From NCBI GenBank assembly GCA_030654835.1, contig JAURWS010000013.1:1-64000 (forward strand): a DNA stretch of 64,000 bases, in the 5' to 3' direction. Below, piece by piece: positions 1 through 64,000 of this stretch; the first letter of the stretch is position 1; each line of letters starts with the position of its first letter. This stretch comes from Gammaproteobacteria bacterium (GTDB lineage Bacteria > Pseudomonadota > Gammaproteobacteria > Pseudomonadales > Pseudohongiellaceae). The position numbers and the translations under genes were made by a program. Under the pieces are notes generated by a model. The model was not told the DNA's origin, made no database searches, and saw nothing but the letters and a program-made list of their open reading frames with translations.

Positions 1-13
1 AGCTGCATCGACA

Positions 14-1260
14 GAAACACCCCCACGGGCGTGGGGAAGACAATTCAGCCTGAGTCCCAAGCTCCATGAAGTCGGAAACACCCCCACGGGCGTGGGGAAG
101 ACGCGTCATAGGTGACGGTCTGCGAGCCATACGGGGAAACACCCCCACGGGCGTGGGGAAGACTGACCGACTTTTAAGCGTAGACCCTTTCTGGAAGAAA
201 CACCCCCACGGGCGTGGGGAAGACGATTCAAAGATAGAAGTTTCCACTGACGACAGGGAAACACCCCCACGGGCGTGGGGAAGACGCCAACACACAGACC
301 AAGAAAACGAACGATCAGGAAACACCCCCACGGGCGTGGGGAAGACGTCTGGCGAGTACACGACGCGCCCGCTGGTGAAGAAACACCCCCACGGGCGTGG
401 GGAAGACCCGCAACCTGAAGCTGCTGGCAAAGTCGATGGAGAAACACCCCCACGGGCGTGGGGAAGACGATCACGTTTGGTCGAAAGCCAGCGCAGTGCT
501 AGAAACACCCCCACGGGCGTGGGGAAGACCTTTCGGCGCTCAGACAGTCGCTGACACTAAAAGAAACACCCCCACGGGCGTGGGGAAGACCGGAAAGAAT
601 TGGAAGGAATTCGGGAGCCTGTAGAAACACCCCCACGGGCGTGGGGAAGACTGCGCGCCATATGACCGCCTGCCAAAGGAGATAGAAACACCCCCACGGG
701 CGTGGGGAAGACCTCACCGCTGAGAGGTTGCCAAGGTGCAGCGTGGAAACACCCCCACGGGCGTGGGGAAGACAGATCGACTCGCTGATGAAAAACCAAG
801 GGCAGAGAAACACCCCCACGGGCGTGGGGAAGACTTCATATGCTCCATGAAATTCTGGAAGGTGCGAGAAACACCCCCACGGGCGTGGGGAAGACGACAC
901 CATTAGGGCGCTTAACAGTCAGTGTCAGGAAACACCCCCACGGGCGTGGGGAAGACGCACTGCTGGCTGTGGGCGGAGATACAGCTTAGGAAACACCCCC
1001 ACGGGCGTGGGGAAGACGTCAGCTCTCCCGCGATAATGGCGACAGCAAAGAAACACCCCCACGGGCGTGGGGAAGACCGTCTGGGATGATGAATTCCTGG
1101 GTGGCAGCTAGAAACACCCCCACGGGCGTGGGGAAGACCTGAAGGCAGACATCGAAAACGGCGACATGGAGGAAACACCCCCACGGGCGTGGGGAAGACG
1201 CGCATCGAGCGCGGGAGCCTTGCGAAACATCAGAAACACCCCCACGGGCGTGGGGAAGAC
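14..1260 (-). CRISPR. Type I-E CRISPR array: 21 repeats, 20 complete spacers, truncated at the left window edge
   Basis: Repeat GAAACACCCCCACGGGCGTGGGGAAGAC (minus-strand reading GTCTTCCCCACGCCCGTGGGGGTGTTTC) starts at 14,75,136,197,258,319,380,441,502,563,624,685,746,807,868,929,990,1050,1111,1172,1233. Repeats read as identical; spacers are 33 bp except 1018..1049 (32 bp). Internal CCCCACG-GG-CGTGGGG stem. Array sits just beyond cas2. Confidence 0.99.
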
Positions 1261-1316
1261 ACCAACATCTTGTTAAAGAACGTTACATAACCACAATCCG
1301 TTGTGGTCTACAACTT
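1261..1316 (-). promoter_or_regulatory. Putative CRISPR leader, only 56 bp between cas2 stop and first repeat
   Basis: Non-coding gap between the cas2 TAA (1317-1319) and the leader-proximal repeat; contains the dyad ACCACAA-TCCG-TTGTGGT at 1290..1307. Confidence 0.6.
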
Positions 1317-1619
1317 TTACACAATCGCAGGTTCAACCTTACCATCCTTCTCTACCACCAACTGCAACCCCGATATCTCGGTAACACTGCGATTAGTATC
1401 ACCAATACCGCGAATTTCGTATCCGGGTGTTTCGGGGATACGACGAAACACCATCAATCCGCTTTCACGTGGACAGTGGCCGTGCAGATACTCCACAACT
1501 TTCTTGGCAACTGCGTCCTTTACCCCGGAAACAAACACATTAGGGCGTGGTTCAATAAACCAGAGCTTCATACGCCCACGCACAGCGGGCGGCAAATCAT
1601 TGGCTATCACTACGAGCAT
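1317..1619 (-). CDS. cas2: CRISPR-associated endoribonuclease Cas2 (Cas2e)
   Basis: MLVVIANDLPPAVRGRMKLWFIEPRPNVFVSGV is a Cas2e-type N-terminus; overlaps cas1. Confidence 0.95.
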   Translation of the reverse strand: MLVVIANDLPPAVRGRMKLWFIEPRPNVFVSGVKDAVAKKVVEYLHGHCPRESGLMVFRRIPETPGYEIRGIGDTNRSVTEISGLQLVVEKDGKVEPAIV

Positions 1620-2508
1620 TCTTTACTCCCAGAATGTGCTCAATATCTGAGCCGACTTTTCCCAGCAAATCTGTGTCAATGACGCGCTGTCGAAACGCAC
1701 CGGATACTTTGTGCTTGTTATAGTTGCCAGCCATTTCAAGTGTTAGCGAGAACGCGAGATCAATACAAAGATGCTCTTTGTATAAGTCAGCCAGATCATA
1801 GACAAAGGGAAGTGGGCTACCTGAATGGATAAACCCGATATGTGGCGAATAGCCCATGCTGTGCACGGCTGAACTTAAAATCCCGTAAAGCGCAGCATTA
1901 CTTGAGGTGAGCACTCGATTCGTGATGTCACCCAGCTCAAATTTGCCCGGCGTGTAGCTGCGTCCTTTCCAGCCGACCCCGTACTGTTGCCCCTTTTGTT
2001 CATACAGCGCACGTACACGGTAGCCTTCCATGCCCATCATCTCTTTCAGAGATTTGTTGGCCAAATCCGCTTCGGGGAAGCGCTTGGCGAACATGCGCCG
2101 GGCCACTTCTACAGATTTTCTTGGATCTGCGGAAAGCTTCATTTGTTCGCGCAAATTTCGCGTATCAGACGCAGGCGTCTGTCCGCTGGCGTAAAACAGC
2201 AGGCTATCTTCCCCCACCCAGCACAAGCTGCAATTGGACTGCGCGATGACCTTGACAGCCTCATGAGTGATGCTGGTGCCGGGCCCCAACAACAGGCAGT
2301 TCAGTGTGGCAATAGGCAAGCGTATTACATTCGCTTCGCTGTCTATCCATTTGACACTGGAATCGTCGATTTCCAAGCGTCCGCGTTCGAGGTAGATAAA
2401 GGGATACTTATCTTTCACCTGCGGCAGACTGTCGCGCGTGACTTTGATCAGCAACCTGTTTGAGGTCGTCTTTACCTGAGCTGCTTTTGTCTGCACCTCA
2501 TCGGGCAT
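1597..2508 (-). CDS. cas1: Type I-E Cas1 integrase (303 aa)
   Basis: Cas1e-like sequence and position between cas5 and cas2. Confidence 0.95.
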   Translation of the reverse strand: MPDEVQTKAAQVKTTSNRLLIKVTRDSLPQVKDKYPFIYLERGRLEIDDSSVKWIDSEANVIRLPIATLNCLLLGPGTSITHEAVKVIAQSNCSLCWVGEDSLLFYASGQTPASDTRNLREQMKLSADPRKSVEVARRMFAKRFPEADLANKSLKEMMGMEGYRVRALYEQKGQQYGVGWKGRSYTPGKFELGDITNRVLTSSNAALYGILSSAVHSMGYSPHIGFIHSGSPLPFVYDLADLYKEHLCIDLAFSLTLEMAGNYNKHKVSGAFRQRVIDTDLLGKVGSDIEHILGVKNARSDSQ

Positions 2509-3226
2509 GAATTAAACTCACTTGCCGATCACGATAGCGCTTGTCCTCACCAAATTGCACAGGAACATCGTTGAGCGTGAATACTTCGTCAGCTTCCCCT
2601 TCGCTCAGCAGGCCTTGTACTACTCTGAAATCCTCTCTGCGCTCTTTCTGCATGGCGATAGATTCCGCGAGCTCAAGTGCATGAGCTTCAGAGTCGAATT
2701 TGCCACGATAAACAAAGTCAGTTGGTGTGCAGTTCTTTCGACCCAGATAAATGCTCCATGCTGGATTCTGCAAGGCTGATGTGATCGTATCAGCTCTTTC
2801 GATGGGGATTTCCACAGCTACTGCAAAAGCGGAGTCCTGCAGATAGTAGCGATAGGTTAATTTCGAGCCTCCAGCTGCTGGTTTACCATCCGCTGTTTTG
2901 GGGATCATCATGTTGGCCCAAGCACCTTGCTTCTCGTACCCGCTGCCGACCATATGGAAATCGCGCAATAGCGGTTCACGTTCCTGCTTGACCGCCTCCT
3001 CGCCGATATGCCTGCAGCGTGCAAAAGAAATTACGGTTTGGTTGAGTGCAGCAAATTCAGACAGTAATTCACGTTGCTCGCCTCCGGCGCCTAATGCGGA
3101 GCACACGAGCCCGAGTACACCCGACTTCGTTGGAAATGCCTGGGTGTCCCGTCGCCCGAACTTGGAATCGGAGCCCCAGGATTGCAGGGGTGCCTCGAAC
3201 CATAGCAAGAGGTAGGGGTTAGGCAT
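2498..3226 (-). CDS. cas5: Cas5e (CasD)
   Basis: MPNPYLLLWFEAPLQSWGSDSKFGRRDTQAFPTKSGVLGL; ATG overlaps the cas7 stop (ATGCCTAA). Confidence 0.93.
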   Translation of the reverse strand: MPNPYLLLWFEAPLQSWGSDSKFGRRDTQAFPTKSGVLGLVCSALGAGGEQRELLSEFAALNQTVISFARCRHIGEEAVKQEREPLLRDFHMVGSGYEKQGAWANMMIPKTADGKPAAGGSKLTYRYYLQDSAFAVAVEIPIERADTITSALQNPAWSIYLGRKNCTPTDFVYRGKFDSEAHALELAESIAMQKERREDFRVVQGLLSEGEADEVFTLNDVPVQFGEDKRYRDRQVSLIHAR

Positions 3227-4400
3227 TTGCTTTGTCCTCAACAATGCATCCTTCGGCGTGCGATTTCAGTGCTGCAATAAGCTGGTCAATGTTGAAGTTT
3301 TCATCCTGGCCATACGTGTATTCCGCCTGTTTGCCAAAAAGGCTGCCGTGCAGTTTTTCCTGCTTTGAGAGATATCGAGTCATCTCATCAATGCTGGACT
3401 GAATAAAGCCGCCGTCTTTCGATTTGACTGCAGTTTCAAATGGGACTTGCAAGCCTTGGCCCTTACGAACCAGGATTTTGGCGAACTCCCAAGGTGATGC
3501 TCCTGACTGTGTGGTTTGTCGTGCTGAAGGCACAGCAACGAATAATGCCTTAGTGAAGGCTTCAACGGCATCCGGTACATTTTGCCCTGCCAATGTTTGG
3601 CAGAGTTGTCCGAGGTCCAGGCATACATAGCGATAGTACGTGGCAGAGTTGAATTCCAGACTTCCCATGTGCGCTGATCCGGGTGCTGGATCAATATCGT
3701 CCAATGCAGTGAAGAACTCTACTTCGTTGGTAGCCTTGTGAGTGGAGATAGCGTGTGAGAAGGAAACCGCTGCTTGAACGTCCATGCTTGCAGCCTGGGC
3801 AACCATTCTCCCGAACAAAGCGATGTCAATCCCATCAATGGATTCAGAGGTCTTCCCAATCAAGTCCGCAACTTCTTTTGCCTGCTTTTTCTGGTCCTTT
3901 TGAGAGATGACATCACTTGGATTGAAACCCCTTTCAGCGAAAGCGGCTGCCAGAATTGAGACCTCATTAGGGCTCAAAAAGAGCAAAGTATCGGTCTTGT
4001 CACCTCCGTCTGACTCTGATGAGGCCTCTTCTGACTGGGGTTCTATAGCAGCTTCCTTTCCCTTTTTTTGTTTGGGTTCCGTTTTCTTCTTGATAAAGGC
4101 TCCTTCGATCTTGTCGCCACATGCTTGTGCCTGCTCAGGAGTCGCACCCAGTTCCTTGCAAGCTTTTGAAATGAGCACACTGATCAGTTTTGTACGAGTA
4201 CCGTGTATTATCCCCAGCTCATGCATTGCCATTCTCACAGGCCGCTTCCACGCTTGTGAACTCACTCTCGCTCTTTGTACTCCTCCAACCATGGCGGTTT
4301 TCGGTGCGCCAACGTCGTCTCGATTAAGACAGGTTACCGGAAAAGATTGCAGAATATGAAACTCCACTCGAACGTTCTTCAGTGCGTTACTAATCGTCAT
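3219..4400 (-). CDS. cas7: Cas7e (CasC/Cse4) Cascade backbone
   Basis: MTISNALKNVRVEFHILQSFPVTCLNRDDVGAPKTAMVGGVQRARVSSQAWKRPVR is a Cas7e signature. Start placed at this internal Met, not the ORF start at 4538. Confidence 0.95.
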   Translation of the reverse strand: MTISNALKNVRVEFHILQSFPVTCLNRDDVGAPKTAMVGGVQRARVSSQAWKRPVRMAMHELGIIHGTRTKLISVLISKACKELGATPEQAQACGDKIEGAFIKKKTEPKQKKGKEAAIEPQSEEASSESDGGDKTDTLLFLSPNEVSILAAAFAERGFNPSDVISQKDQKKQAKEVADLIGKTSESIDGIDIALFGRMVAQAASMDVQAAVSFSHAISTHKATNEVEFFTALDDIDPAPGSAHMGSLEFNSATYYRYVCLDLGQLCQTLAGQNVPDAVEAFTKALFVAVPSARQTTQSGASPWEFAKILVRKGQGLQVPFETAVKSKDGGFIQSSIDEMTRYLSKQEKLHGSLFGKQAEYTYGQDENFNIDQLIAALKSHAEGCIVEDKANA

Positions 4401-4446
4401 GTTGTATACCTTTTTAATGATTGAATTTTGAAATGAGCCAGCTGAT

Positions 4447-5088
4447 CTAAAGCGGTTGTATTTGCAAGAGCCCAAAGCCAAACGCCCGGCCCCGTCCAAT
4501 TCCCTGAGTAAAACTTTTGGTGAAACGTTCTCGGTCAACGACTGTCAGTTCTCCCTTGAGTGTTGCGCTGCCATGTGTGACGACTTTTCCACCCTTCTCG
4601 AAAGTCTGTACTCCAAGATTTTCCGTCTGCAGGTTGATAGGATTGACGCTGAAGCCCCATGATTCCGGTGCGCGTTCCTTGAACCATTGCTCAATTGCTT
4701 CTCTTCCGCGAATAGGGACGACTTTCCCTGTTTTTTTGTCGCGCTTTCCAGGATTCAGTGTTATCTCAAAGGCGTAGGATTCATGTGTTAGAAAAGCCTT
4801 ATGGACAGGTTTTGTTTGCACTGTGCCGAATTGCGGGGTCTGGTGCGGCTTGCGGTTGGAGAGCATCAGAATTCGTCGGTTATTGAAATCACCACCTTTG
4901 TCAGCGTAAACAATGCCGCTAGGCGTACTATTCTGTTTCTCCTCAACCGAGCGAATGTCGCCAAACAAGCCATATACAACTTTGTGCAGTGAGTAGGCGT
5001 CTTTGATGTTCAGGACTTTCACGTCCGAGCGGTTTAAGTCCAATACGCTGGCATATGCCAGAATACTGTCTAGAGTTTGCTCACTCAT
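4447..5088 (-). CDS. cas6e: Cas6e (CasE/Cse3) crRNA endoribonuclease
   Basis: C-terminal glycine-rich GIGRGRAFGFGLLQIQPL loop typical of Cas6e. Start at MSEQTLDSILAYAS overlaps the end of cse2. Confidence 0.88.
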   Translation of the reverse strand: MSEQTLDSILAYASVLDLNRSDVKVLNIKDAYSLHKVVYGLFGDIRSVEEKQNSTPSGIVYADKGGDFNNRRILMLSNRKPHQTPQFGTVQTKPVHKAFLTHESYAFEITLNPGKRDKKTGKVVPIRGREAIEQWFKERAPESWGFSVNPINLQTENLGVQTFEKGGKVVTHGSATLKGELTVVDRERFTKSFTQGIGRGRAFGFGLLQIQPL

Positions 5089-5635
5089 CCTTCTCGCCCT
5101 CAATCGATTTTCCGTAAAACCCTTGCGCCCAGCGTGCCTTGATTTGATTCTGACTCTCCTCACGACTGAACCAGAGCAGATCGTCGAGTAAGCTGGCGTA
5201 GTCCAGAGCAACATTGCCCTTTGCTTCAATCAAGCTGAATAGGGGGCGCAATATGCGACAGGCCTCAGCTGTGGTCTCACAAGCTAATAAGCGTCGCAAT
5301 TTCGCCTTGGCTTGATCATTGTTATTGCCACCCTCGTAACAACAGGCGATGGCATGACCAATTTTTACAGTACCATTACCAGTGGCATTCTTGCGCGCGA
5401 TGGCGGCTCCGATAGTCGCATAGGGTAGTCGCTGATTCTTGTATTGCAGATTGACGTTGAACCCAGCCAATACCTCCCAGCTCTGAATTTCAGTAGTGGG
5501 ATTGTCTGCTCGCTTAAGAGCAGCACGAATACCAGTGCTGGCTTGACAGCGCTTGATGACGTACTCAACAAACGCCAGGCTTTTGCTGTTGTGAGCACCT
5601 TTCTTCCGAATCGTTTCTTCTGCGTCTGTGTTCAT
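5081..5635 (-). CDS. cse2: Cse2 (CasB) Cascade small subunit
   Basis: 184 aa, Cse2-like (LRRLLACETTAEACRILRPLFSLI) and operon position. Confidence 0.9.
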   Translation of the reverse strand: MNTDAEETIRKKGAHNSKSLAFVEYVIKRCQASTGIRAALKRADNPTTEIQSWEVLAGFNVNLQYKNQRLPYATIGAAIARKNATGNGTVKIGHAIACCYEGGNNNDQAKAKLRRLLACETTAEACRILRPLFSLIEAKGNVALDYASLLDDLLWFSREESQNQIKARWAQGFYGKSIEGEKDE

Positions 5636-7194
5636 GCGGCATCCTTCATTGCGTCTTTAAGGTACTTGCTTAAATTGGGTCGATTTTTCGCCCATGCATC
5701 GATTTGTCGAGCGGTGTCCATCGGGCAATAGGTGTCGTAGGCTTTGTACGCGAAAGAAGCAAAGGAATTTCGTAATTGAAAAACCATTTCAGCATCGTCG
5801 GAGTGGGTTACCAATTTTTGAAACTGGCGCTCGCAGAGTTGCCAGTACAAATCTTGCGCCTTCCTCTTGAGCGAATCAGCTCGCTTATCTCTTTCCTTAC
5901 TATCCCGAATTTCCCTTCTATTGCATTGGTACACAGCAGCGGCCAGCTTTTGGGAATTTTCCTCAAGATGTTTCATTTCCCTAGTAAAACTTCCAAACCA
6001 CGAACTTCCACTGCCTGTTAGATATGCCGGGGAAGGGAGGTTGACGATTGACTCAATTAAGTCGTCTTCGCCCCGGCACTTCTGATCCTTCATTGATGAT
6101 GTAACTTTCAGTCCTCCTGACCAAATTCCGATAGGGTGAGCATACGATTTCAACCTCGATATTCCAACGCGAAGCTGAGCACAGTTGTATCCATCTTGGC
6201 CTGCGGTGTTTAGAAATGAAAGTAAAGCGGTAAGCTCCCTCCAGGGTTTCTTGTTCACATTGAGAAGCAAGGGGCGTCTTCCGTTTCCTGCTATTTCAAT
6301 ACTGATGCTGGGTTCATACCAGCCATCCTTGCAAGACGGATACTGCAAGCCCTCAGAAAAAAATATTTTTGAATCTTCTAACAACATGAAGCGGGACATT
6401 CCTACGAGACACCCCAAATAAGAGGACGCCAATGAGTCAGTGTATTCGCTGTTTCGCGACTGCCAGTCATGCTCCCAGGGAGGTGAACCCAGTCCACACG
6501 TCCAGTTCACCGTCTGGCCTATAAACTGCCTTGTCATTACGTTCATCCATAATGTTTCTTGTAAAAAACGCCCAGCTAAATAGGAGTGTACGTAACCAAA
6601 GCTGTTACCGACTCCTGGACCCGAAGTCGTGCATGAGATCGGTGACCTCCCAGCTATTTGTTTAATTACCGCAGATGATCTCAGGGACATGTTCAATTGG
6701 GTGATTAAGAACATTGCCTGCTCTGCCAAGTCTATCTCGCGCAAAATGCTAGATTGAGTTAAAAGCGTAGCGGTTACTGATGGCAACGATGGGTAGTAGC
6801 TATAGCCAATGGGGACAGGAGATTTTTCTTTTTCATTTTGAATGTCGTTCTTTAAATTAGGTATCTGCAAAAATGGTCGCTCACCATACAAATAGAAACG
6901 GTCATGCCATTGGTCAAGATATTCCAGACACTTTGTGGCAAGACCGCCGCTGTCCAGTGCGGCCCAGTCCTCATCGTCCTCCGGGGTACCGGCCGATTGT
7001 ACGATTGCCAGTAGTAGTTTTGTGAGCGAGATCTTTTGTACAGGGTTGCCGCCCAATGCCCGATATTCCGGATTGCTGAAAACTTGTCGCAGACTCACTC
7101 GGCCCACGTCCACAATCGGAATCCATGGTTCGTCGATCAGATTAAAGCGGTTCTCTGTGCTCACACTTTTCGTCCTCTGATTTTCTTCGTTCAA
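5632..7194 (-). CDS. cse1: Cse1 (CasA/Cas8e) Cascade large subunit
   Basis: NLIDEPWIPIVDVGRVSLRQVFSNPEYRALGGNPVQKISLTKLLLAI is a Cse1 N-terminal motif. Apparent TTG start. Confidence 0.94.
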   Translation of the reverse strand: MNEENQRTKSVSTENRFNLIDEPWIPIVDVGRVSLRQVFSNPEYRALGGNPVQKISLTKLLLAIVQSAGTPEDDEDWAALDSGGLATKCLEYLDQWHDRFYLYGERPFLQIPNLKNDIQNEKEKSPVPIGYSYYPSLPSVTATLLTQSSILREIDLAEQAMFLITQLNMSLRSSAVIKQIAGRSPISCTTSGPGVGNSFGYVHSYLAGRFLQETLWMNVMTRQFIGQTVNWTCGLGSPPWEHDWQSRNSEYTDSLASSYLGCLVGMSRFMLLEDSKIFFSEGLQYPSCKDGWYEPSISIEIAGNGRRPLLLNVNKKPWRELTALLSFLNTAGQDGYNCAQLRVGISRLKSYAHPIGIWSGGLKVTSSMKDQKCRGEDDLIESIVNLPSPAYLTGSGSSWFGSFTREMKHLEENSQKLAAAVYQCNRREIRDSKERDKRADSLKRKAQDLYWQLCERQFQKLVTHSDDAEMVFQLRNSFASFAYKAYDTYCPMDTARQIDAWAKNRPNLSKYLKDAMKDAA

Positions 7195-7206
7195 TAGAAT
7201 GATTCT

Positions 7207-9786
7207 TCATTTTTTCTTCGCCACATATCCCTGGGTAGCGTTGTAGGAGAGTTGGTACTTGTCATTGACAGGTTCTCCAGCCAGCCCGACCAAACTTTCG
7301 TCATCCGCTACCAGCGCGATGCGCAGCATGACGCTTTCCTCATAATATTCAGGTTTTCCCAAGTAAAAGTAGTCGCCTAGCCAGGTAATCTGCTCTCTGA
7401 TTATTGGTTTTGGAGCTAGGTGCTCAGCCACTTTCAAAGTGCTTTGAGTCAGACTGGCACTGGTCTCTCGCCAACGTTGACGAGTCATGGAGCGGCCATT
7501 GTGCGGAATCAGCATTCTCTCACCACTTAGGAAAGTTACCACCGTTCCGTGGTTCTTCCTGTCAGGTTGATAGGCGCGAATCAGCAGTACTTCGGTAGTT
7601 TCTATCTCGCTGTGCCGAGTTTGAGCGTTCTCCTCGGACGGAGTAATCCCATTTCTCGACAAGCCGATCATTGCGAACCGTTCAAGCTTGCTGCGCGTTT
7701 TCTCCAATTGATGAAAATGTTTCGCCATATCGGCGCTTTCTACCTGCTTGGCATAGGTTGCTTCGATCAACTCGCGAATCTGCCCTGGCAGTCTTACTTG
7801 TGCGAGGTTTTGCCAAACAGCGAGGCTCCGGCACAGGACGTAAGGCGCATATACTTTGGCGCTTGCACCAAAGGCCAGTTCAGGATTTGCGATACCTGAA
7901 TCCAGATTTGGAGAGAGTATCCATGCTTCGCGCTGGGCAGAGGAGGGGCGTTGTGTTTCTGAGTGACGCCATAAGCGGCCCATCCGTTGCAGAAGCATAT
8001 CGGTGGGGGCGATACGGCTGACCAGAAAGTCGGCATCAATATCCAGAGACTGCTCCAGCACTTGCGTTCCTACGAGTATGCGACCCTGTTGCCTTCGTGT
8101 TTCTGCTCCGGCTTTTCCATAATGCGTCACCCAGACGTTTTCATTGCTGGCTCGATCCATTTTTGTAAAGCGTGAGTGCAGTAATCCACAGCTGACATTC
8201 AGGCCTTGAGCGTTGGCGGAAAGGCGCCTGAAAATTTCCTGAGCTTCATTGACAGTGTTTTCTATCCACAAGACTTGCTGGCCTGCCTCTGCGCGGATCA
8301 AAGCACCTTCTATGGCATCGGCATCTTGATGATGAGTAATGGAGACAAACGCATCTGGAATAGACGTTACGTCGATCTCAGAAAGCTCACTGGTGTTCGG
8401 CAATGCTGTAATTAGTGGATAAGCAGTTGATGTTGACTTTATGTCGAGTAGTTTGTTTCGGCGCTCTTGAGTCAACGTCGCACTCAAGATGATGACGGTG
8501 CATTGTAGTTGCCGCAGCGCTTTAACCAGTTCGTCCAGGATGGTGCCGGTAAAACTGTCATAGGAATGTACCTCGTCCAGGATGACCACTTTTCCGGCCA
8601 ATCCGAATGTTCTGACGAAACCATGTTTGACGTTCATGACGGCCATCAATGCTTGATCCACCGTGCCCACCGCAAACGGAGCCAGAATGCCGCGTTTTCC
8701 TTGTGCAAACCACGCCCCGCCAGGGTTGCCTTCTTCCCCCATCTCAAATTTTAGCCAAGCGTTGCCGTGTACGAGCAAAGCCTTTTTGTGTAATGACTCG
8801 TCAGCTAGGATTCTGTTTAGAAATGCGTTGACGCGTTCGTGAATTTTGTCGGAAGTGAGCTGTGTTGGCAGGGCAAAATAAATGCCCGTGGCCAATTTTT
8901 TCTCCAGCAGTTGATAGGCAGCGTAAAGAGCCGCTTCTGTCTTTCCTAGGCCCATCGGAGCTTCAAGAACATATATACCAGCTTGCGTCGTGGCTTCTAT
9001 CAGTTTGAGCTGGGTTTCGCGTGGAGGAAAATCAGCAATGCCGTCACTGAATACTTCGCTGAAGCTCAAGCCTGGGATTACTGTTGGATGGACATATCCG
9101 GCATTGTCCAACGCTTGCTCGATTCTCGGACGCCAATCACTGCTGGGGTCTTCGAACAGAGAGCCAGATCCAATCCAATCAGAAACAGTGGTCAGACCGG
9201 CGAGCACCCGTGCCTGCAGTCCGTTTCTTACGACGGGAAAGTTCTCAGTGCCCAAGCATTCTCTTAATTGCGCGAGTAATTCTAGTCTTTGATCCTGCCA
9301 GGTTTTTGCACCAAAGACAGCGCTCGACCCAGTGTACACTGCCAAGTTGGGTGAAAATCCATGGTGCTGCCCTAGAATTTCAGCGACGAATGAACCTGGG
9401 TTGAGTGTGTCGAAAGTTGCTTGACTGACTCCACCATGGCCACCCCATAGTTTTTCACTTTCCGCGTTGAACTCCTTCAATGAGGAGAGAACCTGCTCGT
9501 CTTTAATAGAGAGGGCACTGTAAATTTTCTTCTGAAAAGTGGGGCTCACTTTCCCAATATCATGTGCTGCCGCAATTAACTCTGATCCTGCGGGAAACAA
9601 TTCTGTGCGAAGCCAATCAGGCATGCGAGAGATCATCGCACGCGCGACTTCGCCAACTATCTGGCAATGATTTAGAACCAAGCGCCCTGGCAGAACAGTG
9701 CCGTCAGATTTCTTAAATGACTTGGCGAGGCACTGATCCAATGGGATCGGTGGCAGGCTGGTGTTCTTTGGGGCAGGTACTCGCAT
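7207..9786 (-). CDS. cas3: Cas3 HD nuclease/helicase
   Basis: HD motif AAHDIGKVSPTFQKK; helicase motifs GLGKTEAAL, DEVHSYD, SATLT, QRMGRLWRH. Confidence 0.97.
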   Translation of the reverse strand: MRVPAPKNTSLPPIPLDQCLAKSFKKSDGTVLPGRLVLNHCQIVGEVARAMISRMPDWLRTELFPAGSELIAAAHDIGKVSPTFQKKIYSALSIKDEQVLSSLKEFNAESEKLWGGHGGVSQATFDTLNPGSFVAEILGQHHGFSPNLAVYTGSSAVFGAKTWQDQRLELLAQLRECLGTENFPVVRNGLQARVLAGLTTVSDWIGSGSLFEDPSSDWRPRIEQALDNAGYVHPTVIPGLSFSEVFSDGIADFPPRETQLKLIEATTQAGIYVLEAPMGLGKTEAALYAAYQLLEKKLATGIYFALPTQLTSDKIHERVNAFLNRILADESLHKKALLVHGNAWLKFEMGEEGNPGGAWFAQGKRGILAPFAVGTVDQALMAVMNVKHGFVRTFGLAGKVVILDEVHSYDSFTGTILDELVKALRQLQCTVIILSATLTQERRNKLLDIKSTSTAYPLITALPNTSELSEIDVTSIPDAFVSITHHQDADAIEGALIRAEAGQQVLWIENTVNEAQEIFRRLSANAQGLNVSCGLLHSRFTKMDRASNENVWVTHYGKAGAETRRQQGRILVGTQVLEQSLDIDADFLVSRIAPTDMLLQRMGRLWRHSETQRPSSAQREAWILSPNLDSGIANPELAFGASAKVYAPYVLCRSLAVWQNLAQVRLPGQIRELIEATYAKQVESADMAKHFHQLEKTRSKLERFAMIGLSRNGITPSEENAQTRHSEIETTEVLLIRAYQPDRKNHGTVVTFLSGERMLIPHNGRSMTRQRWRETSASLTQSTLKVAEHLAPKPIIREQITWLGDYFYLGKPEYYEESVMLRIALVADDESLVGLAGEPVNDKYQLSYNATQGYVAKKK

Positions 9787-9834
9787 TATTTGGGTTTACC
9801 TTTCTTGATTTTCCTTGTTGCCGTTTACACTTTT

Positions 9835-10065
9835 AACTGGTGACAAGCTGTCACCAGTTGACCTACCCTCGGTAGCCTTGATCTCAGCGGTTAGCACCGC
9901 TCGTACTCAGCATCGCAGACCCTCGGTAGTTAGGAATGCAGTTGGTTACGCTTTGTAACCAACTGCCAGCAATCTATATGTCCGCGCTTCAGTCGGTGAC
10001 AATCCGTCACCGACTACCCGTTTTGGCCCTTTCTCAAGCAACCGGTATCAATCTGTAACCAGTTG
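9835..10065. promoter_or_regulatory. Cluster of phased inverted repeats upstream of cas3
   Basis: Dyads at 9835..9859 (AACTGGTGAC-AAGCT-GTCACCAGTT), 9886..9901 (AGCGGT-TAGC-ACCGCT), 9938..9966 (GCAGTTGGTTAC-GCTTT-GTAACCAACTGC), 9991..10015 (AGTCGGTGAC-AATCC-GTCACCGACT), 10039..10065 (CAACCGGTATC-AATCT-GTAACCAGTTG, imperfect). Centres about 47-58 bp apart. Confidence 0.75.
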
Positions 10066-10148
10066 GCCTGACCCCTCAATCCTATACCTTGAACCAAACC
10101 TACATGACCGACTGGAAAAACCGCATCCTGTATATTTGCACAGCCAGA

Positions 10149-11117
10149 TCACCCGCCTCGAAACCCCGCGACGCCCGCCTTCAATCTTTCCAATACACTT
10201 GCCCTCAACCCCTCCGGCCCCTCCACCACCACGTCCGGCACATACCGCATGATGTCCCTGACCAGCTCGCGGTCATCGCCATACGGAAACTGCAGCACAT
10301 ACTCCTCTCCATCCCATCGCCCTTGCTGCTGCGGATGCCAGGTTTGTCTCGACACTTCACCGGCGACGTTTCCGCGGAAACGTAATTTGGCGGTGTGCTC
10401 CGGTTTGCCGGCGAAGATGCCGTAGCTGCGCGAGAAGTGCGCGTCGAGTTCTGCGGCCGAAACCGCTTGGGCCGGGGTGTCGGTGAGGGTGACTTTTTCC
10501 ATGCGGGCCAGCATGAACTGGCGCAGCGTGCGCCGGGTGTGGCACCAGGCATCGAGGTACCAGTTGTCGCGGTAATAGACGAGGTCCTGCGGGCTGAGGG
10601 TGCGCTGGGTGGTGGCGCCTTTGTAGTCAGTGTAGCGAACGGTGAGTTGCCTTCCGCGCAGCAGGGCATCGCTGACGCGCAGATAGATATCGTTGGGAAC
10701 CGTACGGTGGCCGATGGGCAGCACCTTGATGCGACTCATCAGGACGTCAGGTGAAATGTTGCGGGCCTTGAGCAATTTGTGGATGCCCTTCTCGACAATC
10801 TTCAGTTCATCGCTGAGCAGGCCGTTGCCGAACCCCTGCAGCATGTGCAGCAACAGGGCCATGGACTGCAGTTCCTCTGCGGTCAGCCACAGGCCGGGGA
10901 GGAGGTGCTTCTCTTCTGGCGGACAGGTGTAGGCCCAGCCTTTGTATTCTTCGTTGTAGTCGATGGGGGCGAGGGTGAAGTCCTGCAGCACGTCGATCAG
11001 GCGGCGAGCGCTCTTCTGTGTGCAATCGAGTTTGTCGGCCAGGGTGCGCAGGCTGATGGGGTGGCGGTGAGTCATGAAAAGCTGAAACAGCTTTTGAATG
11101 CGATCCAGCTTGTCCAT
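10149..11117 (-). CDS. HTH-WYL-WCX domain transcriptional regulator
   Basis: N-terminal HTH (LRTLADKLDCTQKSARRLIDVLQ), WYL core (LVYYRDNWYLDAWCHTRRTLRQFMLARMEKV), C-terminal WCX-like region. Confidence 0.93.
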   Translation of the reverse strand: MDKLDRIQKLFQLFMTHRHPISLRTLADKLDCTQKSARRLIDVLQDFTLAPIDYNEEYKGWAYTCPPEEKHLLPGLWLTAEELQSMALLLHMLQGFGNGLLSDELKIVEKGIHKLLKARNISPDVLMSRIKVLPIGHRTVPNDIYLRVSDALLRGRQLTVRYTDYKGATTQRTLSPQDLVYYRDNWYLDAWCHTRRTLRQFMLARMEKVTLTDTPAQAVSAAELDAHFSRSYGIFAGKPEHTAKLRFRGNVAGEVSRQTWHPQQQGRWDGEEYVLQFPYGDDRELVRDIMRYVPDVVVEGPEGLRASVLERLKAGVAGFRGG

Positions 11118-11238
11118 AGGGCTTCCCTGTCGCGGTGCGGCGTGTGGCCGTCTGTTGTTGTGAGCTGTTGCTGTGAAGAGCTGTCTGGATAGTAACGGGA
11201 GTTCCCGCGCTTTGACAGGGGGGTAAGCTTATATGGCG

Positions 11239-11268
11239 AGTTGACAAAGGGCCATCGTCAACTATTGT
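11239..11268 (+). promoter_or_regulatory. Putative sigma70 promoter overlapped by inverted repeat
   Basis: TTGACA (11241) and TATTGT with 16-bp spacing; AGTTGAC-N11-GTCAACT dyad at 11239..11263 overlaps -35 and spacer, upstream of the VapB-like gene. Confidence 0.5.
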
Positions 11269-11318
11269 GACTAGACCTGTGGTGCATCCCAGATTGGAGT
11301 TCAACAAATGGAGGCAAT

Positions 11319-11549
11319 ATGGAGCGGGTAGGCGTCTTTAAAAGCAGTAAAGGTCAGATGATCCGTCTACCCAAAGCGGTTGCCTTGCCGGACGATGTAA
11401 AGGAAGTCGATATTCTTGTGCTGGGGCGATCACGGTTGATTGCACCTGCAGGGGAGGTTTGGGACAGCTGGTTCGAGGGCGATGGTGTTTCCGATGACTT
11501 CATGGCGGATCGCGAGCAATCTGCTGGGCAAACGCGAGAACTGTTGTAG
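11319..11549 (+). CDS. VapB-like (AbrB/SpoVT-fold) antitoxin, no adjacent toxin
   Basis: MERVGVFKSSKGQMIRLPKAVALPDDVKEVDILVLGRSRLIAP...WDSWF is a typical VapB architecture. Confidence 0.8.
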   Translation: MERVGVFKSSKGQMIRLPKAVALPDDVKEVDILVLGRSRLIAPAGEVWDSWFEGDGVSDDFMADREQSAGQTRELL

Positions 11550-11567
11550 TAGCAATCACCCCAAACG

Positions 11568-11618
11568 AGAAGGGCCGGAGCAACACAGCTTGCGCTGCAT
11601 CACTTCGGCCCTTCTTTT
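11568..11618. terminator. Putative intrinsic terminator
   Basis: AGAAGGGCCGGAG ... CTTCGGCCCTTCT followed by TTTT. Confidence 0.65.
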
Positions 11619-11620
11619 GA

Positions 11621-11644
11621 ATCGCCTGCAGGCAGGCTCCCACA
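11621..11644 (-). repeat. Single REP-like element (TGTGGGAGCCTGCCTGCAGGCGAT family)
   Basis: ATCGCCTGCAGGCAGGCTCCCACA; same 24-mer occurs as a pair at 28012..28088. Confidence 0.8.
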
Positions 11645-11654
11645 GGTTTGGTGC

Positions 11655-12245
11655 TTACTTGGCGAGGTTCGCGTTCGCGAAGTCCCAGTTCACCAGGTTG
11701 TCGAGGAAGCTGGCGAGGAAGTCGGGGCGACGGTTCTGGAAGTCGAGGTAGTAGGCGTGTTCCCAGACATCGCACACCAGAATCGGCGTAGCACCGCTGG
11801 TCAGCGGAGTCTCGGCGTTGGCGGATTTGGCGATCTTCAGTTTACCGCCATCCAAAACAAGCCAGACCCAGCCACTGCCGAACTGGCCGATGCCGCCGGC
11901 GACGAACTCTTTCTTGAAGTTGTCGTAGCTGCCGAAGTCAGTATTGATCTTCGCGGCAATCGCGCCGGTCGCTGCACCGCCGCCTTTCGGCTTCATGCTC
12001 TTCCAGAAGAATTCGTGGTTGTAGCACTGGCCGACGTTATTGAAGAGCGGGCCACCGACTTTGTGTGCCGCCTTGACCAGATCTTCGAGTGTGTCGGCAC
12101 TGATGCCGGCGTCGGCGAGCAATTCATTGCCTTTGACCACATAGGCATTGTGGTGTTTGCCGTGGTGGAAACTGAAGGTCTGGGCAGACATATGGGGTTC
12201 GAGTGCGTCAGATGCGTAGGGGAGAGCGGGAAGTGTTAATTTCAT
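11655..12245 (-). CDS. sodB: Fe superoxide dismutase
   Basis: MKLTLPALPYASDALEPHMSAQTFSFHHGKHHNAYV ... VWEHAYYLDFQNRRPDFL. Confidence 0.97.
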   Translation of the reverse strand: MKLTLPALPYASDALEPHMSAQTFSFHHGKHHNAYVVKGNELLADAGISADTLEDLVKAAHKVGGPLFNNVGQCYNHEFFWKSMKPKGGGAATGAIAAKINTDFGSYDNFKKEFVAGGIGQFGSGWVWLVLDGGKLKIAKSANAETPLTSGATPILVCDVWEHAYYLDFQNRRPDFLASFLDNLVNWDFANANLAK

Positions 12246-12420
12246 AATGACCTCGGTTGGGTTGTCCGTTGTGGTTCTTGGCGTTGTGAATCGTGTCGTT
12301 GTGATTCTTGCTTTTTTTGCGCCTGTGGCTAAGATTCGGCGCATTAAGTGTGGGGCGAGAATAAAGCACTCCGCAGGGCAATTCAAGGAAGGTGGCCGTG
12401 GCCCAACGCCGCTGTAGACC

Positions 12421-13242
12421 TTGATGATCGAATTACGGGATAATGCCGCCATGAGAGACAACGACGATTTACTTGATATCCCTTCGATGATTCCCGCCCG
12501 GGATGAAGTCGTTCACCGTCAAGGTGCGCGCAAGCAGCCCGACATCGTGCAGCCTGTGCGTTATGGCGAGGTCATCAAGGTCAGCACCTGGCCGGTACGC
12601 ATCATGTTGGGTCTGTTGACGCTGGCCATCGGAGCTGGTGGCGCGCTTGGCTACCAGGTGTATACCCAGAATCTGGGGGCGCTGGAGCAGGCCAATCGCA
12701 GGATTGAAGACCTTGAGAGTCGCCTGGCGCTGGTCGGCAATTCCGCCGAGGAAACCACCGCGAATGTCATCGAGCGCCTGGACTTCAACTTCTCGGAAAT
12801 CGACAAGCTGTGGGCCGCGCGCAATACCAGCAATCAAACCGTCAATGAGCTGACTGGCAAGCTCGCGGTGCTGCAGGATGAGAGCAAAGGCCACACCGAG
12901 ACTACCGATACTCTCAGCGAACTGCTGGCCCGCAATGCGGCACAGGCGCAGGAAGCCCAGGTCGGTGTGAACCGAGTCAGCACAGCTCTGGATGAAGCGA
13001 ATCAGGCCATTGCGCGCTTGAACACCAGTATGCAGAGCGTCCAGAACGTGGCGCAGGACATGGCCAACATCCGTGCGAGCTTGAACAATGGCGACAGTAC
13101 GCTGGTCGGGCTGCAGGATCGCATGGCCAATGTCGAGGAAGCCGTAGAGTCGATCGATGCTTATCGTCTGCAGGTCAATCAAGCCCTGAGCCGATTGCAG
13201 ACGACCATTGAGTCAGTACAGGGCGGGGCTCCTGCCCGCTAG
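12421..13242 (+). CDS. Membrane-anchored coiled-coil hypothetical protein
   Basis: One TM segment (VRIMLGLLTLAIGAGGALGY) followed by a long coiled coil. Confidence 0.6.
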   Translation: MMIELRDNAAMRDNDDLLDIPSMIPARDEVVHRQGARKQPDIVQPVRYGEVIKVSTWPVRIMLGLLTLAIGAGGALGYQVYTQNLGALEQANRRIEDLESRLALVGNSAEETTANVIERLDFNFSEIDKLWAARNTSNQTVNELTGKLAVLQDESKGHTETTDTLSELLARNAAQAQEAQVGVNRVSTALDEANQAIARLNTSMQSVQNVAQDMANIRASLNNGDSTLVGLQDRMANVEEAVESIDAYRLQVNQALSRLQTTIESVQGGAPAR

Positions 13243-13277
13243 TCGCTTTGGATATTTATTAAACCCTGATTTAACGG

Positions 13278-13305
13278 TTGGCTTGTGAGCCGTCCCGGGT
13301 ATAAT
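13278..13305 (+). promoter_or_regulatory. Putative promoter of tRNA-Leu
   Basis: TATAAT at 13300..13305 with TTGGCT about 16 bp upstream. Confidence 0.5.
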
Positions 13306-13332
13306 GCCCACCCTTCAATGCAGCCCCACATC

Positions 13333-13417
13333 GCGGATGTGGCGGAATTGGTAGACGCACTGGATTTAGGTTCCAGCGCCGCAAGGTGTGAGAGTTCGAG
13401 TCTCTCCGTCCGCACCA
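13333..13417 (+). tRNA. tRNA-Leu (anticodon TAG)
   Basis: GCGGATGTGGCGGAATTGGTAGACGCACTGGATTTAGGTTCCAGC...GTTCGAGTCTCTCCGTCCGCACCA; acceptor stem pairs, loop TTTAGGT, encoded CCA. Confidence 0.97.
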
Positions 13418-13520
13418 GTGGGGCTTCTTGTATTCTCCCGACAGATCAGTCTATTCTCCCGCGCAGCACCTGCCCGCAAAACGCGCGGCATTCCCTGAAT
13501 TTCAGTGTTGAGCCGCCGCT

Positions 13521-14342
13521 ATGTCCGACTCCAAGAATGACTCCTCAAAAAAGGGCCTCATCTCCAAAGTGCTGGCCATGACCGGTGCTCTGACAGGTAC
13601 CAACGTTTCCGACAAGGCAGTCGTCAACAACACGGTCGTCCAAAAAAGCACCGCCGCTACCGTCGCTGGCAAGAACGATGTCTCCGCCTTCCTGCAGAAA
13701 GTAGCCGCGTTGCCACCGGTCGGCAAGGCGGCGGGTGCTGGACGCTTGCTGTTTGCCTTGGACGCCACCGGCAGCCGCGAGCGTACGTGGGATCAAGCCA
13801 GCCAGTTGCAGGCGGAGATGTTCCAGGCCGCGCAGGCACAGGGCGGTCTGCAGGTGCAACTGACGTATTTCCGGGGGTTTGCCGAGTTCTACAAGACGGC
13901 CTGGTGTCGTGAATCTTCTGCGCTGCTGGGGCTGATGACCGGCATCCAATGCCGTGCAGGCACCACGCAGATCGAGCGCGTCCTGCGTCATGCCTTGGCG
14001 GAGAATCGCACTCAGCGCATTCATTGCGTGGTCTATGTCGGCGACGCCATGGAAGAGAACCCCGAGGTGCTGGCGCAGTTAGCCGGTCAGCTGGGCATTC
14101 TGAATGTGCCCTTGTTTGTATTTCAGGAAGGCGGTGACCCATTGGCTCGCCAGACCTTCCAAACCCTGGCACGGGTCTCGAAGGGCGCCTACTCGCAGTT
14201 CGACGCGGCCAGTGTCGGACAGCTCAAGGAGTTGCTGCGTGCGGTGGCCATCTACGCCAGCGGCGGGCTGCAGGCACTGGAACACTTCTCGCGTACCTCC
14301 GGCGCTGAGGTCAAGCGGCTGACTCAGCAAATGGGGGCATAG
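13521..14342 (+). CDS. VWA-domain-like protein
   Basis: GRLLFALDATGSRERTWDQA ... HCVVYVGDAMEENPEVLAQLAGQLG; paired with downstream DnaJ-domain gene. Confidence 0.75.
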   Translation: MSDSKNDSSKKGLISKVLAMTGALTGTNVSDKAVVNNTVVQKSTAATVAGKNDVSAFLQKVAALPPVGKAAGAGRLLFALDATGSRERTWDQASQLQAEMFQAAQAQGGLQVQLTYFRGFAEFYKTAWCRESSALLGLMTGIQCRAGTTQIERVLRHALAENRTQRIHCVVYVGDAMEENPEVLAQLAGQLGILNVPLFVFQEGGDPLARQTFQTLARVSKGAYSQFDAASVGQLKELLRAVAIYASGGLQALEHFSRTSGAEVKRLTQQMGA

Positions 14343-14347
14343 GTCCG

Positions 14348-15145
14348 GTGTTTCTGTTGCGTTACATCCTGATTCTGGCGCTGCCCATCCTTGCCTACAT
14401 AGGCCTGCGGCGCTTCGCGATCCGCTATAACCTCAACCAGCGGCAGTTCAACATGCTGCTGGTGTTGACGGTGATTCTGGTGAGCGTGGTGGTGTTGATT
14501 CTGCTGGGACGCTTGCCGATTCATTTCATCGTGGCACCGATCATGGTGGCCCTGACCTTTATGTTGCGTAATCTGCACCTCGTGATCCGTCTTCTGCCCC
14601 TGATCAATATGTTCCGCACCCGTACCGCCCGCACCGCCAAGAGCGCGTATGGCGTTGCGGGGGCAGCCGACACCTCCAGCATTCGTACACGCTTTCTGTT
14701 GATGCAGCTGCAGCTGAGCAGTGGGGATATGGATGGGGAAGTGCTGGAAGGACAGTTTCAGGGCCTGCGTCTCTCGGCCATGAGCATGGAGCAGTTGCTG
14801 GCCTTGGCGAACGAGTGCAGGCGGGATGCAGATTCGCTGCAGGTGCTCGAAGCCTATCTCGACCGGCAGCATCCGCAGTGGCGCGCGGGCCAGGAGGGGG
14901 CGGCTGGTCAGGCATCGACGCAGGGTTCGACTCAAGGCTCGACTCAAGGCAGCCCTGGCAGCTCCGAGGCAGTTATGACGGAAGCGGTGGCGCTGGAAAT
15001 TCTCGGCCTCGCATCCGGCGCTAGCCGCGAGGAAATCGTGCTGGCTCACCGCCGTTTGATGCAGAAGATGCATCCCGATCGCGGCGGCTCCGATTATCTG
15101 GCCAAGAAGATCAATGCGGCACGGGATTTTCTGCTGGATCAGTAG
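14348..15145 (+). CDS. Membrane-anchored DnaJ-domain protein
   Basis: N-terminal TM segments; C-terminal J-domain with HPDRGG (EEIVLAHRRLMQKMHPDRGGSDYLAKKINAARDFLLDQ). Confidence 0.85.
   Translation: MFLLRYILILALPILAYIGLRRFAIRYNLNQRQFNMLLVLTVILVSVVVLILLGRLPIHFIVAPIMVALTFMLRNLHLVIRLLPLINMFRTRTARTAKSAYGVAGAADTSSIRTRFLLMQLQLSSGDMDGEVLEGQFQGLRLSAMSMEQLLALANECRRDADSLQVLEAYLDRQHPQWRAGQEGAAGQASTQGSTQGSTQGSPGSSEAVMTEAVALEILGLASGASREEIVLAHRRLMQKMHPDRGGSDYLAKKINAARDFLLDQ
14915..14950 (+). repeat. 3 x 12-bp tandem repeat in the DnaJ-like linker
   Basis: TCGACGCAGGGT, TCGACTCAAGGC, TCGACTCAAGGC encoding STQG repeats. Confidence 0.85.
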
Positions 15146-15184
15146 TGATTTGCAGTCTGTCCAAACGTCCACAGTCAGCTGATC

Positions 15185-15409
15185 TCAGGCAAAGCGTTTC
15201 TGGGATGTCGAGTGAGTGGCGGGAGCGGGGACTGAGCGGCCGAGCAGGGTGGCAGTCTCGATCCATTCCTCAATAATTTGTTGAGCATTTTTCACCGCCT
15301 GCTCATAAGTAGCCCCATCCGCTTTACAGCCTGGCAGGTCTGGAACATCTGCAATGTAAGCCTGATCCTGCTCGCTCCAGTAAACGTGAAGATCATATTT
15401 GCTTGTCAT
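15185..15409 (-). CDS. hicB: HicB-family antitoxin
   Basis: MTSKYDLHVYWSEQDQAYIADVPDLPGCKADGATYEQAVKNAQQIIEEWIE. Confidence 0.9.
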   Translation of the reverse strand: MTSKYDLHVYWSEQDQAYIADVPDLPGCKADGATYEQAVKNAQQIIEEWIETATLLGRSVPAPATHSTSQKRFA

Positions 15410-15659
15410 CGTTTAGCTCCATTCGGTATCGGATAATGATGTCACGCACTTGCTCTAACTGGTATGCCTTCACTTGTCCGGATTTCGGTTGCAGATTGAT
15501 AATCTCGCTTACCCGTGCGTGTGTAAAAATGTGATGGCTACCCTTGATCCGTTGATGGAATCCCAGACCGACAAGCAAATTGCAGATGGCGTTAAAATTG
15601 AAGCCAGTCGTTTGTACAGAGTGCTGGATTTTGCTCAGCAGTTTTGAATATTTGCCCAT
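15393..15659 (-). CDS. hicA: HicA-family mRNA interferase toxin
   Basis: LLVGLGFHQRIKGSHHIFTH with the GSHHIF catalytic His; overlaps hicB. Confidence 0.85.
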   Translation of the reverse strand: MGKYSKLLSKIQHSVQTTGFNFNAICNLLVGLGFHQRIKGSHHIFTHARVSEIINLQPKSGQVKAYQLEQVRDIIIRYRMELNDDKQI

Positions 15660-15733
15660 GTGTACTCATCCTTGAGTTTTCGGACCTCTACGCCTAAGCA
15701 TAGACGATTTAGTCCGCCGCGACCAATCTACGT

Positions 15734-15829
15734 GCCTCAAGTCTTTTCACGAACTATCCCGATCGCGGCGGCTCTGACTATCTCGCCAAAAAGATCAACG
15801 CGGCGCGGGATTTTCTACTGAGTGAATAA
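15734..15829. pseudogene. Chimeric remnant: serB-type 3' end (minus) fused to dnaJ-like 3' end (plus)
   Basis: Plus strand 15755..15829 translates as YPDRGGSDYLAKKINAARDFLLSE*, nearly identical to the intact dnaJ tail. Minus strand across the same site reads CGCGATCGGGATAGTTCGTGA (RDRDSS*), versus the intact serB tail RDRDGS*. Confidence 0.85.
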
Positions 15830-17089
15830 CGCCCTTACCCTGCCGTGATTATGTCGGATCAGCCTGTTCATTGCGGCGATCAATGTGTTTGTTTGCGGGT
15901 AGCACTCGCGCTCCAGCAAGTTTGCCTCCACAGCGAAGGCTTCCAGCAGTTTATCGAGGAACTGGATCAGCTCGCGAGACTGCCTGCGCAGGGTAACGTC
16001 CGTGTCTCTGGAGAACTGCTCCAGAGCCTTGTCATTGAGTTCGCTCATGCGGATCGCCCCGCCAAAGGGCATCGCAAATTCCTGATTCAAATCTGCATAG
16101 ATCGCTGTGCACACAAGGTCGTACGCCGGGGCGAGGGTGAGGTTGCCGCCAATGTGCAGGAAGGAGAAGTTCTTGCCGTGCGCGTCGTTGTTGCCGATCA
16201 CCAGATTGAACAGCATTCGGCGTATCAACTCATTCTGATAGACAGCGGCGGGGCGGGTGTATTGGCGAGTGCTGGCAAACAGTTCTGGAAAGCCAGGTCC
16301 ACCATCCCCGACATATTTTCGTGAAGAGGGAATGCTCAGTATCTGGCACAAGTCCTCTTGATGAACACGCTCCACATCAGGTCCCGCTCCCCGCCGATCA
16401 TAGCGCCGCACGACGTAGCAGTCATATTCCTCTCCGCCATTGTTGACGAATGGAACGAGTGTCACATCCGGCACGTTGATTCCTGCTCTGCGGGCTGTCC
16501 GCATGCACAGGTATTCGTTCTCTACCAGATGTGCAAAGCGCGGAGAGGGAGGTTTCACGATGTGCGTGGAAAGGCGGCTGTCGGGAGCGCAGATGCCGTT
16601 GTTGGCAAGAATGATGGGCAGTTTGCGCTGCGCACCCGCCAGGCTAAGGCGCAAGGGAGAACCGGGAGCCGACAGGAAGGGCGTTGTTTCGATGAGCTGC
16701 AACAGCTGCCCAAGCGCTTCTTTTGATAAGGGTGGTGTCTCGATATACGCCGCTGTCTTGGTGTAAATGCCCTCCGTGAAGGGGGCCGCGCTGATCGACA
16801 GCGCTCCTGCGACATCCCCGCCCGTGGCGTCGAGCAAGCGCGCAAAACTATTGTCAGAAGTCTTCAGGCGCGCGGCCAGCAACGTGCGGATCTCTCCTTC
16901 GGGAAGCAGGTTTTCGAAGAAAGGAAAAACAACTCTATCCGTATAGATCTGATCACGCACTGGCATGCAGACGGAGATAGGCTGGCCAGCGCTGGCGACA
17001 TATTCGTCCAGATAACGGAACGTGAAGCGTTCGTCCTCAATGCTCAGAACCCCGCAGGGTTGAGCGAAAAAGCTCACGTGCAGGTCCAT
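15815..17089 (-). CDS. hipA: HipA-family Ser/Thr kinase toxin
   Basis: Intact kinase motifs (IVKPPS, NNDAHGKNFSF, APAYDLVCT). Confidence 0.93.
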   Translation of the reverse strand: MDLHVSFFAQPCGVLSIEDERFTFRYLDEYVASAGQPISVCMPVRDQIYTDRVVFPFFENLLPEGEIRTLLAARLKTSDNSFARLLDATGGDVAGALSISAAPFTEGIYTKTAAYIETPPLSKEALGQLLQLIETTPFLSAPGSPLRLSLAGAQRKLPIILANNGICAPDSRLSTHIVKPPSPRFAHLVENEYLCMRTARRAGINVPDVTLVPFVNNGGEEYDCYVVRRYDRRGAGPDVERVHQEDLCQILSIPSSRKYVGDGGPGFPELFASTRQYTRPAAVYQNELIRRMLFNLVIGNNDAHGKNFSFLHIGGNLTLAPAYDLVCTAIYADLNQEFAMPFGGAIRMSELNDKALEQFSRDTDVTLRRQSRELIQFLDKLLEAFAVEANLLERECYPQTNTLIAAMNRLIRHNHGRVRALFTQ

Positions 17090-17092
17090 GGG

Positions 17093-17323
17093 TTATGCCT
17101 CGGCTGCTGGCGTTGGAGGCAAAGGGGGGATTTCAAGCGCGACAGAGATACCCAAGCAATCCAGTACCTTCAGTACCAACCCCAGTTGAGCCGTGTCTTT
17201 GCCATTCTCGATTTCGCTGAGCGTGCGAACACTGACGCCAGCCACGCTTGCCAGCTCGCTTTGCCGGAGCTGCAGTGCTTTGCGGGTGGTACGGATGGTA
17301 TGACCAAGACGGATGCTGTCCAT
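17093..17323 (-). CDS. hipB: HipB-family HTH antitoxin
   Basis: HTH_XRE: IRTTRKALQLRQSELASVAGVSVRTLSEIENGKDTAQLGLVLKVLDCLG; immediately upstream of hipA. Confidence 0.9.
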   Translation of the reverse strand: MDSIRLGHTIRTTRKALQLRQSELASVAGVSVRTLSEIENGKDTAQLGLVLKVLDCLGISVALEIPPLPPTPAAEA

Positions 17324-17374
17324 GTGAACATCCAGAATTATGCGTGAACGTGCATATTATACTTGGGAGCGGTG

Positions 17375-17396
17375 TCTTGCAACAGCTTATGCAAGA
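17375..17396. promoter_or_regulatory. Candidate HipB operator
   Basis: Perfect TCTTGCA-ACAGCTTA-TGCAAGA dyad (8-bp spacer) upstream of hipB, flanked by repeated CGTGCATATT motifs. Confidence 0.55.
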
Positions 17397-17415
17397 TCGT
17401 GCATATTTTAGAGTC

Positions 17416-18627
17416 TCACGACCCATCCCGATCGCGGAAACCCAGCAGATACAGAATACCGTCCAGGCCCAGCGTGGAGATGGCCTGTTTGGCCGATTGC
17501 TTGACGAGCGGTTTGGCGCGGAAGGCCACGCCCAGTCCGGCAATGGACAGCATGGGTAGATCATTGGCGCCGTCACCTACCGCGATAGTTTGCTCCAGAC
17601 TGATGCCTTCGCGTTGAGCGAGTTCCCGCAGCAGATCGGCTTTGCGCTGGCCATCCACGATAGGCAACTGCACCTCGCCGGTGACCACTCCGTCCTTTAC
17701 GAGCAAGGTGTTGGCGTAGACGTAGTCGATGCCCAGGCGTTTCTGCAGGCGTTCTGCGAAGTAGGTGAAGCCTCCGGATAGGATGGCCGTCTTGTAGCCC
17801 AGGCGCCGCAGCTGACTGATCAGTGTCTCCGCTCCTTCGGTCAGGCGCAGTGTTTCGGCAATCTCTGCCAGAATGGATTCAGGCAAGCCTTTGAGCAGCG
17901 CCATCCGTTCCCGGAAACTGGCCTGAAAATCCAGCTCACCGCGCATCGCGCGTTCGGTAATGGCGGCGACTTGCTCGCCGACGCCAGCGGCTTTGGCCAG
18001 CTCATCAATGACTTCCGCGTCGATCAGGGTGGAGTCCATGTCGAAGACCACCAGACGGCGGTTGCGGCGGAAAATGCTGTCCTGCTGGAAGGCGATGTCG
18101 ACGTTCAGCTCTTGTGCAAGCGCCAGAAACTCGGCGCGCAGTTGTTCGGGATCTTCCGGTTCTCCGCGCACGGAGAATTCGATGCAGCCTTTGCCCATGT
18201 CGGCGGGCAGACCTTCGGGGATACGGCCAGAGAGGCGATCAATGTGATCGATATTCAGCCCGTGGCGGGCGGTAATGGTGCTGACGCGGGCGATATGCTC
18301 GGCGGTGACACGACGAGCCAGCAGAGTCACGATGTGGCGGGCCTTGCCTTGACCATTGACCCACTGGGCATAGTCCTCGGCGTTGATCGGAGTGAACTTG
18401 ACCTGCTGGTCGAGTTCGGAGGCACGGAACAGGACGTCCTTGAGCACATCCGCTTTGTCCTCACCACCGTTCATTTCTATCAGAATGCCAAACGACAGGG
18501 TGTCGTGGATCACCGCCTGGCCAATATCCAGAATGTTCACGTGTGAGCGCGACAGAATGCCGGTGATGGCGGCGGTCAGGCCCGGCCGGTCCGGCCCGGT
18601 GATGTTGATCAGTACAATTTCCTTCAC
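17416..18627 (-). CDS. serB: Phosphoserine phosphatase with N-terminal ACT domains
   Basis: VKEIVLINITGPDRPGLTAAITGIL (GTG start) and HAD motif VVFDMDSTLIDAEVIDELAKAAG, VGDGANDLPML. Confidence 0.96.
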   Translation of the reverse strand: MKEIVLINITGPDRPGLTAAITGILSRSHVNILDIGQAVIHDTLSFGILIEMNGGEDKADVLKDVLFRASELDQQVKFTPINAEDYAQWVNGQGKARHIVTLLARRVTAEHIARVSTITARHGLNIDHIDRLSGRIPEGLPADMGKGCIEFSVRGEPEDPEQLRAEFLALAQELNVDIAFQQDSIFRRNRRLVVFDMDSTLIDAEVIDELAKAAGVGEQVAAITERAMRGELDFQASFRERMALLKGLPESILAEIAETLRLTEGAETLISQLRRLGYKTAILSGGFTYFAERLQKRLGIDYVYANTLLVKDGVVTGEVQLPIVDGQRKADLLRELAQREGISLEQTIAVGDGANDLPMLSIAGLGVAFRAKPLVKQSAKQAISTLGLDGILYLLGFRDRDGS

Positions 18628-18715
18628 GCCTGCATGCTCCTGTGTGAGGGCGGTGCTCAGAGGGCGCGTATTGTAGCCGCCCAAGTCGGGTCAACACCAC
18701 TGGCAGGCGGCAGAC

Positions 18716-20023
18716 TTATAACCACAACGAACTTAATGGGGCGACCATAATCCCTTTTCTTGCGAGCGGCAGCGTATGGCTTCCTGCATAAAGCAGCACG
18801 CCGCCCTTGAAATTTTTTCCAGCTCTGTCCGCCAGCCTGCCCAGCCCGGCCCCATCCTTGTTGCGGTCGATGCTGCTGGCTTTCTTCACTTCCACGCCCC
18901 AGACGTCATTCCCACGCTCAATAACGAGATCCACCTCTACCTGATCCTTGTCTCGGTAGTGCGAAAGCTTGATGTCATCGTCCAGACAGTCGGCTTGACA
19001 TACGATCTGCTGCACCACGAAACTTTCCAGCAGATGGCCGAACTCGGTGCCTTGCAGTAGCCAGTTCTCTGCGGTCAGTTTGCCGAGGGTGGCTGCCAAC
19101 CCCGAATCCACGATGTGAATCTTTGGAGTTTTGATCAACCGCGTCGCCTGGTTGTGATGCCAGGGAGCGAGGCGACGCACCAGAAAAAGTCGTTCCAGTA
19201 CGCATAAGTACTTCTCGGCAGTTGCTCGCTGTATACCAAGGTCATTGGCCAGGCTGTTGATGTTCAAGAGCGTTGCTGTGCGCAGAGACAGTAATTCCAG
19301 CAGGCGGAGCATCGCGTCTTCGTCCTGAATGTTGGCGATATCCTTGACGTCGCGCTGCACGATCGCATTCAGGTATTGTCGATGCCATTGCCGGGCTCTT
19401 GCCGGGGTGCGCTTAATTGGTTCCGGGTAGCCGCCCTGGCACAACATTTCGGCCAGTCCGGTCAGAACTGTATTGGGGCCTGTGATGGCGGTATCGAACT
19501 GACCATCGAGCAACGTGCTGAGAAAGTGGGGAGGGCGGTGGTGCAATTCCGAGGCAGAGAGCGTATGGAGATGCATAACCTCCATGCGCCCGGCAAGGGA
19601 TTCCTGCACGGCGGGCAGCAGCAGGAGATTGGCAGATCCAGTGAGCAGAAAACGGCCGGGTGTTCGACGTTGGTCAACGGCGCTCTTGATGGCGACCAGC
19701 AACTCAGGCGCGCGCTGCACCTCATCCAGGGTGACCTGATCTGGCAGGCTTTGAATAAAGCCGTCGGGATCTTGTCTGGCAAATTGCAGCACTGTGCTGT
19801 CGTCAAGCGTGATATAGGCGCGCGTTGGCTCCAATGCCTTGACGAGTGTGGTTTTGCCGGACTGGCGAGGCCCCAGCAGGCAGATCACCGGAGTATCGGT
19901 TAGCGCTGCCTGCAATTTGATTGCGGCGTTTCTAGGGTAAAAGGTACTTTCCGTCAAAGCACTTTCCATCAGGGCATCACCCAGGTTGTTCAGCGTCCAA
20001 TTGCTGGTTATTGTAGCGTCCAA
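18716..20023 (-). CDS. AAA_14/DUF4143 ATP-binding protein
   Basis: VICLLGPRQSGKTTLVKAL, LTGSANLLLLP, C-terminal DUF4143 nuclease-like region. True start possibly MESALTEST at about 19969. Confidence 0.88.
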   Translation of the reverse strand: MDATITSNWTLNNLGDALMESALTESTFYPRNAAIKLQAALTDTPVICLLGPRQSGKTTLVKALEPTRAYITLDDSTVLQFARQDPDGFIQSLPDQVTLDEVQRAPELLVAIKSAVDQRRTPGRFLLTGSANLLLLPAVQESLAGRMEVMHLHTLSASELHHRPPHFLSTLLDGQFDTAITGPNTVLTGLAEMLCQGGYPEPIKRTPARARQWHRQYLNAIVQRDVKDIANIQDEDAMLRLLELLSLRTATLLNINSLANDLGIQRATAEKYLCVLERLFLVRRLAPWHHNQATRLIKTPKIHIVDSGLAATLGKLTAENWLLQGTEFGHLLESFVVQQIVCQADCLDDDIKLSHYRDKDQVEVDLVIERGNDVWGVEVKKASSIDRNKDGAGLGRLADRAGKNFKGGVLLYAGSHTLPLARKGIMVAPLSSLWL

Positions 20024-20057
20024 TTGCTGGTTATGAAAGCGTCCAATTGCTGAGTGT
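19992..20057. repeat. About 2.7 copies of a 23-bp tandem repeat
   Basis: AGCGTCCAATTGCTGGTTAT at 19992 and 20015; AGCGTCCAATTGCTGAGTGT at 20038; exact 23-bp pitch. Confidence 0.9.
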
Positions 20058-20069
20058 TTTGTGGGAGCG

Positions 20070-20834
20070 TCAGCTCTTCTTGCGGTTCAGAAATGCCAGC
20101 ATGATGGCTTGCGCTTCAGGGCTCTGCAGCAGGTGCTTGAAGTGTTCGAGCTCCAGCACAATGGTCTCGGCGAGCGCTCCCTGTTGTCCTCTCTTCAGCA
20201 GTTGTTTGGTGATCTGTACTGCCTCGCCCGGCATGGCACCCAATTCCTGCGCCTTCTGCATGGCATAGGCGAACACTTCGCCCGCAGGCAGGACGGCATT
20301 CACCAGGCCGAAGTCCTTCGCCGTCGACGCCGAGAAACGCTCGCCTAGCAGTAGCAGCTCGGACGCGCGCTGGTGTCCCATCAGCGCTGGCGTCAGAGAG
20401 CTTGAACCGGCTTCCGGGCACAGCCCCAGGCGCGTGAAGGGCAGTTGCAGAAAGGCGTCAGAGGAGGCGTAGACCAGATCGCAATGCAGCAACATGGTGG
20501 TGCCGATGCCGATCGCCATCCCATTCACCGAGGCGATGACCGGTTTGCGAGCCATGCTGATTGCTTTCATGAATTGCACGGAAGGGCGGTCGTCGCTGCG
20601 TTCGGTGTACATTACAAAGTCGTTCACATCGTTGCCACTGGTGAAGCAATCCGCTGTGCCGTGGATAACTGTCACCTTGATCGAGTCGTCGGCATCGGCA
20701 TGCTGCAGACCTTCGGCCAGCGCACCGTACATGGTCTGGCTCAACGCGTTCTTCTTCTCCGGTCTGTGCATCTGCAGACTGAATACCGGGCCGCTCTGTG
20801 CATAAATCACGTTCGGATCGATCGATAGAGTCAT
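20070..20834 (-). CDS. Enoyl-CoA hydratase/isomerase family protein
   Basis: MTLSIDPNVIYAQSGPVFSLQMHRPEKKNALSQTMY; crotonase-fold motifs. Confidence 0.9.
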   Translation of the reverse strand: MTLSIDPNVIYAQSGPVFSLQMHRPEKKNALSQTMYGALAEGLQHADADDSIKVTVIHGTADCFTSGNDVNDFVMYTERSDDRPSVQFMKAISMARKPVIASVNGMAIGIGTTMLLHCDLVYASSDAFLQLPFTRLGLCPEAGSSSLTPALMGHQRASELLLLGERFSASTAKDFGLVNAVLPAGEVFAYAMQKAQELGAMPGEAVQITKQLLKRGQQGALAETIVLELEHFKHLLQSPEAQAIMLAFLNRKKS

Positions 20835-20979
20835 GGTGTTTTCCTGTGCTGTGGTGTTCGATAGCGTGCAGAGCTGCACTACGTCGCTGGCGCCTCAATT
20901 TACTCCGCCCCCCACGCTAATGCTAGAATCGCCGCCTTCTGAATTGATCTGGATATCCCGCCAGAACAGGACCCACACC

Positions 20980-22515
20980 ATGACCGTCATTCGCCAGGCA
21001 GACCTCATCGAGAGCGTCGCCGATGCCCTCCAGTACATCTCCTACTATCACCCGCTGGATTTCATTCAGGCCGTCAATGAGGCTTATGAACGCGAGGAAT
21101 CGACCGCTGCCAAAGATGCGATGGCGCAGATTCTCATCAACTCGCGGCTGTGTGCCGAGGGCAAGCGCCCCATCTGTCAGGACACCGGCATCGTCACCGT
21201 GTTTCTGAAGATCGGCATGAAGGTGCAGTGGGAAGGTGAGCCGGGGGTGGCAGAGATGAGTGTGGCGGACATGATCAATGAGGGCGTGCGTCGCGCCTAC
21301 CTGAACCCCGACAACGTGCTGCGGGCCTCAATCCTCAGCGACCCCGCCGGGGCAAGAAAGAACACCAAGGACAACACGCCGGCCGTGATTCACATGGAAG
21401 TCGTCCCCGGCGATGAGCTGGAGGTAACGGTGGCGGCCAAGGGTGGCGGTTCCGAGAACAAAGCCAAGCTGGCCATGCTCAACCCCAGTGACAGCATCGT
21501 CGACTGGGTGCTGAAGACGGTGCCGACCATGGGCGCTGGTTGGTGTCCGCCCGGCATGCTGGGCATCGGCATCGGTGGCACTGCGGAGAAGGCGGTGCTG
21601 CTGGCGAAGGAGTCGTTGATGGACCCCATCGACATTCACGAGCTGCGCAAGCGCGGCCCGCAGAATCGCGTCGAGGAGCTGCGTCTGGAGATCATGGACA
21701 AGGTCAACGCGCTGGGTATCGGAGCACAGGGCCTCGGTGGCCTGACCACAGTGCTGGACATCAAGATCAAGGATTTTCCGACTCACGCGGCCTCGCTGCC
21801 GGTGGCGATGATTCCAAACTGCGCCGCCACCCGGCACGCCCATTTCGTGCTCGACGGCAGTGGTCCGGCGCATCTGGAACCGCCGCGTCTGGAAGACTGG
21901 CCGCAGATCACCTGGGATGTCGGCCCCCGTGCCCGCCGAGTGAATCTCGACACCGTGACCCCCGAGGACGTGCTGCAGTGGCAGCCTGGCGAAACGCTGC
22001 TGCTCTCCGGCAAGATGCTGACCGGCCGTGATGCCGCGCACAAGCGCATGATAGAGATGTTTGCCCGGGGTGAGTCACTGCCAGAGGGCGTGGATCTGCG
22101 GGGCAGGTTCATTTATTACGTCGGCCCGGTCGATCCGGTGCGTGACGAGGTGATAGGGCCAGCCGGTCCGACGACCGCGACGCGCATGGACAAGTTCACC
22201 GAGACACTGCTCGACAAGACCGGCCTGTTGGGCATGATCGGCAAGGCGGAACGTGGACAGGTAGCAATCGACGCGATCAAGAAGCACAAGGCGGTGTATC
22301 TGATGGCGGTGGGCGGTGCGGCCTATCTCGTGTCGAAAGCGATCCGCAAGGCGAAGATTGTCGCGTTCCACGATCTGGGCATGGAGGCGATCCACGAGTT
22401 CGAGGTGGAGGATATGCCCGTGACGGTGGCGGTAGATGTCAATGGCACGTCGGTCCACAAGAGTGGACCGGTGGAGTGGCAGGCGAAGATTGCGCAGAAG
22501 CTGGTGGTCAGATAG
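20980..22515 (+). CDS. Class I fumarate hydratase
   Basis: MTVIRQADLIESVADALQYISYYHPLDFIQAVNEAYERE ... CQDTGIVTVFLKIG, GGGSENKAKLAMLNPSDS. Confidence 0.94.
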   Translation: MTVIRQADLIESVADALQYISYYHPLDFIQAVNEAYEREESTAAKDAMAQILINSRLCAEGKRPICQDTGIVTVFLKIGMKVQWEGEPGVAEMSVADMINEGVRRAYLNPDNVLRASILSDPAGARKNTKDNTPAVIHMEVVPGDELEVTVAAKGGGSENKAKLAMLNPSDSIVDWVLKTVPTMGAGWCPPGMLGIGIGGTAEKAVLLAKESLMDPIDIHELRKRGPQNRVEELRLEIMDKVNALGIGAQGLGGLTTVLDIKIKDFPTHAASLPVAMIPNCAATRHAHFVLDGSGPAHLEPPRLEDWPQITWDVGPRARRVNLDTVTPEDVLQWQPGETLLLSGKMLTGRDAAHKRMIEMFARGESLPEGVDLRGRFIYYVGPVDPVRDEVIGPAGPTTATRMDKFTETLLDKTGLLGMIGKAERGQVAIDAIKKHKAVYLMAVGGAAYLVSKAIRKAKIVAFHDLGMEAIHEFEVEDMPVTVAVDVNGTSVHKSGPVEWQAKIAQKLVVR

Positions 22516-22530
22516 CGATGCAAACGCTTG

Positions 22531-22589
22531 TGTGGGAGCGGGCCTGCCCGCGATATTTTGTTCGATCGCGGGCGAGGCCCGCTCCCACA
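22531..22589. repeat. REP pair (BIME), GTGGGAGCGGGC family
   Basis: TGTGGGAGCGGGCCTGCCCGCGAT ... ATCGCGGGCGAGGCCCGCTCCCACA. Confidence 0.9.
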
Positions 22590-22597
22590 GACAGCCT

Positions 22598-24514
22598 TCA
22601 ATCACACATATCCACATAATAATTCGGCACCTGCAGATCAATCGCCTTCTGGGCTCCCTTGATCTGCAGCTGTGACTGGGACAGCTCCAGTCCGTCGCCA
22701 TCCAGCACGTTGTGGTCGAAGCGGTAGATCGGCCCGATCTCACCCGCCGTCGCCGCCGCATCGTAGCGGCGGGAATTCTCCTGCACCGCCTCGTTGCGCT
22801 GCGCGTAAGCCTTCATCCTGTCCTTGCCGTGTTTCTTCTCCAGCATCTTCTGCGTGATATGCGGCGCCAGAATCGAGGCCGTGGCGTTGTTGCCGCCGAA
22901 GCCCTTTGAATTGAGCAGCACAGCATCCATCCCGGTAGTGCCGACGTCGCGGTGCTGCAGCAGGAAGTCCAGGTTGTTCTGATGGACGTCGTCAGCCACG
23001 CGCTCTGTGCTGAGGATGCCGGGGATGATGCCGTACTGCCACAGGCCCAGGCTGCAGGCCAGTTGGTCGCCTGCGGAGCTGGCCAGGGAGTGGCCGATGT
23101 AGGACTTCAGTGCCGCCACGGGCCAGCGCGGAATCTTCCAGTTGGCGGCTATGGTGCTCAAGATGTGGGATTCGGTGACGCGGTTCTGCGGGGTGCCGGT
23201 GCCGTGAGCCTGCACGTAGCTGCGGTGCTGCAGACCAGCCTCGCCGATGACGTTGCGCGTTGCCGCAGCGGCCTTGGCCATGGTGATGTAGTTGCCGACG
23301 CCGGGGCTGGCGATAGACTTCTTGTAGCCATCGGCATTCACGAACACATCGTTCACCGCGCCGAGAATATTGGCACCCAGCTCCAGCGCGAGCTCGTCGT
23401 CGCACAGCACCACATACTGGGCTGACTCAGCCAGCGTGAAGCCGATGTTGTCACCGAACGGGCGGCAGGCACGGGCATGGTCAGGACGCGACAGGTTCTT
23501 GTGCTGGTCCAGGGCGAGCAGCGCCGCATCGTCGGCCAGTGCGCCCATGGTGGCATAACCTTCGATGACTTCGGGGGTAATCGGCGCCTCGCTGGTGCCG
23601 ACAATGACGATGCGATGGGTGCCGGCCTGAATGTCGCGGATACCCTGACGCAGGTTGTAGAGGAAGGTGGCGCAGGCCGCGACATTGGTGCCAGTGGTGC
23701 CCAGATTGCCAAGAATATAGGCATTGATGAAGTCGGCCGGCATCTCCGCGAAACCCAGTGGCAGCTGCTTGGAGCTGACCTTCTTGCCCAGCAGTCTGGC
23801 TTGCAGCATGCCGCCGTTACCGTTGTAATCGAGCTGAGTCATGCAGCTGCCGGCGTAGACGCTGATCTGGTCGGGCGCAACATGGCCGAGGATGGTGTTC
23901 CAGTCAATGCCGAGGGACTGAATAGCGTCGCTGGCGCCGTAGATGGTCATCTGCAGGCCGCGCGGATGGTTGCGTGAGGGGTAGAGTTCCTTGGGGTCAA
24001 ACCCGGTGGGTAACTGTCCCGCGCTGTTGACTTCGGAGCGCATGTAGTTTTCGGTCAGCACCTCCATGGCGCCGGGCACTTCGACACGTACCTGTCCTGG
24101 GCCGTGATCACTGATCTGCCAGTCCAGCGGAATCTCGTCTGGCAGCTGCTGTTTGCGGATCACGAAGCTGAGGGGCTTGTCGGCCTCGGCGTTGAGAGTG
24201 GCGCGTTTGTGGAACAGCACTCGCTCCGGATTGAACAGGTTGTCTTCCAGGCGGCGGATCAGGGTGCCGGATTTCAGTGTGGTGTCGAGGGTTGGCAGCC
24301 AGCTGTCGAGCTGGATGATCTGGCCCTGCGCATCACGCCATGCGCCTTCGGATTTTTTGAGCAGGCCCATGAGGCTGGCCAGGCTGGCACGGGTCTCCAG
24401 TGCATCCTGTGGTTTGAGGGAGTCGAGCACCAGTCTTCGGTAACCATGGTGGGATGATGTCCGCCCGGCCGGGTTGATCCCCCCCATTCCGATGATGACT
24501 GGCAATTTCGACAT
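22598..24514 (-). CDS. Long beta-ketoacyl synthase, FabY-like
   Basis: 638 aa KAS with CATFLYNLRQGIRDIQAGTHRIVIVGTSEAPITPEVIEGYATMGAL, HGTGTPQNRVTE, IGHSLASSAGDQLA; size similar to P. aeruginosa FabY. Confidence 0.85.
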   Translation of the reverse strand: MSKLPVIIGMGGINPAGRTSSHHGYRRLVLDSLKPQDALETRASLASLMGLLKKSEGAWRDAQGQIIQLDSWLPTLDTTLKSGTLIRRLEDNLFNPERVLFHKRATLNAEADKPLSFVIRKQQLPDEIPLDWQISDHGPGQVRVEVPGAMEVLTENYMRSEVNSAGQLPTGFDPKELYPSRNHPRGLQMTIYGASDAIQSLGIDWNTILGHVAPDQISVYAGSCMTQLDYNGNGGMLQARLLGKKVSSKQLPLGFAEMPADFINAYILGNLGTTGTNVAACATFLYNLRQGIRDIQAGTHRIVIVGTSEAPITPEVIEGYATMGALADDAALLALDQHKNLSRPDHARACRPFGDNIGFTLAESAQYVVLCDDELALELGANILGAVNDVFVNADGYKKSIASPGVGNYITMAKAAAATRNVIGEAGLQHRSYVQAHGTGTPQNRVTESHILSTIAANWKIPRWPVAALKSYIGHSLASSAGDQLACSLGLWQYGIIPGILSTERVADDVHQNNLDFLLQHRDVGTTGMDAVLLNSKGFGGNNATASILAPHITQKMLEKKHGKDRMKAYAQRNEAVQENSRRYDAAATAGEIGPIYRFDHNVLDGDGLELSQSQLQIKGAQKAIDLQVPNYYVDMCD

Positions 24515-24694
24515 GACACTCTCCTGTAGGCTGGCTTCTCAAAATTTGCACGTAATACTAAGCATTCGTGTCCGTACGAACTAGGTCATATTGGACATTG
24601 TAAGTGGCATTCTGGCCATTGCCGTGCCGGGTAGTGCCAGCTTCGACAACCTCCGGTACTATTTGCGCAAGCGCCGATATCCAACGAGCCTCGC

Positions 24695-25231
24695 ATGACA
24701 GATCATCGCTTTACCGAACGTGTGCAACAGATTCACCGGGAGCTGGGAATTCCGGAGGATTACGCTCGGAGCACGCCCCTGACTCTGCAACCGGAGCCGC
24801 CGGAGCTAGCTCTGTGTGAACCCGATTATTACGGTCGCGAGCAACGTCTTGCTCCGTCGGCACTGGCTGCGTGGCACGCGATGCGAGACAGGGCAGGGGC
24901 GGATGGCGTCACACTGTTCCTGATTTCGGCATTTCGCAGCGCGGACTATCAGGCCCAGCTGATTAGCCGGAAGATTGAGGCGGGGCGGACCATCGCCGAG
25001 ATACTGTGCGTGAACACCGCCCCTGGTTACAGCGAGCACCACACCGGGCGCGCCATCGACATCGGCACTGTCGATTGCCCTGCGCTGGAAGAAGCGTTCG
25101 AGGCCACGTCGGCCTTTGCCTGGCTGCAAGACCATGCCGTTGAATTTGGCTTTGTGCTCTCGTATCCGCGTGGCAACTCGTGTGGCATCAGCTACGAACC
25201 GTGGCACTGGTGTTTTCACGCAGAAACCTGA
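24695..25231 (+). CDS. M15-family D-Ala-D-Ala carboxypeptidase-like
   Basis: SAFRSADYQAQLI ... GYSEHHTGRAIDIGT ... EPWHWCF. Confidence 0.85.
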   Translation: MTDHRFTERVQQIHRELGIPEDYARSTPLTLQPEPPELALCEPDYYGREQRLAPSALAAWHAMRDRAGADGVTLFLISAFRSADYQAQLISRKIEAGRTIAEILCVNTAPGYSEHHTGRAIDIGTVDCPALEEAFEATSAFAWLQDHAVEFGFVLSYPRGNSCGISYEPWHWCFHAET

Positions 25232-25365
25232 AATACCCTTGATTTGAAGCTCGTCATTGCCAGCTCAGCGAAAAGGGGCAACCGGCACTTCAGCCTCAGC
25301 ACTTTCCGTCGATAACAATTCCAACAGAGGCACGAGCTGTATTCGTATAGGAAATCGCCACACCA

Positions 25366-26039
25366 TGAATTTCGATGATCTGCGCCTCGCCTCCGGTACC
25401 GTCATTCAATTGCAGTTCATTGACGATTCCCGCGAACGCTATCCCTCGCGCTTGATAGGGCACTTGGAGGGGCGCAGCATTCTGGTGACCCATCCCGTAA
25501 TGGATGGGCATCTGCTGCGTATTCGCAATGGCCAGCGCGTGATTGCACGGGCAATGACGAGCAGTGCGGCGATGGCTTTTACCTCTCATGTGGAGGTGCT
25601 CTGTTCCACTCCCTACCCTTATCTGCATCTCACTTACCCGGACACGATCAGCATGAACAGAGTTCGCTGTTCGCCACGCATTTCCGTGTCTATGGACATC
25701 AGCATTACGAATCTCTCTGAGATCCCTCGTTCTGGAGAGAAGCTGGCGAGACTGCTCGATATCAGTCCAACCGGCGCGCGTCTGGAAGCCAATGCCAGCA
25801 GCGTGAAGGTCGGTGATCATATTTCACTGGAAGGCTTGTTCCGGCTCAGTGACATCGAAAGAACCGTGAGCCTGCCGGGTCTGGTGCGTGCCAGGGTTGC
25901 GGGATCGGCGTCACAGACAGGCTCAGTGCAGGCAAGCGATCACGCCGTTTATGGTGTTGAATTTCAATCTATTTCCGAAGACGTTCGCTTGTTTCTGCAT
26001 GCCTTTGTCTATCAGCAAATGATCGAAGGAAGTGCCTGA
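25366..26039 (+). CDS. PilZ/flagellar-brake-like protein
   Basis: YcgR-type N-terminal region followed by PilZ-like LLDISPTGARLEA. Confidence 0.7.
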
Positions 26040-26150
26040 TTTCGGCCACATTTGCGCTCGTTCTCTGCCGCGAAAAAGCGACAAAACACCCTTAGACAAA
26101 ACTTTTTTATTGGGGTAGTCTTGAATCGTAAGCAGTAGGAAGGAGATTGA

Positions 26151-27185
26151 ATGCACACCGCACGACTCGCTACACGCTCGACTCTGCTGGTGCTTCTTGC
26201 CCTGACATTTGTGGACAGGGGATATGCTCAGGAGCCGCAGATCGACTTTCCGGAATGGCTGGCTGCCTTGATCGTCGAGGCCAGAGAGCGGGGTGTACGT
26301 GAGGAAATCATCGAGCAGGCGCTGAGCTCCGTTACCCCTATTCCCCAGGTCATTGACAACGACCGCAATCAGGCAGAATTCAAAGAAACCTTCGAGGAAT
26401 ACCTCGTTAAACGTGTGACGCCCTGGCGTATCGACACGGGACGTGCACGTCTGCGCGAAAATCGTGAAGTGCTGACTCGCGTCGGCGAACAGTACGGTGT
26501 GGACCCGCGCTTCATCGTCGCGTTCTGGGGCGTGGAGACGAACTTCGGCAGCTTTACCGGTGGCACTGATGTGATTCGTGCGCTGGTCACGCTCGCTTAC
26601 GACCCGCGCCGTGCCACGTATTTCCGTCGCGAATTGCTCAGCGCGCTGCAGATTTTGAACGAGGGCCACATCACCCACGCAGACATGAAGGGGTCGTGGG
26701 CTGGTGCGATGGGGCAGAGTCAATTCATGCCGTCGAGTTTTCTGCAGTATGCACAGGATTTCGACGGCGACGGTAAACGCGACATCTGGAACAGCAAGGC
26801 CGATGTGTTTGCCTCCATCGCGCAATATCTGAAGGCCGCCAACTGGGACGATGCTCAAACCTGGGGGCGCGAAGTGAAACTGCCTGCTGATTATCACGCA
26901 CGTGCCGAGCAGTGGCGACAGCCGCCAACTGATTATTCATGCAGCGTATTGCGTAACCACACGGTACAGTTGTCATTGCAGCAGTGGCAGGAAATAGGCG
27001 TGCGCCGTGCCGATGGGTCGGACCTGCCGACCAACGATCTGCTCGCGTCGATCGTGCTGCCCGATGGCGAAGGGGGCAGGGCGTTTCTGACCTACGGGAA
27101 TTTCCGCACCATTCTGAGTTACAACTGCGCCAATAATTATGCGCTGTCGATTGGTCATCTTGCTGACAGCTTCAGAGGTTACTGA
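26151..27185 (+). CDS. MltB-family lytic transglycosylase
   Basis: IVAFWGVETNFGSFTGGTDVIRALVTLAYDPRRATYFRREL, GSWAGAMGQSQFMPSSF. Confidence 0.93.
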   Translation: MHTARLATRSTLLVLLALTFVDRGYAQEPQIDFPEWLAALIVEARERGVREEIIEQALSSVTPIPQVIDNDRNQAEFKETFEEYLVKRVTPWRIDTGRARLRENREVLTRVGEQYGVDPRFIVAFWGVETNFGSFTGGTDVIRALVTLAYDPRRATYFRRELLSALQILNEGHITHADMKGSWAGAMGQSQFMPSSFLQYAQDFDGDGKRDIWNSKADVFASIAQYLKAANWDDAQTWGREVKLPADYHARAEQWRQPPTDYSCSVLRNHTVQLSLQQWQEIGVRRADGSDLPTNDLLASIVLPDGEGGRAFLTYGNFRTILSYNCANNYALSIGHLADSFRGY

Positions 27186-27286
27186 TAGAAAGGTTTGACC
27201 AGCACTTTAAATCAACAGAGGAGGGCCCACATAGAAATAGAGAGAATATAAATCAACGAATCACGATAACAAGGAGACCATAGTTT

Positions 27287-27715
27287 ATGCCTAATGCATT
27301 CCAAGTTGTTTATCACAATATTGATCAATCAACCGCCTTGTCAGAGAAAGTTGCCAAGCGCATCGAGAAATTACAACGCTTCAGCAACGACATCATCGGT
27401 GGTCGCATCGTGCTGGATTCTCCGCACAATAATCATCAGAAGGGTAAAGTCTTCAGTGTCACCCTCGAGATCCATACCTCTGGCAAAGAGGTCATCGTCA
27501 AGCAGGATCAGCACGACAGAGCGGCGCACGAAGATATCTATGTTGCCGTCCGCGATGCCTTCAATGCCGCAGAGCGACAATTGAAATCCCTGGGCCGCAA
27601 CCCGCGCAAGAGTACCCTTGCCGCAGAGAATTTTGCAGTGCTCCCGGAGACCGCTGAGGACGATACGGACGACCTCGATCAGGACGATGAAGAACTGGTC
27701 ACGCGCGTGGCATAA
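27287..27715 (+). CDS. HPF/RaiA-family ribosome hibernation factor
   Basis: 142 aa RaiA-fold: ALSEKVAKRIEKLQRFSNDI ... HDRAAHEDIYVAVRDAFNAAERQLK. Confidence 0.8.
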   Translation: MPNAFQVVYHNIDQSTALSEKVAKRIEKLQRFSNDIIGGRIVLDSPHNNHQKGKVFSVTLEIHTSGKEVIVKQDQHDRAAHEDIYVAVRDAFNAAERQLKSLGRNPRKSTLAAENFAVLPETAEDDTDDLDQDDEELVTRVA

Positions 27716-27744
27716 CCCGCCAATTACACTTTCGGAAACTTTTC

Positions 27745-27999
27745 ATGGCACTAAGTCAGCAGGACAGAACTGAACTCGAGGCAGCAGCGTTTCGGCGCCT
27801 GCTGCAGCATCTCGACGACAACAAGGATGTGCAGAACATCGACCTCATGAATCTCGCCGGCTTCTGCCGCAACTGTCTCGCGAAATGGTATGCAGCGGCG
27901 GCGCAGGAGAAGGGGCTTGAGGTCGACTACGATCAGGCGAGAGAGATTGTCTACGGCATGCCATATGCTGAGTGGAAGGAAAAGTTCCAAAAGCCCTGA
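27745..27999 (+). CDS. DUF1244-family protein
   Basis: LMNLAGFCRNCLAKWYAAAAQEKGLEVDYDQAREIVYGMPYAEWKEKFQ. Confidence 0.85.
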   Translation: MALSQQDRTELEAAAFRRLLQHLDDNKDVQNIDLMNLAGFCRNCLAKWYAAAAQEKGLEVDYDQAREIVYGMPYAEWKEKFQKP

Positions 28000-28011
28000 A
28001 GAACCCCTGAC

Positions 28012-28088
28012 TGTGGGAGCCTGCCTGCAGGCGATTTCTTGATGCAACTACTGCGCATTGAGATATCGCCTGCAGGCAGGCTCCCACA
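28012..28088. repeat. REP pair, TGTGGGAGCCTGCCTGCAGGCGAT family
   Basis: 28012..28035 and its inverse at 28065..28088. Confidence 0.9.
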
Positions 28089-28104
28089 CGGGCGGCCCCT
28101 GGAT

Positions 28105-29097
28105 TTAGCCTGACTCCACGTTGAAGAGCTTGTTACGCACCAAATGCCTGTACTCATTGGGCGTGATGGTGTTGATGCGCTTGAACAATGACGAGAAATA
28201 ACTGGTGTCCTGATAGCCCACCGCGAACGCGATTTCCGCGATACTCAGATTGCTGAGCTTCAACAGAGCCTTGGCCTGCTCCAGCCGCACTTCCTGCAGG
28301 TACTGCAGAGGCGTCTTGCCAGCAGCGTGCCGGAAGCGACGATTGAAAGAGCGCACGCTGATATCGAAGCGCTTCGCCAACTCCTGCAGTTGCACATCGC
28401 GCTGATAATTTTTCTGCAGCCATTCCTGAATCTTGATGATCTGCTCGTCGTGATGCGTGTTCTTCTCCTCGCTTGCCAGCAGCATCGACTCATACGAGCG
28501 CTTCAATTCGTGGGTGAAGTGGTGCGCGACTTCATCCGCTGCCTCGGCTGTGAACAGCATCTCCACGAAGTGCAGCATCACATCGCGTACCGCGTTCACG
28601 CTGCCTGTACAGTAAAGGCGGTCGGCGTGAGTGATGAAGCGTTTGCGCTGCAATTTGACGCGCGGATAGCGCTTCTGGAAGTCGTCGAAATAGTACCAAT
28701 GCGTGGTAGCGTTGCGTCCGTCCAGCAGGCCGGCTTCTGCCAGAAAATAACTGCCGGTACCCACGCTGCAAATGGTCGCCCCTTGCGCGTGCTGAGCGGC
28801 CAGCCACGCGGTGATTGATGGGTGGCTTCTGACGATGGCATTGGGGTTGCCCCACAAGGCCGGCACGAAAATCAGATCGGTCCGGGTGATGTCGGTGATG
28901 CTGGCGGAGGGTTGAATGCCGATGCCTCCACTCATGGTCACGGGCGCGCCATTGTGGCTGGCGACCACGAAGCTGCGTCGCTCCGCACGTTTGTTGCGAA
29001 TGCGTGTGATGACGTCGGCCGCGTGCAGCATCTCCAGCGGAATGGTGATGCTGGAGGCGAGTGCGTCATCGATGGCCAGAATGGTGGCGTGTCTCAC
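28105..29097 (-). CDS. GlxA-family AraC-type transcriptional regulator
   Basis: DJ-1/PfpI-like N-terminus and AraC HTH (FDISVRSFNRRFRHAAGKTPLQYLQEVRLEQAKALL). Confidence 0.9.
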   Translation of the reverse strand: MRHATILAIDDALASSITIPLEMLHAADVITRIRNKRAERRSFVVASHNGAPVTMSGGIGIQPSASITDITRTDLIFVPALWGNPNAIVRSHPSITAWLAAQHAQGATICSVGTGSYFLAEAGLLDGRNATTHWYYFDDFQKRYPRVKLQRKRFITHADRLYCTGSVNAVRDVMLHFVEMLFTAEAADEVAHHFTHELKRSYESMLLASEEKNTHHDEQIIKIQEWLQKNYQRDVQLQELAKRFDISVRSFNRRFRHAAGKTPLQYLQEVRLEQAKALLKLSNLSIAEIAFAVGYQDTSYFSSLFKRINTITPNEYRHLVRNKLFNVESG

Positions 29098-29600
29098 GAG
29101 ATTCCCGTGTATTCAACATCCAGTACATACCAGCTGCGCAATCCGCCGGGCGTGGATATCTCCACCTCGCTGCCCGCAGGTTTGCCGAGCAGCGCCCTGC
29201 CCAGAGGAGCGTCCACGCTGATGTAACCGGGTTGATCTCCAATTTCGTCTCTGCCCACAAGTCGATAGTGATGTTCTACGCCGTCGTCATCTTCGATGCG
29301 CACATAGGCGCCGAAGTAGATGCGGCTCGTATCGGCAGGAGGCTTGTCGACGATCGTCAATACTTCGAGACGCTTGCTCAGATGGCGGACGCGCCTGTCG
29401 ATCTCCCGCAGGCGTTTCTTGCCGTAGATGTACTCGGCATTCTCCGAACGATCCCCCAGCGCGGCAGCATCACTGACAGACTGCGTGACCGTCGGGCGTT
29501 CTACCTTCCACAGATAGTTCAGCTCGTCACGCAGGCGTTTCTCGCCCTCGGCGGTGATGTAGTTGGAAATACTGGGGAGAGGTTTTTTTTCGGCTGACAT
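29094..29600 (-). CDS. greB: Transcription elongation factor GreB
   Basis: NYITAEGEKRLRDELNYLWKVERPTVTQSVSDAAALGDRSENAEYIYGKKRLREIDRR. Confidence 0.95.
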   Translation of the reverse strand: MSAEKKPLPSISNYITAEGEKRLRDELNYLWKVERPTVTQSVSDAAALGDRSENAEYIYGKKRLREIDRRVRHLSKRLEVLTIVDKPPADTSRIYFGAYVRIEDDDGVEHHYRLVGRDEIGDQPGYISVDAPLGRALLGKPAGSEVEISTPGGLRSWYVLDVEYTGIS

Positions 29601-29681
29601 GTGGTGCTTATCCGGGGCTCATAAGAGGTATTTGTGCAAAGCACCATAGCCGATTTTGCAGGGCGTGGCACCAGTGACTTA

Positions 29682-30785
29682 TCAGCGTTGCTCCAGGCGC
29701 AGGGGCAGCTGGCGGCTGCGGGGGTTGTTCGTGAAGGCCGCCGTCGCCGATGAGGAACCGATGGGTTCCAGTTTGACGCCCAACCCGAGCAGGCGCACCG
29801 GGCGATTGCCGCGGGCATAGCCCTCTGTGCACAGGGCGATGTAGCCCTCCAGGTCGGTTTCACAGGAAATGGCTTCCACTGTGGTGGTGACAAAATCCTC
29901 AAACTTGATCTTCATGTATTTCTTGCTGATGCGGTATTCGTCCTCGACCCGGCGCAGCCGCTGCAGCAGTTGTTCATGCAGTTCCGGCAGGCGCTCCAGA
30001 CACGCTGCCAGTGACGGCAGATCGGTAACATAGGTATTCTCGACGCTGAGGGATTTGCGGGTCCGGTCCGTCGACACCTCGCGTTCGTCGATACCTCGGC
30101 ACAGTCTGTAGAGGCCAGTGCCAAAGCTGCCGAACTGGGCGACGAGGTCGATTTCACTGAGCTCGCGCAGGTCGGCACAGGTCTGAATGCCCAGAGCGTG
30201 CAGGCGTCCGGCCGTGACCTTGCCGACGCCAAAGAGTTTCTTCACGGGTAGAGCCCTGACGAAGGCGTCTACCTCCTCAGGTTTGACGACAAACTGGCCG
30301 TCCGGTTTGTTCCAGTCGCTGGCCACCTTGGCGATGAATTTGTTGGGAGCGATGCCGGCAGATAACGTGATGCCAACTTCCTCGCGGACCCGGCGACGGA
30401 TCTCCTGAGCAATCAGGGTGGCGCTGCCGTGACAGGCCGTGGCATGAGTGACGTCAAGATAAGCCTCATCAAGAGAGAGCGGCTCAATCAGCGCGGTGTA
30501 ATCACGAAAGATGGCATGCACGGCAGAGGAGGCCTCGCGATACTTGTCCATGCGCGGAAAGATCACGATCAGTTGCGGGCATTGCCGCAGGGCGGTCGCC
30601 ATCGGCATGGCGGAATGAATACCGAACTTGCGGGCCTCGTAATTACAAGTCGCGACGACGCCGCGCTGCTGCGGACTGCCGCCGACGGCCACAGGCAGGC
30701 CGACCAGCGCGGGATTGTCGCGGGTTTCGATGGCTGCGTAAAAGCAGTCACAGTCGGCGTGGATGATTTTGCGGGAAGCGCTCAT
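29682..30785 (-). CDS. dinB: DNA polymerase IV
   Basis: MSASRKIIHADCDCFYAAIETRDNPALVGLPVAVGG, SLDEAYLDVT. Confidence 0.96.
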   Translation of the reverse strand: MSASRKIIHADCDCFYAAIETRDNPALVGLPVAVGGSPQQRGVVATCNYEARKFGIHSAMPMATALRQCPQLIVIFPRMDKYREASSAVHAIFRDYTALIEPLSLDEAYLDVTHATACHGSATLIAQEIRRRVREEVGITLSAGIAPNKFIAKVASDWNKPDGQFVVKPEEVDAFVRALPVKKLFGVGKVTAGRLHALGIQTCADLRELSEIDLVAQFGSFGTGLYRLCRGIDEREVSTDRTRKSLSVENTYVTDLPSLAACLERLPELHEQLLQRLRRVEDEYRISKKYMKIKFEDFVTTTVEAISCETDLEGYIALCTEGYARGNRPVRLLGLGVKLEPIGSSSATAAFTNNPRSRQLPLRLEQR

Positions 30786-30808
30786 GGGCGCCATTGTATT
30801 CGAAAGCA

Positions 30809-30877
30809 TGTGGGAGCGGGCCTTGCCCGCGATGGGGCGTAGCACACAGTCAATCGCGGGCAAGGCCCGCTCCCACA
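30809..30877. repeat. REP pair (BIME), GTGGGAGCGGGC family
   Basis: TGTGGGAGCGGGCCTTGCCCGCGAT ... ATCGCGGGCAAGGCCCGCTCCCACA. Confidence 0.92.
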
Positions 30878-30888
30878 GGGTGTACGGA

Positions 30889-31977
30889 TCAGCCGTTGCG
30901 CTTCTCGAAGTCTTTCATGAAGTCCACCAGCTTCTGGCAGCCTTCCACCGGCATCGCGTTGTAGATGGAGGCGCGGATGCCGCCGACCAGACGGTGACCC
31001 TTCAGTGCATACAGGCCCTGCTTGTTGGCTTCGCTGACGAAGGTGTCGGTCAGCTCGGGCTTGGCGATGTTGAAGGTCACGTTCATCACGGAGCGGTGAT
31101 CCTTGTGGGCAGAGCCGATGTAGAAGTCGGTGCTGTCGATGGCATCATAGATCAGCTTGGCTTTCTTCTCGTTCTGAACCTGGATGGCATCCACACCGCC
31201 TTGTTCTTTCAGCCATTCCAGCACCAGCATCATCATGTAGATGGCAAAGGTGTTGTTGGTGTTGTAGAGCGAATGGTTCTTCGCATACACGGAGTAGTCG
31301 AGCAGCGAAGGCGTGTACGGCAGCGCGTGGCCGAGCAGATCCTCGCGGATCAGCACCAGTGCCATGCCGGCCGGGCCAAGGTTCTTTTGCAGGCCGGCGA
31401 AGATCACGCCGAACTGATTGTAGTCGAGCTTGCGTGACAGCAGCTCGGAGGTCATGTCCGCCACCAGCGGGATGCTGCCGGTGTCGGGGAACTGCTGCCA
31501 GCGGGTACCGAAAATGGTGTTGTTGCTGGTGATGTGCACGTAGGACGTGTCGGCATCCAGCGCTTGCGGATCGAAGGCGGGGATGCGGTCGTAGTTGGTC
31601 GCTTCGCTGGTGGCGGCGCAGATCACGTTGCCAAAGCGAGAAGCTTCTTTGCGGGCCAGCATGGCGAAGTTGCCGGAGTCGACATAGGCGGCCTTGTGCG
31701 CGGGCTTCAGGTTCAGCAGGTTCAACGGGATGGCAGAGAACTGCATCTGCGCACCGCCGTGGACGTACAGAATCTTGTAGTTGTCGGGTATGCCGGAGAG
31801 CTCTTTGAACAGAGCGTCGGTTTTGTCGATGACGGCATCGAATTCCTTGCAGCGGTGGCTGATCTCGATGAGACCGGCGCCCATGCCTCGGAAGTCGAGG
31901 AATTCGTCGCGAGCTTTCTCCATTACAGACGTTGGCAACATGGCCGGGCCGGCCCCGAAGTTAAATACGCGTGTCAT
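30889..31977 (-). CDS. serC: Phosphoserine aminotransferase
   Basis: MTRVFNFGAGPAMLPTSVMEKARDEFLDFRGMGAGLIEISHR. Confidence 0.96.
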   Translation of the reverse strand: MTRVFNFGAGPAMLPTSVMEKARDEFLDFRGMGAGLIEISHRCKEFDAVIDKTDALFKELSGIPDNYKILYVHGGAQMQFSAIPLNLLNLKPAHKAAYVDSGNFAMLARKEASRFGNVICAATSEATNYDRIPAFDPQALDADTSYVHITSNNTIFGTRWQQFPDTGSIPLVADMTSELLSRKLDYNQFGVIFAGLQKNLGPAGMALVLIREDLLGHALPYTPSLLDYSVYAKNHSLYNTNNTFAIYMMMLVLEWLKEQGGVDAIQVQNEKKAKLIYDAIDSTDFYIGSAHKDHRSVMNVTFNIAKPELTDTFVSEANKQGLYALKGHRLVGGIRASIYNAMPVEGCQKLVDFMKDFEKRNG

Positions 31978-32027
31978 AGTGGTTTCCTGGGTTACTAGTT
32001 TAAAAACTGGTTTGGGCTTGGTGGCGT

Positions 32028-32176
32028 GGGGCAAGAGCGCGGGGTTGGCAGGGGTGTGGGGTTGGCAGGTGTGACACGCCGTGAACCCATCCATGGGGGC
32101 TCGCCTTCGCCATCCATGGCTCAGGACGGTCACACCTGCCAACCCCACACCCCTGCCAACCCCGCACTCCTGCCCC
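32028..32176. repeat. Inverted-repeat element 1: 43-bp arm, 63-bp core, 43-bp arm
   Basis: Arms 32028..32070 and 32134..32176 complementary with 2 mismatches; core 32071..32133 GTGACACGCCGTGAACCCATCCATGGGGGCTCGCCTTCGCCATCCATGGCTCAGGACGGTCAC. Confidence 0.92.
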
Positions 32177-32271
32177 CTCAAGTCCAGTGGCAGCGTTTGG
32201 CTGCGGGCGTACTGCAATGTTGTTTTGTGCTTGCTCTTCAGTGGCAGCCTGCCGATTACTGATGAGCTTCG

Positions 32272-32386
32272 AGGAGAGTTGTGGTGCCTCAGGCACTGTG
32301 ACCGTCTTGAGCCATGGATGGCGAAAGCGAGCCCCCACGGATGGGTTCACGGCGTGTCACAGGGCCTGAGGTACCACAACTCTCCT
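32272..32386. repeat. Inverted-repeat element 2: 23-bp arms, inverted copy of the same 63-bp core
   Basis: Arms AGGAGAGTTGTGGTGCCTCAGGC and GCCTGAGGTACCACAACTCTCCT (1 mismatch); core 32298..32360 is the reverse complement of core 1 with 3 mismatches in 63. Confidence 0.92.
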
Positions 32387-32395
32387 TACACTGAT

Positions 32396-33574
32396 CTAAA
32401 GAACAGTTACCTTGATCACATCCTGAATAGCGGCAATTTCGGCCAGTGCTGCATCGGACGGACGGGTCGCCACATCGATCAGATTGTAGGCGATCTCGTT
32501 GCGGCTCTTGTTGATCATGTCCACCACGTTGATGTTCTGATCCGCCAGAATCGACAGAATCTGCCCCAGCATCTTCGGCACATTCTTGTTGCTGATCGCA
32601 ATACGGGTTCCCTTAACAGCATTCGCCGCGCGATCCAGGCTGATACTTGGGAAATTCACCGAATTCCTGATATTGCCGTTTTCCAGGAACTCCATCAGCT
32701 GATCCGCCGCCATCACCGCACAATTGTCCTCGGCCTCATCGGTGCTGGCACCGATATGCGGCATCAGGATTACGTCGTCACGTCCGATCAGTTCCGCGCA
32801 GGGGAAGTCTGCTACGTACATACGCAGTTGCTTGTTGTTCAGACCTGCCACGATCGCCTCGGTGTTGACGATCTCATCACGCGAGAAGTTCAGCAGGCAC
32901 AGGCCTGGCTTCATGGCGGCGACCATGTCGGCATTGATCAGGTTGCGAGTGGCTTCCATTACTGGCAGGTGCAATGTCACGAAATCAGAGTTGGCCAGCA
33001 GCGAAGTGATGTTCTCGATCTTGCGCACTTGGTTGGGGAGGCGCCAAGCGGCATCCACGGAGAGAGCAGGGTCATAACCAAGCACGGTCATGCCCAGGCC
33101 GATGGCCATCTCGGCGACCAGCGAGCCAATGGCGCCAAGGCCGATGATGCCCAGCGTCTTGCCGGCGATCTCGCCACCCTTGAAGCGAATCTTCTCCTGC
33201 TCCAGCAGCTTGGACATCGCGGTATTGTCTTTCATGTCGAACAGCGAGTTCACGTAGGCGATGCCCGGCAGGATGCCGCGTGAGGACAGTAGCAGGCCAC
33301 ACAACACCAGTTCCTTCACGGCATTGGCGTTGGCGCCAGGGGTGTTGAAGACAACGATGCCCTTCTCCGTGTAACTGGCAACGGGGACGTTGTTGACACC
33401 GGCGCCCGCACGGGCCACGGCTTTGAGGTTCGGGTTGACATCGCTGTCCTGCAGCTTGTGGCTGCGCACCAGAATGGCGTCGGAGCTGGCTATGCCGGGG
33501 CCGACTTCGTAAGTGCCTGGGAAGCGCACGAGGCCTTTGCTGGAGATCTGGTTGAATGTCTGAATCTTGAACAT
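32396..33574 (-). CDS. serA: D-3-phosphoglycerate dehydrogenase
   Basis: GKTLGIIGLGAIGSLVAEMAIGLGMTVLGYDP, ACT-type C-terminus. Confidence 0.93.
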   Translation of the reverse strand: MFKIQTFNQISSKGLVRFPGTYEVGPGIASSDAILVRSHKLQDSDVNPNLKAVARAGAGVNNVPVASYTEKGIVVFNTPGANANAVKELVLCGLLLSSRGILPGIAYVNSLFDMKDNTAMSKLLEQEKIRFKGGEIAGKTLGIIGLGAIGSLVAEMAIGLGMTVLGYDPALSVDAAWRLPNQVRKIENITSLLANSDFVTLHLPVMEATRNLINADMVAAMKPGLCLLNFSRDEIVNTEAIVAGLNNKQLRMYVADFPCAELIGRDDVILMPHIGASTDEAEDNCAVMAADQLMEFLENGNIRNSVNFPSISLDRAANAVKGTRIAISNKNVPKMLGQILSILADQNINVVDMINKSRNEIAYNLIDVATRPSDAALAEIAAIQDVIKVTVL

Positions 33575-33903
33575 CGTCGCTACCTTGCTGTCTCTGGAGT
33601 GTTGCTGAAGATGCGCGACGAATCATCTACCGCGTCTAAGCCCTAGGCGAATCCGTGAGCGCTGGGGGCAAGGAAGTGGATCAAAATGGGTGCGCGCGTG
33701 AAATTTTAAAAGGCGGACTTTATATCCTGAAACGACCTTGAAAGCCAGTGTCACGTTGTGTTCGGGCAGTGCTTGAGGAGTGCGTAATGAGAAGGACGAC
33801 AGGCTTGTAATTGCCACTGCAACCTTGGTTTTCGGTGGCAGGCAAACGGGCTATCATGCCCGCTCTCGGCATTGGCTGCGGGCAACGGGACGAGGCGTTA
33901 TCG

Positions 33904-34809
33904 ATGTCATTACTGAAGGTTGGGATAGCCGAATCCATAGGTGGCGGGCGGGTGCCAGTGCTGCGTGTGCTGGCCCGCAATGCCAGCCTGATGACGGGGC
34001 CAGGGACTAACAGTTATCTGCTGGGCACCGAGCGTTTGGCGCTTGTCGATCCAGGCCCCGCAGATCCTCTTCATATCGAGACTCTGCTGGAGATTCTGGA
34101 GGGGAGGCCGCTGGACTGGATCTTTGTCACCCATACCCACAGCGACCACGCGCCTGGAGCGGCGCTGCTGCAGGCGCGGACCGGTGCCCGGATCGTCGGC
34201 CTGGCTGCTCCCGCAGCGGTATCGGGTGCTGGCTACCATGACCAGACTTTTGTTCCTGCGCGCCTCTATCGTGACGGCGAGGTGATCGATTGCGGAGAGT
34301 TTCAAATGCACCTGCTGCATACGCCCGGCCATGCCTCCAATCATCTGTGTTTCCATCTGGAAGAGGAGGGCATGCTCTTCACCGGTGACCACATTCTGGA
34401 GGGGACAACTCCCGTGATTCTGCCGCCCGATGGCAATATGGGCCACTACCTGGATTCGCTACGGCGGCTGCAATTGTTGTCATTGGGGTCGCTCGCGCCG
34501 GGTCATGGCCATCTTCTGGAGGACCCGCAAACGGTCATTGCGACGCTGATTCGTCATCGTCTGCGCCGGGAGGCGAAGGTGCTCACCGCCCTGCTGGCTT
34601 TGAATCGCCTGGCGGGGCACGCTACTCTGGAGGAATTGACCCCCGAGGTGTATGACGACGTATCCGTGCATCTATGGCCGTGGGCGCAGCGCACATTGCT
34701 TGCTCATCTGCTTAAACTCGAAGAGGATGGCAGGGTTGAGCGAGAAGGTGAGCATTGGCACGTCTTCCCCGTCGGTGCGTCACAGGATGCTACAAATCAT
34801 GACAGTTGA
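33904..34809 (+). CDS. MBL-fold metallo-hydrolase
   Basis: THTHSDHAPGAALL, HTPGHASNHLCF, LFTGDHILEG. Confidence 0.9.
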   Translation: MSLLKVGIAESIGGGRVPVLRVLARNASLMTGPGTNSYLLGTERLALVDPGPADPLHIETLLEILEGRPLDWIFVTHTHSDHAPGAALLQARTGARIVGLAAPAAVSGAGYHDQTFVPARLYRDGEVIDCGEFQMHLLHTPGHASNHLCFHLEEEGMLFTGDHILEGTTPVILPPDGNMGHYLDSLRRLQLLSLGSLAPGHGHLLEDPQTVIATLIRHRLRREAKVLTALLALNRLAGHATLEELTPEVYDDVSVHLWPWAQRTLLAHLLKLEEDGRVEREGEHWHVFPVGASQDATNHDS

Positions 34810-35101
34810 GGTAGGATTGGATGGCGGCAAATCGTCACCATGGTTCGTCTATCTGATCCTCTGCGGTGACGGCTCGCTCTATGCCGGCATTACCACGGAC
34901 GTGGAGCGCAGGCTTCTCGAACATCGGCAGGGCGTGCCCCGTGGGGCGCGTTATCTGCGTGGCAGAGGGCCACTGCAGGTCGTCTTTAAAATGGCTGCCG
35001 CCAATCGATCACAGGCATCCATACTGGAGTGTAGGATCAAGCGCTTGCCCAGGCTGGAGAAGCGGCGCCTGATCGCTGGAGAGTTGGAGTTGACGCTCTG
35101 A
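34799..35101 (+). CDS. GIY-YIG nuclease superfamily protein
   Basis: WFVYLILCGDGSLYAGITTDVERRLLEHRQGVPRGARYLRGRGPLQVVF. Confidence 0.92.
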   Translation: MTVEVGLDGGKSSPWFVYLILCGDGSLYAGITTDVERRLLEHRQGVPRGARYLRGRGPLQVVFKMAAANRSQASILECRIKRLPRLEKRRLIAGELELTL

Positions 35102-35159
35102 CAGACTGCCTGATACATACGAACAACGCATAATAACAACGCATGGAAAGGACTGAAGA

Positions 35160-35654
35160 ATGAGCACCAAAACAAGCGACTGGATGAATCTGATGTCGAG
35201 CATCGCGGTCATCATGGGTATCGTATTTCTAGGGATGGAGGTGCGTCAGAACACCAACATGATGCGCTCCCAGACTCGCGATTCCATCTCCGCGAAACAG
35301 ATGATGTTTTCGGAATGGGTCACCAATGAGATGGAACTTGCCGTGACTATAGCCAAGGTGAATGCCGGTGCGCCCCTGGAGCCGGGTGAGCGAATCATGC
35401 ATGCCTACTTCATGGCGGGTAACTGGCGGGAGTGGGAGAACTCCTACTACCAGTTCCAGCAGGGTCTGTTTGACCGCGCAGAATTTGAGCCGCGCATGGA
35501 TCGCTGGCGCAGTACCATGCGTATCAAGAGTATTCAGGATATGTGGAAATCTACCAGCACCAACTATGCGCCGGCGTTTCGCGCGGAAGTGGACAAGATT
35601 GTGGATTATTGGGAAAGCCAGCCCAATCAACCAACTGATTCCGTTTTTCCTTGA
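35160..35654 (+). CDS. Hypothetical protein with N-terminal TM segment
   Basis: 164-aa ORF downstream of an AGGA-type RBS; no recognised family. Confidence 0.6.
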   Translation: MSTKTSDWMNLMSSIAVIMGIVFLGMEVRQNTNMMRSQTRDSISAKQMMFSEWVTNEMELAVTIAKVNAGAPLEPGERIMHAYFMAGNWREWENSYYQFQQGLFDRAEFEPRMDRWRSTMRIKSIQDMWKSTSTNYAPAFRAEVDKIVDYWESQPNQPTDSVFP

Positions 35655-35855
35655 TCTGTTAAATCATCACTTCCGTCGTAATCCCAGCGACCACATCCGC
35701 GATTCCTGGTACATGGGGCCATATCCTGCCGAAATGAGCCTGCAAAACGATATTTGATGGCGTGCCCGTTATATTTTGTCTGCACCCCCGCCGCGAGGCT
35801 ATAATGCGCCCCTTTCAAGTGCTCCTTTCAGGGGGCATGGCTGCGGAATCGGGTA

Positions 35856-37124
35856 ATGGCAACAATTCTGGATATAGACACTTACATGACCACGCTCGGC
35901 CAGCAGGCTCGGGCGGCGGCGCGCGTGACTGCGCGGGCGACGACGGCGCAGAAGAATGCGGCGTTGCTGGCCATGGCAGAAAGCATTCAGCGCCATCGCG
36001 GTCAGATTGAGCTGGCGAATCAGCGCGACCTCGCGGCCGGTCGCGAGAAGGGGCTCGATGCCGCGATGCTGGACCGGCTGGCGCTGACGCCAAGCCGCAT
36101 CGACGGCATGATCGAAGGGCTGCGTCAGGTGGCAGATCTTCCAGATCCCGTCGGCGAGATTACCGATATGCGCTTTCGTCCGTCGGGCATTCAGGTCGGC
36201 AAGATGCGTGTGCCGCTGGGTGTAGTCGGCATCATTTACGAGTCGCGCCCCAATGTGACCTGTGAAGCAGCCAGCCTGTGCCTGAAGTCCGGCAACGCGG
36301 TCATCCTGCGCGGCGGCTCTGAAGCGATTCATTCCAATCAAGCGATTGCGTCCTGTATCGCCGAGGGGCTGCGCGCAGCGGGTATTACCGAGCATGCGGT
36401 TCAGGTGGTGGCGACGACGGACCGTGAGGCAGTGGGTCGTCTCATCACCATGCCGGCGTTCGTGGATGTGATCATCCCCCGTGGCGGCAAGTCGCTGGTC
36501 GAGCGCATCAGCAGAGAGGCGCGCGTCCCGGTGATCAAGCATCTGGATGGCAACTGTCACGTCTATATCGATGACCGTGCGGACTTGGACAAGGCCTTCA
36601 AGGTAGCCGTGAATGCCAAGACGCATCGCTACGGCACCTGCAACACCATGGAATCGTTGTTGGTCGCAGCAGGTGTCGCCGAGACAATACTGCCAAGGCT
36701 GGCGGTGGCCTATCGTGCGGCCGGTGTCGAGATGCGGGGCTGCGAGAAAACTCTGGCCCTGATTGACGATGCTGTAGCAGCGACGGAAGAGGACTGGGGT
36801 ACCGAGTACCTCGCCCCGATTCTGTCGATTCGGGTGGTTGCCGATCTCGACGAGGCAATGGCACATATCGCGCGCTACAGTTCCGCTCATACCGAAGCGA
36901 TCATCACCGAAGATATTGGCCGCGCGCAGCGTTTCCTGCGCGAAGTGGATTCCAGTTCCGTCATGGTCAATGCCTCGACCCGCTTCGCCGACGGTTTTGA
37001 ATACGGCCTGGGCGCGGAGATCGGTATCTCCACAGACAAGCTGCATGCCCGGGGGCCGGTTGGACTGGAGGGGCTGACCTCCCAGAAATACATCGTGCTG
37101 GGCGATGGCCACATCCGCCAGTAA
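35856..37124 (+). CDS. proA: Gamma-glutamyl phosphate reductase
   Basis: [56 protein letters not shown]. Confidence 0.96.
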
Positions 37125-37148
37125 GGCGCCGCATTGGTTAGTGAGGAG

Positions 37149-37829
37149 ATGAAAGTGCAGGCGGCAGGTCTGGAGTCCGATGGACGACCGGCGCCGCTCA
37201 TCGGAGTGATGGGCGGCATGTTCGATCCGGTTCATAACGGTCATATTGCCGTGGCACTCGCAGCACTCAAGGCGTTGGCACTGGATGAGTTGCGTCTGAT
37301 TCCGTGCCATCTTCCCAATCATCGCGGGCCGGCCTCGGCCTCTGCACAGGAGCGTCTGACCATGCTGCGGTTGGCCGCAGCGGTCGATGATCGGCTGCGT
37401 GTCGACGATCGCGAGTGTCTGCGTCCGGGGGTCTCATACACGGTGGACACGCTGGAGTCTTTGCGAGCCGAGCATGAGACGGCTGTGCTGGTGCTGATCG
37501 TGGGTGCCGATGCATTTGCAGGGCTGACTGGCTGGCATCGCTGGCAGGAAATTTTTGGGCTTGCCAATGTGCTGGTTGTCAGCAGGCCGCAGGCGCTCGA
37601 TACGTGGCCTGCCGCTCTGCAGGAAGAGGTGCAGCAGCGCCAAGTCAGCTCCGGTGAACTGCTGTGTGCAAAGACGCAAGGGAGTGTTCTATTGTTGAAG
37701 GATTTGTATTGGGATATTTCGTCGACCCAGGTTCGCGAAGAATTGCGTCGACACTCGGGCGCAGTCTCCTTGTTGCCGCCAGAAGTAGTGAGCTATATCC
37801 GAGCCCATGGCCTGTATGCACAGGACTGA
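37149..37829 (+). CDS. nadD: Nicotinate-nucleotide adenylyltransferase
   Basis: GVMGGMFDPVHNGHIAVALAAL. Confidence 0.94.
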   Translation: MKVQAAGLESDGRPAPLIGVMGGMFDPVHNGHIAVALAALKALALDELRLIPCHLPNHRGPASASAQERLTMLRLAAAVDDRLRVDDRECLRPGVSYTVDTLESLRAEHETAVLVLIVGADAFAGLTGWHRWQEIFGLANVLVVSRPQALDTWPAALQEEVQQRQVSSGELLCAKTQGSVLLLKDLYWDISSTQVREELRRHSGAVSLLPPEVVSYIRAHGLYAQD

Positions 37830-37858
37830 TGGAAAGATTTTGCAAGTTAATCACATTT

Positions 37859-37907
37859 GATCGTTTAAGATTTTGATCGTTTAAGATTTGAATCCGCGAT
37901 CGTTTAA
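37859..37907. repeat. Three GATCGTTTAA repeats upstream of rsfS
   Basis: GATCGTTTAA at 37859, 37875 and 37898. Confidence 0.85.
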
Positions 37908-37942
37908 ATAATACCGCGAGACTACATAAGGATTACGACAGT

Positions 37943-38341
37943 TTGAATACAACACAATTATCGGTTTTGGCAGTCAAGGCACTCGAAGATATCAAGGGGC
38001 AGGACATTCTCTGTCTGAACGTGCAGAAACTGACACAGATTACTGACTACATGATCATCGTGACCGGAACCTCCACCACGCATCTGCGTTCCATGGCGGA
38101 TGAGCTGAGCAAGCAGGTGAAAGCGAGTGGTCAGCGCGTGGTGGGTGAAGAGGGGCGCGAGCAGGCCGAGTGGATTCTGGTCGATCTCGGTGGGGTGGTG
38201 GCGCATATCATGCTGGCGCGTACTCGTGCGCTCTACAGCCTGGAAGATTTGTGGAATTTCGATTCCACTCTCCCGGAGGCTGTCGAGCGCAAGGCCAGAG
38301 CAAAGGCTTCTGATAAGACCCAGGGCAAAAGCCCAGAGTAA
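37943..38341 (+). CDS. rsfS: Ribosomal silencing factor RsfS
   Basis: TDYMIIVTGTSTTHLRSMADEL, GEEGREQAEWILVDLGGVVAHIM. Confidence 0.95.
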   Translation: MNTTQLSVLAVKALEDIKGQDILCLNVQKLTQITDYMIIVTGTSTTHLRSMADELSKQVKASGQRVVGEEGREQAEWILVDLGGVVAHIMLARTRALYSLEDLWNFDSTLPEAVERKARAKASDKTQGKSPE

Positions 38342-38356
38342 TAGAGAGAATCAGGG

Positions 38357-38827
38357 ATGAAGATCAATCTCGTCACTGTCGGCACGCGCATGCCCTCCTG
38401 GGTCGAGGAAGGCATCGCCGAGTACAGCAAGCGTTTGCCTGCGGAATTCGCGCTCGGTGTGACAGAAGTCCCGCTGGGCAAACGCGGCAAGGGGCTGGAT
38501 ATCGCGCAGGCGATGCGCAAGGAAAGTGATGCGCTGCTGGCCAGGGTGCGTCCCGGCGATCACGTCATTGCGCTGGATGTGGAAGGGAAGACACTGAGCA
38601 CCGAGGCAATGGCGAAGCGGGTGGATGCCATCCGCATGGAGGGACACAATATTGTGCTCTTCGTCGGTGGTCCCGATGGACTGGATGCGGCTTGTCTGCA
38701 GCGTGCGGATGAAAAATGGTCGCTCTCGGCGTTAACATTGCCGCACCCATTGGTTAGAATCCTCGTCGCTGAACAGATCTACCGGATATGGAGTATTCTC
38801 AATGCGCATCCCTATCACCGAGCGTGA
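38357..38827 (+). CDS. rlmH: 23S rRNA pseudouridine1915 N3-methyltransferase
   Basis: MKINLVTVGTRMPSWVEEGIAEYSKRLP; LFVGGPDGL. Confidence 0.96.
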   Translation: MKINLVTVGTRMPSWVEEGIAEYSKRLPAEFALGVTEVPLGKRGKGLDIAQAMRKESDALLARVRPGDHVIALDVEGKTLSTEAMAKRVDAIRMEGHNIVLFVGGPDGLDAACLQRADEKWSLSALTLPHPLVRILVAEQIYRIWSILNAHPYHRA

Positions 38828-38919
38828 GATTGCCAGTCATTGTCCGGCATTAAACTAATGCAGATTTTGATTGTCATAGAATGAAGTCATCAGCGATCTG
38901 AAGGTAGTCTGAAGGAAGT

Positions 38920-40875
38920 ATGGCAGAAAAGTTCAAGCTGAATGCTCACGAGACCGAGACCCTGATCTTCAGCAGGCGCATGATCGTCGCCGGTGTCTTC
39001 ATCTTCGCCCTGCTGAGCATTCTCATCGCCTGGATGGTGTACCTGCAGATTTTCCGTTACGACTACTTCGCCGCCCGCTCCGATGGCAATCGTCTGCATT
39101 CTCAATATGTGTCGCCGAACCGTGGCTTGATCTACGATCGTAACGGCGAACTGATGGCGGACAATCGCCCCATCTTCAACCTGACCGTGGTGCGAGAGAC
39201 AGCACCCGATCTTAACGCCTCTCTGGAAATGTTGCGTTCGGTCATTCATCTGAGCGACGACGATATCGAGCAGTATCGAACCCGGCAGAGTCGTCGCGCC
39301 GTCCCCCATACTTCTGTCCCTGTGCGTTATCAGCTCACTGAGGAAGAGATCGCGAGCATCGCCGTGAACCAGCATCTGTTGCCCGGCTTCGCGGTCGAGG
39401 CGCAACTGGTTCGCCACTATCCGTATCGCGAGATCGCCGCGCACGCGCTGGGTTATGTCTCCGAGATCAACAAGGAAGAACTGGTGGAGATGTCCGAGGA
39501 GCAAGCCAGTAATTATCGTGGCACCAATCAGATCGGCAAGACCGGGATCGAGAAGACCTATGAGGACCTGCTGCACGGTCGAGTCGGCTACGAGACGGTG
39601 GAAAAAAACAATCGGGGTCAGGTCATGCGCGTGCTCGATCGCACCGACCCGGTGCCGGGCCGTGACATTGTGCTGCATATGGACAGCTATCTGCAGGCCG
39701 TTGCGGAAAGTGCACTCGGCGAGCATCGTGGTGCAGTGGTGGCCATCGATCCTGCGACCGGCGGTGTGCTCGCCATGGTCAGCAAGCCCGGCTATGACCC
39801 CAATCTGTTCGTCACCGGCATCAGTCGGGCGCAGCTATCCGAACTCAACAAGACTGGCCACACGCCTCTGTTCAACCGTGCCATTGCCTCGCGCGTTCCG
39901 GGTTCCACGATTAAACCCTTCATCGGGTTGGGTGGGCTCTACCATGGGGTCATTACGCCGGAGACTGTGATCATTGATCCGGGTTACTATCGACTGCCCG
40001 GCCGCACTCGCCCCTATTACGACTGGACCTGGTGGGTGGACAAGAGTGGTCATGGCGCCATCGATCTGCGCCGCGCTATCTACCAGTCCTGCAATACCTA
40101 CTTCTATGGTCTTGCCGTGGAGATGGGCATTGACAGGATTCACGACTATCTGCTGACCTTTGGATTCGGTGCCAACGACGCCATCGACATTCCGGAGGCC
40201 AGTGCCGGCATCGTGCCATCGACGGCCTGGAAGCAGGAGAATCGTGGGGAGGTATGGTACGCGGGTGAGACTCCCTACGAGGGGATCGGCAATGGCATCT
40301 TCCAGGCAACCACGTTGCAGATGGCCGCTGCGGCCGCCGCTATCGCCAACCATGGTGTGCTCAAGCAGCCGCGCATGCTGCGCGGCACCATCGGCAATGA
40401 CGGTGAAATCACCGATGTGATCTTCGAAGACACCGCTGCCTCCAAACAATTGCTACCCTCGCCGGAGCAGGTCGAGCTGGTGCGCAACGCCATGGTGGAG
40501 GTGATCAACAAGCCGTATGACCCCGAACATCGTCGTCACGAAGGCTCTGCCTATCCGACGTTGCGTGACAGCGGCAGGCCGCTGGAATATCCGATGGCTG
40601 GCAAGTCCGGGACCGCGCAGGTGGTGCAGTTCCAGGTCGACAGCGCAGGTAATCGCGATGAATCCGAAGTTCCGGAGGAGTTTCGTACCCATGCCATGTT
40701 CATTGCGTTTGATGCATCTGCGCAGTCCCGCATCGCGGTGGCGGTGTTTGTCGAGAATGGTGGCGGTGGTGGTTCGGTAGCATTCCCGGTGGCCAGAGCC
40801 GTGCTCGACGCTTATTTGTTGCCCCGCACAGAGACCTTCGACGAAGTTTCTGTGCTTGGCTCCAACGCTCAGTGA
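38920..40875 (+). CDS. mrdA: Penicillin-binding protein 2
   Basis: RGLIYDRNGELMADNRPIFNL; SxxK ASRVPGSTIKPF; KSGTAQ. Confidence 0.96.
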   Translation: MAEKFKLNAHETETLIFSRRMIVAGVFIFALLSILIAWMVYLQIFRYDYFAARSDGNRLHSQYVSPNRGLIYDRNGELMADNRPIFNLTVVRETAPDLNASLEMLRSVIHLSDDDIEQYRTRQSRRAVPHTSVPVRYQLTEEEIASIAVNQHLLPGFAVEAQLVRHYPYREIAAHALGYVSEINKEELVEMSEEQASNYRGTNQIGKTGIEKTYEDLLHGRVGYETVEKNNRGQVMRVLDRTDPVPGRDIVLHMDSYLQAVAESALGEHRGAVVAIDPATGGVLAMVSKPGYDPNLFVTGISRAQLSELNKTGHTPLFNRAIASRVPGSTIKPFIGLGGLYHGVITPETVIIDPGYYRLPGRTRPYYDWTWWVDKSGHGAIDLRRAIYQSCNTYFYGLAVEMGIDRIHDYLLTFGFGANDAIDIPEASAGIVPSTAWKQENRGEVWYAGETPYEGIGNGIFQATTLQMAAAAAAIANHGVLKQPRMLRGTIGNDGEITDVIFEDTAASKQLLPSPEQVELVRNAMVEVINKPYDPEHRRHEGSAYPTLRDSGRPLEYPMAGKSGTAQVVQFQVDSAGNRDESEVPEEFRTHAMFIAFDASAQSRIAVAVFVENGGGGGSVAFPVARAVLDAYLLPRTETFDEVSVLGSNAQ

Positions 40876-40885
40876 GGACACCGGC

Positions 40886-42031
40886 ATGGCTACTATCAGT
40901 CGTCAGTTGAGCAATAATTTCTACCGGCTTTCCAATGGTCCCGGAGCGATCTGGCAGTCATTCCGTATCGATGCGCCGCTGGTGTTTTTCTTGTTTTGTC
41001 TCGCCAGCTACGGGCTGATGGTGTTGTTCAGTGCCAGTGGCGAAAACATCAGCGATGTGCGGAGTCAGGCGGCAGCCATCGTCGTGGCCTTTGTCGTCAT
41101 GCTGGTGGTGGCGCAGTTGGATGTGCACTTTTTTCGTCGAGGTGCGCCACTGATGTTTGCCGGTGGGTGCGGCTTGATGATCGTCGTGCTGTTCTTTGGT
41201 GTGGAGACCAATGGCGCCAAGGCGTGGCTCGATCTGCCCGGACTGCCGCGCTTTCAGCCGGCGGAGATCGAGAAGTTTCTGGTGCCGATGCTGCTGGCCT
41301 GGTACCTCTCTACCCGCTCGCTGCCGCCACGTTTCAGGGATCTAGTGGTATGCGGGGTGATCATCGCGCTGCCTGTCGGCCTCATTCTGATGCAGAACGA
41401 TACCGGGACTGCGTTGATGGTGATGATGTCGGGTGTGTTCGTGGTTCTACTGGCAGGGATCAGCTGGCGCATCGTGATTGCCGGGGTGGTCGCGCTGGCG
41501 ATGGCCTCTCCTGCCTGGTGGATATTCGTCGCTCAGCCACACCAGAAGAACCGCATCCTGACTTTTTTTGATCCGTATCGCGATCCGACCGGGGCGGGGT
41601 ACAACATCATCCAGTCGCAAATCGCCATCGGTTCTGGCGGAGTGCAGGGCAAGGGCTGGCTCAATGGCGCGCAGTCGCAGCTGGATTTCATCCCCGAGAG
41701 CAATACCGACTTCATTCTCGCGGTGCTTGCGGAGGAGTTCGGTTTGCTGGGGGTGCTGTTCCTGATAGCACTCTATGTGGCGGTGATTGGACGAGGATTT
41801 TTCATTGCGCTGACCGCCCAGGACACCTTCAGTCGTCTGCTTGCTGGCAGCATCGTTCTAACGTTCTTCTTCTACGCGTTTGTGAACATGGCGATGGTGT
41901 CGGGGCTTATGCCGGTGGTGGGTTTGCCATTACCAATGGTGAGCAAGGGCGGGACATCCATTGTGACGCTGATGCTGGGCTTTGGCATATTAATGTCAAT
42001 TCAAACCCATAAGCGGGTGTTGCCGAGATAA
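40886..42031 (+). CDS. mrdB: Rod-shape SEDS glycosyltransferase RodA
   Basis: SEDS motifs: FQPAEIEKFLVPMLLAWYL, GLPLPMVSKGGTSI. Confidence 0.94.
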   Translation: MATISRQLSNNFYRLSNGPGAIWQSFRIDAPLVFFLFCLASYGLMVLFSASGENISDVRSQAAAIVVAFVVMLVVAQLDVHFFRRGAPLMFAGGCGLMIVVLFFGVETNGAKAWLDLPGLPRFQPAEIEKFLVPMLLAWYLSTRSLPPRFRDLVVCGVIIALPVGLILMQNDTGTALMVMMSGVFVVLLAGISWRIVIAGVVALAMASPAWWIFVAQPHQKNRILTFFDPYRDPTGAGYNIIQSQIAIGSGGVQGKGWLNGAQSQLDFIPESNTDFILAVLAEEFGLLGVLFLIALYVAVIGRGFFIALTAQDTFSRLLAGSIVLTFFFYAFVNMAMVSGLMPVVGLPLPMVSKGGTSIVTLMLGFGILMSIQTHKRVLPR

Positions 42032-42081
42032 CATATTGATTATAATGCCTATTAGTAACAACCCTGAGAGTGAGCCAGCCG

Positions 42082-43062
42082 ATGTTTGAAATCCGCATGC
42101 TAAAGGCAGCGTCGCTTGCTGCCGTAGTGCTCTTGCTTGCAGCGTGTGCCAGTTCGCCTTCCGAACAGAGTTCCAGTGGAACTACGATGTCGGCCTCGGA
42201 TGCCTACCAGGCCAGCCGCTACAATATTCAGCAGGATCGTGGCCCCTCGCGTCAGATCGACCCGTCGCAGGTTCGTGAAATCATTCCGATGATCGAGCCG
42301 CGCACGCTGGCCGGGAACAAGAGCCCCTATACCGTCAATGGACTCACCTATCGTGTGATGCCTTCAGAGGAGGGGTATCGCGAACGCGGATTTGCGTCAT
42401 GGTACGGGGAGAAGTTTCACGGCCACAAGACCTCGAACGGTGAGATCTACGACATGTATCAGATCTCCGCAGCGCACAAGACCATGCCGATTCCCGGTTT
42501 CTTGCGGGTGACGAACCTGGAGAATGAGCGCAGCATCATCGTTAGAGTCAATGATCGCGGGCCGTTCCACAGTGATCGCGTGATCGACCTCTCTTATGCC
42601 GCTGCCTACATGCTGGGTTTCGACAACAAGGGGACCGCGATGGTGGAAGTGGAGGCGATTGTGCCGACGCTCGCCGGGCCGGGATCTCGTCCTGCTGGTA
42701 GTGCCGTGGCGACTTCTGCCGCCCGCACCGCTGCCGCTCCTGTCCGTGCGGCCATCGTTGAAGGCAGTGGTACTGGCAATGACAATGGCACTGGCACTGG
42801 CCGTGCAGGCGGTAGTGGAGCACAAGAACAATACCTGCAGGTGGGAGCCTTCTCCGACCTGCGTGCCGCCGAACAATTGTCGGCAAAGCTGCGTGACCTG
42901 ACATCAAGGCCGGTCTTTATCCGGTCTGTTGAGTCAGACGCTGCGAATCAAGCATTGCACCGCGTGCGCGTCGGGCCGATCCCGGATGCTGCCGAGGCAG
43001 CTCGCATAGCAGATACCGTGGTTGCCGCTGAATTGGGAAGACCCTACACTGTCCGCGACTGA
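42082..43062 (+). CDS. rlpA: Septal ring lytic transglycosylase RlpA
   Basis: Lipobox LLLAAC; GFASWYGEKFHGHKTSNGEIYDMYQISAAHKT; C-terminal SPOR. Confidence 0.94.
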   Translation: MFEIRMLKAASLAAVVLLLAACASSPSEQSSSGTTMSASDAYQASRYNIQQDRGPSRQIDPSQVREIIPMIEPRTLAGNKSPYTVNGLTYRVMPSEEGYRERGFASWYGEKFHGHKTSNGEIYDMYQISAAHKTMPIPGFLRVTNLENERSIIVRVNDRGPFHSDRVIDLSYAAAYMLGFDNKGTAMVEVEAIVPTLAGPGSRPAGSAVATSAARTAAAPVRAAIVEGSGTGNDNGTGTGRAGGSGAQEQYLQVGAFSDLRAAEQLSAKLRDLTSRPVFIRSVESDAANQALHRVRVGPIPDAAEAARIADTVVAAELGRPYTVRD

Positions 43063-44377
43063 TGATCAGATGCGTGGCGGACACTATTTTTTATCGCTGA
43101 GGATGGAAACAACGAATATGCAACAGAACTCTAGACAGCTCCCGGATACCCGCTTCAGCGAAGGAGTGCTCCAGCGTATGGCGAACTCCAGTCGAGCAAT
43201 CGCACTTGCAGTGACGACCTTGTTTGTTCCCGCCGGCCTGGTGTCAGCGCAGCCGACGCTGAACGCGACGCCTGCTGCCAGCACTCAGGCCATCGTGCCG
43301 CGTCCGCCACAGATAGCCGCCAGCAGCTATATCCTACTGGATGCCCGGACCGGCAAGGTCATCGTGGAAGAGAATGCCGACGTGCAACTGCCGCCAGCCA
43401 GTCTCACCAAGATCATGACCGCCTATATCGCCGAGGTGGAGATCGACGGTGGCAGCATGAGCCTGGATGACGAGGTTCATATCAGTGAGAAGGCCTGGGC
43501 GACTCAGGGCTCCAAGATGTTCGTGGACGTCAACAGCAAGGTGCGCGTCGAGGATATTCTGCGCGGCATCATCATCCAGTCCGGTAATGACGCCAGCGTT
43601 GCGATGGCCGAGCATCTGGCTGGTAGCGAAGAGGCCTTTGCCGACATGATGAACCAGCACGCCGCGCGTCTGGGTATGACCAATACCCACTTCATGAATG
43701 CCAGCGGTCTGGACACCGAAGAAGCCTTCAACATCATGTCCGCCCGCGATTTGTCGACGCTGGCCAGAGCTACAATCAACGAACACCCTGATCATTACGG
43801 CATCTATTCCGAGCGTGAGTTCGCCTACAACGGCATCACTCAGCCCAATCGCAATACGCTGCTGTTTCGTGACACCACCATCGACGGCATGAAGACGGGC
43901 TGGACTACAGCTGCCGGCTATTGCCTGGTCGCCTCGGGAGAGCGTGATGGCATGCGCCTGATTTCGGTGGTGATGGGGACTGCAAGCGAGGATGCCCGTG
44001 CCGCTGAGAGCGCCAAGCTGATGACCTATGGTTTCCGCTTCTTCGAGACGCTCAAGCTGTACGATGCTAGCCAGGTGCTCGGCACCGCCAAGGTCTGGTC
44101 AGGCAAGGAAAATGCGGTAGATATTGGTATGACGGAAGAGCTTTTCATGACCATCCCGCGTGGTCGGGCTGCGGATCTGCAGGCGAGTCTGAGCCTGCAG
44201 GAAACCATCACTGCCCCGATCACCCCGGGCCAGGTGCTGGGCACTGTCGATATCACGCTCGATGGTGAGACGCTGTATCACGGCGACGCCATGGCGGTGC
44301 AGGCGGTCGAGAGAGCGGGATTGCTGAAGCGCCTGATCGATTTTCTCACGATGTTCTTCACCAACCTCTTCAGTTAG
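43022..44377 (+). CDS. dacA: D-alanyl-D-alanine carboxypeptidase (PBP5/6 family)
   Basis: PPASLTKIMTAYI, SGNDASVAMAEHLAG, KTGWTTAAGYCLVAS. Start uncertain (signal peptide region). Confidence 0.92.
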   Translation: MPLNWEDPTLSATDDQMRGGHYFLSLRMETTNMQQNSRQLPDTRFSEGVLQRMANSSRAIALAVTTLFVPAGLVSAQPTLNATPAASTQAIVPRPPQIAASSYILLDARTGKVIVEENADVQLPPASLTKIMTAYIAEVEIDGGSMSLDDEVHISEKAWATQGSKMFVDVNSKVRVEDILRGIIIQSGNDASVAMAEHLAGSEEAFADMMNQHAARLGMTNTHFMNASGLDTEEAFNIMSARDLSTLARATINEHPDHYGIYSEREFAYNGITQPNRNTLLFRDTTIDGMKTGWTTAAGYCLVASGERDGMRLISVVMGTASEDARAAESAKLMTYGFRFFETLKLYDASQVLGTAKVWSGKENAVDIGMTEELFMTIPRGRAADLQASLSLQETITAPITPGQVLGTVDITLDGETLYHGDAMAVQAVERAGLLKRLIDFLTMFFTNLFS

Positions 44378-44388
44378 GCCATCCGAAT

Positions 44389-44658
44389 ATGTCGACTGTT
44401 GAAGCGCCCAAGATCGAGTTTCCCTGTGCCTACCCCATCAAGGTGATGGGGCTGGCAACGCCGCATTTCGAGAAGGAAATTGTCTCGGTCGTGAAACGCC
44501 ATGCTCCCGAGGTGAGAGAGGAGCATGTCAGCGTGCGTGTCAGCGGCAATGGCAATTATCTCGCGATCACTGTGGTGATCGAGGCCACTGGTCTGGAGCA
44601 GCTGACCGTCATGTTTGAAGATCTCAAGGCCCATACCAGCGTCAAGATGGTGCTATGA
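44389..44658 (+). CDS. ybeD: YbeD/DUF493 family protein
   Basis: [33 protein letters not shown]; position upstream of lipB. Confidence 0.9.
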
Positions 44659-45428
44659 CTGCAGGCAATAGCGCGACCGCTGCCCTCGGTGGCGACTTCA
44701 CTCCCCGGGACGACCTCACACCCCTTGGCGATTCTCTCTCCGGCACTTCCGCAATGACCCAGGACGGCCCGTTGCTGATTCGTCATTTCGGTCTGCGGCC
44801 TGCTCAGGCGCTGGACTATGTCCCTGTCTGGGACGCCATGCGCCAGTTCACCACCAACCGTAACGATGAGACTCCTGATCAGATTTGGATGCTGACTCAT
44901 CAGCCTGTGTTTACGCAGGGACAGGCGGGCAAGCCGGAGCATTTGCTGAATACCGAAGATATCCCGGTAGTGCAGATCGATCGCGGGGGGCAGGTGACCT
45001 ACCATGGCCCGGGCCAACTGGTGGCCTATGTGTTGATTGATATCCGTCGCGCCGGTATTGGGGTGCGCGAGCTGGTAGAGGATATCGAGCAGGCTGTGAT
45101 CGACGTGCTGGCGCAGTTCGGCATCGTCGGCGAGAGCCAGCGAAAAGCTCCCGGGGTCTATGTAAACGGTGCTAAAATCGCCGCGCTCGGCTTGCGCGTC
45201 CGGCAGGGCTGCTCGTACCACGGTCTTAGTTTCAATGTCGACATGGATCTCTCACCCTTCCGCCGGATCAATCCCTGCGGCTACGAGGGCATGCCTGTGA
45301 CGCAGTTAAGGGACTTGTTGCCGCCCAACGCCGATGTCGGTGATCTGATGGAAAAAGCGGCTCGTATGCTCGGGGATGCGCTGAACATGCGTCTGGGCCA
45401 CAAGAGCACGGAATCAACCCGGCACTGA
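44655..45428 (+). CDS. lipB: Octanoyltransferase LipB
   Basis: [50 protein letters not shown]. Confidence 0.96.
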
Positions 45429-45442
45429 TTTTTCGTTCAATT

Positions 45443-45483
45443 GTTTCCACAAGACCGTTTCCACAAGACCGTTTTCACAAGAC
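45443..45483 (+). repeat. 3 x 14-bp tandem repeat in lipA leader
   Basis: GTTTCCACAAGACC at 45443 and 45457; GTTTTCACAAGAC at 45471. Confidence 0.9.
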
Positions 45484-45507
45484 ATCAGGAAGGTTTGCAG
45501 AGTCATT

Positions 45508-46470
45508 ATGTCCGATCAGCCAAGACGCAACGTATTGATAGAAGGGGAAAAGCTGCGAGGCGCCGAGAAAGTGGCGCGCATACCTGTCAAGGTCATCCCC
45601 ACCGTGGACCTTCTGAAGAAGCCGGACTGGATCCGCGTCAAGATCCCAGCCTCCCCGAAGATCAACAGCATCAAGGAAAAGCTGCGCAAGCACAAACTCG
45701 CATCGGTTTGCGAAGAAGCCTCCTGCCCGAATCTGGGGGAGTGCTTCAGCAACGGCACCGCCACCTTCATGATCATGGGCGAGATCTGCACGCGTCGCTG
45801 TCCGTTCTGCGATGTGGCGCATGGCAAGCCGAAACCGCTCTATGAAAATGAGCCTCTGGAACTCGCCGAAGCGATTGCCGAGATGGGACTGAGCTACGTC
45901 GTCGTCACCTCCGTAGACCGTGATGATCTCAAGGACAGTGGAGCCCAGCACTTCGCCAATTGCATCACGGAAGTGCGTCGTTTGAACCCCGAGATTCAGA
46001 TCGAGGTGCTGGTGCCGGACTTCCGGGGCCGCATGGAGATCGCACTGGATATTCTCGAGAAGACGCCACCGCACGTGTTCAATCACAATCTGGAAACAGT
46101 GCCACGCCTTTACCGTCAGGCTCGACCTGGCGCCGATTACAAGTGGTCCCTGGCACTGTTGAAAGGATACAAGGAGCGAGTGCCATCGGTCATGACCAAA
46201 TCAGGACTCATGCTGGGGCTGGGAGAAACCAAGGAAGAGGTCATGGAGGTCATGCGTGATCTGAAAGAGCACAACGTCGATATGGTCACGCTGGGGCAGT
46301 ATCTGCAGCCAAGCCGCAACCATCTGGCGGTCAGCCGTTTTGTGCATCCGGATGAGTTCGAGGAATTGCGAGTCTTCGGAGAGGCGTTGGGATTCGCGCA
46401 TGTGGCCAGCGGGCCGCTGGTGCGCTCGTCCTATCACGCCGACAAACAGGCTCGTGGTGAGGCCGTCTGA
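45508..46470 (+). CDS. lipA: Lipoyl synthase
   Basis: [36 protein letters not shown]. Confidence 0.97.
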
Positions 46471-46552
46471 CCTCGGTTCTGAGGCCTGCGCAGTCGAGAG
46501 TTTTTCAGTTTAGAATGAGGCCCCTCCAGTAGGGGTAAAACAGGATTCAGGA

Positions 46553-47533
46553 GTGGTCATGGCAGTTATCAGGAAGCAGTCTTCACGTGCGTCGGGTCGG
46601 GCGCTGTTCAGAATAGGGCAGGTGCTGGTGCTTATGTTGGCACTGGTGGGAACCGCCGCGCAAGCCAACACCATTGTGCGGGTCAGCACTACGTATGGTG
46701 ATTTTTCGATCGAGTTGTTCGATACCGTCACGCCGGTGACAGTGAGCAATTTTCTGAATTACGTGAATCGTGGCACCTTCAATGGCAGCTATTTTCACCG
46801 CCTCGAACAGAGCTTTGTGCTGCAGGGGGGCGGATACCGCTTTCAGCCCTTCGTTGGACCGATAGCCTTGCAGCAGGATCCGCCCATCGTCAACGAGTAC
46901 AGTGTGTCCAATACCCGAGGCACAGTCGCCATGGCCAAGCTGGGCGATGATCCTAACAGCGCGACCAACCAGTGGTTTGTGAATCTGGCTGACAACAGCG
47001 CCAACCTCGATACTCAGAATGGAGGCTTCACCGCCTTTGGTCGAGTGCTGGGCAATGGCATGAATGTGCTCGATAGCATCAATACCCAGGCCGGCGTCTA
47101 CAGCCTTGGGCAGACACACACACAGCTTCCTCTGGCCAATTACGAAGCGTTTACAGTGGTCAAGGCGTCGAACTTCATCACCATGACGACCCAGGTGGTA
47201 CAGCGTTATAGTGAGGCGCTGGCGGTGTTTGAATCGCAGTCAGGCAAGTTGATGCTGACGATCGATGGCGGGGAGACACTCGGTGTCTACAGTGTTCATA
47301 TGTCATTGCTCACGGATCGTCCCGGCGTGGTTCTGCGTCTGAATCCTGACACCATGATCACGTTGGCAATCAAGCCAGTGGGGGCGGCGACGTTTACTGC
47401 CGCAGACAACAAGTTGCGCATCCCGTCGCTGGAAGTGAACAACAACGGCAATGTCTCCGTTTACAAGAATGTAGTGTTCGGGTTGAGCAACGCGCAAGCC
47501 TGGGAATTCACCCTGGAATCGTTCGAGCAGTAA
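46553..47533 (+). CDS. Cyclophilin-type peptidyl-prolyl isomerase with C-terminal extension
   Basis: TPVTVSNFLNYVNRGTFNGSYFHRLEQSFVLQGGG; about 125 aa extra C-terminal region. Confidence 0.9.
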   Translation: MVMAVIRKQSSRASGRALFRIGQVLVLMLALVGTAAQANTIVRVSTTYGDFSIELFDTVTPVTVSNFLNYVNRGTFNGSYFHRLEQSFVLQGGGYRFQPFVGPIALQQDPPIVNEYSVSNTRGTVAMAKLGDDPNSATNQWFVNLADNSANLDTQNGGFTAFGRVLGNGMNVLDSINTQAGVYSLGQTHTQLPLANYEAFTVVKASNFITMTTQVVQRYSEALAVFESQSGKLMLTIDGGETLGVYSVHMSLLTDRPGVVLRLNPDTMITLAIKPVGAATFTAADNKLRIPSLEVNNNGNVSVYKNVVFGLSNAQAWEFTLESFEQ

Positions 47534-47564
47534 AAGCTGCGCGGCGATTGTGTCGGAGCCGCTG

Positions 47565-48731
47565 TCAGGCGTTCTGCAAGACCTGACAGAAGCGCTCAAT
47601 TTCTTCCTCTGTGTTGAAGTAGTGCACAGAGGCTCGGTTGATATCCCCCAGCCCTCTGCGTGGCAGATCCAACAGGTTGCCACTCACCCGCGTGACAGAG
47701 GTGTTGACGCCGCTCTCACGCAGGCGTCGCTGCAAAGACTCCGCATTCTCGCCGCCCTTGCTGAAGGTCACGATGCCGCTCAGTGAAGAACCTGATTCGT
47801 GTACCTGAATGTCTGGCAGTCTGCGCAGCTGATTGCGAAATGTGGCCGCCAGTTCGCTCACCCTTTGTTCGATGTTATGCATGCCGAGCGCTGTCGCATA
47901 ATCTGCGGCAGCCCCCAAGGCAATCTTGCCTGCCACACTGCATTCCCAGCTCTCAAAGCGTCGAGCATCGTCACGAAATTTGTATTGATTCTCGGCCGTC
48001 CAGCGGGCGGAGTGAAAATCGATCCGGTCTGGTTGCAGTCTCGCCAGCGCTTCGCGACGGACGTACAGGAAGCCGGTGCCACGTGGACCACGCAGATACT
48101 TGCGTCCGGTGCCGGTCAGCATGTCGCAGCCGAGTGCAGCGACATCCAGATCGATTTGTCCTGCAGACTGACACGCATCCAGCAAATAGAGAATGTCGTG
48201 CGCCTTGGCGAGTCGTCCCACTTCGGCGGCCGGATGGATGACTCCGCTCTGGCTGGGGACATGCGTCAACGCGATCAGCCCGACATCGTCGTTGATCGCT
48301 TCTGCAAGGCGATCCAGGCAGATGCAGCCGTGCTCGTCATTCGGAATCACGTCGACGTGCAGACCCTTCAAGCGAGCCATCTGCAGGAACGCCAGATAGT
48401 TGCTCGCGTATTCGGATTGCCCGGTCAAAATGCGCTGGCCAGGCTGCAGCGCAATGGCATGAAACGCGGCGTTCCAGGCATGAGTGGCGCTCTCTGCGTA
48501 GGCGATCTCATCGGGCTGACAATGCAACAGATGCGCAAAGGCGCTGTAAAAATTTTCGACTGCCGCCGCTTGCTGTTGGGCCGCTTCATAACCACCAATG
48601 CGTTGTTCCAGCGTCAGGTGTTGCAACAGACGCTGATGAACGGGCTGAGGTGAAAGTGATGCACCGGCATTATTGAAATGAATCAATTCGCTGCACGCCG
48701 GTGTGTGTTGTCTGATTTCTGCAATATTCAT
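47565..48731 (-). CDS. Class V aminotransferase (cysteine desulfurase-like)
   Basis: LIHFNNAGASLSPQPV, YLLDACQSAGQIDLDVAALGCDMLTGTGRKYLRGPRGTGFLYV. Confidence 0.9.
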   Translation of the reverse strand: MNIAEIRQHTPACSELIHFNNAGASLSPQPVHQRLLQHLTLEQRIGGYEAAQQQAAAVENFYSAFAHLLHCQPDEIAYAESATHAWNAAFHAIALQPGQRILTGQSEYASNYLAFLQMARLKGLHVDVIPNDEHGCICLDRLAEAINDDVGLIALTHVPSQSGVIHPAAEVGRLAKAHDILYLLDACQSAGQIDLDVAALGCDMLTGTGRKYLRGPRGTGFLYVRREALARLQPDRIDFHSARWTAENQYKFRDDARRFESWECSVAGKIALGAAADYATALGMHNIEQRVSELAATFRNQLRRLPDIQVHESGSSLSGIVTFSKGGENAESLQRRLRESGVNTSVTRVSGNLLDLPRRGLGDINRASVHYFNTEEEIERFCQVLQNA

Positions 48732-48885
48732 TGGCATGTCAGTGATTCCTCGGAAATTGTGGCTTGTCCCCATTGCTTGCATAAGAAAAATGCCTTCTGT
48801 ACATTGCCGTGGCGATGCGCAGGTCAAGCGCTCGGAAAATTGCTCGTTTTCAGCACTATACCCTGACGAAACTGGAGAAAACACT

Positions 48886-49509
48886 ATGCTCAAGATCTAT
48901 GGAGGCAGCACCTACAACGCCACGAAAGTGTTGTTTACCGCCGAAGAGCTGGAGGTTCCCTGCGAATATGTGCATCTGAATTTTGTAAAGGGCGAGCACA
49001 AGAGCCCGGAACACCTGGCACGTCATCCTTTGGGCAAGGTGCCAGCCATTGAACATAACGGGCACTTCCTGTTCGAGAGTGCCTCGCTCTGTCGCTACCT
49101 TGCCAATATCAGCGACAAGCGACTGTATTCTGCTGATCCTCTGCGGGCGGCGGAGATCGATCAAATGGTGGACATGATCTGCCATCACGTCGGACGCTGG
49201 CTGGGTGTCTACTTTTATCAAGAGGTCGTGCTCAAGAAGTATTACAACAAGCAGCCGGATGACAAGGCGCTGACAGAGGCCAAAGGCTTCCTGGATCAGG
49301 TACTGCCTTACATCGACAAGCTGCTGAGTTCGACTCGATTCTTGTGTGGCGATCAGCTCACACTCGCAGACACGATTGCTCTGCCGTACTTCCACGCTCA
49401 GGAAGTTACCTCGTTGAGTGTCGATGCGTATCCCTCCATTCAGCGCTGGCATGAAGAGATGAAGGCGCGGCCGGCGTTCCTGAGAACTCTGGCGCGCATG
49501 CCCCACTGA
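48886..49509 (+). CDS. Glutathione S-transferase family protein
   Basis: MLKIYGGSTYNATKVLFTAEELEVPCEYVHLNF, GKVPAIEHNGHFLFESASLCRYLA. Confidence 0.9.
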   Translation: MLKIYGGSTYNATKVLFTAEELEVPCEYVHLNFVKGEHKSPEHLARHPLGKVPAIEHNGHFLFESASLCRYLANISDKRLYSADPLRAAEIDQMVDMICHHVGRWLGVYFYQEVVLKKYYNKQPDDKALTEAKGFLDQVLPYIDKLLSSTRFLCGDQLTLADTIALPYFHAQEVTSLSVDAYPSIQRWHEEMKARPAFLRTLARMPH

Positions 49510-49521
49510 GTCGGCGGCATC

Positions 49522-50853
49522 GTGGGCTTTCCTGTTTTGAATGCCACGGGCAGCAACCCGGTATTGGTCGTCGGCGCTGGGCCGGCCGGGTTGATGGCCG
49601 CCGAGCAGCTGACCAAGGCCGGTATTGCGGTGCATGTGTGTGATGCCATGCCGTCCGTGGGAAGAAAATTTCTGCGCGCTGGCATCGGTGGTCTCAATCT
49701 GACCCACGCGGAAGATGCGCAGAGTTTTCACTCCCGTTATTCACACTCGCAGAGTGACGTCGTTGGCGCAGACGGAAAGGGAGTGGAAACGGTATCGTCC
49801 TGGTTACAGGATTTCGATGCTGACGCACTGCGACACTGGGCGCAACAGCTAGGTGTCGAGACTTTTGTAGGCAGCTCCGGCCGGGTATTTCCCGTGGGGC
49901 TGAAGGCGGCGCCGCTGCTAAGAGCCTGGTTGCACAGATTGCGGGAACAGGGCTGTGTGCTGCATACCCGCTGGCGCTGGCTGGGCTTTGCCAAAGCGCC
50001 CTCCGCCGCAGCGCAAGCCAGAGCTTCTTATACCCTTCTCTTCGAGACTCCCGAGGGAGCGCAAAAAGTGTCTGCCCAGGTGGTGATATTCGCCCTCGGT
50101 GGTGGCAGCTGGGCGCGTCTTGGTAGCGACGGACGCTGGCTTCCTGTGCTTGCGCGCGCAGGCGTAGCCTGTGCTCCGCTCAAGCCAGCCAATTGTGGTT
50201 TTGATTATGCCTGGAGTGCGCGCCTGCTGGAGCAGTTTGCGGGCAGCCCGCTGAAACCTGTGGGGCTGACCGTTCAGGATGCGCGTGGTCAGATTGTCTT
50301 TTCCCGCAAAGGCGAGGCCCTTGTCAGTCGGCATGGCATTCAGGGTAGTCTCATCTATGCGGCGTCTCGTTACATTCGCGATCTGATTGATCGTGAAGGA
50401 GAGGCGCGCATCTACTGGGATTTGCTGCCGGACCGCACGCTGGCACAGGCGCAGGCCGCTCTGCGCACGCCTCGTGGCAAGGACTCTCTGAGCAACTGGT
50501 TACGCAAACGGCTGGGGCTGGAAGGTGTGCGGCTGAGCCTCTTTCACGAACTGGCGGGCAAATCAGGCAGTGATGCTGAGCAACTGGCTGCATTGCTCAA
50601 ACAGCTTCCGCAATCATTGCATCAGGCCCGGCCGATCGATGAGGCGATCTCGACCGCAGGCGGGGTATTGCTCAATGCGCTCGATGACCAGTTGATGAGT
50701 GTTGTGAATCCGGGGATATTCTTTGCAGGTGAGATGCTTGACTGGGAAGCGCCCACGGGTGGCTATCTGCTGAACGCCTGCTTCGCTAGTGGGCTTCGCG
50801 CGGGGCAGGGAGCAGTCGCCTGGCTGCAGGCAACGGGAAAGCCACTGGACTGA
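49522..50853 (+). CDS. HI0933-like flavoprotein (TIGR03862 type)
   Basis: VLVVGAGPAGLMAAEQLTKAG, FLRAGIGGLNLTHAED, GGYLLNACFASGLRAG. Confidence 0.9.
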   Translation: MGFPVLNATGSNPVLVVGAGPAGLMAAEQLTKAGIAVHVCDAMPSVGRKFLRAGIGGLNLTHAEDAQSFHSRYSHSQSDVVGADGKGVETVSSWLQDFDADALRHWAQQLGVETFVGSSGRVFPVGLKAAPLLRAWLHRLREQGCVLHTRWRWLGFAKAPSAAAQARASYTLLFETPEGAQKVSAQVVIFALGGGSWARLGSDGRWLPVLARAGVACAPLKPANCGFDYAWSARLLEQFAGSPLKPVGLTVQDARGQIVFSRKGEALVSRHGIQGSLIYAASRYIRDLIDREGEARIYWDLLPDRTLAQAQAALRTPRGKDSLSNWLRKRLGLEGVRLSLFHELAGKSGSDAEQLAALLKQLPQSLHQARPIDEAISTAGGVLLNALDDQLMSVVNPGIFFAGEMLDWEAPTGGYLLNACFASGLRAGQGAVAWLQATGKPLD

Positions 50854-50862
50854 GTTGCGCGG

Positions 50863-52245
50863 TCAAGCCAATACGTGGAAGTAGACGTATTGCGCGCTGA
50901 TGTCCTGGCGAATCTGGAACCCGATCTCGCGCAGATCAATGCAATTGAACAGTGCCTTGTACTCGATCTTCAAAGAGTTGTAGATCACTTCCTGGACAAT
51001 GAGGATGTTGTAGTGCGACAGCCCCGATTCCAGCGCCTTGTCATGAATGAGTTTTTCGATGACCGGGTGTTTGCGGATTTCCTCGTAGCGATAGGCCTGA
51101 ATCAGCGCCTCACCGAAGAGATCATAAGACTTGATGCCACTGCTCTGGAACGTCCCCTGCACTGAATTGAATGCCAGCCCCATGACTCCCTTGATAGGGG
51201 TGCCATAACCGAAGCGTCGGACCTCCTCGTTGAACTCTCTGAACATCATAAGTGCCGTGGCGATCGCGTGGTCCGCCAACAGATTGGGGTCGTCCGCCAG
51301 AAACGGATAGCCAATGGAGCTGATGAATCCGTCGCCGGTTTCCTTGAGTCTGAATGCCCTCGACTTCAACGGGTTGTGCTGATATCCCAGCATGCAGATC
51401 TGAAAAAAATTGCGGAACACGTCGAGGAAAAATGACTTGGTGCGCTCGTGCTTGATCTCGCTGGAGCGCTGCACGTCAAACACATTGATGATGGCGCGCC
51501 CCTTCTCGACAGGCATGGTGTCTTCAAGCTCGTCGCCTGCCTTGATCATTTCCAGCTGGTGCGGATACACGAGCTTCGAGAGCTGGTTGTAGAGATGCTG
51601 TCGCGTATCGGCATCAATGGAGCGGTAGTAGAAGCGAATCTGCACGCGTGCGAAAAACATCCAGCTGAAGATCGTGCCGGCCAGAAATCCCTGAATGACC
51701 TGCACGGCATTGGTCGCCAGATATGGCGGGCTGATCAAAAAGATGAGCATCACCATGATGAGAGTAAACAAGATATTGCGCAGAAATGTCGTTCTGTATG
51801 ACGTGTGGTAGGAGAACGCCGTTGTCATCAACAATGTGAAGTTGATCTGACCGGACGGTGCAAGAAAGATCGCTGACTGTTGATCGATCACCATTCCCGG
51901 TTCAAATACAAAGCGCAGTGTCAGGCAGAAGCCCAACAAGACCGTCAAGCTGGCGAGGTCGAGCACCACCCTTGAATATTTCTCGATGCGAGAATTCAGC
52001 AATGATGCAATCGGAAACAGGAAGATCAGCAGAATTGGAACTGCATAGGCGAACAGCGCCTGAAATGCCAGGGGATTGTCGTTGCCGGAACGTGTCATGT
52101 AGGTCATGACAGAGGAGACGGCCAGAAGGATGGCCGCAGATTTTCCGGGCCAACTTGTCAGCGCCTGGGACGCATCGTCCCGTAATTCATCCCTGAACTC
52201 CTTGATGTGCTCTCTGCAATAGGCCGAATACTTATCTGAGTTCAT
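50863..52245 (-). CDS. Membrane protein with divergent class III nucleotide cyclase-like domain
   Basis: Several TM segments then RAIINVFDVQRSSEIKHE and FRLKETGDGFISSIGYPF, matching the two metal-Asp regions of class III cyclases. Confidence 0.6.
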   Translation of the reverse strand: MNSDKYSAYCREHIKEFRDELRDDASQALTSWPGKSAAILLAVSSVMTYMTRSGNDNPLAFQALFAYAVPILLIFLFPIASLLNSRIEKYSRVVLDLASLTVLLGFCLTLRFVFEPGMVIDQQSAIFLAPSGQINFTLLMTTAFSYHTSYRTTFLRNILFTLIMVMLIFLISPPYLATNAVQVIQGFLAGTIFSWMFFARVQIRFYYRSIDADTRQHLYNQLSKLVYPHQLEMIKAGDELEDTMPVEKGRAIINVFDVQRSSEIKHERTKSFFLDVFRNFFQICMLGYQHNPLKSRAFRLKETGDGFISSIGYPFLADDPNLLADHAIATALMMFREFNEEVRRFGYGTPIKGVMGLAFNSVQGTFQSSGIKSYDLFGEALIQAYRYEEIRKHPVIEKLIHDKALESGLSHYNILIVQEVIYNSLKIEYKALFNCIDLREIGFQIRQDISAQYVYFHVLA

Positions 52246-52788
52246 TTATGTTTTTATAATCATGCAGAACGATGATCCATGTTGAATGGACTCTGACCCG
52301 TCAACTTCCGGTGAAGATAATTATCCGGAGGACTCTTGAGAGTCGCGTGATTATACAGTAATAGCCCGCCTCGGCAATTCGCTTATATATCAATATGTTG
52401 AATTTAATGAACCAGGTCACATCTTGGGTATTCGTCATTTTGGTGGGCTGCATTGGAATGGCGGCCGTTCGGCTCGCGCATAAAAGTAAGTGACCCAATC
52501 AATTCTGTAATGCCCTCTCCCTGCCTCAACTCTTGATGCGGGAACAACGAGTCTATACCGATGCTTTGAGCTCGTTTAACCCGTGTCTGTCTCATGACGC
52601 TGACCACATGGAGCGTTGGTGTTTTATTCACCATTCTTGTGGATTACACTGCCACTGCCTTGATGGGCACTTTTCCGTACTGCCAGAGCGGAGTGAGGTC
52701 TCACCAAGACGAGCGCGTACTCACCTGTACTCACCTGAGTATGGAAAATATATTCAAAATGTAGGAATGTTCCTACCCGGGATAAAAA

Positions 52789-53415
52789 ATGGATGCTATC
52801 AAGTTTAGAACGCTGACCACTGAAGTCGAAATCGAAAAATACATCGCCAAATTCGAAGGTTTTGTTGGGGTCAGGCTGCCTTACGACTACACAATCCGCA
52901 GCAGAATTGTTGGGGCCTTCAAGGGAGAGGAAATGGTTGCCGGCTACATGCTGGTCACCAAACCTGAATTCAGAAGTCTGATGTTTGTTCCTGACAGTGT
53001 TAAAGAGACTCACGAATTCTTCAAGAACGATCAATATGAAATGATGGAAGTCAACGGAGTCTGGATTAGCGTGTCGCTGAAATCCGCAACCGACTATTTC
53101 CGTATCTGGATCCATATGATGTGGGATGTGTTTTTTACAAAGAAAAAATATGTTCTGCTGATGGCCAATCTGCGCAATGGCAACGTCAAGAATATTCACA
53201 GCCTCACCAATCCGGAATTGCTGTATGAAGGCCCACCCATGTTGATGGCCGGCAGCAACAGCCATTCAACAATTCGTGTCGCCTTCACTACGCGCTGGCA
53301 GATGGTGGCAAACATTCCACGTTACTGGATGGAATACAAGAACAGAGAGAAGCGCTCAACCAAGCGTCTGAAGCAGCGCGCCTACAGCAGAGAGTTGCGT
53401 CAGGCCGAGTCGTAG
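52789..53415 (+). CDS. Hypothetical protein, possibly GNAT-like
   Basis: 208-aa ORF; MVAGYMLVTKPEFRSLMFVPDSV pattern faintly acyltransferase-like; not firmly assigned. Confidence 0.45.
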   Translation: MDAIKFRTLTTEVEIEKYIAKFEGFVGVRLPYDYTIRSRIVGAFKGEEMVAGYMLVTKPEFRSLMFVPDSVKETHEFFKNDQYEMMEVNGVWISVSLKSATDYFRIWIHMMWDVFFTKKKYVLLMANLRNGNVKNIHSLTNPELLYEGPPMLMAGSNSHSTIRVAFTTRWQMVANIPRYWMEYKNREKRSTKRLKQRAYSRELRQAES

Positions 53416-53665
53416 GATTATTGACTGCGAATAGAATATAAGAGCACGCGCTGATGCTGCCCGGTTGATATCAGGGAGCGTTTGATCGGGTGGCATTTTA
53501 TGCCGCGTGGGATTTCTTTGTCCGCAGTTTATTCGTGTGCAGTTTCTCTGTCTGCAGTTATTCCTCTGCACTTGCGAGGGTTCCTGCATTGGGTCAAACT
53601 GCTGCGTATCGGTGGTTAACAATGGTTAACGAATAAGCAGTGAGTCTGGATACGATGCGTCTGTA

Positions 53666-53953
53666 ATGGTTATCGGCGCGAGGAGAGAATACTTGAGTGA
53701 AAATAATGTAAAAAATTTGCTGCTGCAGTTGCAGCAAGCGCTTGCGGAAGGTGGAGCGGTGGATGACGAAACTTTGGCGATGGCTAAAAAGCTGGACAAG
53801 GAGATCAACGCCTTCATTGCCTCGGCAGAAGACGTCAACAGCCCCGAGCTGGACGATGCGATTGCCCTGGAGGCAAGATTTGCGGTAAATCACCCGGTGG
53901 CGGAGCGCCTGATCCGGGAGCTGATAGACAGTCTTGGGCGCATCGGCATCTGA
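53666..53953 (+). CDS. DUF4404-family protein
   Basis: Short helical ORF ending FAVNHPVAERLIRELIDSLGRIGI. Confidence 0.75.
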   Translation: MVIGARREYLSENNVKNLLLQLQQALAEGGAVDDETLAMAKKLDKEINAFIASAEDVNSPELDDAIALEARFAVNHPVAERLIRELIDSLGRIGI

Positions 53954-53978
53954 TCAACGGTTACGCATACGCAGTTAC

Positions 53979-56405
53979 TTACTGGTTCGCGTGGAAGGTT
54001 AGTGATTCATGTTCGTCGACCTGAATGGCCAGGTTGCGTGCGCGTTCAGCCTCGATATAGGCCTCGGCGTCTGCCGGACTGCAGATTTTTCGGTTGACCG
54101 CTTCTGCCGCCAGCGTTTCAAGTGATATGTCACCCTGCAGCTGTCCCTGTTTGATGGCGGCTCGTATTGAATCTCGTACTGCTTTCGTGGCGACAATCCT
54201 GCTGAATGCATTTTCGATAATGTAAGCCGAATCGGCATTACTGTTGCCGATATATGCGTAACGGGTCAGGCGGTCCCGCAGTTCGGTGTCTGCCCACATC
54301 GTCTGTACGATTTCATGGTCCAGTCGGTCTGCCGGTTGACGGTAGGCGTCTCCCCAGGGAAATACCACGCGCTTGAGCAGAATCGCGATGGCACGATTGG
54401 GCAAGTTGTCAAAGAAGTCATTGAATGCACGCTGGCATTCATGCAGAGCGAATTCCACATTCCAGCGCACGTAGGGCAGGTCTGCCGTGGCGCGGCCATT
54501 GCCCTCGTAATAGCGAAGTACCGCTGATGCCAGGTAGAGCTGACTGAGGACATCGCCGAGCCGTGCCGAGAGTCTTTCCTTGCGTTTCAACTCGCCGCCG
54601 AACATGAGCATCGAAATATCGGAAACCAGTGCCAGCGCGGAACTCATGCGCGTGAGTTGCTGATAGAAGCCCTTGCTTGCATCCTGCGTCGGGCTGGCAG
54701 CGATTCTGCCGGCACTCAGCCCCAGTGTCAGTGTACGTACGAAGTTGCTGATGCCGTAACCGATGTGGCGAAAGATCAGGCTGTCGAATTCGCGCAGCCC
54801 TGCACTCTCGTCCGGATCTTTCGCCGCCTGCATTTCGCGCGCGATGAAAGGGTGGCAGCGCACTGCCCCCTGACCAAAGATCATCAGATTGCGGGTGAGA
54901 ATGTTGGCGCCCTCTACCGTGATGCCAATCGGCATGCTCATGTAGGCATGGGCGAGATAATTCGATGGACCAAGGATCAAGCCTCTGCCTGCGTGGATAT
55001 CCATGGCGTCTTCAATCACGGAGCGCGATTTTTCGGTCATGTGATATTTGGCTATCGCCGATACCACAGCTGGTTTGATATGCGCATCTACCGCTCCGGC
55101 GGTGATGATTCGGGCGGCCTCAAGCTGATAGGTGTGTCCCGCGATTCTGGCCAGCGCCTCTTCGACACCCTCGAAATTACCAATAGCCAGATTGAACTGC
55201 GTGCGGATTCTGGCGTAGGCACCACTCATCCGATAGCAGAGCTTGCCTGTGGCCGTGGCCAGGGCAGGGAGAGAGATCGCCCGTCCTTCCGACAGACATT
55301 CGACCAGCATGCGCCAGCCTTGCCCCGCGCGCTCAACGCCGCCGATGATCCATTCCAGCGGGATGAAGACATTCTCGCCACGGGTGGGACCATTCATGAA
55401 CGTCATGCCCATGGGGAAGTGTCGATGTCCGATCTCTACGCCGGGGTGTGACGTGGGGATGAGGGCTACCGTGATGCCACGATCGACGACATCACTGAGC
55501 AGGTGCTCAGGATCCTGCATTTTGAACGCAAGGCCCAACACAGTCGCCACTGGCGCCAGTGTGATGTAGCGTTTGTTCCAGGTCAGCGAGAGGCCAACAC
55601 ACTGCCTGCCTTGATATTCGCCCATGCAGACGATGCCGGTATCGGTCATCGCGCCGGCATCACTGCCAGCTTCCGGGCCGGTCAACGCGAAACAGGGAAT
55701 TTCCTCGCCACAGGCGAGTCGCGGCAGATAGTGCTGGCGCTGCTCCTCTGTGCCATATTTCATCAGCAGCTCGGCGGGCCCGAGCGAATTGGGAACCATG
55801 GCGGTCACGGCGGCGCTGCAACTGCGCGTGGCAATCTTGGTGACGACGGTGGAATGAGCCAGTGCAGAGAACCCCAGGCCTCCGTATTCCTCCGGGATGA
55901 TCATGCCGAAGAATTTCTCTTTCTTCAGGTATTCCCAGGCAGCGGTCGGCAGATCCTTGTCCTTGTGCACGATGTCCCAGTCACTGATCATCGCGCAAAA
56001 CTCTTCGGTCTGTTTCGCGAGGAATTCTTCTTCCTCCTTGCTGAGCGTTGGATACGGAATATCCAACCACTTCTTCCAGTCCGGTGCTCCTCTGAACAGA
56101 TCTGCTTCCCACCAGGTGTCGCCGGCTTCGAGTGCCTCCTGCTCCGTTGCGCTCATGGGGGGCAGGACGCGCTTGAAGAACTGGTAAACCGGGCGCGTCA
56201 GCTTGTCGCGGCGCAGATTGTCCTCGAAGTAGAAGAGCGCAACGACCAGCAATACGAGCCAGGGCAGCCACGCGAAGCCTCCATACCAGGTCAGCGCGAG
56301 CAACGTGATAGCGACTCCGGCGAGAATGTTTCCCATGTGCGCGCGACGATAGGCGAGCACCCAGATCACCGCGAGAACAATCAGTGACTGCATGAAAGTC
56401 GACAT
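53979..56405 (-). CDS. fadE: Long-chain acyl-CoA dehydrogenase FadE
   Basis: N-terminal TM segments, GMIIPEEYGGLGFSALAHSTVVTKIATRS, ALTGPEAGSDAGAMTDTG. Confidence 0.95.
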   Translation of the reverse strand: MSTFMQSLIVLAVIWVLAYRRAHMGNILAGVAITLLALTWYGGFAWLPWLVLLVVALFYFEDNLRRDKLTRPVYQFFKRVLPPMSATEQEALEAGDTWWEADLFRGAPDWKKWLDIPYPTLSKEEEEFLAKQTEEFCAMISDWDIVHKDKDLPTAAWEYLKKEKFFGMIIPEEYGGLGFSALAHSTVVTKIATRSCSAAVTAMVPNSLGPAELLMKYGTEEQRQHYLPRLACGEEIPCFALTGPEAGSDAGAMTDTGIVCMGEYQGRQCVGLSLTWNKRYITLAPVATVLGLAFKMQDPEHLLSDVVDRGITVALIPTSHPGVEIGHRHFPMGMTFMNGPTRGENVFIPLEWIIGGVERAGQGWRMLVECLSEGRAISLPALATATGKLCYRMSGAYARIRTQFNLAIGNFEGVEEALARIAGHTYQLEAARIITAGAVDAHIKPAVVSAIAKYHMTEKSRSVIEDAMDIHAGRGLILGPSNYLAHAYMSMPIGITVEGANILTRNLMIFGQGAVRCHPFIAREMQAAKDPDESAGLREFDSLIFRHIGYGISNFVRTLTLGLSAGRIAASPTQDASKGFYQQLTRMSSALALVSDISMLMFGGELKRKERLSARLGDVLSQLYLASAVLRYYEGNGRATADLPYVRWNVEFALHECQRAFNDFFDNLPNRAIAILLKRVVFPWGDAYRQPADRLDHEIVQTMWADTELRDRLTRYAYIGNSNADSAYIIENAFSRIVATKAVRDSIRAAIKQGQLQGDISLETLAAEAVNRKICSPADAEAYIEAERARNLAIQVDEHESLTFHANQ

Positions 56406-56418
56406 ACTGAGTACTCCG

Positions 56419-57501
56419 TTAGAATCGACGTGGGGATTGTGTGGTACTGGCTTTGATGTTGCGGAGATCGTTACCGAAGAAATTGATGCCACAGAGTCCG
56501 AGTAATACGTTGCTGAGCTCTATCCATGGATCACTCTTGTGCAGACCCTTCACCGCGAGATCAACCAGGCGCGCCTGCTGCAGGAGATTCTCCAATGTCG
56601 TTACACTGAGCCGTTGGACGGCGGCACTGACCGGGCCTTCGTGGTTCTTCCTGACACCTTCATTCTGCAGCGCACTGCCTGTGCTCTGACCCGCCGCCAT
56701 GCGTGTCGAGATGGCTATCAGGGTGCGCAGTTCACGCGTCAGCATGCCGAGGAGCGCCAGTACTTCATTGCCCTCGGAGCGCAGCCCATTCAGTATTTTC
56801 AGGCAGTGGCGGGCATTGCCCAGCAACGCCGCGTCCATGAGATTGAAGGTGTTGTAACGCGAATTGTCGGCGACCAGATTCATGATCTGCTTTCTGTCTA
56901 TTTGCACCTTGTTTTCGGGGCTCGCGCCGGTGAGGACGCGCAACTTTTCGATCTCCTGACTCGCGGCGAGCAGGTTGCCCTCCAGGCGGTCACTCAGTAT
57001 CGCTATCGCCTCCGGATCGGCGTGCAAGCCGTATGCTGCCATGCGTGTACTGATCCAGCGTGGCAGCGCTTTGCCATCTACCGGCCAGACCTGTACGAAA
57101 GCGCCGACTGTCTCCACAGCCTTGAACCACTTGGTATTGAGAGCGCTGGTCTCCAGGCGCGGGCTGACGATGATGAGGACATTGTAGGGATTGGGATCGG
57201 CGAGATATTGCTGCAGGGCCTGGCGCCCCTCTTCCTCCAGTTTGGCCGAATAGAGTCGCAGTTCGATGATTTTCTTGTCGGAGAACAAGGACAGGCTGTT
57301 GCCTGATTGCAACATGGTCTGCCAGTTGAAGCTGCGATCAACAAAGAACAATTCCCATTCACTGAACCCTTGCTGGCGGCAGCGGGCGCGCAGTTTGTCC
57401 AGAGTTTCCTGGACTACCAGAGTCTCGTCACCCGCGATCCAGTACATCGGCAACAGTTGCCTTTGCAGCTGCGGGGCGAGCTGGTCGGAGTTGATGCGCA
57501 T
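56419..57501 (-). CDS. holA: DNA polymerase III delta subunit
   Basis: MRINSDQLAPQLQRQLLPMYWIAGDETLVVQE; adjacent to lptE. Confidence 0.94.
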   Translation of the reverse strand: MRINSDQLAPQLQRQLLPMYWIAGDETLVVQETLDKLRARCRQQGFSEWELFFVDRSFNWQTMLQSGNSLSLFSDKKIIELRLYSAKLEEEGRQALQQYLADPNPYNVLIIVSPRLETSALNTKWFKAVETVGAFVQVWPVDGKALPRWISTRMAAYGLHADPEAIAILSDRLEGNLLAASQEIEKLRVLTGASPENKVQIDRKQIMNLVADNSRYNTFNLMDAALLGNARHCLKILNGLRSEGNEVLALLGMLTRELRTLIAISTRMAAGQSTGSALQNEGVRKNHEGPVSAAVQRLSVTTLENLLQQARLVDLAVKGLHKSDPWIELSNVLLGLCGINFFGNDLRNIKASTTQSPRRF

Positions 57502-57996
57502 TCAGTTGTTGCCTATTGCCCGCAGTCTGCTGAGCAGCTGCTGAGCGAGGTCCTGGCGCATCTCGACACGCAGCAAATCCATTTCTTCCGTGCTGCCCGC
57601 GATGTTGGCGATGTCTTCAAAGTAGCTGCGTTGCGCCGACAGTACCTGTGGCCCGAACAGGGCAACGCCATCGTGCTCCAGGCTGACTTCGACCGCCAGT
57701 CGCAGGTCGTATTGGGCCGCTCTCGCTCGCCCATTGACGGAGGCGGTGCGCGTGTCGGACTGCTCTGCACCTACGCGCAATGTATAGGGCGATTGTCCAT
57801 TGATGGTGCTGATTTGATTGGCCGATAGTGCTGTGCGCAGTTGCTGCAGAAAGGCGCTGTTGGCCTGTGCCGCCTGCAACTGCACGCTGGTGAAGGGCAG
57901 GGCGCCGTGCTCTGTGCCACGCAGCGCGAAGCCGCAGGCCGTCAGCATGCATAGCAGGCCAAGAAGGAGTGTGAGGCGTGTAATCGTGTGTCGCAT
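57502..57996 (-). CDS. lptE: LPS assembly lipoprotein LptE
   Basis: Lipobox LLCMLTACGFALRG; position next to holA. Confidence 0.9.
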   Translation of the reverse strand: MRHTITRLTLLLGLLCMLTACGFALRGTEHGALPFTSVQLQAAQANSAFLQQLRTALSANQISTINGQSPYTLRVGAEQSDTRTASVNGRARAAQYDLRLAVEVSLEHDGVALFGPQVLSAQRSYFEDIANIAGSTEEMDLLRVEMRQDLAQQLLSRLRAIGNN

Positions 57997-58047
57997 GTTA
58001 GTTGCTCGTTTGACTGGAGTGAGTCCGTAGAGGACATTCGCGGCGCT

Positions 58048-58926
58048 TCAGGTTGGCCTTTCCGGAGTCGCCGCACCCGCACGCGGACGGGTGGTCGTCA
58101 CCTTCAGCAGGCGAATCTGGCGGCTGTCTGCGTTCAACACGGTAAAGTGGAAGTCCCCTACGTCGATGCTTTCGTCGTGCTCCGGAATGTGATTCAGGTG
58201 CTGCAGCACCAGCCCACCGATGGTATCAACTTCCTGATCGCTGAATTCACTGCTGAAATACTCGTTGAACTCCGCAATCGGCGTCAGTGCCTGCACAATG
58301 TAATTGCGCGTGTCGATCTTCTTGATGAAGCTTTCGTCATTGACGTCGTATTCATCCTCGATCTCGCCAACGATCTGCTCCAGCACATCTTCTATGGTGA
58401 CGATGCCACAGGAGCTACCATATTCGTCGATGACCACTGCCATATGGTGGCGGGTCTCTCGGAATTCCTTGAGCAGGACGTTCAGGCGTTTGCTCTCCGG
58501 CACAAAAGTGGCCGACCGCATGATGCTGCGTACATCGAAACTGGTGCGATCACCGCTGCAGATATATTGCAGCAAGTCCTTTGCCAGCAAGATGCCAATC
58601 ACGGAATCGGAATTTTCAGCGATGACGGGAAAGCGCGAATGGGAGGCCGTTACGGTAATGTCGAGTACATTCTCGAATGAGTCCGTGGCGTCGACGGTGA
58701 TGACCTGTGCGCGGGGAATCATGATTTCCCGGACCTGCATGTTGGAGACCTGCAGTGCACCTTCGATGATGGCCAGTGCATCGGCATCCAGCACATGATC
58801 CTGCTCCGCATTGCGCAGCAGTTCCAGCAGGCTCTTGGTATCGGTAGGTTCGTCCGAGAAAACCTGCGCTATCCGTTCGATCCAGGACCGGGGTCTTGGA
58901 TCGATACTCGATTGGTCATCTGCCAT
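58048..58926 (-). CDS. corC: CorC/YbeX CBS-domain protein
   Basis: VREIMIPRAQVITVDATDSFENVLDI; FTVLNADSRQIRLLKV. Confidence 0.94.
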   Translation of the reverse strand: MADDQSSIDPRPRSWIERIAQVFSDEPTDTKSLLELLRNAEQDHVLDADALAIIEGALQVSNMQVREIMIPRAQVITVDATDSFENVLDITVTASHSRFPVIAENSDSVIGILLAKDLLQYICSGDRTSFDVRSIMRSATFVPESKRLNVLLKEFRETRHHMAVVIDEYGSSCGIVTIEDVLEQIVGEIEDEYDVNDESFIKKIDTRNYIVQALTPIAEFNEYFSSEFSDQEVDTIGGLVLQHLNHIPEHDESIDVGDFHFTVLNADSRQIRLLKVTTTRPRAGAATPERPT

Positions 58927-58973
58927 TTGCTGATCTTTTTTCCTCGTTCGGTGTTGGAAATTGATTGGTGATA

Positions 58974-59471
58974 TCAGTGTTCATCGTTGCGATAGGGATC
59001 GTCGATCCCCAATGTGGCGAGTATGCGTCGCTCCAGTGTTTCCATTTCCTCTGCCTCCACATCATCCTCATGGTCGTAGCCATGCAGATGCAACATGCCG
59101 TGCACGACCATGTGCGCCCAGTGTGCGGCAGCGGGCTTGCCCTGTTCAATGGCCTCACGTGCGACTACCTCTGCGCAAATGGCGAGATCACCCAGCGGAG
59201 TTTCTTCCAGCTCTGCCACGATGGCATCCGGAATGCCGCTGAGAAAGGACAGCACATTGGTCGCGTAGTCCTTACCACGGTAATCGTGGTTGAGTTCTGC
59301 GGATTCCTTGGCGTCGATGATGCGGATACCAATATTCACGGATTTGATCGCGGTGGCCACATGTTGCTGCGCGCACTCGATCCAGCGCAGGAAATCTTCC
59401 TCGGCAGGGACGGCCATCGCTGCACCGGCACTCCCTTCAAGAGCATTTTCGAAATCAAGCGTCGCGATCAT
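58974..59471 (-). CDS. ybeY: Endoribonuclease YbeY
   Basis: [25 protein letters not shown]; start placed at [11 protein letters not shown]. Confidence 0.94.
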
Positions 59472-60504
59472 GGCCCTTGTCCTGTACGCCATCCTGGCTG
59501 TTCAGCGTGCCGATATTCTTCTGGTCGTAGCGATCGTAGGCTTCCACTATGCGTTGCACCAGTGTGTGACGCACCACGTCCTTGGAATCGAACCAGGTAA
59601 AGGCGATGCCTTCGACGTTCTTGAGAACCCGGGTCACTTCGATCAAGCCGGATTTTGTGCCCTTGGGCAGATCGATCTGGGTGACGTCGCCCGTGATCAC
59701 CGCTGTGGAGCCGAAACCGAGACGGGTCAGAAACATCTTCATCTGCGTAGTCGTGGTGTTCTGGCTTTCGTCCAGGATGATGAAAGAGTTGTTCAGCGTG
59801 CGTCCGCGCATGTAGGCAAGCGGCGCAATCTCGATGACATTCTTCTCGATGAGGCGACCGACGCGCTCGAAACCGAGCATCTCGTACAGCGCATCATAGA
59901 GGGGGCGCAGATACGGGTCGATCTTCTGGGTGAGGTCGCCCGGGAGAAAGCCCAGTTTCTCGCCCGCTTCCACGGCAGGCCGCACCAGCAGCAGGCGTTG
60001 CACGCGCTCCTGCATAAGAGCCTCGACGGCACACGCTACCGCCAGATAGGTCTTGCCCGTGCCAGCGGGACCGATGCCAAAATTGATGTCGAAGCGTTGG
60101 ATGGATTCGACGTAGTCGCGCTGGTGGGGACCGCGTGGCTTCACCGAGGTGTTTGGAGTCTTGAGGATCAGAGGCTTGTCGACATCGTAGTGGATATTGT
60201 CTGTTTTGTCCGCCGTGGATTGCGGCTTGTTCTGCACTTCCTTCAGCGCAAGGTGTACGACATCTGGATTGACGCCATCACCACTGCCGGTCGCGGTGTA
60301 GAGCCTGTCCAGCAGGTGCCTGCTGCTCTCCACGGCGCTCTTGGAGCCAGAGAGATTGAATACATTGCCGCGCTGCTGAATCTTGACGACCAGCGACTTC
60401 TCAATTTGTTGCAGGTGTTCATTGAGATGGCCACATAAATTGGCCAGGCGGTGTGTGTTGTCGGGCTCGAGAACGAGCCTCTGAGTGAATTTCTGGGTTG
60501 CCAT
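59455..60504 (-). CDS. ybeZ: PhoH-family ATPase (YbeZ)
   Basis: [43 protein letters not shown]. Confidence 0.94.
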
Positions 60505-60616
60505 TAAGACAGCTTACAAACCTCCTGCGTTTAGTCGAAATGCATACGGATATTGGTCGCGCAGCGGCCGTAGTATACCAATCTATCGCTGCTTGTAAGC
60601 AGTTTTAACAGAGCTG

Positions 60617-61969
60617 TTATTGCAGCGTTCCCACCAGCGAATTGGGGTAGGCTGTGGTGATCTTGACGTCTGCAAACTGACCGATCAGGCGGGCGTCATC
60701 GCAGCGGAAATTTACCACACGGTTGTTCTCCGTGCGGCCCTGCAAGTCGCCCGGGTCCTTGCGGGACAGGCCGGTGACCAGAATTCGCTGGGTCGTGCCG
60801 ATCATGCGTTCACTGATCGCGGCGGCCTGCTGGATCAGCTGGGCCTGCAGGATGCTAAGGCGGTGTTTCTTCTCCTGCTCGGAAGTTGTGTCTGGCAGAT
60901 CGGACGCAGGGGTGCCGGGGCGGGCACTGTAAATGAAGCTGAAGGAGGTGTCGTAGCCGATCTCCATAATCAGGTTCATCGTGTCTTCGAAGTCTTTGTG
61001 GGTCTCGCCGGGGAAGCCGACGATGAAGTCCGATGACAGGCTGATGTTGGGGCGTATCGCCCTCAGCTTGCGAATGATGGATTTGTACTCCAGCACGGTA
61101 TGACCGCGTTTCATGGCTGCCAGAATCCGGTCCGAGCCACTCTGTACAGGCAGATGCAGGTGATCTACCAGAGCGGGTACCTGGCGATAGGTCTCGATTA
61201 GCCGAGTACTGAATTCCGTGGGGTGCGAGGTGGTGAAGCGAATCCGGCCGATGCCGTCGATGGCGGAGACGTACTGGATCAGCGTTGCCAGGTCAGTGAT
61301 CTGGCCTTCATGGCTCAGGCCGCGATAGGCGTTCACATTCTGGCCCAGCAGATTGATCTCCCGCACGCCCTGTCCAGCCAGATGCACCGCTTCTGCCAGA
61401 ACGTCATCCAGCGGGCGACTGACCTCTTCGCCGCGTGTATAAGGCACCACGCAGAAGGAGCAGTACTTGCTGCAGCCTTCCATCACCGTCAGGAAGGCCT
61501 CGCAGCCGTCGACCTTGGGCTCGGGAAGCCGGTCAAACTTCTCGATCTCGGGGAAGCTGATGTCCACGACGGTGTTGCTGCCGTTGGATCTTTTCAGCAT
61601 CTGCGGTAGCTTGTGCAGCGTCTGCGGACCGAACACCACATCGACATAAGGGGCGCGCTTGCCAATGGCAGCGCCTTCCTGGCTGGCCACGCAGCCACCG
61701 ACCGCGATCTTGAGGTTCGGATTGGCTTTCTTCAGCGCCTTCCAGCGGCCCAGCTGATGAAAGACTTTCTCCTGGGCCTTCTCGCGGATGGAGCAGGTGT
61801 TGAGTAATAGCAGGTCGGCCTCTTCCGGTGTGTCGACCAGCACGGCGCCGTGGGACTCCTTCAGCATGTCGAGCATCCGCGACGAGTCATACTCGTTCAT
61901 CTGACAGCCATGGGTCTTGATGAACACCTTTTTGATTCCTGGGCTAGTGAGAGAGTCTTTATTCATCAT
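60617..61969 (-). CDS. miaB: tRNA-2-methylthio-N6-dimethylallyladenosine synthase
   Basis: [44 protein letters not shown]. Confidence 0.96.
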
Positions 61970-62222
61970 GGCAAGACGGATTCCACCCCCGGAGGGGCTT
62001 TGCGAAACGGGCTGATCAAAAAGTGGCGGTTTTAACAGAGCGCGGATTGTAGCAGCTTAGCGGTGTGCACAAAACCTGCGCGAGGGGAGGAAAGATTGTC
62101 GGGTGGCCGGGAGACAATTGCTGTAAAATGCCAGCCAGCTCCGTCCGGTCCGAGTTTCTGCGCTTGAATTGCGCGAATTCGCCCTGATATAGAGGAGCGT
62201 CAACGTTTACGAGATTGCATTA

Positions 62223-62564
62223 ATGGCTACTCCTTCCGAAATCTACAGAATCACGTTCCTCAACAAGGGCAAAGTCTATGAAGTCTTTGCCAAACAGGTA
62301 TATCAGAGCGAGCTGTATGGCTTCATCGAAGTCGAAGACTACATCTTTGATGAGCGCAGTCAGGTGGTTGTAGATCCGAGCGAAGAGAAGCTGAAGGCCG
62401 AGTTCCACGGGGTCAAACGCAGCTTCATTCCGATTCAGGCCATTGTCCGCATCGACGAGGTCGAGAAGGGCGGGGTCAGCAAGATATTCAATGGCGACAA
62501 CATCACGCCATTTCCGGTGCCCTTCATGGCTTCCCGCAATACCGATAACCAGAAGTCCGAGTAG
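62223..62564 (+). CDS. DUF1820-family protein
   Basis: YRITFLNKGKVYEVFAKQVYQSELYGFIEVEDYIFDERSQVVVDPSEEKLK. Confidence 0.88.
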   Translation: MATPSEIYRITFLNKGKVYEVFAKQVYQSELYGFIEVEDYIFDERSQVVVDPSEEKLKAEFHGVKRSFIPIQAIVRIDEVEKGGVSKIFNGDNITPFPVPFMASRNTDNQKSE

Positions 62565-62645
62565 TCATTGGATTGTGCCCGTGTGGCGGCAGCTCCTCCA
62601 GAAGAGCCGTCGCCGACACGGTTCAATCCGCGCCTCCCGCAACTC

Positions 62646-63938
62646 TTACAACCCCAGTTCTCTCTCGATAGTCGCCAGCTCCACACACAGCACGAACACC
62701 TGCATGGCTGCCTCAATTTCCTTCAGACTTGGGAAGGAGGGCGCCAGACGGATATTGGTATTGGCAGGATCTTTGCGGTAGGGGTAAGTGGAGCCCGCTG
62801 GAGTCAGCTTCACGCCTGCTCCTGCTGTCAGTTTCACTACCTTGTCAGCCAGTCCGGGCTGGGTGTTGAACAGCACGAAGTAGCCGCCTTGAGGCGTCGT
62901 CCAGTCCCCCAGACTCTTGCCATTGATGACTTTACCTTTCAGTCCATTGTCTAACTGCTCCAACACTACCTTGAACTTCGGCTCCAGGATCGCGCGGTGA
63001 CGCTGCATCAGGGCGCGCAGCGTGGGCATATCCTTGAGGAATTTCACGTGGCGCAATTGGTTGATCTTGTCCGGGCCGATGGTGGCGATGCCGAGCTGCT
63101 CAGCGAAACTGGCAAGGTTGGCCTCAGAGGTCGCGATGAAGGAAATGCCTGCGCCGGCCTGTGTGATCTTGGAAGTGGAGCCGATGACCAGCACGGTATC
63201 CAGGGTTCCAGCTGCTTCGCTCAACGAAAGGATGTTGGCTAGCGTCGGAGGATTGTCCACCAGATGGTGTTCGGCATAGGCGTTGTCCCACATGATGCGG
63301 AAATTGGCACCGGCGATCTTGCCAAGCTGCGCCATTCTGCGGACGACCGCGTCGGAGTAAACCACGCCATCGGGGTTGGCATACTTGGGTACACACCAGA
63401 TGCCTTTGATCAGAGGGTCGGCCTTCACCAGTGCCTCGATTTGATCCATGTCCGGGCCTTCTGCATTTATGGCGACGGGAATCATGGCGATGCCGAGCGC
63501 CTCGCAGATGGCGAAGTGACGGTCATAGCCGGGTGAAGGACACAGGAACTTTACCGTGCCGTCAGTTGCTGCGGCTTCCTTCTGCCAGGAAGAGTCACCA
63601 CCGCGCACGCCGTGGTACAGGGCGCTGGTCACCAGTTGATACATGAATTGCAGACTGCTGTTGCCGCCGACCATGGTGCGCGCGGGCGTAGTCTCCAGGT
63701 ACTCAGCCGCCAGCTTTCTGGCTTCCGGAATACCCATGATGCCACCGTAGTTGCGGCTGTCGGAACCGTCCTGGCACATGTAATTGCCAGCGAGGATACC
63801 GTCGAGTTCATCACTGAAGTTCAGCTGCTCCGTCGAAGGCTTGCCGCGCGTCAAATCCAGATTCAGTTTCTGGGCGCTGACGCTCTTGTACTGTGCTCGT
63901 AATTCCTGTTGTCTGGCTTGCAGTTGCTGGTGGTTCAA
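62646..63938 (-). CDS. Class I aminotransferase (aspartate aminotransferase-like)
   Basis: NLDLTRGKPSTEQLNFSDELD ... WDNAYAEHHL ... GSTSKITQAGAGISFIA. Confidence 0.9.
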   Translation of the reverse strand: MNHQQLQARQQELRAQYKSVSAQKLNLDLTRGKPSTEQLNFSDELDGILAGNYMCQDGSDSRNYGGIMGIPEARKLAAEYLETTPARTMVGGNSSLQFMYQLVTSALYHGVRGGDSSWQKEAAATDGTVKFLCPSPGYDRHFAICEALGIAMIPVAINAEGPDMDQIEALVKADPLIKGIWCVPKYANPDGVVYSDAVVRRMAQLGKIAGANFRIMWDNAYAEHHLVDNPPTLANILSLSEAAGTLDTVLVIGSTSKITQAGAGISFIATSEANLASFAEQLGIATIGPDKINQLRHVKFLKDMPTLRALMQRHRAILEPKFKVVLEQLDNGLKGKVINGKSLGDWTTPQGGYFVLFNTQPGLADKVVKLTAGAGVKLTPAGSTYPYRKDPANTNIRLAPSFPSLKEIEAAMQVFVLCVELATIERELGL

Positions 63939-64000
63939 GAATTGCTCCTCAATGACGGCGCTGTCACAGCGCTGCTGAATTTTACGGATGGTTTCACCTG

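Follow-up and report, generated by a model that had tools for sequence, protein, structure and literature searches.

A palindrome array between a WYL regulator gene and cas3, related to coding palindromes of Bro-N genes and a candidate operator for cas transcription

The gap between a WYL regulator gene (wyl) and cas3 in a 64,000-nucleotide stretch of DNA, analysed here as a whole and called the window, contains an array of four copies (dyads A, B, C and E) of CARYYGGTKAC-N5-GTMACCRRYTG, the consensus of a palindrome found in Bro-N coding sequences, together with one weaker, unrelated dyad (Table 1). Judged by their arms, the array dyads and the bro palindromes are related and make up one family. 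We tentatively read the array as a set of operator sites that control cas transcription at the DNA level and are most likely bound by dimers of the neighbouring WYL protein, a reading that we place somewhat short of an even chance. Copies of a dispersed palindrome family, lying at a defence hotspot, would have become an operator array for cas; WYL dimers would bind the dyads and so control cas transcription; and this switch of wyl and dyads would have been retained in front of differing cas modules, type I-E in the window and type II with Cas9 in a sister species (G005).

Table 1. Features of the wyl-cas3 region and its surroundings, in window coordinates.
Feature	Position	Strand	Description	Remarks
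WYL regulator	10149..11117	-	HTH_11 + WYL + WCX, 322 aa	Pfam; PADLOC CAS-associated WYL (PDLC01457)
cas3	7207..9786	-	first gene of type I-E operon cas3-cse1-cse2-cas6e/cas7e-cas5e-cas1e	
CRISPR array	21-1260			
vapB-like antitoxin sequence	11344..11547	+	87% aa identity to that of G012	truncated at WYL-side island edge
Dyad A	10039..10065	.	imperfect, CAACCGGTATC-aatct-GTAACCAGTTG	first after wyl
Dyad B	9991..10015	.	AGTCGGTGAC-aatcc-GTCACCGACT	left arm and core identical in G005
Dyad C	9938..9966	.	GCAGTTGGTTAC-gcttt-GTAACCAACTGC	CAGTTGGTTAC..ACCAACTG kept in G005
Weak dyad D	9886..9901	.	AGCGGT-TAGC-ACCGCT	not GGTKAC class; absent from G005
Dyad E	9835..9859	.	AACTGGTGACA-agc-TGTCACCAGTT	cas side of swap; absent from G005
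11-bp direct repeat, copy 1	9865..9875	.	ACCCTCGGTAG	
11-bp direct repeat, copy 2	9919..9929	.	ACCCTCGGTAG	

The four dyads with their shared core, the weaker fifth and the 11-bp repeat were all found where an initial annotation of this DNA had placed them, and its siting of the array between a WYL regulator and cas3 was borne out by a 362-bp gap flanked by the two co-oriented genes. The window holds three perfect palindromes whose arms measure 10 bp or more, with 3-8 bp between them, all in the wyl-cas3 gap, as against 0-1 in each of ten first-order Markov copies of the window. Outside the window the source genome was checked by pattern searches: GGTKAC-N5-GTMACC has three occurrences in its 3.84 Mb, all in the wyl-cas gap, and the reversed control pattern has 0. 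The changes between copies that the annotation had described as matched on both arms are real, both in the core (GGTGAC/GTCACC, GGTTAC/GTAACC) and in the outer pairs (AGTCGG/CCGACT, AGTTGG/CCAACT, AACTGG/CCAGTT). A phasing of five helical turns, which it had also proposed, is unsupported in its strict form: the centre-to-centre distances are 46.5, 58.5, 51 and 49 bp (4.4, 5.6, 4.9 and 4.7 turns), and the series of about 50 bp, conserved in G005 (52 and 49 bp), is formed by three dyads only.

Two identities for the dyads were rejected: a generic dispersed repeat of the source genome, since the strict core occurs at the wyl-cas locus only, and matS (GTGACRNYGTCAC), whose spacer is 3, compared with 5 in the dyads. 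The source genome holds one related copy of the GGCTAC class at C30:3930, namely AGTTGGCTAC-acatt-GTAGCCAACT upstream of a MazF/PemK toxin gene (G000:C30:3930-3954, L106); the same class was also found inside a bro gene (L249). Read as CTACCGAGGGT, the direct repeat looks like one half of a different palindrome class, CTACCTAGGGACA, which is present in L131 and, imperfectly, in the source genome's own bro gene (L246).

The WYL protein, whose closest solved relatives are PafBC, DeoR-type WYL, CapW and BrxR, is an HTH-WYL-WCX protein adjoining cas genes and as such belongs to the CRISPR-associated WYL family. Its island occupies a defence hotspot with a superoxide dismutase (SOD) gene on one side and an agcS-like gene on the other; these two genes are direct neighbours or lie close together in most species of the genus. 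In the close relative G012, whose sequence in this flank has 94% identity to that of the window, vapB and two dyads lie between the SOD and agcS-like genes, with no WYL gene, and both dyads prove to be bro genes in decay (GSQLVSICNRLELLAADGKKQLT, E=6e-6). Because of this content at the same site, we take the island to sit at a hotspot where toxin-antitoxin, bro and CRISPR genes turn over. The wyl-cas3 gap showed no recognisable promoter of the sigma-70 type and no terminator, and an Rfam scan of the window returned one tRNA only.

The wyl-dyad arrangement is conserved in one sister species, G005, where dyads A-C come after wyl (83% aa identity) in unchanged order and at distances of 52 and 49 bp. 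Downstream of them stand cas9-cas1-cas2 (type II) and a different repeat array, in place of the type I-E genes of the window, and the difference between the two loci starts within the array, past dyad C. Identity between window and G005 is 67/87 (77%) in the dyads against 67/137 (49%) in the linkers (p=2.7e-5), and function is therefore favoured. Dyad A has changed jointly on both arms, from GGTTAC/GATACC to GGTGAC/GTCACC (CAACCGGTGAC-aattg-GTCACCAGTTG in G005), while the arms of dyads B and C are less symmetrical there. Since wyl plus dyads are 78% identical at the DNA level, about as much as the flanking genes (73-81%), they were probably inherited with the species, the cas module having been exchanged. 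Dyad E adjoins cas3 and has no counterpart in G005, and therefore goes with the type I-E side.

We then considered the relatives of the WYL gene, found in 92/369 genomes of the class at E<=1e-35. Those examined precede type I-C, I-F, I-E-like or type II cas genes, or other genes. No array follows wyl at the roughly 35 more distant loci checked, and a universal WYL operator array was accordingly rejected. At 17 CRISPR-linked loci, window and G005 included, a motif search just past wyl returned a single dyad whose arms vary (GGCTCA-gcttt-TGAGCC or TGGTCA-cgttt-TGACC, for instance), with a score of 100 (59-65 in shuffles). Within the 75 bp that follow wyl, a dyad (p<=0.05) was present at 5/15 other CRISPR-linked loci and at 0/18 not seen to be CRISPR-linked. 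This supports the dyad after wyl as a putative WYL operator, although the arms and dyad number of the window differ from those of the relatives, whose spacing is also slightly different. The single variable dyads with a T-rich spacer that recur in the first 75 bp past CRISPR-linked wyl genes (L259-L284) form a candidate operator family.

The proposal of the initial annotation that the array may serve as operators for the WYL protein has partial support. Conservation in G005, where both wyl and dyads are kept, the advantage of dyads over linkers, the BrxR-like geometry and the single dyads at CRISPR-linked relatives argue for it; the distant relatives without array, the G012 dyads without WYL gene and the occurrence of the palindrome in many phyla, mostly within Bro-N genes, argue against a feature that is general or specific to WYL.

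Scanning 85,462 genomes for AGTYGGTKAC-N5-GTMACCRACT gave at least 116 matching stretches in many phyla, where by our own estimate about 4 are expected by chance. The annotation had held that the same dyads scattered at unrelated loci would tell against its reading; such scatter exists across genomes, but not within the source genome. Most of the matches listed fall within the reading frames of Bro-N genes (PADLOC phage-defence candidate PDC-S13), in which the palindrome encodes E/Q-L/S-V-T-x-C-N/H-Q/R-L-K; dyad E has the same reading on its minus strand (QLVTACHQLKV). Dyads without a bro gene, some of which are bro remnants, occur among the matches listed as a set of five in a Flavobacteriales genome (L148) and as pairs or triplets in L153, L216 and L222. 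Phage and plasmid matches are few and partly bro, and none was found in E. coli.

Bro-N and ORF6N genes were then collected by protein similarity alone, the palindrome not being required. A palindrome stands at the same place in 18/27 Bro-N genes, compared with 2.7% on random synonymous recoding, and in 20/22 ORF6N genes, compared with 2.1%, the counts being not fully independent because the sampled genomes are partly related. The ORF6N palindromes (L306-L326, L328; L065:9156-9188) are perfect or near-perfect, with arms of 9-16 bp, a 3-nt loop and a position at about codon 60-66, and their arm sequences are many and different. Bro-N arms are likewise diverse yet pairing (CAACTGTACGA/TCGTACAGTTG, CAGTTGTCCGA/TCGGACAACTG, AGTTGTCGACA/TGTCGACAACT, CAGTTGGCTACA/TGTAGCCAACTG), and the encoded residues vary with them (QLYEKIVQLK, QLSEKIGQLK, ELSTICRQLK, QLATKCSQLK). 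The many arm classes speak against one inherited sequence, and because the residues change along with the arms, the protein cannot explain the pairing. Bro-N genes L239-L249 and L288-L305 show the fixed-place palindrome with compensating changes that alter the protein. A literature search by palindrome sequence, peptide and keyword returned nothing on coding palindromes, which have apparently not been described before in these genes. It is possible, though we lean towards doubting it, that Bro-N and ORF6N genes carry an obligatory coding palindrome that serves them as an inbuilt site for binding or recombination, and that copies of it, the array among them, were co-opted as CRISPR or toxin-antitoxin control sites or as exchange joints. 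Genes of both kinds are also found within cas operons (L065:7961-9355, L254:1107-1706), placed between cas1 and cas3f in type I-F and, with overlapping starts and stops, between cas4 and cas1 in type I-C.

The main rival to a WYL operator array is inert bro debris: the dyads would be leftovers of bro genes or palindromes that repeatedly inserted in the hotspot and are now idle. The two dyads of G012, at the same site, have plainly such an origin, bro and ORF6N genes do occur within cas operons (L065, L254), and dyad E reads LRSRLPRVG-QLVTACHQLKV, which is bro-like (E=0.001, mostly from the palindrome itself). Once the palindromes are masked, however, no bro similarity is left in the window gap; genes with a single palindrome do not explain four dyads about 50 bp apart; and the sequence, order and spacing of A-C have held better than the linkers since the species split. 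We consider this explanation unlikely, but not by far.

Another binder, be it a Bro-N, an ORF6N or a host regulator, might read dyads and bro palindromes alike, the defence genes then forming one regulon. The same arms indeed occur within bro genes and upstream of them (L164, L236, G050) as well as near AbiE, ParE, HicA and MazF genes, with a constant GGTNAC core and outer bases that vary as A-R-Y-Y. None of the bro genes of the source genome, however, belongs to the GGTKAC class, and its own Bro-N and ORF6N genes have different arm sequences. We regard such a binder as distinctly improbable.

GGTKAC dyads flank AbiEi/AbiEii toxin-antitoxin pairs on both sides in L159, L227 and L185, and such dyads on both sides of AbiE pairs were seen in Legionella and a Chitinophagaceae genome. 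That dyads generally delimit toxin-antitoxin cassettes, as seen at several loci, is a lead. These flanking dyads, and the start of the I-E/type II divergence inside the array, would fit palindromes that act as a seam for the exchange of defence cassettes. Yet one exchange event only is at hand, no recombinase was identified and no empty-site or excision product was seen. We regard recombination joints as very improbable.

The structured RNA that the initial annotation had offered as an alternative, with the dyads as transcribed hairpins in the cas3 leader, is possible, but nothing that was found favours it, and it is the reading we credit least: the minus strand folds well (z=-5.4), as any perfect dyads trivially would, the dyads have neither an Rfam match nor a terminator, and on the sense strand of bro genes C.A mismatches outnumber T.G by 37 to one, the reverse of the tolerance of an mRNA hairpin, a count that rests on one position, where an amino-acid preference is possible.

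If the WYL operator reading holds, the array would be a concrete control region for a WYL-CRISPR switch and would bear on the regulation of CRISPR operons. The coding palindromes of Bro-N and ORF6N genes are strong features in themselves and may explain how these common, poorly understood genes work. Rickettsia palindromic elements and REP/BIME are dispersed short palindromes, some of them inside reading frames. The Rickettsia and REP elements are scattered insertions in one genus, unlike the coding palindromes, which keep one fixed position in two gene families across many phyla and have covarying arms. PDC-S13 shares its palindrome with the array, there in coding sequence, whereas the window gap encodes no bro gene. 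The WYL protein of the window resembles CRISPR-associated WYL proteins (PDLC01457) in domain make-up and in its position before cas operons, but most of these relatives have no array, and where a dyad occurs it is single and its arms are different. The BrxR operator is built as an inverted repeat of 11 bp around a 5-bp spacer, and each BrxR box, a single dyad, lies ahead of brxR or brxA (Picton et al. 2022, PMC9122601). The array is unlike BrxR and R-BOX, of BREX and other islands, in its four dyads between wyl and cas3, in arms shared with bro genes across phyla and in a binding that we infer; it is like them in combining a WYL gene beside defence genes with inverted repeats of about 11 bp, a 5-bp spacer and more than one site per island.

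Follow-up and report, generated by a model that had tools for sequence, protein, structure and literature searches.

Paired TwoAYGGAY-type RNA elements between serC and serA: a conserved tip on rewritten stems and a putative CsrA sponge

Two hairpin elements lie between a serC-like and a serA-like gene in the window, i.e. the whole stretch of 64,000 nt that was analyzed. Both genes are on the minus strand, serC lies about 50 nt downstream of element 1, whose RNA reads toward it, and the serA-like gene is present in 13 of the 14 genomes of the genus. The right-hand open reading frame is called serA-like after a preliminary description of this DNA. From left to right, the features are:

30889..31980, minus strand: serC-like gene, left neighbor, start approximate (ORF 30889-32217, start read as MTRVFNFGAGP)
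32028..32072, minus strand: element 1, 3' arm of the RNA (45 nt), inverted repeat with 32132-32176, holding one copy of a 17-nt duplication
32073..32131, minus strand: element 1, conserved RNA tip, two predicted hairpins with ANGGAN loops (core search and covariance models)
32132..32176, minus strand: element 1, 5' arm of the RNA (45 nt), inverted repeat holding the matching 17-nt duplication
32177..32271, no strand: spacer between the two outward-reading RNAs; such spacers have no promoter enrichment
32272..32299, plus strand: element 2, 5' arm of the RNA (about 28 nt), unique in the genome except for its partner arm
32300..32358, plus strand: element 2, conserved RNA tip, predicted loops AUGGAU and ACGGAU, within a TwoAYGGAY match at 32267-32392
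32359..32386, plus strand: element 2, 3' arm of the RNA (about 28 nt), inverted repeat with the 5' arm
32396..33574, minus strand: serA-like gene, 392 aa, right neighbor (ORF), used as a marker for orthologous sites

The cores at 32071-32133 and, inverted, at 32298-32360 are 95% identical across 63 nt, which bears out the 3 differences counted in the preliminary description. That description had also given self-complementary arms of 43 and 23 bp; the self-complementarity stands, and the real lengths are slightly greater. Outside its tip, element 1 (minus RNA strand) has 45-bp arms (48 nt, 96% complementary, if the closing GTGAC/GTCAC is partly included), and those of element 2 (plus RNA strand) measure about 28 bp (31 nt, 94%). 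A chance origin of these cores and folds is excluded, because a 20-nt core pattern matches twice in the window against 0.03 expected and the RNA fold z-scores of the pair are -9.7 for one element and -16.3 for the other. Separately from the hairpin elements, the window also holds the REP-like sequence GTGGGAGCGNGCCTNC in three REPIN-like inverted pairs (22532-22588, 28013-28087, and 30810-30876). At the serA-serC site of another genome (G005, L120), one arm and the first tip letters are left while the core and the other arm are gone, apparently by deletion.

The core is found in 44 places of the window's genome (G000) by BLAST, and in 52 by a covariance model built from 25 copies. In the genome search that the preliminary description had proposed, nearly all copies turn out to have long, self-complementary, nonhomologous arms. 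All 14 genomes of the genus carry the element, with 17–50 copies each, and other genera range from 0 to 75 copies, the highest number being that of genome G020. A second covariance model, from 80 diverse copies, has matches in 78 of the 370 gammaproteobacterial genomes sampled, representing 67 of 273 genera, and a pattern scan of named genomes is positive for Xanthomonas, Stenotrophomonas, Halopseudomonas, Marinobacter, Microbulbifer, Rheinheimera, Shewanella, Sodalis, and others. At the sensitivity of the searches used, plasmids, phages, E. coli, and viral contigs yield no element match. Most sampled sites are common to the window's genome and to G012, G010, and G009, the last three being fragmented assemblies. 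Several contigs of the window's genome (C32, C33, C36, C37, and C57) start or stop in or near hairpins, which indicates that draft assemblies break there.

Close neighbors read outward in 16 of 16 cases in the window's genome and 10 of 10 in the complete relative G029. The genus sample has 32 outward cases among 33 and the named genomes have 30 among 42, with arrays of pairs a possible source of the opposite order in the latter. Exceptional arrangements also occur. For example, a metagenome-derived genome (L177) has tandem tips that all share one orientation, unlike the outward pair, and one fused copy (L260 / L044, C45:29871) has two inverted tips joined at CCATCCATGG, as recombination between the members of a pair could produce. 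At five loci of the window's genus (L061, L046, L063, L088, and L110), inverted REP-like sequences flank or adjoin the hairpin element, an arrangement that looks like nesting in a REPIN.

Over 269 copies drawn from many species, the median arm has 26 pairs, and pairing is lost when arms are exchanged between copies (median score 45.5 vs 4.5). Within the window's genome, the best arm identity between copies is about that of shuffled arms, except for the two members of one pair, and even with up to 3 mismatches allowed the element 2 arm matches nowhere else in the genome. The 5' arms are rich in G, the 3' arms in C. Arm lengths fall into two groups, with about 13% of copies short or broken, nearly all the rest at least about 20 bp and almost none between, by a lenient count that overstates length. 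A fixed core on unrelated self-complementary stems, as the preliminary description had it for the two window copies, is thus a general property of the family, and its remark that this differs from the conserved ends of REP and MITE patterns holds too, as arms are unrelated between copies. It had named shared arms, or cores lying mostly without arms, as outcomes that would speak against this picture; both are absent in the genus, and Xanthomonas copies do share arms.

Across species, the tip reads GACCGU - hairpin 1 - AG - hairpin 2 - GUGUC. The stem of hairpin 1 varies freely and covaries, with a loop mostly of ANGGAN type, and hairpin 2 follows GCC-YMC-ANGGAN-GKR-UUCAC-GGC. Among distinct tips, the loop and closing pair of hairpin 2 correspond to CANGGANG, with 99–100% agreement at each fixed position and free N positions, and the GGA-to-GGA spacing between the two loops is 23–25 nt. 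In a structure alignment that takes in 9 bp of arm per side, 92.3% of cells pair under the two-hairpin structure vs 64.8% when shuffled, the covariation score is 0.673 vs 0.161, and both-side changes occur in 23 of 28 pairs. Both the sequence and the structure of the tip are conserved, whereas conservation of the stem is limited to its pairing and, mostly, to a length of at least about 20 bp. When the 80 diverse copies are folded thermodynamically, 56 keep both GGA mostly unpaired, and in the other 24 they are not both unpaired. For copies of the CTTGAGCC type, including both in the window, energy-only folding prefers a rod without the two hairpins, and the two-hairpin tip predicted for the window copies rests on the covariation of the family. 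Some tips (L252, L258, L304, L296, and L391) have an insertion of about 50–90 nt in hairpin 1, and in the window's genus the hairpin 1 insertion often reads GCAGAAAAATGCTCCTGCATTTTCTGC, itself a hairpin.

This anatomy recalls the Rfam family TwoAYGGAY (RF01731), described, in the part of the published account available, as two loops on a poorly conserved external stem with proposed CsrA binding, and listed from human gut, gamma-proteobacteria, and Clostridiales. Two AYGGAY hairpins on such a stem are what we find, with the Y positions actually free (N). The RF01731 model matches element 2 at 32267-32392 with 31.7 bits (curated cut-off 43), a score that alone is weak because miRNA models score such stems as highly. 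Matches of those miRNA models were themselves set aside: any long perfect hairpin scores, and they fall far under their cut-offs. A ten-genome search, however, gave 16 RF01731 matches in the window's genome and 3 in G029, every one of them at a copy that our model had also found, with strands in agreement. One of the G029 copies reaches 43.5 bits, above the cut-off, and 14 control genomes have no match. On these grounds we regard the elements as members, or very close relatives, of this candidate RNA family. Other copies score below the cut-off, at which RF01731 misses nearly all of those present here. A literature search with the element sequence found no relevant paper.

The RsmA motif is CANGGANG, and the CsrA SELEX consensus is RUACARGGAUGU, with dimer bridging over 10–63 nt. 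The tip matches the RsmA/RsmE motif and the CsrA consensus, and its 23–25 nt spacing falls inside that range. The loops, GGA, and spacing of a CsrA/RsmA-binding RNA are all present in the family, with energy-only folding hiding the loops in the window copies, and from this we propose that the tip binds CsrA/RsmA. A single CsrA gene is present in all genomes compared, with or without the element, so its presence does not discriminate. The same RNA could instead offer its tip to another protein, or act as a regulatory or catalytic RNA, the CsrA motif being coincidental. The lack of correlation with CsrA would suit such a role, as would the conserved junction letters GACCGU, AG, UUCAC, and GU, which exceed the known needs of CsrA; it sits poorly with two loops that both carry the CsrA motif, are free at the N positions, and lie at a dimer-suited spacing, and we consider it unlikely.

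That the RNA matters is shown by the arm mismatches. On the AYGGAY strand, G·U wobbles number 261 vs 42 A·C, and copies collected by a core-only pattern that ignores the arms give 169 vs 20. For a hairpin acting at the DNA level, G·T and A·C mismatches should be equally common on both strands at any base composition, and arm-to-arm copying cannot make a G·U excess. We take the asymmetry as selection on RNA of the AYGGAY strand, a level of selection that the preliminary description lacked. A DNA cruciform reading is opposed by the same excess on one strand. This also bears on the view that the hairpins work as DNA, i.e. as the ends of a REP/REPIN-like single-strand transposon moved by a Y1 (RAYT) transposase, with the outward pair as the unit. 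The fixed orientation of the inverted pairs, the location of copies near gene ends as for REPs, and the position of some between inverted REPs all fit this view. It conflicts, beyond the G·U excess, with arms that are not conserved, unlike REP stems, and with sites common to species. Dependence on RAYT is rejected, as G020 has 75 copies and no match to Y1 (PF01797), and we hold the DNA-level view improbable.

Elements often lie 10–80 nt from a stop codon, and convergent gene pairs are favored over divergent ones by about 50 to 16, a count based on mechanical gene calls and on orthologous loci that are not independent. Single copies are about equally sense (~24) and antisense (~26) to the neighboring genes, and neither the spacers nor the sequences upstream of elements have a promoter signal or enrichment. 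The gene-end location is what would be expected of a transcription terminator or a 3'-end barrier of the mRNA, as proposed for REPs, in which the hairpin alone matters. Yet there is no U run after the stems listed and no sense-strand preference, and a simple barrier needs no conserved 59-nt tip, which makes this function quite improbable.

Orthologous sites give a record of how the arms change. Of 46 comparisons whose arms could be used, 25 show a mean arm identity of 93%, and in 21 both arms have been rewritten and are 32–70% identical (groups of 9 and 12, means 0.66 and 0.46). The flanks are similar in all arm groups (0.90–0.95, ~93%), pairing stays at 0.94–0.96, and the 21 rewritten comparisons hold 171 double vs 18 single pair-keeping changes. 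These alignments point firmly to joint rewriting of the arms in many lineages while the flanks hardly change. Misassembly joins unmatched arms and cannot easily make new matched ones; 2 loci with mismatched arms near contig ends (L062 and L270), possible assembly chimeras, were excluded from the evidence. Some orthologous arms have patchy homology and a length change near the core, with the stem base kept, so that what looks like a single rewrite may have been a rapid series of events.

Each arm of element 1 holds a 17-nt duplication, the two being exact reverse complements, and both are missing in G012 and G010. A single template switch, or a duplication followed by arm-to-arm copying, would explain it. 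In a template switch one event rewrites both sides of a stem (PMC8794818), and this is the likely route of arm rewriting. Copying of arms from elsewhere in the genome was rejected, as the element 2 arm is unique and none of the genome's other sampled copies offers a donor arm. The preliminary proposal of a hairpin-capping or replication-slippage module that creates or retains palindromic arms is right in that something rewrites both arms together. A purely selfish palindrome, held symmetrical by template switching in replication with no RNA function, has in its favor that arm-to-arm copying is visible and can maintain palindromes by itself (PMC8794818), but it is very improbable and largely refuted by the G·U asymmetry, since copying cannot favor G·U over A·C, nor would it conserve the tip across the class.

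The element also appears to have moved as part of larger units. In G069, the RNA lies inside a 208-bp unit (L388:1500-1709 and other loci) with 19–22 bp terminal inverted repeats, CTAAATACGTGTTCCGAAT, which have 123 genomic matches. Three such units at different loci are 99% identical, and some units lack the core or have insertions in hairpin 1. Within G069, shared terminal repeats and signs of recent movement would fit a MITE; no target duplication was recognized. Xanthomonas has recurrent whole pairs that share both arm sequences, some of them in a tandem array with a 303-bp period. Recent-looking spread thus goes with shared arms and old-looking copies with unrelated arms. These patterns suggest spread by transposition of larger units in some lineages and by amplification of pairs in Xanthomonas. 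The preliminary idea that the 63-bp core is mobile by itself does not hold up: no hop was seen, most sampled sites are common to related species, and recent movement involves the larger unit or the whole pair. Two further points were missing from that description, the family identity now supplied by RF01731 and the pair rule, under which the window copies form a standard outward pair.

Taken together, we give roughly even chances to the reading that the two window copies are a dispersed structured RNA, i.e. a high-copy form of TwoAYGGAY with paired-stem turnover and a putative role as CsrA sponge. Under this sponge reading, the two CANGGANG-type loops would hold one CsrA/RsmA dimer, and copies that are transcribed would work either as sponges for CsrA or as sites where it acts locally. 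The long stem, free in sequence, would be a stiff double-stranded support for the tip, which RNase III might set free by cutting the stem; of the features of a CREE-like RNase III substrate, stem length alone fits. As DNA, the long hairpin would provoke template-switch errors in which one arm is overwritten by a copy of its partner, so that the arms turn over, with selection keeping only the paired outcomes. The fuller picture, a network of transcribed CsrA/RsmA decoys that spread as miniature transposons, became fixed at their sites, and have whole stems rewritten by hairpin-templated copying, is possible but doubtful. CsrA binding does not explain the outward pairing, for which we have no good explanation.

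If these readings are right, a candidate TwoAYGGAY RNA becomes a high-copy repeat in about one-fifth of sampled gammaproteobacterial genomes, and its orthologous hairpins, seen before and after joint arm change, form a natural record of RNA stem rewriting. Such a record bears on the long-standing question of how compensatory changes originate.

Among known systems, TwoAYGGAY is like the elements described here in its two AYGGAY-type loops, its poorly conserved external stem, and Rfam matches that coincide with our copies. The available part of its published description does not present it as a dispersed repeat, as paired, as carried by miniature transposons, or as rewritten in its stem, and what we describe is a known family in a form not described in the literature examined: dispersed and paired, with stems rewritten and the tip kept. 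REPs and REPINs are also high-copy intergenic palindromes found in inverted pairs near gene ends. However, REPs have conserved stems or ends and depend on RAYT (PMC3116915), whereas here the stem is free, with unrelated arms and no conserved or tagged end, the tip is fixed, selection acts on RNA, and a 75-copy genome lacks RAYT. The CREE/NEMIS miniature repeats of Neisseria form RNA hairpins that are bound or cut by RNase III (PMC2649163); their terminal inverted repeats are conserved, while the stems here are unrelated between copies. RsmZ, RsmY, and CsrB likewise present GGA in hairpin loops and are proposed to sequester RsmA/CsrA, but they are single sRNA genes with many sites, as opposed to about 50 dispersed copies with two sites each, and identity with an RsmZ-like sRNA was rejected, the narrow RsmZ model having no match in the window's genome. 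Finally, template-switch mutations of stems, in which one event changes both sides (PMC8794818), resemble the arm changes described here; those are a mutation process, whereas here whole stems of 15–20 bp differ at orthologous sites.
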